Source of the DNA: Artemia franciscana
Taxonomy: Eukaryota > Arthropoda > Branchiopoda > Anostraca > Artemiidae
Direction: 5' to 3'
DNA length: 64,000 nt
Assembly (NCBI RefSeq): GCF_032884065.1
Contig: NW_027062917.1
Coordinates: 1-64,000 of the forward strand
The notes beneath the pieces were generated by a model. The model made no database searches. It saw only the letters and a list, made by a program, of their open reading frames with translations, and was not told the origin of the DNA. Both the position numbers and the translations under genes were made by a program. Within the stretch, counting starts at the first letter, position 1, and the number at the start of each line of letters is the position of its first letter. Shown here one piece after another: positions 1 to 64,000 of the stretch.

Positions 1-98
1 TCCGCATCCACAGAGGGAAAAGCAATGAGAAGACCCTGAAGAATGTTTGGGTGCGAGAATTTACAATGCGGGTTGCAAGTGCAATTGCTTTCGTTCTG

Positions 99-498
99 GC
101 AGATCGGCTTCCGCCGACTTTGGCTGCCACAAAGTACCACCTTCATAGGTGCTACTGGCAAATAATGAAGTGGCAAGACACGTCCGATTCGCTAAAGCCT
201 GAAGAGTGGAGTTGGTGCCTCTCTTCGTAACGGAATGTATCTTCCCATGATGGCGGATGCTTCACCAGCACCGGAGAACCTGCTGAAGATAATGGGATGC
301 CACTATACCAGCGGGTGAGAGTCGGTCAGATGCAGCTGCCGTCGGAACGGTTTACTCTGCAGCTTTGCCTGTGGGGATTTTAAAGGGATGCTATGTGCTA
401 ACGCTGCAGCAAGACAGGATGAGGATGATGATGAACACGAGCAGGAAGAAGAGTTAGTTATAGGTTTTGCTTTAAAATCAAAATGCTCTTGTGATTAA
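99..498 (+). pseudogene. Decayed cysteine-rich (CXC-like) C-terminal tail of a repeat-associated arthropod protein
   Basis: Translated pieces read in order LPPTLAATKYHLHRCYWQIM, KWQ..KPEEW, a stretch with MADASPAPENLL, then CSCRRNGLLCSFACGDFKG, an acidic run DEDDDEHEQEEE, and a stop at 496-498. The order 'LPPT..A..KYH', 'P.EW.W', 'PPAP..LL', 'C.C+.+GL.CS..CG.C+G' is one I know from the C-terminus of an uncharacterised multicopy protein family in arthropod and cnidarian genomes; its cysteine cluster resembles a tesmin/TSO1 CXC motif. The copy is broken in about two places and starts before the window, so it is a fossil. Which element carries the family I cannot say. The cysteine-rich tail is clear; the family identity is from memory. 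Confidence 0.5.
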
Positions 499-2000
499 TT
501 TACCTGAGTTCTAAACATTTATTTTTATAACTGATTGACCTGAAGTTTTGATCTCAATTAAAGAAGTGGTAAAATGATCCTTTAGCCTCTAGAATCTGTC
601 AAATAATGACCTGCGTTTCACACCCCCCCCCCCCCCCGTTCAGTGAAGGTGAAAAGTGATACTGGGGTAAGGAAACTTGAATTCTGACGTCGGATTTGGA
701 CTCGTCATGCTTGATTTTATAAAAAAAGACCACTTAAACCCAAAAATACATCCAAATAAAAATTTCGATTCCCCCCCCCCTATTCCCCCATTCAAATGGG
801 GGTTTTGAGTAGTTGTGCAAGGGGATTCGGGGGGATTTTCTTTTGTTTGATTAAGTTGATTTTTCTGAACATTTTGGTGCAAAAAAATTTTGTTGCAATT
901 TCTCCAAGGTCAAACCGTATTTTTCTTCACTATTAGGGTAATAAGGATTTAAAATGTATGAAAACCAGTTTCCTAGGTACAAAGACAAATGGAAATTATT
1001 ACAATGTATTGAACATCCTATTTTGGCATATTTCATTAAGTTTAAAAAATTTTACTCCTTGGCTGTGTTCTATATAATTAACGGGCACCTCTTTTTTTAT
1101 TAAAGAAGCAATAAGACCAAAATTAATCGAAATTTGCGAAGGTTGGGACAAATTTTTCCATGACAATATAAAAGGCAATTTCAAAATTGTCTTGGGGCCA
1201 GAGTAGTTATATTAGCTCAACTAGAATAAAAAAGAAAGTAGTTTCTACAATATTTTGGGGGAAAAAACTAAGGTTTAGAATTAACAAGGAAAAAAACTTA
1301 AAAAGAAAAATGGAAATATTTGGATCAGATCACCAATAAACAATTTTCGGTTATTAGAACAATTTTCGGGTATTCAGAGATAAGAAAAGGGTAGCAATTT
1401 GGCAAAATTCTGGGAGGAAGGAAGGTTTTTTTTTTCTGTTTTCTGTATAAAGATGATAAAAGGCATTTTGAGAAAAAACAAAACGTCAATCTAAGAGTAT
1501 TTGTCTACATTTAGGGGGGTGATTTTACCCCCTTCTTTTAAGTGCGCCTGTATAAAACATGTTGAAAAAACAAAAAATTACTTATTACAATGATAAAGAG
1601 TAATATAATTCAAGGGATTTCTAGTCAATAATCTAGTGATTCGTGTGCTGATTCAGTGATTTTTTTCTAGAATCTAATGATTTACTTCTGCTGTCGGGCA
1701 AACCTGTTTTGGTGTGGAATTTTTTCATTTTTATCATGAGATGAACAGAAAAGGACCCAAAGATAGGCAAAATCAGAGACAGAATAAATTTGCCAACCTC
1801 TTAGTTATTTTCAGTGAAATATTAGATGAGAGGGTTTTGACTATCTTGAAAAGTAATTGAGTGCTACTATCTCCACATTTATCCAATTTCTAGGACTTGG
1901 AATGCTCTACAGACAAAATTCCTTGCTTATAGTCTACTATAGGCTATCTGAATTTTAACACAACAATCACATGCATTAATTTGGATTTCCATTCTCATTT
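499..2000. other. AT-rich non-coding DNA, no gene seen
   Basis: Only short chance ORFs, a 16-bp poly-C run near 623-638 and scattered G and C runs. I see no splice-bounded coding segment and no repeat shared with the rest of the window. Confidence 0.6.
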
Positions 2001-2009
2001 TCCTCTGCT

Positions 2010-4300
2010 CTAAGGTCTGGTTTAGTAATATTTTGGTATCCTGGAAAGGGGTTAGGAAAATGAAACTTTTTGGGATGGGTCTACAGACTAAAGTATGTCC
2101 TGGGAAGGAATTTTGAAGTACCTACCTCCACTCCCTCTAGAAGGCCCTGAAATTTGCCTATATGACAGGTCTATACCTATTCAAATTTCGACAAAACAAC
2201 ATTTTACCTTAATTTTCAGTTACCAGTTGCTTTTTCTCTGCCTTTAGTTCTGAAAATGCAATTTCTTTTATTTGAGTAGAATTCTGAGCCATATCAATGT
2301 TTTTTTTTCAAAATTTATGAAATGTATTTGAATATCTTTAAAACCCCATAAATTGGGAAAAGTTGTGAAGCTGAAAACAATTTAGGGTAAAATTCTAGTT
2401 AATTGACTTCTTGATATCTTGGAAAGGGTTTAGGTTAGGAAAATGAAATATTCAGGGATAGGTGTACAGGCTAAAGTATGTCCTGGGAAGTTGTTTTTTG
2501 CCTACATGACAGGTCTATACCTATTGAAATTTTGACAAAACAATATTTTACCTTAATTTTCAGTTACTAGTTGCTTTTTCTCTGCCTTTAATTCTGAAAA
2601 TGCAATTCCTGTTGTTTGAATAGAATTTTGAGCCATATCACTGTTTTTTTTTTATTTAGGAAATGTATTTGCATATCTTTAATACCTTATAAAATGGAAT
2701 TGAGCAAAGTTATGAAGCTGAAAAACAATTTTGTTATATTTCAATTAAGCAGAAGATCTATTTTGCAAGGTTTCACTTTTATAACACACATATTTTTAAA
2801 GGTCAGGGCCCTCTAGAGGGAGAAGGAGTAGAGAAAATACCTTCCCAGGTCATACTTTAGTCTGTAGATTCATCCCTGAAAGTTTCATTTTTTTAAACTA
2901 AACCCTTTCTGAGATAGCAAGAAGTCATTTAACTAGAATTTTGAGCTGTATCAATGTTGTTGTTTTTTCAAAATTCAGGAATTGTATTTGTATATCTTTA
3001 AAACCTTATAAAATGGAATTGAGCAAAGTTATGAAGCTGAAAACAATTTTGTTGTACTTCAAGTAAGCACAAGATGTATTTTGCAAGGTTTCACTTTTAT
3101 ACCACACATATTTTTAAAGGTCAGGGCCCTCTAGAGGGAGAAGGAGTGGAGCTGGTTGCTTCAGAATACCTTCCTGGGACATACTTTAGTATGTAGATTC
3201 ATCCCTGAAACTTTCATTTTCCTAACCTAAACCCTTTCTGAGATAGCAAGAAGTCAATTAACTAGAATTTTACCCAATTTTGTTTTACTTCATTCAAGCA
3301 GAAGATCTATTTTGCAAGGTTTCACTGTTATAACATACATATTTTTAAAGGTTAGGACCCTCTAAAGAGAGTGGAGCTAGTTCAAAACACCTTCCCTAGA
3401 TAGCAAGAAGTCACTAGACTAGAATTTTCCCCTTTTCTTTCCCTAGAGTTGAGAATTGTAATAATAAAGCTGTAAAACTTCTTAGTTCTGAATTGAGCAA
3501 ATTTATAAAGCTTGAGATGTTTTTCTTCTGTCTCATTTGGGTAGGCTAGTTGATCCATTTCTCATGGTCTCTCATTTTTATAACTCAGGCTCTTGAAGGT
3601 CATCAGAGATCAGTACCCTTTAAAGATGAAGACATAGAGGTAGGCTAGGTAGCCCATCTCTCTTGTATAGGGCTGTTAAAGCTCTGGGTGAAGTTCTAGA
3701 CAAACTACTTTTTCCCATTTTGGAAAGTAGTTAGGCAAGAAAAACAAAACTTTCAGGGATTGTTGTACAGACTAAAGTATGCCTTAATTTTGAAGTACCT
3801 ACCTCTACTTCTCCTACTATGGGGCTTTGAATTTTGATGACCTTAAAATTATTGTGCTGTAAAAGTAAAGCCTGTTAAAATAGAAATGAAGTTCTAGAAA
3901 AGAATTTCAGCTTCACAACTTGGTTCAATCCCAATTTATGAGGTTTCAATGATGTGCAAATATATTTCCCAAATATAAAAAAAAGAAACATACGGCTTAA
4001 AGTTTTACTCTCATTCAAAGGAATTGTATTTTCAAAGCTTGAGCCAGAGAAAAGAAACTGAAAATTAAGGTAGGCCTATAATATATATAATATAATAGGC
4101 CTATAACCTATAGTTGGCAAATTTAAAAGACAGAAATCAGAAAGAGGGTTAACATAGTGGCTTGGTAAAACCTTCCTGAATTATGTTTTTGATTATGGAT
4201 TTATTACTGAATGTTTTATTTTTCTAACATAACCACTTTCCAAGATGGCAAAAAATAGCTTGTCTAGAATTTTCCTAGCTTCATATCTTACCTTAAGAGT
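2010..4300. repeat. Repeat family A cluster, copies in both orientations
   Basis: A segment of roughly 110-250 bp recurs. Forward copies (about 2020-2170, 2390-2560, 3690-3850) read 'attctag..gacttcttg.tatcttggaaagggttaggttaggaaaatgaaa' in short diverged blocks. Reverse-complement copies lie at about 2810-2960, 3110-3270, 3330-3440 and 4170-4290, with 'agatagcaagaagtca' and 'tcatccctgaaa' as markers. The forward and reverse blocks could fold back on each other. No coding capacity is seen, so a non-autonomous element family that inserted or duplicated locally is likely. Further copies lie near 6.3 and 39.1-39.6 kb. Confidence 0.65.
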
Positions 4301-4599
4301 GTCACTCACAAAAACTCAACTCTTTTCCAAGATAAATAACATCTCCTTGTCTAGAATTGCCTTCTTTACTCCTGCTAAGGTTACCAACCTAGAATGAAAT
4401 GGTCTTGTTTAGGCTAGTCTTTACCTTAATTAGGTCTAATATAATTCTCTTTTTTTGAATTGTTGATGCTTTTGTTTTCTTTGTGAATAATTTGCTTGAG
4501 CATTAGGCCAATGCTATTTTTATTATAAAAGAATCCAGACCTGAACAATTGTAGCTAGCAGCTTTGAGTATTCCTTCGATTGCTCCTAGCTGCAATTTA

Positions 4600-5640
4600 A
4601 GGTAACATATTTTGCATGCAGACCTGCTATACCCACATTGATGGCATCAGGGGACTTGCAGATTCTTCATATGACCTCTTGTACTTGCAAGGGATGAGGA
4701 GAAAACTTGACTTTAGAGGTTGTTTTCTAGCAGTTCACAAGTAGTGATTGCATCTCCTCTCTTTCTTCAATAGACCAGGGTGGGGACTTTGAGGGACACA
4801 AGGCATTCCTCATACAGCTTGTCTTTTAAAGCTGGTATAAGCTTTGTTGCTCACTTTTTTTAGCACTATAGCATCCATTTTATAATGAGGAGATGCTAGG
4901 GTTATATCAAATTCCACGTGTGGATGTACAATAGTTATGTACAGCTTCTTGACCACTCAATGGCTTCCTGTTCAGGGTCATTTGTCACAACAAAGTCTAG
5001 AAAGGAGGGTTGTTGCTGGTGTCTGAATCATGTTGATTGGTCAACAAAATGTGTCAGTAGATTGTCACTGAGGGATTTAGTAGTGACACAGGAGGGGCTA
5101 CTTTCAGGGGGAATCCTATACTTGCAACCCACTTAACATCAGGCACATTAAAATCTCCAAACAAAAGATTGATGAATGTTCCTAGGCATTCATCCAAGAT
5201 ATGAAATCAGATTCAGCTAGGTTAGAAATAAGTGGATCAGGAGCAGACACACTATGGCAAACAACAAATATTAGAAATGGTTCAGATCCAACAGGGAATT
5301 TCAAACAGACATACTCAACCCAACTATCATCAGAATAAATAAAGGAGTAACTAATAGTTTCAGACCTCTGTCCAGTTCTGCAATATATTACTCCTCCTCT
5401 CACACACTGGGTTATCCAAATTGCTGCATAGACTGAATCCAGGGACTTGGATGTGAGATTCTTTCAATTTTGATACCTGAGTTATTAGGGCAAATTTCAC
5501 AATCAAAAATAACATCTATATAAAGATCAAAACATACAACTTCCAGTTCATTGAGTTTTGGAACAAGAATGTGATAAATTGTATTAAAAACACATGACAT
5601 GTTTTTTTCTGTTTGTTATTTTAGCAGTATTGTTGTTAAT
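4600..5640 (-). pseudogene. LINE endonuclease (APE-type) fragment
   Basis: Reading the minus strand from 5600 downward gives FDLYIDVIFDCEICPNNSG, then RGGVIYCRTG, SWVEYVCLKFPVGSEPFLI, FVVCHSVSAPDPLI and, after a frame change, LFGDFNVPDVKW. 'RGGGV.IY', 'W+.+.....' and 'GDFN.PD..W' are hallmark blocks of the endonuclease/exonuclease/phosphatase domain of CR1/jockey-type non-LTR retrotransposons. Downstream pieces (LLTNQHDSDTSNNPPF, then VTNDPEQ-like residues) continue the domain with several stops and frameshifts. No reverse transcriptase follows, so this is a dead fragment. Confidence 0.75.
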
Positions 5641-7555
5641 CAAATTCCTTGTAATCAGGGGGGATTGGCCCTCCCCTTCAATTGATGCCAGCATTTTTGT
5701 AATTTTCTTTTGAGTTACTATCACTTTCCTATCCAAAGGGTATTAGCCTTTGGTGAACTTGGATAGTCTTTTCATTATAAAAGTAAGACTTTCAAAAATA
5801 GAACTAGTACAGGAATGATTAAATTTATCTATGTTTTGATGAATTTTCTAGGTTAATATTCTCTGTACTTAGACAGTCCTTAATCTTGGATAAACATTTG
5901 ATAAAAATTTGTCTTTCATAAGCATGGACAGTAGGTTTCTAATCTTGGGTATGATATGTTTGGTTTTAGCTACTTGGGATTGGCTGAATATAATTTAGGA
6001 ATGCTACAACTATTTCAATGCTACAATAATTTTGCTTCACAGTGCTTGTCTATGATTTATATACTTTCTACAGTACTTAGATAGACTCTACAGTTAAGTA
6101 ACCAGTGTAATTAAGATTGTTCATTTTGTATAAAGTTAAAATAGTCAAGCTAATCTCATACTGATGAAAAATATCAAGATGAATCCAATGGTAAACAATC
6201 CACTTTCTAGGAGGTACAATATAGATTTTACAGTGATGTAAATGATGAAGTATTGATTAGCTGTCCAACAACTTGGTCTCTTAACCAATATTAAGACTAG
6301 TGGTATGAATATACCACTTGATGTGCTGATAAAATTCTAGATGAGGAGCTTTTTGTTATCTTAGAAAATAGTGGATGAAACTCAGGAATGATTCTATAGC
6401 CTATACTATGCCATGGGAATGTTCTGAGTATCATTCTTGAGCCTTGGTCCAAAAGGCACAGGCCTCTGCTGAACTGGAACAAATTTTGCTGTAAAAAACT
6501 GGAAATTCCAGAAGTAGATCCACAGAATCCTGGTTTATAATGTATTGAAAAACGTGAAAAAAGCCCTAATGCAGCACAAAATCTTAAAATCATCAAGATA
6601 ATTTTATAAACCTAGAGTCCTAGGAAAGTTGACTTCAGTAAAAATCATGAAATAATTAAAAAAGCCAAAATTAAGTAAAATCATAATGTTTATGATAACC
6701 CTAACATGTTTTTTGTTTGCAAAATCAAAAATTGTCAGTTTCTTTGTTCTGTTCTGAAGGATCCTCCTTTAGAATTAGTAGATGGTGGTCTAAAATGCAA
6801 CTCTTACATGCATGCGTGTGTTTCTATGCTCTTGAGAATGGCTAATCTTTTAAGGATAAATATCCTTAGTGTTAAAACAAGGCTTTGTCAAAATTAATTT
6901 GCAGGCTTTTAATCAGCAATGTAAAAATCAACTAGTCCAAAAAGTCTAAAATTTAATGCTTAACTGCTTTACTTGTTAAATAGTTAAGTGGCAATATGCT
7001 TAATTAAGTCTTAAGATTTAAAACTTCTATCCTAGAATGAAATTCTGGGTCTGTTTCAGTTTTTTTTTTCATAGTAATTGATTACATTAGTTTTTGAGCT
7101 TCTATACAAGATCTTTGTCATTAAGCCTGCCCTTTTCAGGTTTTTTTTTTTTTTTTTTTTAAATTGATATACCAGGAAAGGAATTTATCAAGACATAGGG
7201 AAAGGCAAAAATCTTAGAGGGCAACTACCTATCTCTGCTTTCTTCCCCCAATTGAAGAAGTTAAATATTGTTGCAGGACGCCCAGAAATACCCCTTACTG
7301 AGAAAAATTGCTTATGAACAATGGAAGCCAATTATGAGGGGGAGCTATTACCCCTCCCTAGATTTTGAGACTACATTTTTGGCATTTCTTTTGGATAAAA
7401 TGGAAAAAATGCCCCCCCCCCTGCCTACATGTTGAAACAATTCCGTTCTGTATTTACATAGAAAAAATCATTCTAATTTTTTAAGATTTAAATTTATTAT
7501 GTCCCCATTTCTTTAAAGTATGAAATATAATGGCTTTTGTCCTTTTATATTTCAG
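5641..7555. other. Upstream flank or 5' intron of 14-3-3; diverged family A copy near 6325-6500
   Basis: AT-rich. At about 6325-6500 the order of blocks (attctag, ttatcttagaaaa, catgggaa) matches family A in forward orientation but is strongly diverged. A T-run lies at 7141-7160. No upstream non-coding exon of the 14-3-3 gene could be identified. Confidence 0.5.
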
Positions 7556-7679
7556 ATTTAGTACCTGATCAAATAAAAAGAAATGGACAAAGAAGAATTG
7601 GTTCAAAGAGCTAAGTTGGCTGAACAAGCAGAAAGATATGACGATATGGCTGCTGCCATGAAATCAGTCACAGAAACAG
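7556..7679 (+). CDS. 14-3-3zeta: 14-3-3 zeta, first coding exon (residues 1-32 plus first base of codon 33)
   Basis: A pyrimidine-rich acceptor ending in ttcag (AG at 7554-7555) precedes 27 bases of 5' UTR; ATG at 7583 opens [20 protein letters not shown] and continues [12 protein letters not shown], the canonical N-terminus of 14-3-3 zeta/beta-type proteins (helices 1-2, dimer interface). The exon ends in phase 1 at 7679 before gtatgtg. 14-3-3 dimers bind phosphoserine/threonine proteins in the cytoplasm and regulate kinases, localisation and enzyme activity. The acceptor upstream of the ATG means at least one non-coding 5' exon lies further upstream. Joining to 11612 restores codon 33 (Gly). 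Identity is certain; the isoform (zeta rather than epsilon) follows from the insect-like sequence. Confidence 0.95.
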
Positions 7680-8240
7680 GTATGTGACATTTTGCAAAGC
7701 AACTAATTATAGTGTTTTTGGTATTTTTAACAAATAAAGAGTTAAATGAGACTTCCCATTCCTTAAAACACAATAGATGGTTCTGTTGGTCAACTTACTT
7801 GCACAGATGAGAAGATCTGTAATGGTTGCAATGCTACCTATACTTGGGGGAAATGGTGGGGATGTCTTCCTAGGTTTGATTTGAGGAACCTTCTCAGAAT
7901 AATGGAAGATTATGGCCAAAAATGATAATTCTGGCTGCTCCTCTTGGGATGGGTTTCTTATGTTGTTTTCAAATCTAAGTCAGACATATTTTTCACCTAC
8001 GACTGCATCTATGATTTAGTCATCTATGAAAATAAGGATTGTTAGTAAAAATGAAAAAAAACTTGCCGTTCATTTAAAAATTTCTACATGACAGTTTTCC
8101 TTTCAAGAATTCTCTGCACATTTGAATTAAATAAAGAAACAGAACAGAAAATTATGCAGTTTCTTTGGTCTACCAGATAATTAATATGCAGAAATAACAA
8201 CATACAGTTAGTCTCTTGCCTTTTCTCAGTTTTTTTTATG
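7680..8240. other. 14-3-3 intron, nothing recognised
   Basis: AT-rich intron sequence between the first coding exon and the first tandem-unit element. Only short chance ORFs. Confidence 0.6.
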
Positions 8241-10766
8241 GCACTTGGTATTTGTTATTTGGGCACTTGGTATGGTTAATTGGAAAAATTAAAAAAATGA
8301 TATATTTTTAACTTACGAATGTGTTGTTGGATCTTGATGAAATTTGATATTTAGAAGGATATTGTGTGTGAGAGCTTTTATTTTAAATCCCGACCTTAGA
8401 GGGGAGGCGTTGGAGGGGGAAACCTGAAATCTTGAAAATAACTCAGATATCTTATTTTAAATCCCGACCCGATCCAGTGCCATTGGGGGATTTGGGGGGT
8501 TGGGGCCGGAAAACGTTTAGAGTGGAGAGATTGGGATGAAACTTGGTGGGAAAAAAACAAACTCAAGTCCTAGATACGTGATTGACATAACTGGAACGGA
8601 TCTTCTTTCTTTGGGGGAGTGGCGGAAGTGTAATGTGGGAAAATTAGAAAAAATGAGGTATTTTTAACTTATGAACGAGTGGTTGGATCTTAATGAAATT
8701 TTATATTTAGAAGGATATCGCAGCTCAGACCTCTTATTTTAAATCCCAACCGTATCCAGTTTCATTGGGGGAACTGGAAATCTTGGAAAACGCTTAGAGT
8801 GGAGAGATCAGTATAAAACTTGGTGGGATGAATAATCACAAGTCCTAGGAACGTGATTGACACACTCGGAGCGGATCTGCTCTCTTTTGGGGAGTTGGGG
8901 GGGGGGGGGGACCCAATTCGGTAATTCGAAAAAATTAGGAAACATGAGGTATTTTTAACTTACGTACGAGTGATTGGATCTTAATGAAATTTAATATTTA
9001 GAAGGACCTCGTGTCTCAGAGCTTTTATTTTAAATCCTGACCGGATCCGATGACATTAGGGGGAGTTGGAGGAGGAAACCGGAAATCTTGGAAAATGCGT
9101 GGAGTTCGAGAGATCAGAATGAAACTTGGTGGGATATATAAGCATAAGTCCTAGATACGTGACTGACATAAGCATACCGGATCGGCTCTCTTTGGGGGAG
9201 TTGGGGGGGATAATTTGGAAAATTAGAAACAATAAGGTAATTCTAACTTATGAACGGGTGATCAGATATTAATGAAATATGATATTTAGAAGGATCTTGT
9301 GGTTCAGAGCTCTTATTTTAAATCTTGATCAGATCCAGTCACACTGGGAGGAGTTGGAAGGGGAAATCGGAAATCTTGGAAAACGTGAAAATTTATTTGT
9401 CTGTATTTTACGAATTGGTGAATGAATCTTTCTTGATATATAGAAAGATCTCATGTCTCAGATGCTCCATTTTCAATTCGTATTGGATCCGGGGACATCG
9501 TATCGGATTCAGGGGGTGGAGGGGACAGAAATCTTAGAAACTGGAAACCTTGGAAAACGCTTAGAGTTGAGAGGTCGGGATGAAACTTGATGGGAAGAAT
9601 TAGCACAAGTTCTAGATACGTGATTGACATGACTAGACCAGATCTGCTCTCTTTGGGGGAGTTCGGGGGGATTTCCAGTGCTTTGCACGAGTTCGGTGCT
9701 TATGGACGTGCTAAGACAATGAAAATTGGTAGGCATGTCAGGGACCTGCACAAAATGCCTTCATCACAGTCGTTTCCCCGATTCGACCATCTGGGGGGCT
9801 GGAGGGAGAGGAAAAATTGAAAAAATGAGGTATTTTTAACTTACGAATGGCTGATCGGACCTTAATGAAGTTTGATATTTAGAAGGACCTCGTGTCTCAA
9901 AGCTCTTGTTTTAAATCCCGACCATGTCATGTGATATTGGGGGGAGTTGGAGGGGAAACAGGAAATCTTGGAAATAGAGTTGTAAGTGGAAATCTACGCT
10001 TAGAGTGGAGAGATTGGGATGAAACTTGGTGATAAGAATAAGCACAATTCCTTGATACGTGATTGACATAACTGGACTGAGTCCGCTCTCGTTGGGGGAG
10101 TCGGGGGGGGGGGGGTGTTAATTCGAAAAAATCAGATAAATTGAGGTATTTGTAACTTACGAACGGATGACTGGATGTTAATAAAATTTGATATTTAGAA
10201 GGAGCTCTTATTTTAAGTCCGGACCAGACCTGATGACATTGTGGGGAGTTGGAGGGGGAAACCGGAAATCTTGGAAAAGACTTCGAGTGGAGAGATCGGG
10301 ATGAAACTTGGTGGGTAGAATAAGCAAATGTAGATACACAATTGACGTAACCAGAATGGATCCGCTCTTTTTGGGGGAGTTAGGGGGGTCCAGTGCTTTG
10401 GCGAGTTTAGTGTTTCTGGACGTGCTAGGTCGATGAAAATTGGTAGGTGTGTCAGGGAGCTGCACAAATTGACTTGATAAAGTCGTTTTCCCAAATTCGA
10501 CCATATGGGGGGCTAAAGGGAGAGGAAAAATTAGAAAAAATGAGGTATTTATAACTTACGAGTGGGTGATCGGATCTTAGTGAATTTTGATATTTAGAAG
10601 GACATCTTGACTCAGAGCTCTAATATCAAATCCCGACCGGCATTACGCCTATGCTTTTCCTTTTAAATCAATCTATTGATTCTTAGAATTTTGCTATGCC
10701 TCATGCCTTATGAGCTCTTGGCTCTTCCGATGTCGTCACAAGTGCCATATGAGTTCTTAGCTCTTG
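8241..10766 (+). mobile_element. Non-coding element with internal tandem units, copy 1 (possible Helentron/DINE-like)
   Basis: Starts gcacttggta and ends in a tail with two 'gag(c/t)tcttRgctcttg' blocks at 10710-10766. Between these, about seven diverged units of roughly 290-400 bp repeat the same order: 'aggtatttttaacttacgaa', 'cggatcttaatgaaattt', 'atatttagaagga', 'ttaaatcccgacc', 'ggaaatcttggaaaacg', 'agagtggagagat', 'gatgaaacttggtggg', 'atacgtgattgacata', 'ctctttgggggagtt' plus a variable G run. Two units carry an extra module (about 9677-9760 and 10390-10470). No protein is encoded. The same ends and units recur at 15176-16427 and 48910-50849, so this is one dispersed element. Fixed ends, internal minisatellite and terminal stem-forming blocks resemble Helentron/DINE-1 elements, but this assignment is inference. 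Confidence 0.7.
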
Positions 10767-11611
10767 TTTTGGACTTGATTACATTAGCCTTTGAATAGTT
10801 CATATGTTTAAACTAGGGAAATTTTGTCTTGATGTTCAGGGACAGTTTGTTATCTTGGAGTGTGTTCCTGGTAAAAAAATTTAATTTAGTGCATATTTAC
10901 CACACATTAGACCTTCGATCCTTCTTTGTCGCCAGAGGCACCCAGGCATCCAGAAAGAGTGGCCCACCTTCCCCCAAATTTGCTGCTGCCCAGACGCCTT
11001 CCCTTTGGGGTTGGACTGTCGAACTGATAAACTTCAGGTCCTGCTGGTATGTATGACGAAGTGTATTTTTTGGCTTTCCTCTTCTTTAGGTTCCCTCTGG
11101 TTGCCACTCAAGTACCGTTCTGGGGGTCTATTTTCTGCCACGCGGATAACATGTTTGACCTTGAGATAAAAAGATATTTTTTTTCTTGGAAAAAGTCTAA
11201 ATTGCCAAGAATTTTATTTCTCTGCTATTTCCTTTTTGAAGGAGGGGAGTACTTGGGATTATTCTCGGAGAAAGTAACTAACATTTCATTGCTCTCCCCT
11301 TGTCTGTGGGTAAATTTATCCGTTCTGAGTTCTAAATAAATTACATCAATAATGAATCATCCACTTAGTGGTTTTTCATACTATTTGTATTTTGCAGTTG
11401 AAAATACATGATTGTACTTTTTTTTCATTTTTCATTTTTGAAAAGACGAACTACCTCGTGAATATGAATTTGGTACTCAGCGTAATCAAAGCCCCAGGTT
11501 CCAATTTTTCCCTCTACCTCCACCTGTGTACAAGTATTTACTTCTGTTTTGTATGCATTTTGTTAAGTTTAAGATGTAAAGCACTAATTAAATACCTTTT
11601 TTTATGAAAAG
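10767..11611. other. 14-3-3 intron; slightly GC-richer patch at 10905-11160, otherwise nothing recognised
   Basis: The patch at 10905-11160 is less AT-rich than its surroundings and is open in two frames on opposite strands (about 66-75 codons). I recognise no domain. It could be a remnant of a mobile element or an unknown exon. Confidence 0.4.
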
Positions 11612-11808
11612 GTGTTGAATTAAGTAACGAAGAGAGGAACCTTTTGTCAGTTGCCTACAAGAACGTTGTTGGAGCCAGACGAAGCTCATGGCGAGTCATT
11701 TCATCTATAGAACAGAAAACTGAAGGCTCAGAAAGAAAGCAACAGATGGCTAAAGAGTACCGAGAAAAAGTAGAAAAAGAGCTTAGAGAAATTTGCTACG
11801 ATGTATTG
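11612..11808 (+). CDS. 14-3-3zeta: 14-3-3 zeta, second coding exon (residues 33-98)
   Basis: The acceptor AG is at 11610-11611 and the donor GT at 11809-11810 (gtaagt). The exon completes Gly33 and encodes [20 protein letters not shown], then [35 protein letters not shown] and [10 protein letters not shown], helices 3-4 of the 14-3-3 fold. Lys49 and Arg56, two of the basic residues that hold the ligand phosphate, are present at the canonical positions. It ends in phase 0. Length and junctions match the insect zeta gene as I remember it. A decayed partial copy of this exon's 3' end lies directly downstream. Confidence 0.96.
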
Positions 11809-11872
11809 GTAAGTCTTCCAGTTTTTTTTTCCCTATAAAATGTAATGTTTGTTATTGGTACGTCGGAAAGGG

Positions 11873-11935
11873 GAGCTATTGATAAGTATGAACCAGAAGA
11901 GAAAGAGCCGAAAGGAATTCGCTATTATGTATTTG
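11873..11935 (+). pseudogene. Decayed partial duplicate of the 3' end of 14-3-3 exon 2, with donor-like site
   Basis: The sequence gaagagaaagagccgaaagg followed by attcgctattatgtatttg and gtaagt parallels the end of the real exon (gtagaaaaagagcttagag, aaatttgctacgatgtattg, gtaagt). In frame it reads KYEPEEKEPKGIRYYVF against [18 protein letters not shown]. The downstream intron starts also correspond loosely. No acceptor or upstream part of the exon is copied, so it cannot be a functional alternative exon as it stands. A short tandem duplication of about 110-130 bp with later divergence explains it. Confidence 0.5.
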
Positions 11936-12833
11936 TAAGTATTCAGACCTTTCTATTATCATATTACTGAAGTCATGTTTGTAGGACGAGGGGGGAGGGG
12001 CAAGTTTGTTGTTCTATCAATGGAAATACTAAAAAAGGACATTTTTCGATGAAAATATCCCCCCCCCAAGAAAATGATTTTACATCCTAGAGGGAATATT
12101 GAGTGGTAAAACTCCCCTTATTTGATGCCACTGGCAGCATTCATCTAAATAAATGTTTGTTCGAATGTTGTATTATTGAATGTACAATACTAATAGAATC
12201 GCCGTTGCTGTTTTTTTCTTAGATGGGTAATTTAACAAGATTTATTTGACAATTTTCCCAGAAGGTTTAAGCCTTTTGTTTTCAACCAGTAATACCAGCC
12301 TAAACTCATGTAGCGGCGTCTCTGGGTTAAACTTGCTTTACATAACTTATTTTCTGTCAGGACTTCCTTCAATTAATTAGCTCAAAAGGGGATAAACGTT
12401 TGTAATCTTTAAAATCTAGTATACCCGCGAGGGTATCATTAGCAATGTATTATCCGCTTCTTTTTATTCATTTGACTACAGTGTTAAGCAAAAAGAAAGA
12501 AGGCCAAAATCATTTACTGTTTTTGTTCATTATCACCTCGAAAAAAATAATCAAAACTTATTTTCCTCCCCTGTGCATGCGGATTTATGTATTAGTCCCA
12601 AGAGCGTTGTTTACAAAGTTTACGAGGGAGGATACCATTCAGAATCTTGTTTTTGCCATGATTTAAATGCGATTATTTCTCAATTTAACTCTTATTTTGA
12701 AGTTGTCTCGAAAGAAAGCAGAATTATATTTGTTTGACACCTATCGCTCTCAAATGTAAATGTAGATTTTAACCTGGACTTGCTCGGATGTGTTTCAACG
12801 ACAGGAAAATAATTGATTTGAAGGTACCAACGC

Positions 12834-12896
<63 letters not shown>

Positions 12897-14094
12897 ATTG
12901 AAATATTTCATGTTTGTTTATAGCCATGAATTATAATTAATAGCTATAAACAAGTATAAAATCATCATAAAAAAGTCGTGTGGTGTATGTCACAACAAAA
13001 TCATTCGTAACCCATTTGTGAGGGGGGGGGGGGGGGAGGAGGGATAAAAGTTTCAACCTTTTTCACAGATTTGCTTCTTATCATCTTAATTTACCTAACT
13101 GATCTATTACAAAAAAATAGTTACATTACTTTCCTCCCTGTACTAAAATCTTCGTATTTATGTAATCTTTGAAAGTCCATATTTTCTCAGAAAACCATGA
13201 TACCTACCTGTCCTTATTAAAATCTTCCAATTGTTACCTTTTGCCATACTACTACTTTCATCATTTAAGTGTTCAATGCTAAATGTACGCCTCAACAAAA
13301 CCGCCTTCAGGATTTTCCTGTGGGAGGGGGTAAAAGTTTCCATAATTTTCAAATGTCAATGGTTAAACCATTTTCACGGATATACTTTCTATTCTATCAT
13401 CTTGATTCACTAACTCACCTATTACTAAAAAAGAAATAATGTAAAAGAATAATAATTATTGGTACCCAATAACCTCAGGGCATTTGATTAGCTTTATAAG
13501 TTTTTGTGATGAAAGACCTAGACCAAAATTTGTATCTTAGGTGAAAAGCACTGTCCTTCACACTTCGTATTAATCAACAAATAATTCTTCTTTTCCGTGT
13601 AGGGGTAATAACAAATTAATGATATTTTTTTTGCTACTCCGATCCTGTAATTAGTGCAGCTTTCGACCTTCTGGGTGAGGCACGTACACTTAAATTCATC
13701 CCCTGTTTTCGTCCATTTTCGGAGAATTTTGGGATATAAGATGATCCTCTGATCGGTGAGGCTCAGACCATTCAATCAGCCTTGCAAGCTTTACAAATTA
13801 TTAAGCCTAATTTATATATAACGAGTATTTAAAAAAATTGAAATTGTTATTCATAATTTCAATATTATTAAATCGATTGGCTACCTTACAATTTTCAATC
13901 ATTAGCAACTTGCTCCTCTTTGCGAAAGAATCATAGTTTTTATGCTACAAAATAGCAGAAAACGTCACTTTTCCTTAGCACAGTCGCTAAGTCATGACAG
14001 TCGCATGATTTCATGATGATGCCAAATAGTTAATAATATGTTATAGATAAAAAATGCATTTTTTTTGTATAGTCGCATTTTACTCCTGGTCAGT
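11936..14094. other. 14-3-3 intron 2, AT-rich, with simple repeats
   Basis: Contains a C run at 12060-12067, a (TA)n microsatellite at about 12835-12895 and a G run at 13022-13037. Two diverged related blocks, at about 13036-13130 and 13325-13440 (shared 'aaaagttt..c', 'ttatcatcttaatt.ac'), suggest an old local duplication. No coding exon is seen. Confidence 0.5.
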
Positions 14095-14470
14095 CAATTT
14101 TGGTTACTAAAAAGGGCATTAGAAATTTTAATTTCTGTTCGGATGAACCCTCTTCCGATGACCTAGGACTAATTGTTCGATACTACCATCCATGGGAAAA
14201 CAACAAATGACCACGCATCCGCGATTTTTGTTCTGACATAAACGCAAAATTTCGCATTCTAGTAGATTTGTCGCATTCTAGTTGCGTTCTGATATGCTGA
14301 ATCTGATGGTGTGATTTTCATTAAGATCGCTTTACTCTTCCGAAAATCAGGAGTATTTTCTCATGCTCGTAGCTTTTGATGGGGCAGCATTAAACTTAAT
14401 GCTGAACCAGCATAGAAAGTTAATTCTTCTAATCCTTACAGTTCGTTACCACGATCTCTTTGAATTTTAA
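14095..14470 (+). repeat. Old diverged fragment of family B (inner half)
   Basis: Matches the inner half of the 1.65-kb family B unit in the same orientation as 22110-22570. Shared blocks in order: 'ttactaaaaagggcattaga', 'cgatactaccatccatggga', 'acgcatccgcgattt', 'gatatgctgaatctgatggt', 'cattaagatcg', 'tttgatggg' and 'cagttcgttaccacga'. It is far more diverged than the other copies, so probably older. Confidence 0.6.
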
Positions 14471-15175
14471 GTAAAATATTGCATTCATCAAAGAAAACTA
14501 TTCAGCATTGTGAAAGTGCTTATTTACTACCGATGAAAAGCCTGAAGAATTCGTTGTTCAAAATTTGCTTATTCTTTTCTGATGTAATCTAGAATATAGG
14601 ACTTTGCCATTATTCTTTGCCTATGTTCTTTTATGAACAAAGTGACAAAATCCGAGTGAAAAGAATGTATTGCGTAACATCTTTGTGAATTGACTTGTCT
14701 TTCCTTTGGCGGGCCTCTTGTTCAAATTTCTGGCTTGGGTAGTTGTGTATGTAAATTTGTTTAGCTACATCTCACCTTGAGGCTGCTGCAAGGACGGTCA
14801 ACCAAACTTGTCTTCTTAGACCAGAGGAGCTTTTATGCTATTATGGGAGCATGAGTAATGCATTAGATGAATTTTTTGGATGAGCGACAGTTTTTAAATG
14901 GAGCGACTCAATTATGGTTTTTAATTGATGTCTGATAATCATATCCGGAATTTGTGGTTGTTCTGGATAGGATTAAAAATGACGATATTTTTGTGCAAAC
15001 ATTTGGGTAATAATATTTAAGCCTTAGTATTACTGTACTTTAAAACAAGAACCAATTGGGGGGAGGGAAGTAAGGTGCTATTGCCTCTCCGTGATTATGA
15101 AAAATATCATTTTTATTTTGTTATTTAAAAAGAAAATCCAAAAAAAGAGAAATATGTTCCCGTCCTACATTCTAA
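14471..15175. other. 14-3-3 intron 2, nothing recognised
   Basis: AT-rich sequence without coding potential or repeats shared with the rest of the window. Confidence 0.55.
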
Positions 15176-16427
15176 CAAGAGCTCATGGCACTTGTGACGA
15201 GGTCGGAAGAGCTAAGAGCCAAAAGCTCATATGGCATGAGCTCTAGCAAAATTCTAAGAATCGATAGATTGATTTAAATGGAAAATCAGACGCTTAATCC
15301 CAGTCGGGATTTAAACTAAGAGCTTTGAGACACGAGGTCCTTCTAAACATCTAAATTCATTAAGATCCGATCACCCACTCGTAAGTTAAAAAATACTTCA
15401 TTTTTTCTCATTTTTCCTCTCCCTTCAATCCCCCAGATGGTTGAATCGGGGAAAACGGCTTATCGAGTCAATTTGTGAAGGTCACTGACACGCCTACTAA
15501 TTTTCATCGTCCTAGCACGTCCAGAAGCACCGAACTCGGCAAAGCACTGGAAATGTCCCCCAGCTCCCTCAAAGAGAACGGATCCGTTCCAATTATGTCA
15601 ATCAAGTATCTAGAACTTGTGCTCATTCCTCCCATCAAGTTTCATCCCGATCTCTCCACTCTAAGCGTTTTCCAAGATTTCTGTTTCTCCCCTCAAACCC
15701 CCTATGTCCCTGGATCCGATTCGTATTGAAAATGGACCTATATATCAAGTTTCATTAAGATCCAACCACCCAATCGTAATATAAAGATACCTCAATTTTC
15801 ACGTTTTTGAAGATTTCCGGTTTCCCTTTCAACTCCCCTCAATGTCACCGGATTGGTCAGGATTTAAAATAAGAGCTCTGAAGCACGAGATCCTTCTAAA
15901 TATCAAATTTCATTAAGATTTGATCTCCCATCCGTAAGTTAAAAATACCTCATTTTTTCGAATTACCCTCCTTCCAACTTCCCCAAAGGGAGCAGATCTG
16001 TTCCGGTTATGTCAGTCACGTATCTTGGACATGTGCTTTTTCTTCCCACCAAGATTCATCCTGATCTCTACACTCAGTGTTTTCCAAGATTTCTGGTCCC
16101 CCCCCCCTAAATCCCCACAATGACACTAGATCCGGTTGGGATATCAAATAAGAGATTTGAGTTACGAGGTCCTTCTAATATGAAGTTTCATTAAGGTCCA
16201 ATCACTCCTTCGTAAGTTAAAAATGCCTCATTTTTTCTAATTTTCATAATTAACCGTCCCCCCCCCCAACTCACCCAAATAAAGTGGATCCGTTATGGTT
16301 ATGTCAATCACGTATCTAGGATTTGTGCTTATTCTTCCCACGAAGTTTCATCCCGGTGCCTAAACTAGCAAAACCGGGACCGACAGAATTTGCGATAGCT
16401 ATATGTCACTTGATAAATACCAAGTGC
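15176..16427 (-). mobile_element. Non-coding tandem-unit element, copy 2, inverted
   Basis: Reverse-complement copy of the element at 8241-10766. It begins (plus strand) with caagagctcatggcacttg, the complement of the shared tail, and ends with ataccaagtgc, the complement of the shared head. About three and a half internal units are present, including the module with 'ttttcatcgtcctagcacgt' at 15490-15530. It is shorter than the others because it has fewer units, which fits unit gain and loss after insertion. Confidence 0.7.
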
Positions 16428-17400
16428 CACAAAAATGGCTCGGTCGTAGTTTCTAAAAATATCCTGGGTACTTATGTATTATGTCGCCAACACTCAAGAA
16501 GTGAAGTTAGGTTAATCCTAATGAAAAATATCAAAACACCATGAAAATATAACGCTTTATAAAAAAAAAATTGGGCCATAAATTTGAACATTAGGGGGAG
16601 GGGGTTGGAGGTTACCTAACCTTCCCCTTCCCCAATTTGCAAAATAATACCCCAAATTTTATAATTCAAATGTAATGTCACCCGTCGCTTGTTTTCCACT
16701 AAGCATAAGCTAATTGTTCCTTAATACAGACAGTTAAAACTGGTTTGTTCTCGAGTTTTACACATCGTAAACTTGAGTGCTGGTGGTATAATACAGCAGT
16801 ACCATACCCCCCCCCCCTGTATTTTTGAAATGGCGCAACTGCGTTAAAACCAAATTATTGAAAAGGTTTTTGTAACATTACCAGTAGAGGCCTACGTCAT
16901 TGAGAAAAAAACCTTATTCTCGTTTTCTCTCTTAAACTTTTCTAATGGATTTGAGTAAGAACTAAAAGGCATTGAAGTACAGTTTTTCCACAACTAAGAT
17001 GCGGATTAAAATAAGGCTTTATCTCGTAGTTGCATCCATATCTGCCTGCAGGTAAGGATCCCCATCCCCTTATGGCTGGTCAGAAAGACCACTTGCCCAA
17101 TTCGGAAACAAATTCAGGTTTGAATCTGGCATCCTGCCCTAAAGGTCACATCTTTGTGCACTTGATTGCTTGAATACCTGCAAACAAGAGGAAAAGAGGG
17201 ATTTGAATGATCAACTCCCAGCCCAAGATCATTTTTAAAAGACGACAAGCCATCTGAATTTCCTTTGTGTAAATGACAACATTTTAAACACCGTATTCTC
17301 GCTTGGAATTTTTGCTGTGTTAGATTGAGGTAATTTAAACGAATTTAAGTCACAAGACTAAAATTGTTCAAGTGGGAATAACACTAAAAGGGGCTGTTCA
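16428..17400. other. 14-3-3 intron 2; short dispersed repeat near 16440-16560
   Basis: The block at about 16495-16560 ('gaagtgaagttaggttaatc', 'ctaatgaaaa', 'atgaaaatataa') is the reverse complement of blocks at about 28095-28195 and 33120-33240, so another small dispersed family is present. The remainder shows C runs (16810-16818) and no exon. Confidence 0.4.
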
Positions 17401-17850
17401 ATATCTTTTAAGTTTAATTAATGACGATATGCCCGAGCATGCAAAGTTTCCTGAAGCCTCTAACAAATGGGGAAACAATTTTAACATCAAATCACTATTT
17501 TCTAATGATTTCTGTAAGTTCGAATAGGATATCAATAATATTTTGGGAAAATGAGTATTATACCTACTTCAGTACTGACGGAAGTTCTGAGAAAATTCTG
17601 AAGACAGTGGAATATGTTTCAATGAAGCTACTATGTCATGCCGAAATGTGGAAAAAAGCTATGGAAAAAACAAACAAAAAATACTCAGGTTTAATAAAAA
17701 TCTGTTCTGTAATCAAGGTGTCAATAGAAAGAAGTATGGAAAAGAAAATATCTTAGTTCCAATTCCATCAAATAAAGTTCTATTCTTGTCACTCGCTTTA
17801 CCCATGACCGAAGAGCTCGTCCACCCTCTGAAGATAAATTGGAAATAATT
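17401..17850 (+). other. Unrecognised open stretch, possibly an element remnant
   Basis: Two overlapping frames stay open for 111 and 71 codons (17421-17756 and 17633-17848). They include a charged C-terminal part (CRNVEKSYGKNKQKI; KYGKENILVPIPSNK). I recognise no family and see no splice-site or homology support. In an AT-rich intron an ORF this long is mildly unusual, so a remnant of a coding element is possible. Confidence 0.2.
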
Positions 17851-20800
17851 GAGTCATTTCGTAATTGTCGTGTCTTCAAGTTTTTACTGACTTCTGACAA
17901 AAGATAACTAATAATGCCGCTTCATTTAAAAATGCTCGGACTGTCAAATTTCAATTGGAAAGTATTGAGCAGTCGCTTGCTTTAAACCTGCTGATGTACA
18001 TCTCATAGCTCCACCTATGCCGTACACTCCCCGCTAGGCTTGGCATGTGCCACACGTTGCACGCAATTTCTAAAAGTCGGTCAACCTCTCGCAAAATTAA
18101 AAAGATAATGTAATAAAAATGAAAGATCTTAATTCCCAATAAATAAATTGCAATTAATAATTTCATCAAGTTAAGTTCTATTTGTTCACTAGCTATAGGC
18201 ATATTTACAACTAATAACTGTTATAAGCCCCATTTTAGGCAACATAGCTTGCGCCAATTCTTCTGTTTAGGAGAAGGACAAACTACTGTAGCCATGTGTT
18301 TACACTCACCGAAAATGAGAATGAAAATCAGTACAGATTGATAATTCTACGATTCTACCTAAGCCATCCAAATGTAACAGAAACATAAGTAGCAAATTTA
18401 GTCACCTTCAGATTAGCATCATCCTATCAAAAAAAAGTTGAATCAAACCTCAACCCAAACTCAAACTGTCTCAACCCAACTTTTAAAATGACATAACATG
18501 TTGCTAACATAGCACGAATTATTTTTACATTTTTAAAAAAAGATAGGAGGCATCATTTGTCTTGATATCGAACGGGGAAACCTAAATGACAGAATATACA
18601 GTAGTTTTCCTAAAAATGTAAGTATTGATATTTCTGAGATTTTAATTTGGCTAGTTAACGGTATGCCGACGATTTTTGCAATTTTTTTCTGTAAATGATC
18701 CCATTTTTCTTTCTTTTTTTATCTTGAATCCAAAAGCTACGCTTTGGTAGAGAAAAAATTAAATTGCAAAGTTTGATACATTTTAACTTCTTAGATACTG
18801 ACTTTTAGACCTTGAATTGGGTCTCATCAGGCTATTTGGTCATGTTTCAATAATCTTGGCACGTGTTCATTTTCTGTATGAAATGGCTTAAACTTTTTTA
18901 TCACGTGTTTTACACAGCTAATTTTTTCGCACTTGCAATGAAAACAAGGTATTATCAAAAGTTAAAATCTTCCATTTTTGTTCAAATCTTAAATTAGAAT
19001 TAGTGAGTCCCTGTATCTGCTAAAAACCTTGCCCGTGAGATTCATGGAAGGACAAAAACTGTCTGTTTGCAGCGAATTTTTTTCTATGAGTATGCACGTA
19101 CACATGAGTTTTTGTGGGGGAGCGCTAATACGAAAAAGGCTCTGTATATTTTGATATGGAATGCTAAGAAATTCAAGAAAATTCATCATTTGCCGAATTC
19201 AAGCCCGAGCCCCTCCTCTGCGTACGCTTTTGATTGATCCATTTTATTTCATTTACTAATCCGATGTTGAGACAGATAATTTGAAGTCTCTTGTTTGTAT
19301 CGCAATGGAATGCATTCAAATTCTCTTTTTATTCTGATGCTATGAAGGTAGACAGATTGAAAGGGATTAATAAAGAGAGGGCTCTAGATGGCCAAAATCC
19401 AAGAGGGAGGAGTCGTTAGACGCCTGTGACGCCAAGAGTCCAGGTTTGCAAACTGTGAGAGGGGGTCAATTGATCGTTATCGGCAAATCCCGAAATAGGG
19501 CGACCTACGTCAATTAAAGATTCCTGTTTCATAATTTTCTTGAAGATTGACATAGGTGTAAAAAACATTGCGTACCTTTATATCTGGTTGGCAGAATACT
19601 CCTTCAGGGTGCTCCGCGAGGAAGATTTTCTAGGGGATGAGCTGTAGATTGAAACTGGGATGCGGTTTGCCCCTAGATTTCGAGAAACGCCCTTTTGGCA
19701 CTAATGAAATAATCAGGAAAACCAACAATGCCCCCCCCCCCCTAGATTTTTAAAATCATTTGTTTTTATCTCCGTAAAAACTGAAATATACACTGTCCCC
19801 TTTTGGCGGCCCTGTACCTGGCACATGCCCTTATAGCCTTGCGAATCATGTGAGCCACAACTTAGGGATTATTAAGAGGACTTGTCATTTATCTTATCTT
19901 TGTTCCTTGTCACATGGCGAAAAGCGACGAGTTCATTCTGTCCTGACGTGAATTTGTTCTTGAAGTTTAAGATTTTGAATGACTAATACGCTGTTTTACT
20001 TAAGAACGTGATTAAGTGAACTGATGGAACTCGAAAATCCCATGTTAAATTGAAAATTTTTATTTAAAAAGTACTCAAGTATTCATTGGCGGAAGATGCC
20101 GCTTTTAATATCAGGCCATAGCTTCTTGAAGATGCTACAAAATGTTTGAACGGATTTTGCTCTATTTCCTCTAATTGCTTAGAAATCTTAGAAAATGTCT
20201 GGGTCTTTTTCACAAGTGCACTCGATAAAGGATATTGCTTTTAGAACAAAATCGGTACTATCATGAGCAGAAGACAATAACCTGTAAGATGATTGGAACC
20301 ATTTTTCGATTTATTTTCCTGTTTTCTAACAGTCCCCTAGAATATTTTCAGCTACCTGAAATTTTACAAGTCGGTTACCAGAAAGAATCTTTTCAGATCG
20401 CCGATAATACCCTCCAGAGACCAAAATGACAAGCTGGTATAATCAGCTGCTTGTTAATAGAGTGTGAAATTTTCATAAATTATTTCAATGCAATGAAGAA
20501 ACCTAGAAATGAGAAATAGTCAGGAGCCTTCAGTATAGTTGTGCACACAAAGCCGAAATCATGGGGAAAATTAAATCAAAGTGAGGTATACATCTTAAAA
20601 GTGTTACCACACGTAGACAGCGCCTTTGTAAAAAGTATTTGGAGCTTGGTAGATGCAAATATCCAAAATACCTAATAATGCGGTAAGGTGAAGAACTAGA
20701 CAAGTCAAGAGATTTAGGTCAAGCGACAAACCTTGAGGCGGAGCAGAACCCCGTAGCTTCCTCCCCGTTGCCCTACCGGGTCGTGACTGGTGTTAGAAAC

Positions 20801-20875
20801 TTGGATTGCGACGAATTGAAGGATTGCCGGCTAGAGACTTAAGTTTGGAAGCACAGGTGAGGAGGAAACAACCCG
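17851..20875. other. 14-3-3 intron 2, AT-rich, no gene seen
   Basis: No exon or recognised element. A C run lies at 19731-19742. The stretch 20690-20870 is less AT-rich than its flanks and could be the edge of an unrecognised repeat. Confidence 0.5.
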
Positions 20876-20961
20876 TAAAAATCATAGAACCTTAACGAAA
20901 TTTACACCACCAGATTCAGCGTATCAGCGAATCCTACTGTAGTTTCAAGCTCCTATCTACA
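20876..20961 (-). repeat. Family B inner fragment abutting the palindrome
   Basis: Blocks 'cttaacgaaa', 'ttcagcgtatcag' and 'gtttcaagctcctatctac' match the inner part of family B seen at 29150-29225. The match stops abruptly at 20960, where the outer terminus (attaaacaaaa) of the next unit begins, so one truncated copy is joined directly to another. Confidence 0.6.
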
Positions 20962-23900
20962 ATTAAACAAAAAAAAAGTTTTTTTAAGTGAAAGTAAGGA
21001 GCGACATTAAAACTTAAAACGATCAGAAATTACTCCGTATATGAAAGGGGCTTTTTCTCCTCAACGCCCCGCTCTTTACGCTAAGGTTTTTTACTGTTTT
21101 AAAATGTAGAGTTAAGAGAAAGATTCAAACCTTAGCGTAAAGAGCGGGGCGTTGAGGAGGAAAAGCCCCTTTTCTATACGGAGTAATTTCTGTTCGTTTT
21201 AAGTTTTAATGTCGCTCGTTACTTTCATTTAAAAAAACTCGTTTTTTTTGTTTAATTTCTGGACGTCTTGGAATTAATGCATGGTTTGATCTTGGCTCTC
21301 CACACATAAATAATTAAAACAAAATTTGCATATTAATTTTTTGGGGCTAAATGGCTTTTTCACAGTTTTAATCGGAAGATTTTGAGAAAAAAGGAGCGAG
21401 GTAGGAGACCTAGTTGCCCTCCTATTTTTTGATTACTTAAAAAGGCAACCATAACTTTTAACTTTTTACGAACGTTTTCATAAGTAAAAAATATACGTAA
21501 CTTACGAATTAAATTACGTAGCGAACTTCAATATTCGTATGTTTTTATTGCGTATATGAGGGGGCTCACCCATCGTCGATACCTCGCTCTTGATATTAAA
21601 GCCCAATTCCTTAAGAATGACCCCTGAATCACAAAGGCCGTAGAATAAATAGTTGAAATTACTAAAAATGCTTTAGCGTAAAGATCGAGGTATTACGAGG
21701 AGGTAGACCCCTCAGATGCGTAATAATTTCTGTTCGTTTTAAGTTTTAATGCTGCTTCTTACTTTCAGTAGAAAAAAACTTTTCATGTTTATTTTTTCAT
21801 TGTTTTTTTTTTTAACAATGCTAGAAAATCCTGCGCCCCCTCCATTGAAAGTCTCTTCCCCCCCCCAAACCAAAAAATTCCCCTGAAAACGTCTGTACAC
21901 TTCTTAGTATCCATTACTATATGTACACACAGGTCAAAGATTGTAACTTACAGCCCCTCCCACGGGGACTGCGGGGGAATAAGTCGTCCCCAATGACATA
22001 GTTATTGTGTTTTTCGACTGTGGTGAATAAAATGGCTATCTCAGAATTTGGATCCGGTGAATTTGGGGGAAAATGACCGTGAGAGGGAGCCTAGGTGCCC
22101 TCCAATTTTTTGGTCACTTAAACAGGGTATTAGAAATTATTATTTCCGTTAGAATGAGCCCTTTTGCGACATTATGGGACCACTGAGTCGATACAATCAC
22201 CCCTGGGAAAAAAACAAATAAATACGCATCCGTGATTTGTCTTCTGGCCAAAAATGCGAAATTCCACGTTTTTTATAGATTGGGGCTTGAAACTACCACA
22301 ACAAGGTTCTCTGATACGCTGAATCTGATGTGTGATTTTTGTTAAGATCGTATGACTTTTAGGGGGTGTTTCCCCCTATTTTCTAAAATGAGGCAAATTT
22401 TTTCAGGCTCGTAACTTTTGATGGGTAAGACTAATCTTGATGAAACTTATATATTTAAAATCAGCATTAAAATGCCATTCTTTTGATATAACTATTGGTA
22501 TCAAAATTCCATTTTTTTAGGGTTTTGGTTACTATTGAGCCTGGTCGCTCCTTACTACAGCTTGTTACCACGAACTGTTTAAAAATGTGGAATTTTGTGT
22601 TTTTTTTTGTCAGAAGGCAGATCACGGATGCGTGTTTATTTTTTATTTTTTTTTTTTTTTTTTTTTTTTTTCAGGGGTGATCGTATCGACCCAGTGGTCC
22701 TAGAATATTGCGAGAGGGTTCATTCTAACGGAAATGAAAAGTTCTAGTGCCCTTTTTAATTGACCAAAAAAATCGGAGGGCACCTAGGCCCCCGTCGCAC
22801 GCTAATTATTTTCCCAAAGTCACCGGATCAAAATTCTGAGATAGCCATTTTATTCAGCGTAGTTGAAAATCCTTACAACTATGCCTTTTGGGATGACCTA
22901 CTCCCCCACAGTCCCCGTGGGAGGGGCTACAAGTTACTAACACTGACCAGTGCTTACATATAGTAATGGTTATTGGGAAGTGTACAGACGTTTTCTGGGG
23001 CGTTTTCATTTGGTTGGGGGCAGGGGTTGAGAAGAGGGGGATATGTCAGGGGAACTTTTCATGGATGAATTTGTCATGGGGGAAGAAAATTTCCATGAAG
23101 GGAGCGCAGGATTTTCTAGCATTATTTAAAAAAACAATGAAAAAATAAATAAAGTTTTTCAACTGAAAGTAACAGAATATTCCTCTTATTATTTTCCTGT
23201 AAATATTAATTCCTGTTAATATTCCAGAATAATTTCTGTTCAAAGGAACAGAAATTATTACGCATATGAGGGGCTCTCTTCCTCCTAATACCTCGCTCTT
23301 TACGCTAAAGTATTTTTAGATTTTTCAACTATTTATTCTACGGCTTTTGTTATTCAGGGGTCATTCTTAAGAAACTGGGACAAAATTTAAGCTTTAGCGT
23401 GAAGAGTGAGGTACTGACGAGGGGGTGAACCCCCTCATATATGTAATAAAAATATGAGAATACAGAAGTTTCTTTACGTAAGCTAATTTTTAAGTTGCGT
23501 ATATCTTTAACTAATAAAATTTATTTTTACTAATAATTTTACCAATAAAAACATTCATAAAAAAAATAAAAGTTCTAGTTGCCTTTTTAAGTAACCAAAA
23601 AATCGGAGGGCAACTAGACCTCCATCCGCGCTTCTTTTTTTTTCCTCAAGATCATTCGATCAAAACTATGAGAAAACCGTTTAGCCAAAAAAAAAAAAAA
23701 ACGCAAATTTCGTTTTAATTATTCATCTGTGGAGAGCATAAATCAAAACATGCATTGATTCGAAAACGTTCAGAAATTAAATTAAATAAAAACAAGTGTT
23801 TTTTAACTTAAAGTAAGGAGTGACATTAAAACATAAAACGAACAGAAATTACTTCAAAATGAAAGGGGCTGCTTCCTCATCAGCGCCACGCTCTTCACGC

Positions 23901-24060
23901 TAAAGTCCGACTCTTTCTCTTAACTCTATTTTTAAAACAGTAAAAAACTTTAGCGTAAAGAGCGGGGCGTTCACGAGGAAGCAGTCCCTTTCATATACGA
24001 AGTAATTTCTGTTCGTTTTAAGTTTTAATGTCACTCCTTACTTTCAGTTTTTTTTTCTTT
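20962..24060. repeat. 3-kb inverted-repeat (palindromic) pair of family B units
   Basis: The left arm, 20962 to about 22576, is a full 1.65-kb family B unit. The right arm, about 22580-24060, is the same unit in reverse, lacking roughly 300 bp of its inner end. Marker blocks appear on both sides in mirror order: the 'agagcggggcgttga' segment (about 21140; 23960), 'ccttaagaatgacccctgaa' against its complement near 23355, 'cccctcccacggggactg' at 21955 against its complement near 22910, and 'cgcatccgtgatttg' at 22227 against its complement near 22620. The arms themselves hold smaller foldbacks (about 20986-21235, 21545-21740 and 23806-24050). No protein is encoded. Arms this similar could extrude a hairpin and be unstable. 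Confidence 0.8.
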
Positions 24061-24346
24061 TTTTCAATTCAATTCGTAAGAAAACTTTGGTTTTCTGAGA
24101 ACCCTCGAAGAAAGCTTTCAACTAAGTTTGGTGTTTAGTTTCGAATTAATCAACTGAGGTATTTTAATTAGCCTATTCCTAGGAAAAAAAAGTGGAAAAA
24201 ACAATAAATTTTCAAATGCACTCTGTGCATGCCGTCCCAGTTTTATATACATGGGCATTTTGTATTTGAGAATGATAGTGCTCTTTTGCTCATTTTCTCT
24301 TCTCCCTTGGTCGGTAACCAAGCTTTGCAAGACCCAGCCAAATATA
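24061..24346. other. 14-3-3 intron 2, flank of the pogo-type transposon
   Basis: No feature other than the TA target dinucleotide at 24345-24346. Confidence 0.5.
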
Positions 24347-24752
24347 GGGGAGAGGTGGGTACAGTGGCGCACTTTCAGGTCAAAGCATCGTAACTTTGGC
24401 AAATATTAACATTTTTGGACGATTTTTGAACTGTTGTGCAGGCAGTTTATTATTCTACACTGGTGATTTATTTCACACTTCTTCTTTGAACCAGGTTTTG
24501 ATGGAGTCATGTTTTCTGACAGCCACTTTTTGCGCCATTGTTGCCGACTAGGCGGGAACTATGGCGCACCCCATCTGGAACAGTGGCGCACCCATCTGGA
24601 ATAGTGGCGCAATCAAACTGCTAAGATGAATACTTCGTTTAATGAGTAAGGAAGTACAAAATAATGAACTGAAAATACCTAAAAGATGAATACTTCGTAT
24701 AATGAGTAAGGAAATAAAAAATAATGAACTGAAAATAAAAGAAGAAGGCACA

Positions 24753-26796
24753 CTAGTTAATATTGTAAGCAGTCAGGTCAATGGGGAAGACCAGTTGCTC
24801 CGCCTGTCTTTCTGTGCCACCAGAAATATTCGGAGCAGGTAGCTTCATTTCGACACTCGACTTGCTGAAAGTGTAATTTTCACTGGTCCTGATGACCTTT
24901 TAGAAAGGAACCATTCTCTTAATATACATGAGCTCAATGTCAAAGCTGGATTCAGAGAGGACTTCACCCACGGAGTAAATTTTGTTCTTTTTGATCTCCC
25001 CCTCGCAAACAAGAACATAATCTCCAACACGGACTTCATCGTCACACAAAAGATCGTTTTGGTCTTCAAGGCCACAGTTGAAGCTTTCATCACTATCACA
25101 GCTACTATTGCCTTTTGTGGCAGAGTCACCAAAGTCATCATCAGACGAAGAATCAGAAAACAGGGTCTTTACATGACTGTTTCTCTTGAAATTGCGGTGA
25201 AATTTAGCAAAGTATCCAACAGCACTGCCCCTTTTCTTAGGTTGGACATCCTGTTTTTTTGGCACTGGATTTTGGACAACGGCTTTCTTTGTCTTGGGGT
25301 TAATCTTAGAAGTCTTGGCCTTTTTTTTCCCTCCCTTTCCATGAATTCTTTCTCTAAAGCATCTTTCACTGGGGTATCCGTGGCAATGATGGTTTTCTTC
25401 CTCTTCCGAGCTCCTTCTGTCAGCTTCCTGGGGGGCGCTCTTGGGTAGGGCCTTACAGCTTCGGGTGTAACGGCGGTAGGGGAGGCAGCGCTTGGGGAGG
25501 CAGAGCTTGGACCCGCTTCGTTATGACTATTCAATTCTTGCTTGACTTCTTCGGCCTCTGGAGCTGCGCTGGGATTAGGGTCTGGTCTGTCGGTCACAGC
25601 TGATGCGAGAAAATCGTCATCTGTGAAAAGTAGGTGGTTGAAGGGGGAAAATCCCAGTAGCAGCAAAGCCACTGACTATGTTTTTCTGTGTGAAGGAGAG
25701 TTGGAAGGCCTTTCCAACAAGTTGAACGATGATAGAGATGCCAATTGTCTTTCCGGGGTTGCTGACCATCCAGTCATTGCAGGCGATGTTGTAGTAGTTT
25801 TTGAATGATTTGTAGACTGTTCTGTCCAGTGGCTGTCGCTTTCCGCTGGTGTGGGGTGGCAAAGTCAGAACCACTATCCCGTTATCTTTGCAGTACTGAA
25901 TGGCCTGGATCGACACATGAGAAGAGTGGTTGTCTTCTATCAGCAATATGGGTCTCTCTTTTGTACAGCGGGCATGTTTCACAACGTGTTCGAGGACAAG
26001 CAGGAAGATGTCAGATGTCATCCATCCTTTGGCAGAACCGCTACCGCCACTGCCTGGTGGTGCACCATTCATCAACTGGGAGCCAAATCTTTTCCTTGGG
26101 AAGACGAAGTAAGGTGGCAAGAAATTACCTTGAGCATTGATGGTGCAGCAGACTGTGGTCAGTTCGCCTCGTTCAGCAAAAGTCACTTGGCCCACCTGTG
26201 TGTGCCCTTGGGTGCTATCACATTTGGTGGTCTCTGCACTGTTGTTGCCCCCGTCTCATCTAAGTTATAAATATCACTAGGCTGAACTTAAACTTATTCA
26301 TAACAGTCTCCAAGTTGTCATAGAACTCGTTTACAGTTGTTCTGTTGAATGCCATGGCTCTGGCCAAGCTTGTTCCCTCTGCTTTCCGGATAGACAGGTC
26401 TGGGAAGCGTTTCATGTAACTGTAATACCAGTCTTTCCCCATTATCTTTTTCTCATGCCATGTTGATGGCACCTTCAATTGGTTCATCTTTGCAATTTCG
26501 AAAGCGAATTGGCGGACGTTGAGCCGTGTCAAACCATGGTGCATTTTGCATGCCTTTATCAAATAATCGTGTGAAGTTGCTGTTCAAGTTCATCAGTTAA
26601 CACTTGACGGATTTGGTAATTCGGCTCAAATTTTAAAGTCAGCTTTTTATCGTCCGACGCATTGCAAGCCTTATTTACATATCGACGGAGTGTTGTCTCT
26701 GGGATCTCGTATTTTTTTGGCAGCAGCCCGTTGTGAAAGCTTCAATTCCAGTACCGCGTGCACGGCAAGCTTCATACGCTCTGCTTCATTGGGCAT
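24753..26796 (-). pseudogene. Pogo/jerky-like transposase, several frame breaks
   Basis: From ATG at 26796 the protein starts MPNEAERMKLAVHAVLELKL and SQRAAAKK with a psq-type helix-turn-helix. It continues with a CENP-B-like part (TRLNVRQFAFEIAKMNQLKV, WYYSYMKRFPDLSIRKAEGT), then the DDE_1 catalytic domain: ITDETG (first Asp), LLIEDNHSSHVS (second Asp) and HTSGKRQPLDRTVYKSFK (third Asp). A low-complexity Ser/Pro/Ala-rich linker and a basic, then acidic C-terminal tail follow (KRKKTI; SDSSSDDDFGDS; DDEVRVGDYVLV), ending at TAG 24753-24755. Frame is lost near 26730, 26560, 26270, 25640 and 25230, and an in-frame TAA follows VPF at 24900. All three catalytic acidic residues survive, so inactivation is by frame breaks only and is probably recent. 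Confidence 0.85.
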
Positions 26797-26934
26797 TCTG
26801 CAAAAGACCAATAATGTTTGGGGGATGTAGCCTTTGTTTACTGAACTTCTAGAACTTGTAGCCTAACCTGAACCGAGCTTAACCTAGAACCCCAGCCTAA
26901 CCTGGGCGATCGAATTCCTAGATTAGTTCTACTT

Positions 26935-27115
26935 AGTGGTCTGAAGGGGGGGACAGGATGTCCCACGTTAGACTGGGACGAGATCATAAGAAATTACCCA
27001 AAATCTTTGGGGGCAGTAGCCTTAAACAGGGTGGTATGGAGGAGAAGTGTTCGCCAGTGTGTCGGTCTCAGGCGGCTTAAGGCTGTGACGAGTTTGTAGT
27101 AGTAGTAGTAGAAGT
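26935..27115 (+). pseudogene. 3' tail of an RTE-like LINE inside the pogo transposon
   Basis: Reads VWRRSVRQCVGLRRLKAVTS followed by a (TAG)n tract at 27094-27110. It is homologous to the C-terminus of the RTE copy at 29582-31354 (WRRSVRNIVGFRRLDAAVS plus (TAG)n). It is 5'-truncated to about 180 bp, which is normal for non-LTR retrotransposon insertions. It interrupts the region upstream of the pogo transposase start, so it arrived after that transposon. Confidence 0.65.
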
Positions 27116-27570
27116 CAAAGCTATCATATAGGCTACCTACCACGTGAAGTTTATGAATTTAAAAAATTTCGGGGTGCGCCACTGTAGCCGAAATGCCCTC
27201 TTTTATCAATTTTGTGAACCAAAATTTGAAATAATGACCGAGAGACAAACAGATGGCTGAACTATGTTTAGAATTGTTGGAGCTTCCAGATGAACTAATA
27301 TTCGCCAGAATTCGACACTATTTGTAGCCTACAAACCTTAGCAAAGTCAAAAAATATTTTCCATTTGTCCAAGATTTTATTTTTCAAAGCACTTAATCAC
27401 ATACCTCAAAAACTGCAATCGCTCCAAAAAATTGAAAATGGCTGACGATCATAGACCATGTGACTGCCCTCCTAGTGCGTATTTTTTTAGAATTTAATCT
27501 AATTACAGGTGGCAGTGGGATCAAGTGCGCCACTGTAGCAGACTGCGCCACTGTACCCACCTCTCCCCTA

Positions 27571-28344
27571 TTACTATTCCTCGGCTGAAGCATCTCACCA
27601 AAGGAAGCTGTCTATCAAAACCTCTCACAAGACTTGATAATTGGTACTATTTGAAGTTTTGACATTCGACGGTCTCTAGAGAATTAAAAGACAGAAGACT
27701 AACCTAACTTCAATTTTGAAGCTCGATGTTTTCAAGTTCACTTAATCACGGCCTTAAGGTTTGTAGACAAAACACTTGACGTTTCTGAGCCCGTTATCTT
27801 TCAAGTAATTTGAAAAAGGTGCCGTTTTCTGTATTTTAAAATGCGAAATAACTGACTTCTTGAGATATCGTACATAAGTTGCACAGACTGTCGATTTTAT
27901 CATAAACCGGTGCATCTACCCAAAAAGTAGAGAGAATGTGGGGTTCTGCAAAGTGGGGGAATCAAGCGCACTGAGGTGCATCCCACCATTATTTTAATAT
28001 CATGGCTAGTAGAGTAAAATGTGGCGGGCGGCAGTAACGACAGAAGGTAGAGCTCATTTCAACGCGATTCTTAGTGACATTTTTGTGTTCTGGGCGCTTA
28101 TTTCTAAGTTTTAATTTTCATAATTTTATTGGTAAAGTATTATATTTTCATCATATTTTGTTTTATTTCATTAGCTTAACCAAACTTCACTCCTCGACAG
28201 AACTTGTATGTGTTGGCTATAAAACACAAATACCCTAATTTTGTTTGACAATTCGAATAAGAAGTGCCAAGGAATTTAAGAAAATTAAGGATGTCAGCAG
28301 AGAGGGAACCTCGAGGCCCCCTCCCCCGCTTATACTCCTGCGTT
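27571..28344. other. 14-3-3 intron 2, nothing coding; dispersed block at 28095-28195
   Basis: The block 'gttctgggcg', 'aattttcataattttattgg', 'cattagcttaacc' recurs near 33120-33240 and, inverted, near 16495-16560. The remainder is unassigned. Confidence 0.4.
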
Positions 28345-28530
28345 TTAATGCTGATTTCAAATATACAAGTTTCATCAAGATTAGTCTTACCCATCAAAAG
28401 TTACGAGCCTGAGAAAATTGCCTCATTTTAGAAAATAGGAGGGAACACCTCCTAAAAGTCCTGCAATCTTAACGAAAATCACACCTTCTTATTCAGCGTA
28501 TCAGTGAACCTTATTGTAGAAGTTTCTTGA
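28345..28530 (-). repeat. Family B inner fragment (solo)
   Basis: Matches 29035-29210 almost base for base ('ttaatgctgatttcaaatat', 'catcaaaagttacgagcctg', 'aacacctcctaaaagtcc'), but ends after 'attgtagaagtttcttg'. It is a truncated copy upstream of the full unit. Confidence 0.7.
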
Positions 28531-28910
28531 TTTAGTTATATACACGCGCCTGTACACAGGCTCACCTTGGAAGTCATGGAAATTTTGCGCTATGTGTGTA
28601 TTACTTTTTAATGTTTACCGGAATTGGTTCACTTTTAAGTGTTTTTTTTTCCCTTGAGAGCAAAATGTAATATTTTTGTCATTTTAGCTCAAAAAGTCAG
28701 TCCAGTATTACATGCATTCCTCTCTATTTTTACTTTTTTGTAAAATTGTAGCCTACCGAGGACTATCGAACGATATTTCAGTTTTACTGAGAGCAAAATT
28801 TTCGTACCCATATCGGCTACATCAATACCATCCTTGGTAAGCTCTGGCATAAGTTAGCAAATGCAAATGTCCGGCATAAGCAACCAAGCGACGACACAAG
28901 TTCTGGCTTA
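28531..28910. other. 14-3-3 intron 2, short unassigned gap between two family B copies
   Basis: AT-rich sequence with no exon or recognised repeat. Confidence 0.5.
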
Positions 28911-31900
28911 TATATCAAACAGTTCGCGGTAACGAACTGTATGTAGTAAGGAGCGACCCGGCTCAATAGTAACCGAAACTCTAATAAATGAGATTTTGAT
29001 ACCAATAGTTACATCAAAAGAATCGCATTTTAATGCTGATTTCAAATATACAAGTCTCATCAAGATTAGTCTTACCCATCAAAAGTTACGAGCCTGAGAA
29101 AATTTGTATAATTTTAGAAAATAGGGGTAACACCTCCTAAAAGTCCTACAATCTTAACGAAAATCACACCATCATATTCAGCGGATCAGAGAACCTTATT
29201 GTAGAAGTTTCAAGCTCCTATCTACAAAAATGTGGAATTTCGCATTTTTTGCCAGAAGACAGATCAAGGATGCGTGTTTATTTCTTTTTTTTTCCCAGGG
29301 GTGATCGTATCGACTTAGTGGTCTTAGAATGTTGCGAGAGGGCTCATTCTAACGGAAATTAAAAGTTCTTGTGCCGTTTTTAAGTGAACAAAAAATTGGA
29401 GGGCACCTAGGCCCCCTCCCCTGCTCATTTTTTCCCCAAAGTCACCGGATCAAAATTCTTAGATAGCCAAGTCGAATAACCTAATAACTATGTCTTTGGG
29501 GACAACTTACCCCCCCCCCCCCCGCAGTCCCCGTGAGAGGGCTGCAAGTTACAAACTTTGACCTGTGTTTACATGTAGTAAGACGGCATAATAGTAAAAT
29601 ATTATACTGGCATTGTAATAAATTGAAAGGCAGTAGCCAATCCGGACTAGTCCCAGTTAAAGATAGAAATGGGGCCACAATTAGTGATAAGGAAAAAGTT
29701 AAAGAAAGATGGGCGGAACATTTTGAGAATGTGCTAAACCGAGATACACTTGCAGGAAAAGATATAAATGAAAATGAAAAAGTTTGTGATACCTTGGATG
29801 TGAAGGAAGATTTGTCTAGTGAGGAAGAATTAGCGACAGTACTAAAAGGATTAAAAAATAATAAGGCTCTAGGTGCTAATAGTATGATTAATGAGTTTCT
29901 TAAATATGGTTGCTCTGAGGTTAGGAATAATCTACTGAAGATTGTGAACATGATTTTTGTAAAGGGGAAGTACCCAATGATTTTTAGGAAAACCTTAATG
30001 AAACCACTGTATAAGAAAGGTGACAAGAGTGAGTGTCGTAGTTATCGAGGCATTAGTCTGGTCTCTGTAGGTAGCAAATTACTGAGTAATATGATACTTT
30101 TAGACTGAGAGATGCTGTAGACAAAGTTTTAAGGGAAGAACAATGCGGTTTTAGAAAATGTAGAGGATGTGTCGACCAAGTTTTCACTCTTAGGTTAATA
30201 ATTGAGAAGTCCCTTCTTTTTCAAACACCTTTGGTCCTCGGTTTTATCGATTATGAGCAAGCTTTCGATTCTGTTGATAAAAGAGCGTTAACAAAGGTCT
30301 TATCGTTATATGGTATACCAGAAAAATACATTAAAGTGATTTGTGCTATGTACGAGAATAATACCGCTTCGGTTAAGGTAGGAAATGAGGTTAGCAACTG
30401 GTTTTGTATTAAATCAGGAGTTAAGCAGGATTGTGTTCTATCCCCCTTTATATGGATCATTTTGATGGACCTCGTCTTAAGGAGCACAGGAAAGGCAATT
30501 GGAGACCACGGAATCAAATGGGGAGGAAAACGCTCCTGGACTTAGATTATGCTGATGTTTTAAGCATATTAGATGAAAGTGTGAGCAAAATGAATGAAGT
30601 TTTAGAGGTTTTGTGAGTTCAGTGTGCTAAAATAGGCTTGAGAATTTTGAGAAGACTAAGACACTAAGGCTAGGAATAAGTGAAGATGAACAGGTGACAT
30701 TAGGTAATGGAAAGATTGATCAGATTGGGAGCTTCAGTTACCTTGGTAGTATTATTAGTAAAGATGGTTGGAGCAGTGAAGATGTTAAAAGTAGAATAGC
30801 TAAGGCTCAGGGTGTTTTTTCTCAGTTAAAAAAAGTTTGGAAGAATAGAAAGATAAGTCTGCAAACCAAGATTAGAATATTGGAAGCTACAGTGATGACA
30901 GTGGTCAAATATGGTTCTGAAGCATGGGCGCTACAAAAAGCAGATGAAAATTTACTAGATGTTTTCCAGAGAAATTGTTCTATGGATTGTTTATGGTACC
31001 CGACTGACTGACCGTATTTCAAACAGTAGAATGTACGAAAAATATGGTTCAATGCCGCTTTCTAGGGCTATAATGAAAGAAAGGTTGAGATGGCTAGGCC
31101 ACGTTCTACGGATGAAGGTTGACAGATTACCGAAGATTGTCATTTTTGGCCAACCGTCTGGGGCTACACGGAAAGCAGGTCGTCCTTGTCTGGGTCGGGA
31201 GGATGTCATAAATAAAGATTTAAAGGAAATGGGAACTTCCTGGGAGGGTGTAAAGAGGGAAGCTTTAAATAGATTAGGTTGGAGGAGGAGCGTGCGTAAC
31301 ATTGTTGGCTTCAGGCGGCTTGATGCTGCAGTTAGTTAGTAGTAGTAGTAGTAATGGTTCGTGGGCAGTGTACAGACGTTTTCAGGGGGATTCTTTTGGT
31401 TTAGGGGGGACAGTTGAGGGGGGTTTACGTGGTAGGATATTTTCATATGCAAGGGCTTTTCATGGGTGAAGAGAATTTCAATGAAGGGGGCGCAGGGTTT
31501 TCTAGCATTATTTGAAAAAACAATGAAAACAGAAAATATGAAAAGTTTTTTCTACTGGAAGTAAGGAGCAGCATCAAAGCTTAAACGAACAAAAATGTAT
31601 TACGCATATGAGGGGTTTACCTCCTCATAATACACCACTCTTTACGCTAAAGTATTTTTTAGTAATTTCAACTATTTATTCTACGGCCTTTGTGATTCAC
31701 AGGTCATTCTTTAGGAATTGGGACAAAATTTAAGCTTTGGCGTAAAGAGCGAGGTATCGACGAGGGGTGAACCCCTTCATATACGTAATTAAAACATACG
31801 AATAAAGAAGATCGTTATGTAAGTTAATTCGTAAGTTACGTATATTTTTTTCAAATGAAAACGTTTGTAAGAAATTAAAAGTTCTAGTTGCCTTTTTGTG

Positions 31901-32380
31901 TAATAAAAAAATTGGAGCGCAACTAGGCCTTCTCCTCCGCTCCTTTTTTCTCAAAATCTCCCGATTAAAACTATGAGAAAGTCATTTAGCTAAGAAAAAT
32001 TAATATGCAAATTTTGTTTAATGATTTTGTGCGGAAAGCCAAGATCAAAACATGCATTAATTCAAAAACGTCCAGAAATTAAATAAATAAAAAACAACCA
32101 TTTTTTTCTAAAAGAAAGTAAGGAGCAACATTAAAACTTAAAACGAATAGAAATTACTCCGTACATGAAAGGGGCTTTTCTCCGCAACCTCTCGCTCTTT
32201 ACACTAAAGTTTTTTTATTGTTTTAAAAAGTAGAGTTGTGAGAAGGAGTCAAACTTTAGCGTAAAGAGCGAGGCGTTGAGGAGGAAAGTACCTTTCATAT
32301 ACGGAGTAATTTCTGTTCGTTTAAAGTTTTGATGTTGCTCCTTACTTTCATTTAAAAAAAAACTTTTTTTTTATTTAATA
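28911..32380 (-). repeat. Full family B unit, interrupted by an RTE-like LINE
   Basis: The unit reads from the inner terminus tatatcaaacagttcg (28911) to the outer terminus ending in atttaat (32380), the reverse of 46501-48161. Its own length without the 1.77-kb insertion is about 1.69 kb. The inner end holds a 20-bp inverted repeat, CAGTTCGcggtaaCGAACTG, at 28918-28937. At the outer end a foldback of about 240 bp (32105-32350) contains 'aagagcgaggcgttgagg' and its near-complement. No ORF of its own. Confidence 0.8.
29582..31354 (+). mobile_element. RTE-like non-LTR retrotransposon, 5'-truncated, ends in (TAG)n
   Basis: Encodes the reverse transcriptase and C-terminal part only. In order: WAEHFENVLNRDT; LYKKGDKSECRSYRGISLVS (RT block with 'YR.ISL'); EEQCGFRKCRGCVDQVFTL; VLGFIDYEQAFDSVD (catalytic block A); IKSGVKQDCVLSPF; LDYADVLSILDE (the YADD box, second Asp now Val); FSYLGSIISKDG; LRWLGHVLRM; GRPCLGREDVINKDLKEMG. 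It ends in a (TAG)n tract at 31336-31354. This set, including LGHVLRM and GRP near the C-terminus, is the RTE/'craniofacial development protein 2-like' type. The reading frame breaks about three or four times and the endonuclease is missing. Target bases tagtaa (29576-29581) recur at the 3' end, consistent with insertion at a site resembling the tail. Confidence 0.8.
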
Positions 32381-32394
32381 TGGTCTATGGCGAA

Positions 32395-32560
32395 ACCCTA
32401 AAGCCGTCACACTTTTTCTTGTCTTGTAGTGGCGCTATGGTTTTGGTCTCAGCTTGTTTATACGTGACCCAGAGTTCGAACTCAGTGCAGCAAAACATCA
32501 CGGGGCTCGGAATTTGATTCCGGTGATGAGACTATGCGAAAGCATCTTCATTTTAATCAT
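32395..32560 (+). repeat. Possible tRNA-derived SINE head
   Basis: The segment holds a box A-like block (tggcgctatgg, about 32431-32441) and, about 40 bp downstream, a box B-like block (gttcgaactc, about 32474-32483), as in tRNA-related SINE promoters. No second copy is visible in the window and no cloverleaf folds obviously. Weak call. Confidence 0.25.
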
Positions 32561-35378
32561 AAAAAGAATCCGGTGACAGTTACACTGAAAAGGGACCTTT
32601 TTGATCACCTGTTCAAATAGAGTATATATAGTACATTTTACCAGTGCATGAAAAGCAAGCCTTTAGTTTGCTGTGAATATGGCTTTGAAAGCCGTGCACA
32701 TTTATAGCCTTGATCAGAACAGTGGCTTCAACAAAAGAAAATGCAAGGACAAAAATTTATTTTTGAAAATTTAGGGGGAGCATTTTTGTCGTTAGTTTTC
32801 CAATTGTATCAATGAAAATATCAAAAAAGTCATTTTTGGATTAAAATACACACACAAAAAGATATTTTTCAAAATATTTATCTGATCTAGAAGCGTCAAA
32901 ACTACCAATTGACGCCTCTAGATTAGAAATAGAAATAAACAAAATGATCGCCCGCAAGGTAGTTTTTTGGCATTTGCGTATTTAGACTACACTGTTGTTC
33001 TTGATCTCTTTAAAACCAAATTATCTGTGACCTTAGCCCGAGTGAGATAAAGAATGTGTAAGTATATTTTAATTAAATATTCAATATATAGAGTTGGTTA
33101 GGTATTTAATATAATTGCGTTCTGGGCGGCCTGCCTTCCAAAATTTTCGGTTGTAGTTTCCATAATTTTGTTACTAAGTATTACATTTTCATCATTTTTT
33201 GGTAATTTTCATTAGGATTAACCTAGCTTCACTCCTTGGGTTGTTTGGTGAGTAACATGCAATTTTTTTTTGTGGCAAAGTGAATTCCGCATTGCGTAGA
33301 GAAATTCAACTACGGGATGAACCAAGTGCGAAGATTATTTCTCGGAAAAAGAGCTTTACTATACTAGTGGCACACATTTTTCTCAATGTGTAAATAGGAA
33401 ACTTTGGCTTATTCTAAACGCAATTTTGCCGACCGTAGAAACAAATTTTTGTCCTTGGATCAGAAACAGAAGTTTTTTTTTTATTGTTATTGGGTGACCT
33501 GAAACTCCGTTAAGAAACACAACTCGTCATCCCCTATAATCTAGCATTTGAATAAAGACAAGGCAGTATATTGATTTGTAGTATCTCCAAACATACTGAT
33601 TAAAATCATCGAATGTTTTCGATTTAAACAAGGTGCTACCTTTTTACCCGTCTACTAGAAAAGAGCGCAACGGGAAAGAACCAAGTGCAGCTTGGAGTTA
33701 GTTTGTGTTTATACCTAGTCAGGACCTAGCTTGTTCTTTTACCAAGTTTTGCATCGAGTCAAAACTTAGCTTGTTTTGAACTGAGTTAGAATTTCGATCG
33801 CTTTTGTACCGAGTTAGTCAACCACTTGAACATAGCTGGTTTTCGCACTGAGGCAACACTTTATTATCCTTTTGTATCCTATCTTAGCAAAGACACGGCA
33901 GTTGTCCTCTTAACGGTGAAGTAAGACGGTATTCACACACTCGCTTATCTAGGGATCAATGTGTAGGTAAACCGACTAATCAAAAAAATTTTCCTTTTCC
34001 ATGAGCGGACTTGATTGGTCTGAAATTATCTTGTCTAGACACTGATATCTACTTAGGGGTACATAAGAACGGGGCTTAAGTGCCTCCTTCATTTGTTCAC
34101 CGCCAGCAATAATATAGTCTAAAGGGGCCGTAAATGTTTTAACTATGATATAACTCGATTGGGATATATTGATTTGTTCCCAATGGTCTGCCCAGACTTT
34201 TTACTTTATAAGCTTAATAGAAGCAGTTTAACCACCCCTTTGTCATCAGTGGCTATTGCTTTTAACATGAAAGTTTGGCTATGAAGCTATTACTTTTAAC
34301 ATGAAAGTTTGGCTATGAGGCTATTAAATTGTAGATTCTACTGTCATTCTGAGCTTGATTGGGTGTCATATCGTAACTTAGTCGTGTCTTAATTGTCAAA
34401 AATAGTTGTTTTTTTTTTTTATATATTCTCCGCCTCCTTGCGAATTTATATTTTTAATTTCTGCCTGCCGATGAAGAAAATGTGTTTAAAAGTATATTAC
34501 CTCAGAGAAACAGAGGGGCTACTTGCAACAAATATTGTGACAATTTTAAATGTGTTTAAAAGTATATTATCTCAGAGAAACAGAGGGGCTACTTGTAACA
34601 AATATTTGTAACTGCTGGAAGTTTCGCATAAGACAGTTAATTAGGTGCACCTTTAGTTGTATTTTCTTTGCTATTTCAAGGAACATGAATAAGAAATTCT
34701 GAAGAAAAATTTTGAAATATGGATACACATTTTTTCAAGTTGTCATCCCACTGGTCACAAAGTCCTCGAATACGAGAGGTGACCTCCAATCAATTCATCT
34801 GAATCAAATTTCCATCCCACTCAATTTCCACCATTATTTGTAATGCCATTGCAATGAAATTTTGTATATAATTTATCGTTGTGTCACATCCCATTGGGCA
34901 CTTTAAATTGTCAGGGTATTTTTAGACAATGCTCAATTATATACATTGCCGCAACACCCACAAATTTTTCTTCAGTCATATTTATTGTGGTATTGCTTTT
35001 TACATGGAAGTCTGGACTTTGAAGCTATATAGTTGAAGGTTGTACTGTCGGTCGTAATTCGATAGGGCACCAGATGATAACTTAATCGGGTTTTTCTATC
35101 CCCTTCTAATTCAAAAGTAGGAACACTCAATCTTCAAAATGTGATTCTTCCAAGTAGCTTTTTTCATGCATCACTATATATTCTATTTTATTTTTACCAA
35201 GGGATGTGGTCTAACCTGTTCACTCCATAATTATATACAACATTGTAACAGTTGTAGGAGGAAAAACACGCCACTATGTCTGAGAATTTACACAGAAAGA
35301 CAATTATGTTTTTTTCGAGAAGTTTTGATCCCACATTGACGTCAAGTAATAAAATTGAAATAAATGCTTCACTTTCAG
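32561..35378. other. 14-3-3 intron 2, AT-rich, with small local duplications
   Basis: Two tandem duplications are clear: a ~36-bp unit at about 34255-34327 ('cttttaacatgaaagtttgg') and a ~71-bp unit at about 34480-34605 ('aatgtgtttaaaagtatatt', 'cagagaaacagaggggctac'). No exon is seen before the acceptor at 35378. Confidence 0.55.
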
Positions 35379-35502
35379 GGTCTGTTGGATAAATTCCTTA
35401 TTCCAAAAGCCAGCAACCCCGAGTCAAAAGTGTTTTATTTGAAAATGAAGGGTGATTATTATAGATACCTCGTGGAAGTTGCCACCGGCGATACAAGAAA
35501 CA
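35379..35502 (+). CDS. 14-3-3zeta: 14-3-3 zeta, third coding exon (residues 99-139)
   Basis: Acceptor cactttcag (AG at 35377-35378), donor gtaagtg from 35503. The exon encodes [20 protein letters not shown], then [20 protein letters not shown] and N, ending in phase 1. This is the helix 5-6 region; Lys120, Arg127 and Tyr128 of the phosphopeptide pocket are conserved. In insects this same 41-codon segment of 14-3-3 zeta is, from memory, the one supplied by mutually exclusive exons; only one version is visible here. The remaining ~105 residues (helices 7-9) were not found up to 64 kb, so the gene either continues beyond the window with another very large intron or is incomplete. Confidence 0.95.
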
Positions 35503-37931
35503 GTAAGTGTCTTCTTTTTCAAAAGTATTTGCCTGCTTTTTGATTTGTTTTCTTTTTGCAGCTATGGCAACACCGTACCAAGTAACCAGTCCTCTCCCTT
35601 GCTTGTAACGAATCGATTTCTCTTTGTGATGATAATATTACATCTAAACTGCGTAGAAAAATGTCATTTCAACACGTTGAAAGAATATTGATGCGATACC
35701 CTTTTTTTGCTTGTTGATGATGCGTTTTTTTTCTAACTAACTTTTGTTGGCTAATTGTCTTTTAAGCTTAAACTGTTTTTGTCAAATTGCCAAATGGTCT
35801 TTTAATCATAATTACACACAGGGAAGAAAGGATTTTCGTTCCTGTTGGGGAAATTGAAAAATACTAGCCTAAAATGCACCACATTTGTTATATTTTGGAC
35901 ATCCTCAACTCTAATTTTGTATATCCTCGGCTCAATTTTGTATTGCTTTCGTGTATTGCATTTCATTAAATACTTTTAACATTTTTTTTTCGAATTAACC
36001 ATAGAGCTTTCATTCACTGATGTGTGCATATTTTTTTTTTGGGAGCGAGGGGGATACAACAAAAAACTTCTGCCACAATGAGTAATTCCGAATCTGAGGT
36101 TCTCACTTCACTGCTGTCAAACAGGAATGCCTTGCTCTAAAAGCTCAGGACTTACTGATTTGTCAGCAAACCAATTGCGTTGTGAAACCCCTAGTTATTT
36201 TTGCTCAAGGCTTTTATACAATCTTCAGGGGCCTCTACAATTTCGGTCAGCAGAGGATTTATGAAAAATGTTCAGAAGATTTTTTCTAAGTCCTGACATA
36301 TTTTGGTCGTTTTTTACACCGGAAATTGGTAGTAAGCCAATTTTCAGGAAGTTTTTGTGCCGTTTATGACAAAAATTTAGAGATAAATGAATGTATAAAC
36401 TGTTATTTCTCATTTAATAACATACTATATTAAATGATTTTTTTCAGCTTCCTACTTTTCAGACAAAAAAGAGTATCCTAAATTTTCAGTTTTTGACTTA
36501 ACATTAAGCCCAGTTATTGGGTGGGCAAGGGGGTATCCAAGGTTTTGTTTGGGGTGGAGGTTGCAAAACAGATGAAAAAAAGTTAATATGCATTTTTTTA
36601 CTTTATTTACGAGTTTGAAAAAAATTCCGGGGGTGGGTCTCAAATCTGGTAATCCCTACGGTCAATATACAGTTGACCCTATAGGTCAACGTTGTTTAAC
36701 ATCTTGATGACGCACTCACCTAGAATGGCGGAAGTTTGTTTACGATTCAGTTTTCGGAATGATAAAGCTTCTTTCACTAGTATAATTAATTATATATACA
36801 AATATTGTGATGTGCGCTTGAGATAATTGGTTAATATTCTTCGTCAGTTTAGCATTGAAAGAATCCTGTGTTTTCGATGTTATGATGATATCGCAATTGT
36901 AGCATAGCTGCACACAGAGGAGGTATTTTGGGAAAACACCTTTCTTTCATTAAAAAAAAAATCGAAAAAACTGCCCCCTTCACTCTAGATGTGACAAATA
37001 GCGTTTTTCATATGCTTATTTTTTAAAGAATCCTTGCCCCCCCCCCCCCACACCTTGGACATTTCTGTAAATTGGAGCCCCTGGATCCCTCTTGAAAAAT
37101 AACAGCCTAAAAATGTGCTTTCGGGGGTTAACCTTCCTCCTCTTGGATTTGGACTTCAATGCTCCTATGAATTTTAAGGCTTAAACTATTTCAGATTGTC
37201 AACATTTGGATTTTTGTAATATTCTCTTTTACAACCCAATCAGTCCCGTTATTATTTTTATTGTTATTGTTTTTGTATTTTGGTCGAGAGACTATTTGAA
37301 AATAGACATAGCCTTATTTTCAACGGAGGCATTATTAAGTTGAATTTTATTTAATCAAGAATACTCGTTATGCTGGCCGTCGTATCAACATTCTCGTCAA
37401 AAATCTCGTATTTTCGAAGAAGCAAAAACGCTCTATTGGTGTCATTTTCTTTGGACAAGAACTTGAATTAATCGGAATGGAAGATGTAAATTTTTGATAC
37501 ATGAAAAAAAATGGAAATCTATAAATACATTAATATATAAAACATAAATATAAAAAGGTAGAATGGTCAAATGGATATGATATACCACTCTCATATGTTT
37601 ACCGATAAAAAATTATTGTTAATTTCGTGTTGTTGCTAAACTACCAGTGGTTTAATTCTTCCGAAAAACGTAGATATTGGGGTTGTACCATTTTGATGTG
37701 GCTTAGAGAATTTGCAACCAGAGAACGATATTGTTCTTGGAAACTCATTATGAGAAAAGCGCCATTTTAAAGATTTTGAATAGTCCTTTTAGAACGCTCC
37801 AATAGTTGCAAAAAGGTGTATCAGCTTAATTTTATTCGGCTGTTGATAGTAGTAAAAAAACAATCAGGATAGGAAAATTCCATTCATGGGAATTTGCTCT
37901 CAGGAAAATCACTGATGCGTGGATTAGGATA
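35503..37931. other. Probable 14-3-3 intron 3, no exon seen
   Basis: AT-rich, with a C run at 37030-37040 and several T and A runs. Searched by eye for the missing 14-3-3 segments with no match. Confidence 0.5.
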
Positions 37932-38640
37932 AAGCCTCTTTCACATTGGCTTGTTGACCATTCATGCTGTGCTATGCAAGCTTTACGTTACACTTCTGGC
38001 GGTGCAACACAGCTCGCGCAGCGGAATATAAGGCTGCTTAAGAATAGAGCCAAGCTATCGCTGCGTTTCGTTGGCAGCGATTAAGGCAATGTAATTCGTA
38101 ATATTTATAGAGGTTTTTGAAGAACGATTCATGAATTTAGAGCTAGAGTAATCTTGATAATATCTTCCTAGTTATCACAATAAATACAAGGCCCATGCAA
38201 CTAGTGTATGCTGTGGGTAATCAGTGATATTGTCAACAAAGAAGTCAGCAAAAGTATGGCCAGTAAGACCAATTTGAACGTTAATTTACTTTGTAAGATC
38301 CAGTTTACTCTTAGCTGCAGGTTTTTTCGTATAATAAGCGAGTGCTATTTTTTTTTTTTTTTTTTAAACTGGGCTATTGAAAACACCGAACGAGTGTTTC
38401 CATTTTGATCATCAACCAAACATAGTTCAACTAGTTGAGCAACTGAACTCCTGATTAAACCAAAAATTAATGATAGAAAGTTGACAGAAATGACAGAAAT
38501 GCAAATGAGACAGAACATGTTTCACACTGTGACCAGTATGAAAACTTTTCGCCTCGATGTGAAACACTTCTACGTAACTGCAACTGGATCGTAGCGCAAA
38601 TAAAACGCGTCGCATCGACATACCAATGTGAAAGAGACTT
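37932..38640. mobile_element. Candidate TIR-bounded non-autonomous DNA transposon
   Basis: 'gcctctttcacattgg' at about 37933-37948 is mirrored by 'ccaatgtgaaagagac' at about 38623-38638, giving terminal inverted repeats of about 14-16 bp around 700 bp. Further 'ttcacactg' and 'gatgtgaaac' motifs lie just inside the right end. No transposase. The TIRs are plausible, but I cannot see a convincing target duplication, so boundaries and superfamily are uncertain. Confidence 0.45.
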
Positions 38641-39119
38641 GAAATTGAATTTTCCGTTGCTGAGCAGCAAAGGGCCGTAGAAGCGGAAAAAATTGCGCTA
38701 TATCAACGAAGATCTCTAAAAATATTTGTTTCTTACGGGATAGTATAGTTTTGCTATCATGCACTGCAAACTCTTAACCCAACTGTTATTTAAGTGTGTC
38801 AAGGCATGAACGTGATGGCCTTAGCATGCTGAAGCGATAATATTTCAGTTCACAATGTGAATTTAATGAGCGAAACTTCAAAATCCAACTGTGATTAATG
38901 TACATCAGTCTTCATTATTTACCGTAAAGCATATAATTAAAAAAAAAATCTTTTTTTCTGATTCTGAAGAAAGTGACAAATTTAAATTAATTCCCAATCG
39001 GTATTGATTTCGCCTATAACCAATTCGATGGTTGTATTATTATCTTGTTAGTCCTACAAGAAACATTCCCATTTTCTGAGAGACTTCTGTTGTTGCTGTG
39101 TGCTACTCTTAACCCTGAA

Positions 39120-39640
39120 AGTAGGCTAGCCTAAGCAAATTTTGGGTGAAATTCTAGTTAAGCTACTTTTTGACTGTCTTTGAAAGGGGTTAGGCTAGGA
39201 GAATGAAACATTAAGGGATGGATCTACAGACCAAAATGTGACCCAGGAAGTATTTTGGGGTAGGCCTTAGAGTAGCCTATGGTAGAATGCTTCTTTTTTT
39301 GGGAAACTTATTCTCTTTAATACTCTAGAAAAATAACAATGTGCTTTTTGGATTCTCCCTATTTTATTGCAGGATGACACAATTTTAAAGTTAAATACTT
39401 TTTAAATAGGCTGTATCTAAAGTGCTTAGAGATTGCAAAGTAAAAACAGTAAAATTCTAGTTTAGTGACTTCCTGCTATCTTGGAAAGGGGTTAAGTTAG
39501 GAAAATGAAACTTTCAGGGATAGGTCAACAGGCTAAAGTAGCCTATATCCTGGGAAGGTATTTTGAAGTACCTAGGCAACCTCTACTCCCCCTGACCTTT
39601 AAAAAAATGTATGTTATAAAAATGAAACCTTGCAATATAG
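39120..39640 (+). repeat. Family A copies (two, forward)
   Basis: Two forward copies, at about 39140-39270 and 39455-39620, each with 'attctagtt', 'aaaggggttaggctagga' or a close variant, 'gggatgg(a)t' and 'cctgggaaggtattttgaag'. Same family as the 2.0-4.3 kb cluster, 35 kb away. Confidence 0.7.
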
Positions 39641-39664
39641 GCTAGATCTTCTGCTTGAATGAAT

Positions 39665-40559
39665 AGGCTAGATCAGGAAGGGTTCCAATTCTTTTCCTAG
39701 TGATAACAGTTGCCTTTGTCTTTGTTGCAGAAAACTTTAGGTCAGCTTCTTTGGACCATTTTTCTAATTTTGCAATGACCTGGGTTATTAGGGTCTTGAT
39801 AGGTGTCACATGCCATTACCCATTGCAGTTTAGTCATCTGCAAAAATATCTCCTCCATAATCCTTCAAGTTGATAGGAATATTGTATGATCCAATGTTGT
39901 ACCTTTCAGGCCTCAATGCGGATCCTTGAGGGATTCCTCTTTCAGGAAACACTGTTATATTTGAAACTGTTCTACCAACTCACACTTTATCTTTTCTTCC
40001 TATTAAATAATCATTGGAAAATGCTAACATTTGCTGTTTTATGTCAGCTGTTATTAGGCCTCCAACCATTTTTCTATGAAGCATATTATCAAAAGCACCT
40101 TCAATGTCAATTAAAATCACTGCTAAAATCCACCCATTTTACAAAGTATATAATGCCTCCTGTTTGAGGCACACAAGACTGTCTTCTGCACTTCTATTTT
40201 TTCTGAAACCAAACTGAATGTCTTCCAGAATTTTCCTCTGTTGTATCACAGCTTCTAGTCTCTTCTTCACCATCCTTTCCATACCTTTCCCCAAAAGAGT
40301 GAGAAGGGTAATGTATCTGTAGTTTTCAGTCTTTGATAGGTCTTTGCCAGGCTTTGCTAGCATTACTGCTTCACCATAGTTCCAAATATCAGGAAATTTT
40401 TCCTCCCTCCATACACCATTAATTAATTCTAGTGGTACATTGATCCACAATTTGGGGAGTGACTTCACAAACTGTAGCACAATTTTGTCTGGTCCAGGAG
40501 ATGTATCAGGAAGCTTATTAATTACATTCATTAATTCCTGTTCAAGGAATGGTGTATTG
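39665..40559 (-). pseudogene. LINE reverse transcriptase, downstream part (split by the hAT insertion)
   Basis: The minus strand from 40559 reads NTPFLEQELMNVINKLPDTS, PGPDKIVLQFVKSLPKLW, VWREEKFPDIWNYGEAVMLA, KPGKDLSKTENYRYITLLT, LGKGMERMVKKRLEAVI and FGFRKNRSAEDSLVCLKQEA, RT blocks 0-3 of a jockey/CR1-like element. It then continues with many breaks to a C-terminal part near 39690-39790 resembling 'L..LEKW...ADLKFSATKTKA'. The upstream part of the same gene is at 43329-43530. Dead copy. Confidence 0.8.
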
Positions 40560-43320
40560 CTGGGCTTCTTAAACTTTTTTATATAGCAACCTCCTTCAAG
40601 CTTAGGAAATTTTAAACAACCCCCTCCTCCATATAATGAAATATATATTAACCATTGATGTAGATGTAATATTGCACTATTTTACAGTGTAAATAAAATA
40701 AGGATTAAAGAATACGTACCCATTCATTTCACATATATATAATTGGAAACGTTGATGGGATATTGGTTGTAATAAAACACACTAAATAGAATGACATAAA
40801 ACTATATGTATATTTATTCAATAGAAAAAATAAACTTTTGTAACAATTTTTTTATAAGAAAACATAAAACTATATCTATATATTCAATAGAAAAAATATA
40901 CTTTTGTAACAATTTTTTTAATAAAAATATATTATTAACTTCAAACAATATTAATATGACGGATGTGATTGTTTATTTTTACACAAATAATTAAATCTAG
41001 GCTCAATTTGAGTTAGTGCAGATCATAATAAATTTTCAACCTTTATTAAAGTTGAACGGTATTTTGATTTTATGTAAGTTAATGTGGAAAAGGCTGATTC
41101 ACATAAATATGTTGTACAAAATGGCAGTAATTTGTTCATTGCCATTTCCAATAGTAGGGGATATTCTGATTTGATTTCTATCCAAAATACATGCACAGGC
41201 ACTTGAGAAAATCTGAGTTGCAAGGTAGTATCACTTGTTAATGTGGTACTGCAAATTCTTCTTGTGCTTTTAAGTTTGAAAAATTAATTTCTTCCATTTC
41301 AATTGAAAATGGATTGCAAATCCATTGTTGTGTATCAATATCATTGGGAAAATACCTATGCATGTAAACTTCCATATCCTTCAAATGATTAACTATAATT
41401 TTTGTTATAGGAGTATCTTTTTTTTGGAAATATTGTTACTAATTATATACTTGTCAGTAAATGGAAGCATTTTGAGCAATCCACTTTCCACTCTATTCTT
41501 CCATATAAGAATTGTTTTTAACAAAGGCCTCAAGTTTATTTTTTAACATAAACATATTAATGCAGACTCCCTGCATTGATAAATTCATATCATTGATTTT
41601 ATCAAAAATATCTGCCAAATAGCACAGCTTGAGAACCCATAAATTATTGGGAAAATAATTGGCCAAATTAGAATTTTGCTCTGTTAGAAATATAAGAACT
41701 TCATCTTTTTAAGTTAATAATTGTTTCAAACTTTGACCTCTTGATAGCCACCTAACTTCAGCATGTAGCAATAAACTTGTATAATCCAAATCCATATCAA
41801 TACACAAATTTTTAAACAATCAACTATTAAGTGCTCAACTTTTAATAAAGTTAATGATATTGACTGCATCAAAAAACACAGTGTTTAATTCTGGTACAAT
41901 TTTTTTATGCAACCTAACCTGTAAATGTGATATGATCATTTCCAGCTTTAACAAATGCTGTAAAACCAAGATCTTGTCCAGTCATTGCTGCTGCACCATC
42001 CATGCACACACCAACACAATTTTTCCAATTTAATCCTTCTTTTTCAAAAAACTCGTATCTTTTCCACAAGTATGACCTTCCAGAGGATGACAAAACAGTA
42101 TATCTTCATGAATGCTTCCCTCATAAATATATCCTACAAAAAGTAACAACTGTGCCATTTTTGAAATGTCTGTCAACTCGTCCAGTTGTATTGCAAACTT
42201 TGAGCTGTCTTTAAGCCTTATAAGAAGCTGTTGAAATTGATCATTGCTAATGTCTGAAATTCTTTTGGAAACAGTGTCATTTGCTAATGGAATTTTACTA
42301 ATTTCAGCAGCATACTGTTTTCCATGAACAATTTCAGACATTCTTATAGCTGCAGGTAGTAAAAGTTGCTCTCCAATAGTAAAAGGTTTTTTCGTTTTTG
42401 CTATCAAATACGAAACTTCATACGATGCCAATAGATATTTATCATTCAAAGTAACATACTTCTCCAAAGTGTTCTTTTCTTTATTTGATGTTTGCAAAAG
42501 ATGCTCAAAATATTCTATTGGCTTTTTTGATAACGTTGCATGTTTAGTATTCAAATGTTGTTGCAGTTTTGACGGTTTCATGCTTTCTGCAGCCAAAACT
42601 TCTTTGCAAATTAAGCACACTGGTTGTTCTTCATTGTTGTGAGAAGAGCATGTGAAGCCATACTGCAAATATGATTCGTCACCTTTTTTTATTTTTGCTA
42701 CAAGTCAGATTTGAAGCACTGCAACTTGGTTGTGACGGCATGGCAGACTTATTAGTTGGAATTTTAATTAGCCATTTATCCATGATGGTTAAATAATAAT
42801 AAATAATTAAACAAAATGTAGTTGAACTTTAACATAATAAGTAAAAACACCAACTGAAAATTACACAGTAAATACACACATGTCACTACGAAGACAAAGC
42901 TGAGTCCAAACTGAAGTACAAGCAATATGTGTAAGCTGTAAGGCAACATGGCGTCTGGGTACTTATAATCACTAAGTTATCTTGCAAACACTGACGCCGG
43001 CGGCCAGACATCAATGTTGAAGGTTCAGTTGAAAATCAAGGAGCGCATTCCATTTATTATTTTAAATGCTACTTCCATATTTTCATTTATAGGCCCTACA
43101 TAACAGTTTTGCATTGCCACTTTTTTCAAAAAAAAAAGTTATAATAAAACTACAATAGTATTTTGTATGATTTTCATTGGTATTTATATTTTTACATAGT
43201 GTGTATACTAATTTTAAAATTTTATTTATAATGATTGAAAACGTATCAGATCTTTGCAACCCCCTTTCAGTAGTCTTGCAACCCCCCTGGGGGTCACGAC
43301 CCACAGTTTAAGAAGCCCTG
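40560..43320 (-). mobile_element. hAT transposon (ZBED-type), full length, with TIRs and 8-bp duplication
   Basis: The left end starts ctgggcttcttaaac (40560) and the right end finishes gtttaagaagccctg (43320), so the TIRs are CAGGGCTTCTTAAAC with one mismatch. Flanking 8-bp duplications are gtgtattg (40552-40559) and gtctattg (43321-43328), one difference. The CAGGGxTT-type end and 8-bp duplication are hAT hallmarks. It is inserted in a LINE reverse-transcriptase gene. An internal ~67-bp direct duplication lies at about 40797-40930. The transposase is on the minus strand. Confidence 0.9.
40951..42783 (-). pseudogene. hAT transposase, ZBED5/SCAND3-like, broken
   Basis: From ATG at 42783 (MDKWLIKIPTNKSA) a frame shift near 42690 leads into YLQYGFTCSSHNNEEQPVCL and ICKEVLAAESMKPSKLQQHL, a BED zinc finger (C..C...H..H). 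The catalytic parts AIQLDELTDIS (first Asp) and CMDGAAAMTGQD (second Asp) follow, then HAEVRWLSRG, and the C-terminal dimerisation region EYPLLLEMAMNKLLPFCTTY, LCESAFSTLTYIKSKYRSTL and, past an in-frame TGA at 41023, ALTQIEPRFNYLCKNKQSHP before the natural stop at 40951. Several further frame breaks lie between 41300 and 42030. About 610 codons, the usual length. Many substitutions mark it as older than the pogo copy. Confidence 0.85.
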
Positions 43321-43328
43321 GTCTATTG

Positions 43329-43530
43329 TATGGTTTGTCTTGTCCTTGTGTTCCAAGGTCACTTACTTTTGTGTCCATATCAGTCTTCTTCTGTATATCC
43401 AGATCTCCCTGGCCGATCATAGAGCTCATGAATTTGGCAGCTGCATTAGCTTTTTGATCATCAGTCACAAGAAGTTTATTATCAGATCCAATAGGTGGCT
43501 TGCTCTATTGCATCTGAGTTTACTGCATCT
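43329..43530 (-). pseudogene. LINE reverse-transcriptase gene, upstream part (split by the hAT insertion)
   Basis: Reads IGSDNKLLVTDDQKANAAAK, FMSSMIGQGDLDIQKKTDMD and TKVSDLGTQGQDKPYN up to the hAT right flank; the coding sense continues on the far side of the hAT as TPFLEQELMNVINK at 40559 and below. The block matches the region between endonuclease and RT in jockey/CR1-like LINEs ('D...KA..F...F'). Confidence 0.7.
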
Positions 43531-43739
43531 CTAGTCCTAGGCTATTTCTGTTGTGCTTAGAGATAGAAAAATAAAAGCAATAGAACACTTTTTGGTACTT
43601 CCTTGTTAGCTAGTACATACTCGAGAATATGCATTACTAGGCCTATGAAGATCAAACAATAATTGGTTTTCACAGTCTAGGTTATACCAGACAATTACCT
43701 TTGGCCTGGTGGAAAACTGAAGGCTAGATATTTGCACAC

Positions 43740-43870
43740 TAAGGGGGAGGGTGGAGGTAAAGTATATTGGGTCCAACAATTCTTACTTCATATGCAGAAA
43801 AGTACCTAACACTTTAGGCATGCAGACCCAATATACTTAACCCCCCCCCCTAATTTGCAAATATATAGCC
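43740..43870. repeat. Short foldback around an AT-rich loop
   Basis: gtaaagtatattgggtc (about 43758-43774) is mirrored by gacccaatatacttaac (about 43826-43842). The arms are 17 bp with one mismatch and the loop about 50 bp. It may be a small MITE or a chance hairpin. Confidence 0.45.
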
Positions 43871-44049
43871 CAAATTTGTTTTTAAAGTATTATATTTTCA
43901 TTGTACTTAGATATATTAAATTATGATTAACTTAACATTAATTCTTGAGTTTATAGCTACTACCTAACAAGGAAGTAGGCTCTCCCCCTGCACATATCCT
44001 GGCCAGTAATCATCTAAGTGAGCCAAATTCTCATGAGTAAGTAATTCAT

Positions 44050-44960
44050 AAGTCTGTAGATGGGAAAGTTTCAATAGATTTGAAGTAAAATATGAATTGC
44101 TTAAATTAGCCAATTGAATAAGATAATTAATTAAAAGAAAAATTAGCTAAGGCATATTTTTAGAATGATGCTTGCATATAGATTATTCTATATTAATAGG
44201 TTTTCATCTTGAATAAAAAAAAAAACTATATTCTGTCAATGTCCTGCCTAGAGCCATGTTTTTGTTTTATTCTCCCCGCCCCAGAAAAACCAAACTCATA
44301 TTTGGTTATTAACTTTAGATAAGCAGTAAGTTCCTTATGTAGTTATCATTAAAAATATATTCCCTTTAGCATTTTCATTAAATAAAATTAACAAAAACAA
44401 GAGGATTACCCCTCAATAGATTTAAAAAAATTAATTTCACTCCACACCCCTTTCTGTCCCAAGAATTAATATCAGTCTTAAACTAAAAGACAGTATTACT
44501 TTGTTGGGGAATCTGTTCCAACACTTTTCATTATGAAGCCCCAGAAAAATTTCAAACAGCCTCCTACTTGCAGGATTTTACTTTTGAGTGAGCTTATTGA
44601 TGCAAGATTGCCATAGAACCTGTGAAGTATTACACTTCATCAATTGTTTTTACTTCTTGAAGTTGTATTCTTTTTTTTTTCTTTTTAATACACATAACTG
44701 AAAGTTTGAACAAAGAGAAAATGGAAAAACAAAGACAACTGACCTGTTGCCAGGAAAAATTATTTCCTTCCTAGGTTTGTGAGTATGATGATTCTTTGGG
44801 TGATTTGGCAACTGTTTCTTGTTCATGTGCAAAGGAATGTTTTGACCATGAGTGACAATCCAAATCCCTTCCCACTCTGGTCCTTTTTTACCCTATAAAA
44901 GTTCCTTTACATGTTGTCAAGTCCCTTTTTAAATGAAAAGGAACCATTCTGAGCCTTGGC
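44050..44960. repeat. Duplicated segment, copy 1
   Basis: 44057-44275 and 44655-44960 match 45754-45985 and 46015-46300 in the same order and orientation ('caatagatttgaa', 'aaatatgaattgcttaaatt', 'gaatgatgcttgcata', 'gaaagtttgaacaaa'). About 370 bp (44280-44650) present here is absent from copy 2. The duplicated block carries the LINE tail described next. Confidence 0.65.
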
Positions 44961-45165
44961 AATAGCTTTGAAGTGCCAGTATAAAGAGTGACATGATCAT
45001 TTTCCAGTTGAAAAACATCATCTATATAGATATTGAATATGGTAGATCTCAAGAAGATGCCCTGCAGAACATCACTGATGACTTTGCATCTCTCTAGAGA
45101 GAGACAGTATTGAGTTTTCCACAGTAGTAAAAAGCCTCACTATTTATAAAAAGCTATTCTATCTG
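44655..45165 (-). pseudogene. CR1-like LINE reverse-transcriptase fragment i
   Basis: On the minus strand the order is RT block with FNIYIDDVFQLENDHVTLYA (YADD box decayed), then the thumb/C-terminal part with KGPEW-type residues and HMNKKQLPNHPKNHHTHKPR. Multiple breaks. Overlaps in content with fragments ii and iii. Confidence 0.6.
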
Positions 45166-45179
45166 TACACAAATCTTCG

Positions 45180-45665
45180 AAGGCTTGTGGTCTCTTTTTT
45201 TACCCTGTAAAAGTCCTTTGAAAGGTTGTCAAGTCCCTTTTCTAATGAAAAGGAATGATTCTTAGCCCTGACAACAACTTTGATGTACCAGCATAAAGAG
45301 TGACATGATTTGATGCCAGTTAAAAAATATCTACTGAATAGATATTGAACAAGATGGATCCTAAGAAAATACCCTGCAGAACACCACTGGTGACATCACA
45401 TCTCTCTAGAAAGAGAGAAAAACAGTATTGATTTTTCTACATTAGTGAAGAGCCTCACTTTGTGCATTCTATCTGTAACAAAAGCTACAAAGTCCACATT
45501 GATTCCACAAAAGATGAGTTCCTTTTTCAGGCATGGATGAGGAAATTTGTCAAATTTCACAAGATAAGGCAGAAGGACATCTACAGATAGGCCCTTATTA
45601 ATCAGACCTGTTATTGCATAATAAGCCTCCTGCAAATTTATTTTTACTGAGTTTTCTGACTGAGC
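45180..45665 (-). pseudogene. CR1-like LINE reverse-transcriptase fragment ii
   Basis: Minus strand: MQEAYYAITGLINKGLSVDV, LLPYLVKFDKFPHPCLKKEL (block A, normally 'LLDLAKAFDKVPH'), FVTDRMHKVRLFTNVEKSI, and decayed downstream blocks equivalent to 'S.VLQG...GPILF.IY'. It extends further upstream in the gene than fragment i and shares the ~280 bp at 45195-45480 with 44880-45165. Confidence 0.65.
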
Positions 45666-45753
45666 AATAATATTCCATTAAGTTTGAGTTGCTTGATGAC
45701 AGAGTCATTTAATAATCTTACCAGAGTCTTAATAATCTCATACTCTGAAGATG

Positions 45754-46300
45754 AGAAGGTTTCAATAGATTTGAAACAAAATATGAATTGCTTAAATTAG
45801 CTAATTGAATAAGATGATTAATTAAAAGGAAAATTAGCTAAGGGGTATTTTTAGAATGATGCTTGCATAAAAATTATTCTATATTTACTGATTTTCATCT
45901 TGAATAAAAGATGAATTTTATATGTAAATAACTATGTTCTGCCAATGTCTTGCCTAGAGCCATGTTTTTTGTTTTATTCTCCCCCACCCGAGCAAAATTT
46001 CTTGAAGTTGCATTTCTTTTTTGTTTTAAATACACATAACTGAAAGTTTGAACAAAAAGAAAATGGAAAAACAAAGACAGCTGTCCTGTTACCAGGAAAA
46101 ATTACTTGCTTTTATGGCTTGTGAATAGGATAATTTTTTGGGTGGTTTAGACACTGTATCTTGTTCATGTGCAAAGGAATGTTTTGGTCATGAATGGCAA
46201 TCAAAATCTCTTCCCACTCTGGTCCCTTTTTTACCCTGTAAAAGTTTCTTGACAGGTTGTCAAGTCCATTTTCGAATGAACAGGAATCATTCTGAGATTC
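45754..46300. repeat. Duplicated segment, copy 2
   Basis: Second copy of the block at 44050-44960, shorter by the 370 bp noted there. Confidence 0.6.
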
Positions 46301-46410
46301 CTTGAAGAACACCACCAGTGACTCCACATCTCTAGAGTGATAGAAAGATGGTATTGATTTTTCTACATTAGTAAAAAGCCTCACTTTGTGTATTCTATCT
46401 GTAAGAAAAG
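46020..46410 (-). pseudogene. CR1-like LINE reverse-transcriptase fragment iii
   Basis: Minus strand: RLFTNVEKSIPSFYHSRDVE, SCSFENGLDNLSRNFYRVKK and GPEWEEILIAIHDQNIPLHM followed by NKIQCLNHPKNYPIHKP. This C-terminal part is better preserved than in fragment i. An internal deletion joins block A to the thumb, removing the YADD region. Confidence 0.65.
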
Positions 46411-46500
46411 CTATTGGATTGTGGATTGGTGTGGGCTGGTCTGTAGTAGTAAAATTTCCTAGTGAGATTTCTCAGTTTATCTATTGCTCTTTTTAACTTG

Positions 46501-48161
46501 ATTAAACAAAAAAACAAGTTCTCTTAAATGAAAGTAAGGAGCGACATTAAAACTTAAAACGAACAGAAATTACTCCGTATATGAAAGGGGTTTTTCCTCC
46601 TCAACGCCCCGCTCTTTACGCTAAAGTTTGACTCTTTCTCTTAACTCTACATTTTAAAACAGGTAAAAACTTTAGCGTAAAGAGCGGGGCGTTGAAGAGG
46701 AAAAATCCCTTTCATATACGGAGTAATTTCTGTTCGTTTTAAGTTTTAATGTCGCTCCTTACTTTCATTTAATAAACTTGTTTTTTTTGTTTAATTTCTG
46801 GACGTTTTGAATTAATGCATGTTTTCATCTTGGCTCTAAGCACATAAATAATTAAAACGAAATTTGCATAGTAATTTTTTTTTGGCTAAATGGCTTTTTT
46901 CATAGTTTTAATCGGAAAATTTTGAAAAAAAGGAGCGAGGGAGGAGGCCTAGTTGCCCTCCAATTTTTTGATTACTTAAAAAGGTAACTATAACTTTTGA
47001 TTTTTTATGAACGTTTTCATAAGTAAAAAATATACGTAACTTACAACTTCTATATTCGTATGTTTTTATTGCGTATATGAGGGGGCTCACCCCTCTTTGA
47101 TACCTCGCTCTTTGCACTAAAGCTTAAATTTTGTCCCAATTCCTTAAGAATGACCCCTGAATCACAAAGGCCGTAGAATAAATAGTTGAAATTACTAAAA
47201 GTACTTAAGCGTAAAGACCGGTATTACGAGGAGGTAAACCCCTCATATCCGTAATAATTTCTGTTCGTTTTCAGTTTTAGTGCTGCTCCTCAGTTTCAGT
47301 AGAAAAATTTTTCGTATTTATTTTTCATTATTTTCTTAAATAATGCTGGAAAATCCTGCGCCCCCTCCATTGAAAGTCTCTTCCCCCATGAGAAGTTCCT
47401 CCATGGAAAGATCATCCCACGTAACCCCCCCCCCCCTCAACTCTCCCCCCCCCCCAAAACAAAAAAAATCCCCCTCAAAACGTCTGTACACTTCCCAGGA
47501 ACCATTACTTTATGTAAACACAGGTTAAAGTTTGTAACTTGCAGCCCCTCCCACGGGAACTGCGGGGGAGTAAGTCGTCCCCAAAGACATAGTTATTAGG
47601 TTTTTCGACTAATGGTGAATAAAATGGCTATTTCAGAATTTTGATCCTGTGACTTTGGGGGGAAATGAGCGTGGGAGGGGGCCTAGGTGCCCTCCAATTT
47701 TTTGGTCACTTAAAAAGTGCACTAGAACTTTTAATTTCCGTTAGAATGAGCCCTTCCGCGACATTCTAGGACCACTGAGTCGATACGATCACCCCAAATA
47801 AACACGCATTCGTGATTTGTCTTCTGGCAAAAAATGCGCAATTCCACATTTTTGTAGATGGGGGCTTGAAACTTCTACAATAAGGTTCTCTGATACGCTG
47901 AATCTGATGGTTTGATTTTCTTTAAGATCGTATGACTTTTAGAGGGTGTTTCCCCCTATTTTCAAAAATGAGGCAAATTTTCTCAGGCTAGTAACTTTTG
48001 ATGGGTTAGACTTGATGTAACTTATATATTTAAAATCAGCAAAAAAATCCGATTCTTTTGATGTATATATTGGTATCAAAAATTCCATTTTTTAGAGTTT
48101 TGGTTACTATTGAGCCGGGCTGGTCCTTACCACGGTTTGTTACCACAAACTGTTTGATATA
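46501..48161 (+). repeat. Full uninterrupted family B unit (reference copy)
   Basis: Runs from the outer terminus attaaacaaa (46501) to the inner terminus aaactgtttgatata (about 48161), 1.66 kb. Internal landmarks in order: outer foldback of about 240 bp (46525-46765) with 'agagcggggcgttga'; 'aattaatgcatg'; 'ggcctagttgccctccaat'; second foldback (about 47065-47260); 'cctgcgccccctccattg' with C runs; 'cagcccctcccacgggaact'; 'taggtgccctccaa'; 'gatacgctgaatctgatgg'; 'tttccccctattttc'. No long ORF. Confidence 0.8.
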
Positions 48162-48319
48162 CTGGTCTCAACTCTTGGCTATTTTGTATTTGTTCCTAGA
48201 TCTCTGTTGTTGTTTTTTACTCAGCTAATCATGAATATCCTTGGTCAAGCAAAGAAAGGTTTTTGGCTTCCTCCTGTAAGATACAGTGGTGTTGTTACCT
48301 TGGATTTGGGAAAATTTAA

Positions 48320-48406
<87 letters not shown>

Positions 48407-48780
48407 GACCACTGTAAAATGTCTCTCCAGCTAACCATTTTGAGTTCCTTTCTAATAGATTTGTAACACGTTAAGACCCCTTTACATATTTATTAGTTAC
48501 AGTCTGTAGAAAAAGTTGTATTTCAACAGATGTCTGTTTGCTCTTCCCAATTTTTTTTCCTAAAGGGAAAAAATTAAAATTTCCTAATTAAAAATTCCTA
48601 AAAAATTAGGAATTTTTTCCTAAAGTTCCGGACATTTGAGGAAAGCAAGGTCTAATAAAGTTAGGTTTAGGAAGATTTTATATCTAGCTGTTTTCTCAAC
48701 AAGTTGATATTGAGAGTAGTCATGTTTACAATCAACTGTAAAATTGGAAGGCTGTTTATTTGAATGCTTTTTATTTTCAG
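48162..48780. other. Flank or upstream intron of the TFIIB-like gene; 82-bp poly-T
   Basis: A pure T run occupies 48322-48403. A short ATG-led frame at 48231-48275 ends at a donor-like gtaaga, but its phase does not fit the next exon. The gene's start exon was not located. Confidence 0.5.
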
Positions 48781-48892
48781 GTTTTTCAGGCTTCTCTATT
48801 GGTTGTCCAGACCATCAAGGACAATGTTTAATTGAAGATGGAGTAGCTGGAGATCTAATATGTCAGATGTGTGGCATAGTGGTGCTTCCTAG
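48781..48892 (+). CDS. TFIIB-like zinc-ribbon gene, first visible exon
   Basis: The acceptor ttttcag ends at 48780 and the donor GT is at 48893. In the only open frame the exon reads FSGFSIGCPDHQGQCLIEDG, VAGDLICQMCGIVV and LPR(split). C-x2-H-x15-C-x2-C is exactly the spacing of the TFIIB N-terminal zinc ribbon, and the surrounding residues (CP.H....L.ED..AGD.IC..CG.VV) match it. In TFIIB this ribbon docks on RNA polymerase II. A second in-frame acceptor at 48789, nine bases on, is a possible NAGNAG-like alternative. The start codon lies upstream and was not found; a tandem-unit element begins only 17 bp after the donor. Confidence 0.85.
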
Positions 48893-48909
48893 GTTTGTTG
48901 CTTTTTATT

Positions 48910-50849
48910 GCACTTGGTATTAACCAAGTGACATATAGCCATTGCAAATTCTGTCGGTCTGTTCTGGTTTTGCTACTTTAGACACTTCCAGGTAAGCTAG
49001 GATGATGAAATTTGGCAGGCGTATCAGGAACCGGACCAGATTAAATTAGAAATAATCGTTTTTCCGGTTTGACCATCTGGGAAGAATGGGGGGCCAGTTA
49101 ATTTGGAAAAAATGAAGTATTTTTAACTTACAAACGGGTGATGGGATGTTTGGAAGGATGTCGTGTCTCAGAGCTCTTATTTTAAATCCCGACCAGATCT
49201 GGTGACATTGGGGGGAGTTGGAGGGGGAACCTAAAATCTTGGAAAATGCTTAGAGTGGAGGGATTGGGATGAAATTTGATGTTTGGAAGGATATCATGTA
49301 TCAGAGCTTTATTTCAAATCCTGACCGGATCTGGTAATGAGCAAGATGGGGGGGGGGGCTGAACCTAAAATCTTGGACAATCTTTAGAGTGGAGGGATCG
49401 GGATGAAACTTGGTGGGAAAAGTAAGCACAAGTCCTAGATACGGGATTGACAACCGGAATGGATCTGCCCTCTTTGGGGGAGTTGCGCGGGGGGGGGGGG
49501 GGGTAATTCTAATAAATTAGAAAAAATGAGAAATTTTTTAATTACGAAAGAGTGATCGTATCTTAATGAAATTTCATATTTAGAAGGACCTTGAAACTTA
49601 GATCTCTTGTTTTAAATCCCGACCGGATCCAGTGTCATTAGGGGGGGGGGGGGGGGAAATCTTGGAAAACGCTTAAAGCGGGAGATCAGGATGAAACTTG
49701 GTGGAAAGAATAAGCACAAGTCCAAGATAGGTGACTGTCTTAACTGGACCTGATCCGCTCTCTTTGGTGGAGTTTGGGGGGGGGGAGTAATTTGGAAAAA
49801 AAAAACAGAAAAAATGAGGTATTTGTAACTTACGAATGGGTAATCACATCTTAATGAAATTTGATATCTAGAAGGTTCTTGTGTTTTAGAATTCTCATTT
49901 TAAATCCCGACCAGATCCGGTGACGTTGGAGGGGGAAACCGGAATTCTTGGAAAACGTGAAAATCAAGGTATCTTACAAATGGTTGATCAGATCTTAATG
50001 AAATTTGATATATAGAAGAATCTTATATCTCAGATGCTCCATTTTCAATTCGAATCGGATCTGGGGACATTGGGGGTTGTAGGGGGGAAACGGAAATCAT
50101 GGAAAACGCTTAGAGTGGAGAGATTTGGATGAAACTTGATGGGAAGAATAAGCAAAAGCTATAGATACGAGATTGACATAATTGGTACACATCCGTTCTC
50201 TTTGGGGAAGCTGGGGATGGTTAATTTGGAAAAATTAGAATAACTGAGGTATTTTTAACTTAAGAATAGGTGACCGGATCTTAATGAAATTTGATATTTA
50301 GAAGGAACTCATGTCTCAGAGCTCTTATTTCAAACCCGACCAGATCTGTTGACATTTGGGAGAGTTGCAGGAGGAAACCGGAAATCTCGGAAAACGCTCA
50401 TAAATGTTGTAGATACGTGATTGACGTAACCGGACTGGATCTGCTGTCTTTTGGGGAGTTAGGTGGTGGGGTTCAGTGCTTTGGTGAGTTTGGTGCTTCT
50501 GGACGTGCTAGGACGATGAAAATTGGTAGGCATGTCAGGGAGCTGTACAAATTGACTTGATAAAGTCATTTTCCCCGATTCAACCATCTGGGGGGCTGAA
50601 GGTTGAGAAAAAATTAGAAAAATTGAAGTATTTTTAACTTACGAGTGGGTGAGCGGATCTTAATGAATTTTTATATTTAGAAGGACCTCTTGACTCAGAG
50701 CTCTTATTTTAAATCTCGACCGGCATTAAGCCTCTGATTTTCCTTTTAAAGCAACTTCTTGATTCTTAGAATTTCGCTAGAGCTCATACCATATGAGCTC
50801 TTGGCTCTTCTGACCTCGTCAAAAGTGCTGTATGAGCTCTTAGCTCTTG
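48910..50849 (+). mobile_element. Non-coding tandem-unit element, copy 3
   Basis: Same head (gcacttggtattaaccaagt, containing the inverted repeat CACTTGGTattaACCAAGTG), internal units and tail (ending gagctcttagctcttg at 50849) as the copies at 8241 and 15176 (inverted). About five to six units of uneven length, several with G runs of up to about 16. It lies in the first visible intron of the TFIIB-like gene. Confidence 0.7.
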
Positions 50850-51099
50850 TTCTCTTATCAAGACAGCTGAATATGCTTTAAACCATAAGTTGCTAGTCTT
50901 GGGTCAGTGCTGTTTAGACTGTTTCACAGTAACTTATAATAATATAAATTGGCTTTAGGTTCACAAAAAATGCCATCTTTTGTTTTGTGTTTCTTGGCTT
51001 TTTCAAATGTAGTACTTAGGCAAAATGGGTGATCGGGAAAATGTGTATTGGGAAGTTCGGGGGAAATTTCAAGAACTACTAAATGCTAGAACGAGTTTT

Positions 51100-53625
51100 T
51101 TTTAAACTAGCCACTGGCACCCAGTCTTAAAATTTATCCATACCCTTTGGGGTGATTGTGGTGATTCAAAAGTTGAGCAAAACCCACTAATTCAAGTCCT
51201 TGCTGATAATTTTCTGTACCAAACAGTAACTGTGCCCACAAGAATGCGTCCGGGACAAAATCCTTCAACACTCGATCTAGTCATAACCAATGACCCAGAA
51301 AAGGTCATCGGGACACAGACTCTCAGTCCGATTGGCTCAAGTGACCACATGCCAGTCCTTTCATCTATACAACTCAACTCCAAACCATCAAAATATACTA
51401 AGCAATCCTTTACTAATTACAAGATGATGGTGGAAGAGCTGATAGATGCCAATCTGGAAACTCTGATCTCAGATGATGTGGAAGCTTCATGGCTAATCCT
51501 AAAAAATAACCTACTAGAGAGCCTAGCCAAACATACCAGCATGACATGGAAAAAGAAACCAAAAACTCTACCTTTCCTCAACCCAAAAATCAAAAAACAA
51601 TGCAATAGGAAGAAAAAACTTTGGGAGAAGTTCGTGAAACAAAAAACAACAACAGTATACAAGAAGTACAAAATCGCCAGGAACCTCCTCAGAAAAGAAA
51701 CGCGGAAACTCTCTGTAAACTACGAAGAACATCTGGCCAGAAATGTCAAGGAAAACCTAAGTTATTCTGGAAACATATCTCCCTACGTAAACCAGGCAGA
51801 CACTCAGTACCGGACCTAGAGAATAACAGCTCAGTCTCTTCCTGTGCCTTCGAAAAAGCTAATATTCTGAATAAGCAGTTTGCCTCCGTGTTTTCTAAGG
51901 ATGACCTCCAATCAGCCCTCCCACCAGCAGAACAGGCTCACACTCCCTTCCCAATGTTACACTCACCGATCACAGTCGAAGAAGTAACCAAACAGCTTAA
52001 GGAGTTTGATGCCAACAAATCGACTGGACATGATTGTCTGAGTCCACGACTGCTGAAGGAACAAAGTCCTGCTATTTCAGCGCCCCTGGTAAAATTATTT
52101 AACTTGTCGCTAACACAAGGGAAGCTTCCAAGGGATTGGAAGAAGGCAATAGTCATCCCAATTCATAAGAAGGGTAGCAAAACTTCGGCAGCAAACTATA
52201 GACCTATCAGCCTTACCTGTGTGGCATGCAAGGTCATGGAGAGAATTGTGAACAAAAGGAGCATTAACCATCTTGAGGCTAACTCACTCATCAGCAGCAG
52301 CCAGCATAGTTTTCGTTCTAAGAGATTGGTGGATACAAACCTTCTTGAGTCTTACAGTCTTGTAACTGACCTACTAGAAAAAGGAGTACCAGTGGATATA
52401 ATCCTGCTGGATCTAGCCAAAGCTTTCGACAAAGTTTGTCACCACTACCTCATTCACAGGCTATGCACCCTGTCTCTTAGTCCAAAAGTGATCAGTTGGA
52501 TCAAGGACTTTCTTAGGGATAGAACGCAGCAAGTGAAAGTGAACAATGGACCAAACAGTCACGTACTCTGATGAAGTCAAAGTCACCAGCGGGGCCCCCC
52601 AGGGCAGTGTGCTGGGCCCTACCCTGTTCAATATATACGTAAATGAGCTAGCCCTTATCACCAGTAACAAAACCACTCTCTATGCAGATGATTCAAAACT
52701 CATAGGTCCTGCCAATACCCCTTCTGCCCGCCAATCTCTCCAAACTGATCTCAACCACATGTGCTCCTGGGTCAAAAGATGGTTGCTGGAATTCAATGCT
52801 GAAAAATGCAAGGTCATACACTTTGGACACAGCAACCCCCAGCAACAATACCTAATGACCCAAAACCCTGGAAGTCACCACATACTGGAGCATGTTCAGG
52901 AGGAAAGAGACCTTGTTGTTATTGTAGAGTCCCAGTTGAAATTCAGCTCCCACTCACAGAAGATCTCAGCCAATGCTAGCAGAGCCCTAGGTATCATTAA
53001 ACACAGTATTACCAGCAGAAGTAGACATGTAATCACCAAGCTCTACAAGGGACTGGTAAGACTGTGTTTGGAGGTGGGGACCATCCTGGCCACCCCTTTA
53101 TTCAAAAAGGATAAGGTAGTGCTTGAACAAATCCAACGAAGGGCCACTTAGCTGATTGCCGGTATGGAAAACAAGCCCTACAGTGAACGGCTGATGGAAT
53201 TCAATCTCCCCTCTTTAGTCTACAGGCGGAAACGTGGGGATATGATCCAGGCACATAAACTCCTCTCTACCAATCAAGAAAATGAGCTCCTGGAGATTGA
53301 CCCCTCCCGCATAACACGAGGACACCCAAAACAAATCCGCAAACTTCATGCAAGGACTGGAGCAAGATGCAGCTTCTTCTCGAACCGGATTGTGAACCTC
53401 TGGAATAACCTCAAGGAGAACACTGTTTCTGCTGAATCAACAGATGTATTCAAACGCCGTCTGGATGCTGAGTGGAGTGACAAACCATGGAGATTTGACT
53501 GGGATGCACCAGAATCTAATCAACCACGTATGCAACTGTCATCACAAGGAGTGATTCAACAGGATCAAAAGTCCTTATTTCACTCCAAGCTGTTATTTAA
53601 GGTAATTTAAGGTAAGACATGCTGG
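51100..53625 (+). mobile_element. CR1/jockey-like LINE, 5'-truncated within the endonuclease
   Basis: The coding order is: endonuclease C-terminus (PTRMRPGQNPSTLDLVITND; IGSSDHMPVLSSIQ); a basic linker; the RT domain (CAFEKANILNKQFASVFSKD; KSTGHDCLSPRLLKEQSP; LPRDWKKAIVIPIHKKGSKT; SAANYRPISLTCVACKVMER; VDIILLDLAKAFDKVCHHYL; VTSGAPQGSVLGPTLFNIYV; LYADDSKLIGP with intact YADD; WLLEFNAEKCKVIHFGHSNP); and a C-terminal domain (LPSLVYRRKRGDMIQAHKLL; RTGARCSFFSNRIVNLWNNL). It ends with a twofold atttaaggta repeat (53596-53615), like CR1 3' tails. Breaks: a frame change near 51750, a frameshift near 52550 and an in-frame TAG at 53149. Otherwise well preserved, so relatively young. It lies inside the TFIIB-like intron in sense orientation. 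Confidence 0.88.
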
Positions 53626-53814
53626 ATTGTTTCATCTATTTAGAATCAGACTCAGAATTGTGGGAAATGATTGAACTTTACATAACAATTAAATAACAAA
53701 CTGTTGAGAAGAAACATACCTGATTACTGTAGATAATACAACAGTATGCAGTCTTGTGCAGAATGGTGATAGGGTCAATTTAATGTGACTCAATCCACAT
53801 CTTTGCCTCTTTAT

Positions 53815-54150
53815 GTTTCTTTTATGAAGTCAGAGGAAGGGCTTCGGTTGAAGTATTGAAGTAGGAAGCCTTTGTTGCTAGTAAATCAGCAATACCATTG
53901 TATCTGAAACCTTTGTGACTTGGAACCTGTCGAAAACATGTATGATTGCCCTTGTCCTTAATGTTTAGAAGTTGTCTTCTAATATAAGATAAGTCATTAT
54001 CATTTACCATTCTTTTAATCTTTTTGTCCAAAGATATAGCAAATTTGGATTCAGCAAGCTAAAGGATATTTTCAGTCTCAATGGACTCCGCTGATATCGC
54101 CCCCTCGTTCAGCTCGTTGGCGGTCAGAAATATACTAAATTCTTTTTGTA
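53815..54150 (-). pseudogene. RNase H fragment of a LINE
   Basis: The minus strand reads LNEGAISAESIETENIL, LAESKFAISLDKKIKRMVND and NDLSYIRRQLLNIKDKG, then FRQVPSHKGFRYNGIADLLA and TKASYFN. 'VPSHKG..+N..AD.LA..A' is the C-terminal RNase HI block found in I-, R1- or Nimb-like LINEs. It is not part of the CR1-like element next to it, whose clade lacks RNase H. Confidence 0.65.
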
Positions 54151-54696
54151 AGATGCAAAAGATCAAGGTTTTCACTTAGATACCAAATGCCATTCATTGC
54201 AAATAAATATAACCTTGATGATAAAATTCAGATTTATTCATCACAAAAATCTCAGCAGAACCTAAAGAAGCAAATATTAAAGATTGTTTTTTTTTATGTT
54301 TGTTCATTCACCATTGATGATGGAATTTTAAAATTTATGATGTCTCTTATATGCTTTTTTTGTCCCCATGATGAGATGTCCTCCCACGTCCCTCCTGCCC
54401 AGCATTTCTTTTCTTCTTTCCATTCTTTTCTTCGTTTTTTCTTTTGCTATTGTTGTCGTTTTTTAATTTTTTATCAAGCTAATTTCTGTTAATATTAATA
54501 TTATTACAACGGAGTTTTTGTTTCTTCTATGTTATTACGTACATACCCAAACTTACGAGCCCTGCTCTCTATTGGTTTTTTTTTTTTTTTTTTTTAGATC
54601 TATTACTTTGAGATCTGTCGAAATACTTGTGGAAAGTGGAACGACTAAACTGATAACCTGATATTTAGATGCCTCACCTATCTTTCTTTTTTGCAG
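54151..54696. other. TFIIB-like intron, including the source segment of satellite module D
   Basis: 54524-54625 ('ttctatgttattacgtacat', 'cttacgagccctgctctcta', a 20-T run, 'atctattactttgagatctg') occurs inverted in the satellite at about 57473-57570, 60713-60811 and 62498-62590. The remainder is unassigned. Confidence 0.75.
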
Positions 54697-54847
54697 AGCC
54701 ATTGATGTGACAGAAAAACATGAATCAAACAGCAATGAAGGTTGCTCTACTTTTGGTCTTGAGGCAGGTCAGTACAAGGTAAACGAAGTTCTAAGGTGCC
54801 ACGAAAACGCAGAATTGAAAAGGAAAACACAGCTGCAGGAAAGACGA
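54697..54847 (+). CDS. TFIIB-like zinc-ribbon gene, middle exon
   Basis: Acceptor ttttttgcag (AG 54695-54696), donor gtatgtg from 54848. It completes the split Arg and reads AIDVTEKHESNSNEG, CSTFGLEAGQYKVNEVLRCH and ENAELKRKTQLQERR, ending in phase 0. RAIDV.....SN aligns with the residues that directly follow the ribbon in TFIIB ('RVIDVGSEWRTFSND'), supporting the exon join. After about 15 residues similarity to TFIIB ends and the sequence becomes charged, leading into a coiled coil instead of the B-linker and cyclin repeats. The B-reader tryptophan/arginine motif is not kept. Confidence 0.85.
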
Positions 54848-54979
54848 GTATGTGACACGTGTTACTTTTTTTTAATTAACGACAGTCAGCATGTGAATGG
54901 ATTAATTCTTAATAATTGTCATCATTTCCAATGTTGAGTGGGCCCTCCAATCATATAAATTGGTGCCAATAGATTACCC

Positions 54980-55115
54980 TTTAATCAATTAAGTCTTAAA
55001 AAGGGGCACCAGAACTTTCATATACGGAGTAATTTCTGTTTGTTTTAAGTTTTAATGTCGCTCCATACTTTCAGCTAAAAAACTTTTTTTTTTAAATTTA
55101 ATTTATTAAGAAACA
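54980..55115 (-). repeat. Family B outer-end fragment
   Basis: Contains 'tcatatacggagtaatttct', 'gttttaagttttaatgtcgc', 'ttactttca'-like and the poly-T terminus, matching the outer 100 bp of family B. It lies in the last intron of the TFIIB-like gene. Confidence 0.7.
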
Positions 55116-56720
55116 GTTGCATTATCTTCTGACTTGGTCAACAAGCTGTATTTCCTGTTTTCACTTAACAACTGGGAGAAATAAATATTTTTATTTCGTT
55201 TTGGCTTTTAATAATTTCGAGTAGCCTAGTATTTGATTGTTACTCTTCTTCAAAAAATAAATTATTAATATTATATATAACAGGTTAGAATTGCCTTGAA
55301 AACAAGATTACAGCCATAGTCAGAACTTCTGAAAAAAATTGCACATAATAGTGCAAATTTTTGCTCTGTAGCAATTAACAGGAACCCCCCTCTCAGCACA
55401 TGTAACCAAGTGAGAGACGATGACTTCTTCCTCAAGCCCTGTCAACACAGTTGTTTTTCCCACCTTTATATTAAACTTTTTGGTCATTTGGTGAGAAAGA
55501 GTAGGCCTACCCATAGGAATCCCATGTTTCTATGAATCCTTTCTCATTGCTACATTCTTCAGCATAATTCTTCATCGCTTCTTCAGCATAATTGGCATAC
55601 TTTTTTGCATTAATTGGTTTCTTATATGTTCTAGAAATCTGAAATATTGTTTAGATTCAGTTTAAAAAATCCCGTAAATGTTTCCAATTGAATGATTGCC
55701 CTCCATAGTTTTTATGACCATCCTCTATATGAAGTTCCCAGGAAAAAAATAATATGTTGAAGACTTGTGGCCTTTACTACAAGTAATGGTAGTGTATTAC
55801 CTCTGATAGGTTTAGTTCCGAGGATTAAATTGTTTTCAATGATTTTTCTTTCCATTTTTGGTGTCTATAGATGATTTCTTTTGTCCTGTATTTACCCTAC
55901 TAAATTGGGTACTTAAAGATACACAAGGGTAACCGAACATATGTTCAGAGTTACCCTGGAAAAAACAAAATATTTTGGGTATTATTGAACACTACTGTCA
56001 TCTTAAATCTATAGAATAATGAAACGATTTAACCTTAAAACCTATTTCGGCTCCACAGCTATAGAAAATTTTCCGTTTGAAATACCTAATTTAGTTTGTC
56101 GAAGTAAAAAAGAGTAACTTGCTTTTTGACAATTTTGGATAGCTCAACTTTCTTGCGAATAAAAAGCTAACCTGATTGCAAGATTTACGAACTGTTTAAG
56201 ATGAACTCTATCAATAATCTAGTAATATCGAGTAAGTAATATCGAGTAATTCCACTGTTGTTCAAAAGAGAGTGCTCATTCTTTAGTGCTGATTTTGTTC
56301 AAAGTTATAATTAGTGTTCAAAGCTACCCTGTTCTACGGTAATTACTTTTACAAGATATTTTATATGTATATGCAAGATGTTTTGTGCCTTCTGCACCTG
56401 GTTGAGGGGTCTAGAACTTTAGAAAAATGAACCCTCAAACAGAAAAAATAGCATGGCTCTTTTGTCCTGGGCCAGAAGGTAGAAAACGGTGGGTTCTAAA
56501 CCTTATTGAAGCTTAATTAATAAACATAATAGTGGTTAATTAAATCCTTTTAAAAAATAACCTTTACTGGCGTCATGTGTACACAACTAGGGGAATTGTG
56601 GCAGGTAGATTGGTTTGAAGACTCCTCCCTTCATGTAAATTAGTGCCAGTGTGTGTATAATTGTCTTGTATTTGCATTGTTCGCAGTACAAATCAAAACT
56701 GATTTTTGTTTTATTCCCAG
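55116..56720. other. Last intron of the TFIIB-like gene, nothing recognised
   Basis: AT-rich. An open stretch on the minus strand at 55320-55514 (TLSHQMTKKFNIKVGKTTVL, EEEVIVSHLVTCAERG) resembles the N-terminal helix-turn-helix region of pogo-like transposases ('.E..LV..++.....G.P') and may be a small transposase remnant. The rest is unassigned. Confidence 0.45.
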
Positions 56721-56945
56721 ATCAAAGAGCTAGAAGAAGAACTGAAAGTGATCAATAAGAAAATTAAAAAAATTGAATTTGAATTCAAAGTCCATAGACT
56801 AAAAAGTGAGGAAAAGCTTAAGTCAATACACAGATTGTATAGGCTTCAGATGGAGAGGAGAAAAGGGGCTGAGGCACAAAAAGCAGCAGACTTAGAAAAC
56901 CTCTTAGTTAAGCATATTGGGTGTGTTTATCCCAATTTTAGTTAA
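56721..56945 (+). CDS. TFIIB-like zinc-ribbon gene, terminal coding exon (coiled coil)
   Basis: Acceptor tttattcccag (AG 56719-56720); stop TAA at 56943-56945. It joins in phase 0 to the middle exon and encodes IKELEEELKVINKKIKKIEF, EFKVHRLKSEEKLKSIHRLY, RLQMERRKGAEAQKAADLEN and LLVKHIGCVYPNFS. About 60 residues have coiled-coil composition with heptad-like spacing of Leu/Ile/Phe; the end is non-helical. The visible protein (ribbon, short linker, coiled coil) is therefore about 162 residues plus an unseen start. The last 15 codons and the stop are also the first module of the satellite array that follows, so the end of this gene has been copied dozens of times. Function unknown; a regulator that competes for the polymerase II dock is one speculative idea. 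Confidence 0.8.
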   Translation: MKELEEELKVINKKIKKIEFEFKVHRLKSEEKLKSIHRLYRLQMERRKGAEAQKAADLENLLVKHIGCVYPNFS

Positions 56946-57327
56946 TTTGTGATTCTATGCTGTATCACTCACATGTGATATTTTTATGCATGAAAATTCC
57001 ATATATATGATATTTCCGGTTTCGTTGTCATCAACATAATAGTTCATTTTTATTTTTTGTTTTTCTGTGTTCTGAAGCTCAAGAGCAGACGCCTTTTGAG
57101 TTTTTGAATCGTTGCTTGTATCCAGGGTTTTCAGTTTAAACATTCATTTTACTAATTGAGAGAAAAAAACCTCTTAGTTAAGCATATTGGGTGTGTTTAT
57201 CCCAATTTTAGTTAATTTGTGATTCTATGCTGTATCACTCACATGTGATATTTTCATGCATGAAAATTCCATATATATGATATTTCCGGTTTCGTTGTCA
57301 TCAACATAATAGTTCATTTTTATTTTC

Positions 57328-57330
<3 letters not shown>

Positions 57331-57407
<77 letters not shown>
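57331..57407. repeat. 77-bp poly-A run inside the array
   Basis: Pure A run at the point where other units have a shorter D-module A run. Probably expanded by slippage, or mis-sized in assembly. Confidence 0.9.
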
Positions 57408-57410
<3 letters not shown>

Positions 57411-60299
57411 ATATATATAATATTTCCTGTTTCGTTGTCATCAACATAATAGTTCATTTTTATTTTTATTTCGACAGATCTCAAAGTAATAGATCTAAAA
57501 AAAACAAAAAAAAAAACAATAGAGAGCAGGGCTCGTAAGTTTGGGTATGTATGTAATAACATAGAAGAAATCACTGTATCACTCACATGTGATATTTTCA
57601 TGCATGAAAATTCCATATATATGATATTTCCTGTTTCGTTGTCATCAACATAATAGTTCATTTTTATTTTTGTGTTTCTGTGTTCTGAAGCTCAAGAGCA
57701 GACGCCTTTTGAGTTTTTGAATCGTTGCTTGTATCCAGGGTTTTCAGTTTAAACATTCATTTTACTAATTGAGAGAAAAAAACCTCTTAGTTAAGCATAT
57801 TGGGTGTGTTTATCCCAATTTTAGTTAATTTGTGATTCTATGCTGTATCACTCACATGTGATATTTTCATGCATGAAAATTCCATATATTTTTATTTCGA
57901 CAGATATCAAAGTAATAGATCTATAAAAAAAAAAGAAAAAAAAAGTTATTTTTTGTGTTTCTGTGTTCTGAAGCTCAAGAGCAGACGCCTTTTGATCTAT
58001 CCAGGGTTTTCAGTTTAAACATATTGGGTGTGTTTATCCCAATTTTAGTTAATTTGTGATTCTATGCTGTATCACTCACATGTGATATTTTCATGCATGA
58101 AAATTCCATATATTTTTATTTCGACAGATATCAAAGTAATAGATCTATAAAAAATGTTTCTGTGTTCTGAAGCTCAAGAGCAGACGCCTTTTGATCTATC
58201 CAAGGTTTTCAGTTTAAACATATTGGGTGTGTTTATCCCAATTTTAGTTAATTTGTGATTCTATGCTGGGTTTCTATCCAGGGTTTTCAGTTTAAACATT
58301 CATTTTATTAATTGAGAGAAAAAAACCTCTTAGTTAAGCATATTGGGTGTGTTTATCCAATTTTAGTTAATTTGTGATTCTATGCTGTATCACTCACATG
58401 TGATATTTTCATGCATGAAAATTCCATATTATTTTTATTTCGACAGATATCAAAGTAATAGATCTATAAAAAAAAATTATTTTTATTTTTTGTGTTTCTT
58501 TGATCTAAAGCTCAAGATCTGACGCCTTTTGAGTTTTTGAATCGTTGCTTGTATCCAGGGTTTTCAGTTTAAACATTCATTTTATTAATTGAGAGAAAAA
58601 AACCTCTTAGTTAAGCATATTGGGTGTGTTTATCCCAATTTTAGTTAATTTGTGATTCTATGCTGGGTTTCTATCCAGGGTTTTCAGTTTAAACATTCAT
58701 TTTATTAATTGAGAGAAAAAAAACCTCTTAGTTAAGCATATTGGGTGTGTTTATCCCAATTTTAGTTAATTTGTGATTCTATGCTGTATCACTCACATGT
58801 GATATTTTCATGCATGAAAATTCCATATATATGATATTTCCGGTTTCGTTGTCATCAACATAATAGTTCATTTTTATTTTTATTTCGACAGATATCAAAG
58901 TAATAGATCTATAAAAAAAAAAAAAAAATAATTATTTTTATTTTTTGTGTTTCTGTGTTCTGAAGCTCAAGAGCAGACGCCTTTTGAGTTTTTGAATCGT
59001 TGCTTGTATCCAGGGTTTTCAGTTTAAACATTCATTTCATTAATTGAGAGAAAAAAACCTCTTAGTTAAGCATATTGGGTGTGTTTATCCCAATTTTAGT
59101 TAATTTGTGATTCTATGCTGGGTTTCTATCCAGGGTTTTCAGTTTAAACATATTGGGTGTGTTTATCCCAATTTTAGTTAATTTGTGATTCTATGCTGGG
59201 TTTCTATCCAGGGTTTTCAGTTTAAACATTCATTTTATTAATTGAGAGAAAAAACCTCTTAGTTATACATATTTTGTGTGTTTATCCCAATTTTAGTTAA
59301 TTTGTGATTCTACGCTGTATCACTCACATGTGATATTTTCATGCATGAAAATTCCATATATTTTTATTTCGACAGATATCAAAGTAATAGATCTATAAAA
59401 AAAAAAAAAAGTTATTTTTTGTGTTTCTGTGTTCTGAAGCTCAAGAGCAGACGCCTTTTGATCTATCCAGGGTTTTCAGTTTAAACATATTGGGTGTGTT
59501 TATCCCAATTTTAGTTAATTTGTGATTCTATGCTGTATCACTCACATGTGATATTTTCATGCATGAAAATTCCATATATTTTTATTTCGACAGATATCAA
59601 AGTAATAGATCTATAAAAAAAAAAAAAAAAAAAGTTATTTTTTGTATTTCTGTGTTCTGAAGCTCAAGAGCAGACGCCTTTTGATCTATCCAGGGTTTTC
59701 AGTTTAAACATATTGGTTGTGTTTATCCCAATTTTAGTTAATTTGTGATTCTATGCTGGGTTTCTATCCAGGGTTTTCAGTTTAAACATTCATTTTATTA
59801 ATTGAGAGAAAAAAAACCTCTTAGTTAAGCATATTGGGTGTGTTTATCCAATTTTAGTTAATTTGTGATTCTATGCTGTATCACTCACATGTGATATTTT
59901 CATGCATGAAAATTCCATATTATTTTTATTTCGACAGATATCAAAGTAATAGATCTATAAAAAAAAATAAAAAAAAAAATTATTTTTATTTTTTGTGTTT
60001 CTGTGTTCTGAAGCTCAAGAGCAGACGCCTTTTGAGTTTTTGAATCGTTGCTTGTATCCAGGGTTTTCAGTTTAAACATTCATTTTATTAATTGAGAGAA
60101 AAAAACCTCTTAGTTAAGCATATTGGGTGTGTTTATCCCAATTTTAGTTAATTTGTGATTCTATGCTGTATCACTCACATGTGATATTTTCATGCATGAA
60201 AATTCCATATATATGATATTTCCGATTTCGTTGTCATCAACATAATAGTTCATTTTTATTTTTATTTCGACAGATATCAAAGAATAGATCTAAAAAAAA

Positions 60300-63200
60300 A
60301 AATAAAAATATTTTTATTTTTTGTGTTTCTGTGTTCTGAAGCTCAAGAGCAGACGTCTTTTGAGTTTTTGAATCGTTGCTTGTATCCAGGGTTTTCAGTT
60401 TAAACATTCATTTTATTAATTGAGAGAAAAAAACCTCTTAGTTAAGCATATTGGGTGTGTTTATCCCAATTTTAGTTAATTTGTCATTCTATGCTGTATC
60501 ACTCACATGTGATATTTTCATGCATGAAAATTCCATATATATGATATTTCCGGTTTCGTTGTCATCAACATAATAGTTCATTTTTATTTTTATTTCGACA
60601 GATATCAAAGTAATAGATCTATAAAAAAAAAAAAATAAAAAAAAAAAAAAAAAATCCATATATGATATTTCCTGTTTCGTTGTCATCAACATAATAGTTC
60701 ATTTTTATTTTTATTTCGACAGATCTCAAAGTAATAGATCTAAAAAAAAAAAAAAACAATAGAGAGCAGGGCTCGTAAGTTTGGGTATGTACGTAATAAC
60801 ATAGAAGAAATCACTGTATCACTCACATGTGATATTTTCATGCATGAAAATTCCATATATATGATATTTCCTGTTTCGTTGTCATAAACATAATAGTTCA
60901 TTTTTATTTTTTGTGTTTCTGTGTTCTGAAGCTCAAGAGCAGACGCCTTTTGAGTTTTTGAATCGTTGCTTGTATCCAGGGTTTTCAGTTTAAACATTCA
61001 TTTTACTAATTGAGAGAAAAAAACCTCTTAGTTAAGCATATTGGGTGTGTTTATCCCAATTTTAGTTAATTTGTGATTCTATGCTGTATCACTCACATGT
61101 AATATTTTCATGCATGAAAATTCCATATATATGATATTTCCGGTTTCGTTGTCATCAACATAATAGTTCATTTTTATTTTTATTTCGACAGATATCAAAG
61201 TAATAGATCTATAAAAAAAAAAAAAAAATATTTTTATTTTTTGTGTTTCTGTGTTCTGAAGCTCAAGAGCAGACGCCTTTTGAGTTTTTGAATCGTTGCT
61301 TGTATCAAGGGTTTTCAGTTTAAACATTCATTTCATTAATTGAGAGAAAAAAACCTCTTAGTTAAGCATATTGGGTGTGTTTATCCCAATTTTAGTTAAT
61401 TTGTGATTCTTTGCTGGGTTTCTATCCAGGGTTTTCAGTTTAAACATTCATTTTATTAATTGAGAGAAAAAAAACCTCTTAGTTAAGCATATTGGGTGTG
61501 TTTATCCAATTTTAGTTAATTTGTGATTCTATGCTGTATCACTCACATGTGATATTTTCATGCATGAAAATTCCATATTATTTTTATTTCGACAGATATC
61601 AAAGTAATAGATCTATAAAAAAAAAAAAAAAAAAAAATTATTTTTATTTTTTGTGTTTCTGTGTTCTGAAGCTCAAGAGCAGACGCCTTTTGAGTTTTTG
61701 AATCGTTGCTTGTATCCAGGGTTTTCAGTTTAAACATTCATTTTATTAATTGAGAGAAAAAAACCTCTTAGTTAAGCATATTGGGTGTGTTTATCCCAAT
61801 TTTAGTTAATTTGTGATTCTATGCTGGGTTTCTATCCAGGGTTTTCAGTTTAAACATTCATTTTATTAATTGAGAGAAACAAAACCTCTTAGTTAAGCAT
61901 ATTGGGTGTGTTTATCCCAATTTTAGTTAATTTGTGATTCTATGCTGTATCACTCACATGTGATATTTTCATGCATGAAAATTCCATATATATGATATTT
62001 CCGATTTCGTTGTCATCAACATAATAGTTCATTTTTATTTTTATTTCGACAGATATCAAAGAATAGATCTAAAAAAAAAAATAAAAATATTTTTATTTTT
62101 TGTGTTTCTGTGTTCTGAAGCTCAAGAGCAGACGTCTTTTGAGTTTTTGAATCGTTGCTTGTATCCAGGGTTTTCAGTTTAAACATTCATTTTATTAATT
62201 GAGAGAAAAAAACCTCTTAGTTAAGCATATTGGGTGTGTTTATCCCAATTTTAGTTAATTTGTCATTCTATGCTGTATCACTCACATGTGATATTTTCAT
62301 GCATGAAAATTCCATATATATGATATTTCCGGTTTCGTTGTCATCAACATAATAGTTCATTTTTATTTTTATTTCGACAGATATCAAAGTAATAGATCTA
62401 TAAAAAAAAAAAAAAATAATAAAAAAAAAAAAAATTCCATATATGATATTTCCTGTTTCGTTGTCATCAACATAATAGTTCATTTTTATTTTTATTTCGA
62501 CAGATCTCAAAGTAATAGATCTAAAAAAAAAAAAAACAATAGAGAGCAGGGCTCGTAAGTTTGGGTATGTACGTAATAACATAGAAGAAATCACTGTATC
62601 ACTCACATGTGATATTTTCATGCATGAAAATTCCATATATATGATATTTCCTGTTTCGTTGTCATCAACATAATAGTTCATTTTTATTTTTTGTGTTTCT
62701 GTGTTCTGAAGCTCAAGAGCAGACGCCTTTTGAGTTTTTGAATCGTTGCTTGTATCCAGGGTTTTCAGTTTAAACATTCATTTTACTAATTGAGAGAAAA
62801 AAACCTCTTAGTTAAGCATATTGGGTGTGTTTATCCCAATTTTAGTTAATTTGTGATTCTATGCTGTATCACTCACATGTAATATTTTCATGCATGAAAA
62901 TTCCATATATATGATATTTCTGGTTTCGTTGTCATCAACATAATAGTTCATTTTTATTTTTATTTCGACAGATATCAAAGTAATAGATCTATAAAAAAAA
63001 AAAAAAAAAATATTTTTATTTTTGTGTTTCTGTGTTCTGACTGTGTTCTGAAGCTCAAGAGCAGACGCCTTTTGAGTTTTTGAATCGTTGCTTGTATCAA
63101 GGGTTTTCAGTTTAAACATTCATTTCATTAATTGAGAGAAAAAAACCTCTTAGTTAAGCATATTGGGTGTGTTTATCCCAATTTTAGTTAATTTGTGATT

Positions 63201-64000
63201 CTATGCTGGGTTTCTATCCAGGGTTTTCAGTTTAAACATATTGGGTGTGTTTATCCCAATTTTAGTTAATTTGTGATTCTATGCTGGGTTTCTATCCAGG
63301 GTTTTCAATTTAAACATTCATTTTATTAATTGAGAGAAAAAACCTCTTAGTTATACATATTGGGTGTGTTTATCCCAATTTTAGTTAATTTGTGATTCTA
63401 TGCTGGGTTTCTATCCAGGGTTTTCAGTTTAAACATTCATTTTATTAATTGAGAGAAAAAAAACCTCTCAGTTAAGCATATTGGGTGTGTTTATCCAATT
63501 TTAGTTAATTTGTGATTCTATGCTGTATCACTCACATGTGATATTTTCATGCATGAAAATTCCATATTATATTTATTTCGACAGATATCAAAGTAATAGA
63601 TCTATAAAAAAAAATTAAAAAAAAAAATTATTTTTATTTTTTGTGTTTCTGTGTTCTGAAGCTCAAGAGCAGACGCCTTTTTGAGTTTTTGAATCGTTGC
63701 TTGTATCCAGGGTTTTCAGTTTAAACATTCATTTTATTAATTGAGAGAAAAAAACCTCTTAGTTAAGTATATTGGGTGTGTTTATCCCAATTTTAGTTAA
63801 TTTGTGATTCTATGCTGGGTTTCTATCCAGGGTTTTCAGTTTAAACATTCATTTTATTAATTGAGAGAAAAAAAACCTCTTAGTTAAGCATATTGGGTGT
63901 GTTTATCCCAATTTTAGTTAATTTGTGATTCTATGCTGTATCACTCACATGTGATATTTTCATGCATGAAAATTCCATATATATGATATTTCCGATTTCG
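60300..64000. repeat. Higher-order repeat within the array, period about 1.78 kb
   Basis: Private variants recur together: 'gacgtctttt' (instead of gacgcctttt) at about 60353 and 62132, 'ttgtcattctatg' at about 60481 and 62261, full-length D ending at 60780 and 62560, and 'tccgatttcg' at about 60231, 62001 and 63991. The spacing is 1.77-1.78 kb for the first pair and about 1.99 kb to the last, where two extra A-C' units have been added. Confidence 0.75.

Follow-up and report, generated by a model that had tools for sequence, protein, structure and literature searches.

A nascent, single-locus satellite-like array at the 3' end of a zinc-ribbon gene, very probably born in place

The host gene and its family

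The window analysed here is a stretch of 64,000 nucleotides of Artemia franciscana DNA, positions 1-64000 of contig C331, and searches were made against the assembly of 1.27 Gb in 6468 contigs. Its right-hand part holds exons of a gene (the host gene), followed by a tandem array built from pieces of that gene. The exons were delimited with the help of two relatives: an intronless copy with an open frame at C1:27.578 Mb (79% identity over 155 aa) and an intron-bearing paralog at C3:26.195-26.209 Mb. Other relatives are present in the assembly, so that the host gene, which a sequence-only reading of the window had taken to be single-copy, is a member of a small family. The parts of the gene that matter here, including the two segments from which the array is built (S1 and S2), are as follows.

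48790..48892, + strand: zinc-ribbon exon (TFIIB-type, GCPDHQGQCLIEDGVAGDLICQMCGIVVLP), placed by homology to the intronless C1 copy, with AG/GT borders; the acceptor is uncertain by 9 bases
54521..54625, no strand assigned: source of S2, an intron stretch including a 20-base T run; BLAST 97% to 57467-57570, in reverse
54697..54847, + strand: second exon found, directly joined to the other exons in the C1 copy, with AG/GT borders
56721..56945, + strand: last exon, with a coiled-coil-like part, the tail and the stop TAA; AG acceptor and a frame open to the stop; collinear with C1 and partly with C3
56896..57165, + strand: unit 1, the source of S1, consisting of the last 15 codons, the stop and 220 bp of 3' flank; still joined to the exon, and single-copy in the C1 and C3 relatives

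No first exon of the host gene was found in these searches. A 57-bp match at 1719-1775 was considered as an upstream exon and dropped, as it appears, on our reading, to lie within a retrotransposon-like stretch. The N-terminal zinc ribbon of the TFIIB family is present in the host gene: the Pfam model Zn_Ribbon_TF matches the window protein with an E value of 1.7e-4 and the C1 copy with one of 6e-5, both below the curated cut-off of 29 bits, and the TFIIB ribbon in the PDB matches the C1 copy with an E value of 1e-6. The two cyclin-like repeats that follow the ribbon in TFIIB gave no match in the C1 copy or in the spliced window protein, and beyond the ribbon both proteins show weak coiled-coil-type matches only. 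Judged by these comparisons, the earlier description of the gene as TFIIB-like holds solely for its zinc ribbon.

Structure and extent of the array

The array starts where unit 1 ends. The codons of unit 1 read NLLVKHIGCVYPNFS, and its stop, TAA, lies at 56943-56945. From there S1 recurs head to tail, interspersed with inverted copies of S2, whose home is the intron preceding the exon at 54697. This second, inverted source was absent from the sequence-only description, which had derived the array from the last exon and its 3' flank. The main features of the array within the window are listed below.

57163..57169, + strand: first tail-to-head junction, at which A3 of GAGAGAAA is joined to A4 of AAAACCTC with zero net overlap
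57166..64000, + strand: the array in the window, which reaches 67892 of C331 and then continues on C2549
57331..57407, + strand: a run of 77 A in the second unit, presumably an expansion of the reverse-copied T run of the intron
57467..57570, - strand: first full-length inverted intron copy; further ones at 60712-60810 and 62493-62590
60052..63239, + strand: higher-order repeat pair (60052-61447 and 61830-63239), offset by 1778 bp and with 98.4% identity

Blocks of S1 or inverted S2 at 90% identity or more account for 6610 of the 6835 bases of 57166-64000 and, at the same threshold, for 19,444 of the 20,099 bases of the array joined across its two contigs (see below). A looser tiling leaves 72 bases of 57166-64000 uncovered, some of its tiles being gapped alignments of 78-88% identity that span inserted pieces; the bases outside S1 and S2 tiles are short fillers and A-rich stretches. 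At the tail-to-head junctions the A run most often has 7 bases, as in 36 of 58. The intron state GATCTCAAAG is kept in all 12 full-length S2 copies, and GATATCAAAG is carried by 37 S2 copies.

The recurrence of the gene end, put earlier at about 28 times, agrees with the 29 stop-bearing motifs found in the window, namely unit 1 and 28 copies; the joined array has 78, unit 1 included. The accompanying statement that every such module keeps the coding tail and stop is true for most copies, a complete tail being found in 23 of the 29 motifs in the window and in 62 of the 78 in the joined array. Six copies in the window are truncated in the tail, each via a junction from 57143 to 56908/56913, and four carry a 1-bp deletion within it. 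The copies were also considered as new terminal exons, a role that was rejected since the copied segment begins inside the exon and so appears to have brought no splice acceptor along. Most likely the coding tails were carried along passively when the segment was copied, which requires no function, and growth of the array was most likely neutral.

C331 terminates inside the array at 67,892. The array is found again on the minus strand of C2549 (23,066 bp), which contains 12.9 kb of it and then its far edge, where the last S1 copy crosses GAGAGAAA into CTTCATGTACTTAATTTTCTGG, the flank that also adjoins the C1 and C3 relatives. C331:64367-67892 can be aligned over its full length to the beginning of C2549 in reverse, the two differing by 9 single-base indels and by no substitution, while an alternative register gives 5 substitutions over 6.5 kb. 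The overlap would make the joined array about 20.4 kb long (at least about 23.9 kb if the contigs do not overlap), and the place where the contigs meet may hide a gap or further copies of the near-identical 3.2-kb repeat. The contigs, of 67.9 and 23.1 kb, are both short and both end within the array, which might point to an assembly artefact, in which a short duplication was falsely repeated in tandem. We regard this as highly improbable, given that the array stands on two contigs with different unique flanks, that the 3.5-kb overlap differs by the indels alone, and that the copies differ by shared variants and are arranged in ordered higher-order repeats.

An exact search of the 1.27 Gb for the tail-to-head junction pattern finds it 55 times, 26 on C331 and 29 on C2549 (the 3.5-kb overlap being counted on both contigs) and none elsewhere. 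The reversed pattern, used as a control, has none, which excludes chance as the source of the matches. The S2 intron piece gave at least 65 matches, 60 of them on C331 and C2549, including the intron itself; among the matches listed, those off the array contigs lie at the C3 paralog (two) and on C30 (one), together with one weak match each at C15 and C13. Exact copies of the junction are thus confined to C331 and C2549. The part of S1 from about 57047 to 57150 has relatives of 75-79% identity at other loci.

In several respects the array behaves as a satellite. Many copies (78 stop-bearing S1 copies including unit 1, with 59 tail-to-head joints) lie head to tail at one locus, they are homogenised, and higher-order repeats are present. 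Segments of the joined array match one another over 6629 bp at 99.7% (offset 3235), 3184 bp at 99.1% (offset 3540), 1692 bp at 99.3% (offset 2591) and about 1410 bp at 98.4% (offset 1778). As to a transposon-derived monomer, the stretch at about 57047-57150 resembles low-copy dispersed sequence, for which neither the termini nor a coding region of a mobile element were established, and the coding tail and S2 are gene-derived. The large blocks or multiple genomic loci of classical satellites were not found, the array occupying one locus of about 20.4 kb. It is therefore a nascent, single-locus array and not a classical genome-wide satellite.

Direction of copying

The C1 and C3 relatives each contain one S1, which in C3 is split by about 430 extra bases, and in both it runs on into the same flank that is found at the far edge of the array. 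The strongest single test of direction is position 56939, where C1 and C3 have G but unit 1 has T, as does every one of the 79 array copies scored; a change private to the host gene is thus present throughout the array, showing that the array derives from the host gene's exon. For S2, the C3 paralog is homologous to the window across 54180-54900 (75% over 772 bp), which identifies the intron as its home, the S2 stretch there being interrupted by extra bases. At two positions unit 1 has changed on its own: at 56985 it differs from all 58 array copies compared, and at 57061 from all 42. The ancestral unit is therefore still in its founding position, as had been proposed, but it is not an unchanged founder. 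A tree of S1 modules, for which rooting on the gene's own end had been suggested, was made from 31 sequences (13 distinct) and has too few variable sites for reliable rooting; direction is argued instead from individual states polarised by C1 and C3.

The relationship could in principle run the other way, the gene having taken its last codons from an older dispersed satellite or transposon. Such a source is hinted at by the similarity of S1 at about 57047-57150 to sequences at C3:15.73 Mb (two), C4, C19 and C147, four of which also have 70-72% similarity to the ancestral flank, and by a further match on C4127. A dispersed family with the exon as derived copy was looked for and was not found. 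The coding tail gave no match at E 10 in five relatives of the flank (L052-L056), and is single-copy, in stop-free frames, in C1 and C3; there are no exact junction matches outside the array, and the outside relatives are far more diverged than the array copies are among themselves. Together with the private T at 56939, this makes a dispersed source very unlikely indeed.

The evidence shows directly from which two sources the array was built, in which direction the copying went, where its two edges lie, that it occupies a single locus and that about ten junction classes (described below) were used repeatedly. With these in place, we consider it very probable that the young satellite-like array was born in place at the 3' end of the host gene, in agreement with the earlier proposal that it grew from the gene's own end with the founding unit still attached.

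Junctions and proposed formation

In the joined array the junctions fall into classes with counts of 59 (J1), 32 (J2), 7 (J2b), 11 (J2c), 33 (J3), 5 (J3b), 12 (J4), 33 (J5), 14 (J6) and 7 (J7). About ten classes, each reused several to many times, suggest a handful of events that were multiplied later. Of the eight junctions examined, two overlap, by 1 and 3 bp, one shows no overlap, and the remaining five contain filler of 2-6 bp; overlap and filler at these eight are near the null expectation for random breakpoints. For the founding steps, this profile would fit end-joining or theta-type repair with templated insertion better than homology-driven exchange.

The far edge of the array consists of S1 up to 57057, a full-length inverted S2, the filler TCA, S1 from 56960 and then the flank, an arrangement that looks like the original seed. 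In the sequence of events that we envisage, the repair of a break or stalled fork near 57.06 kb would first have used about 105 bp of intron from the same gene as template, copied it in reverse and then continued from 56960, farther upstream, with S1(to 57057)-inverted S2-S1(from 56960) as the product. A tail-to-head joint of two A runs (57165 to 56896) would then have produced tandem S1, and a few more joints with short fillers would have given rise to sub-variants. Finally, these joints would have been amplified by unequal exchange or repeat-mediated break repair, which would have created the higher-order repeats at offsets of about 1.8, 2.6, 3.2 and 3.5 kb and brought the array to about 20.4 kb. 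The repair route and the order of the steps are our inference.

The antisense intron piece and the A runs look like cDNA products, and the family has an intronless copy on C1; reverse transcripts of the gene's own pre-mRNA might accordingly have been inserted at its 3' end. Such an RNA-mediated origin is very improbable, as the A runs come after the reversed intron piece and match its T run, and as S1 does not end where an mRNA would, the collinearity of C1 and C3 going on for about 860 bp beyond it. Retroposition as the source of the A runs was itself rejected, since they correspond to the T run of the intron in reverse.

Two lineages of the gene end

The S1 copy at the far edge and the C1 copy have four states in common: C at 56984, G at 57036, ATTTTT inserted after 57045 and the loss of 57078-57079. 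These are absent from every other scored array copy. The right flank and the array would thus stem from slightly different lineages, and simple growth on one chromosome is insufficient to account for them. In a variant that is compatible with growth in place, two diverged gene copies, either alleles or paralogs, would have recombined to seed the array; its left end would come from a copy X and its right flank from a copy Y, whose lineage would also be the parent of the intronless C1 copy.

Besides the four states, which the far edge has in common with C1 only, several observations point to a two-copy seed. The 12 S1 copies that follow a full-length S2 all have T at 57018, as do C1 and the far edge, and S1 copies starting at 56896/56898 mostly have G there (21 of 28). 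The flank on C2549 is 97.5% identical to C1, compared with 84-96% for the window exons. A fragment on C30 joins the intron end to a piece of the second exon, and this exon piece has 98.6% identity with C1 and 93.2% with the window, indicating that an intron-bearing gene of C1 type once existed. Against this, the assembly searches found this fragment only and no full intron-bearing C1-like gene, and later conversion could also have brought the four changes to the far edge. A seed from two copies is accordingly a serious possibility, to which we give somewhat less than even weight. Growth in place at the host gene, from one copy or two, remains the preferred reading.

Position in the transcript

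The C1 copy and the C3 paralog are collinear up to position 5730 of reversed L010, about 860 bp past the insertion point of the array at 4869. The joined exons of the C1 copy suggest that it is a retrocopy; if so, the parental mRNA went past 5730, and the array probably lies within the 3' UTR of the host gene. In the C1 copy, one AATAAA lies 125 bp beyond the insertion point and another at 5474; one is found at 124 bp in the C2549 flank, 16 occur in the array and none in unit 1. The 3' UTR would then probably have been stretched by about 20 kb while the reading frame stays open, and the presumed 3' UTR would contain about 49 antisense copies of the gene's own intron.

Relation to known satellites

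Tandem arrays that stem from a protein-coding gene are known from the Stellate and Suppressor of Stellate loci of Drosophila, in which whole gene units are repeated. The present array likewise comes from a coding gene, but from its terminal fragment and an inverted intron piece only. The origins of satellites are often inferred once the seed has already been lost. In this array the seed gene, the donor of the inverted intron piece, unduplicated relatives and both edges can be read, so that the steps from repair event to array can be ordered and tested. If the array grew in place, unexpanded alleles would pass from GAGAGAAA directly into CTTCATGTACTT.

Among the sources of satellites, section 4.1 of PMC12692304 names transposable elements, rDNA spacers, micro- and minisatellites and older satellites, and does not name gene ends. 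As in satellites derived from transposable elements, rDNA spacers or mini- and microsatellites (PMC12692304), an existing segment was here duplicated in tandem and then amplified; unlike in those, the source is the terminal exon of a coding gene with its 3' flank and an inverted intron piece. Satellites could theoretically arise from any random sequence (PMC5615363). The higher-order repeats resemble those of the satellites treated there, in that neighbouring variant monomers are amplified jointly as longer units, and differ from the cases given in PMC5615363 in that a single locus of about 20 kb, complete with its two edges, holds the seed arrangement together with the higher-order repeats. 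The templated and inverted insertions at repaired breaks in PMC11724301 were mostly about 5-34 bp long and made by foldback; the array similarly has a short stretch copied in inverted orientation at a presumed repair joint, but this stretch is 105 bp long, comes from about 2.4 kb away and was amplified afterwards. A limited search of the open-access literature, judged by titles and the beginnings of abstracts, recognised no satellite made of a gene end plus an inverted intron. The array is a well-resolved case of a composite, gene-derived satellite.

Arrays in relatives of the flank

Besides C1 and C3, relatives of S1 from about 57047 onwards occur at six places (two at C3:15.73 Mb, and C4, C19, C147 and C4127), and relatives of the flank only include C3:8.5 Mb and C146. 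Some of these loci carry arrays with other unit lengths. On C147, a 124-bp unit taken from the flank itself is present in 18 copies. The same 124-bp array is found on C4127, which is 98% identical to C147 over 5.6 kb; the two perhaps reflect the same event, and C4127 is not counted as an independent array. The left edge of the 124-bp array on C147 lies in a purine tract (GAGAGAAA / GAAGGAAA) homologous to the tract at the end of S1, a coincidence that, with few loci compared, may be due to chance (roughly one in ten by our estimate).

Arrays in homologous copies raise the question of whether the gene's 3' flank is intrinsically array-prone; that it is so, and that in addition a transcript of the array could pair with its own pre-mRNA, is a tentative reading that we consider rather unlikely. 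About 1 kb downstream of the core shared by these loci, a 103-bp unit is present in 24 copies at C3:15.73 Mb, in a stretch that contains 100 N, and in 33 copies on C19. The C2549 flank has a single relative of this unit, with 73-84% identity.

Divergence of the last exon

The coiled-coil-like region of the last exon (56721–56891) differs from the intronless relative of the gene on contig C1 at 27 of 168 bases. Across the whole exon, comparison with the C1 copy by the Nei–Gojobori method gave 1.8 synonymous and 27.2 nonsynonymous changes (Fisher p 0.08 for nonsynonymous versus synonymous change), and nonsynonymous change was also set against change in the flank, which is 97.5% identical to C1 and possibly derives from another lineage (p 6e-9). 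Rapid adaptive change of the coil region is a possible reading of these sequence comparisons.

Relatives of the gene

The C1 relative (27577–27579 kb, minus strand) retains an intact open frame. It is possibly a functional retrogene, and the DNA upstream of it reads, in our interpretation, as a retrotransposon-like stretch. On contig C30 (290.7–290.9 kb), the end of the gene's intron is fused to a piece of the second exon which is 98.6% identical to the C1 copy; this fragment is a remnant of a C1-type gene with an intron.

Arrays at flank-homologous loci and an insertion in the far flank

Each of three loci with homology to the 3' flank of the gene has its own tandem array.

Tandem arrays at loci homologous to the 3' flank
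C147:66776–69017, 124 bp x 18
C3:15.73 Mb, 103 bp x 24
C19:8.82 Mb, 103 bp x 33

The far flank of the gene-end array, on contig C2549, contains an insertion of ~3 kb (reversed coordinates ~13243–16209), which has a repeated stretch of ~170 bp on its borders and is partially similar to sequence at C3:15.73 Mb.

Open frames and mobile-element-like stretches

Two antisense open frames lie within the array in the window:
62268–62777, minus strand, 169 aa
57320–57691, minus strand, 123 aa

Both are apparently by-products of repetition, and are a likely source of wrong gene annotation. Elsewhere in the window, we take two stretches, from their translations, to resemble mobile elements:
51106–53610, presumed non-LTR retrotransposon-like frames in several pieces
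24900–26583, minus strand, presumed transposase-like region of pogo/CENP-B type
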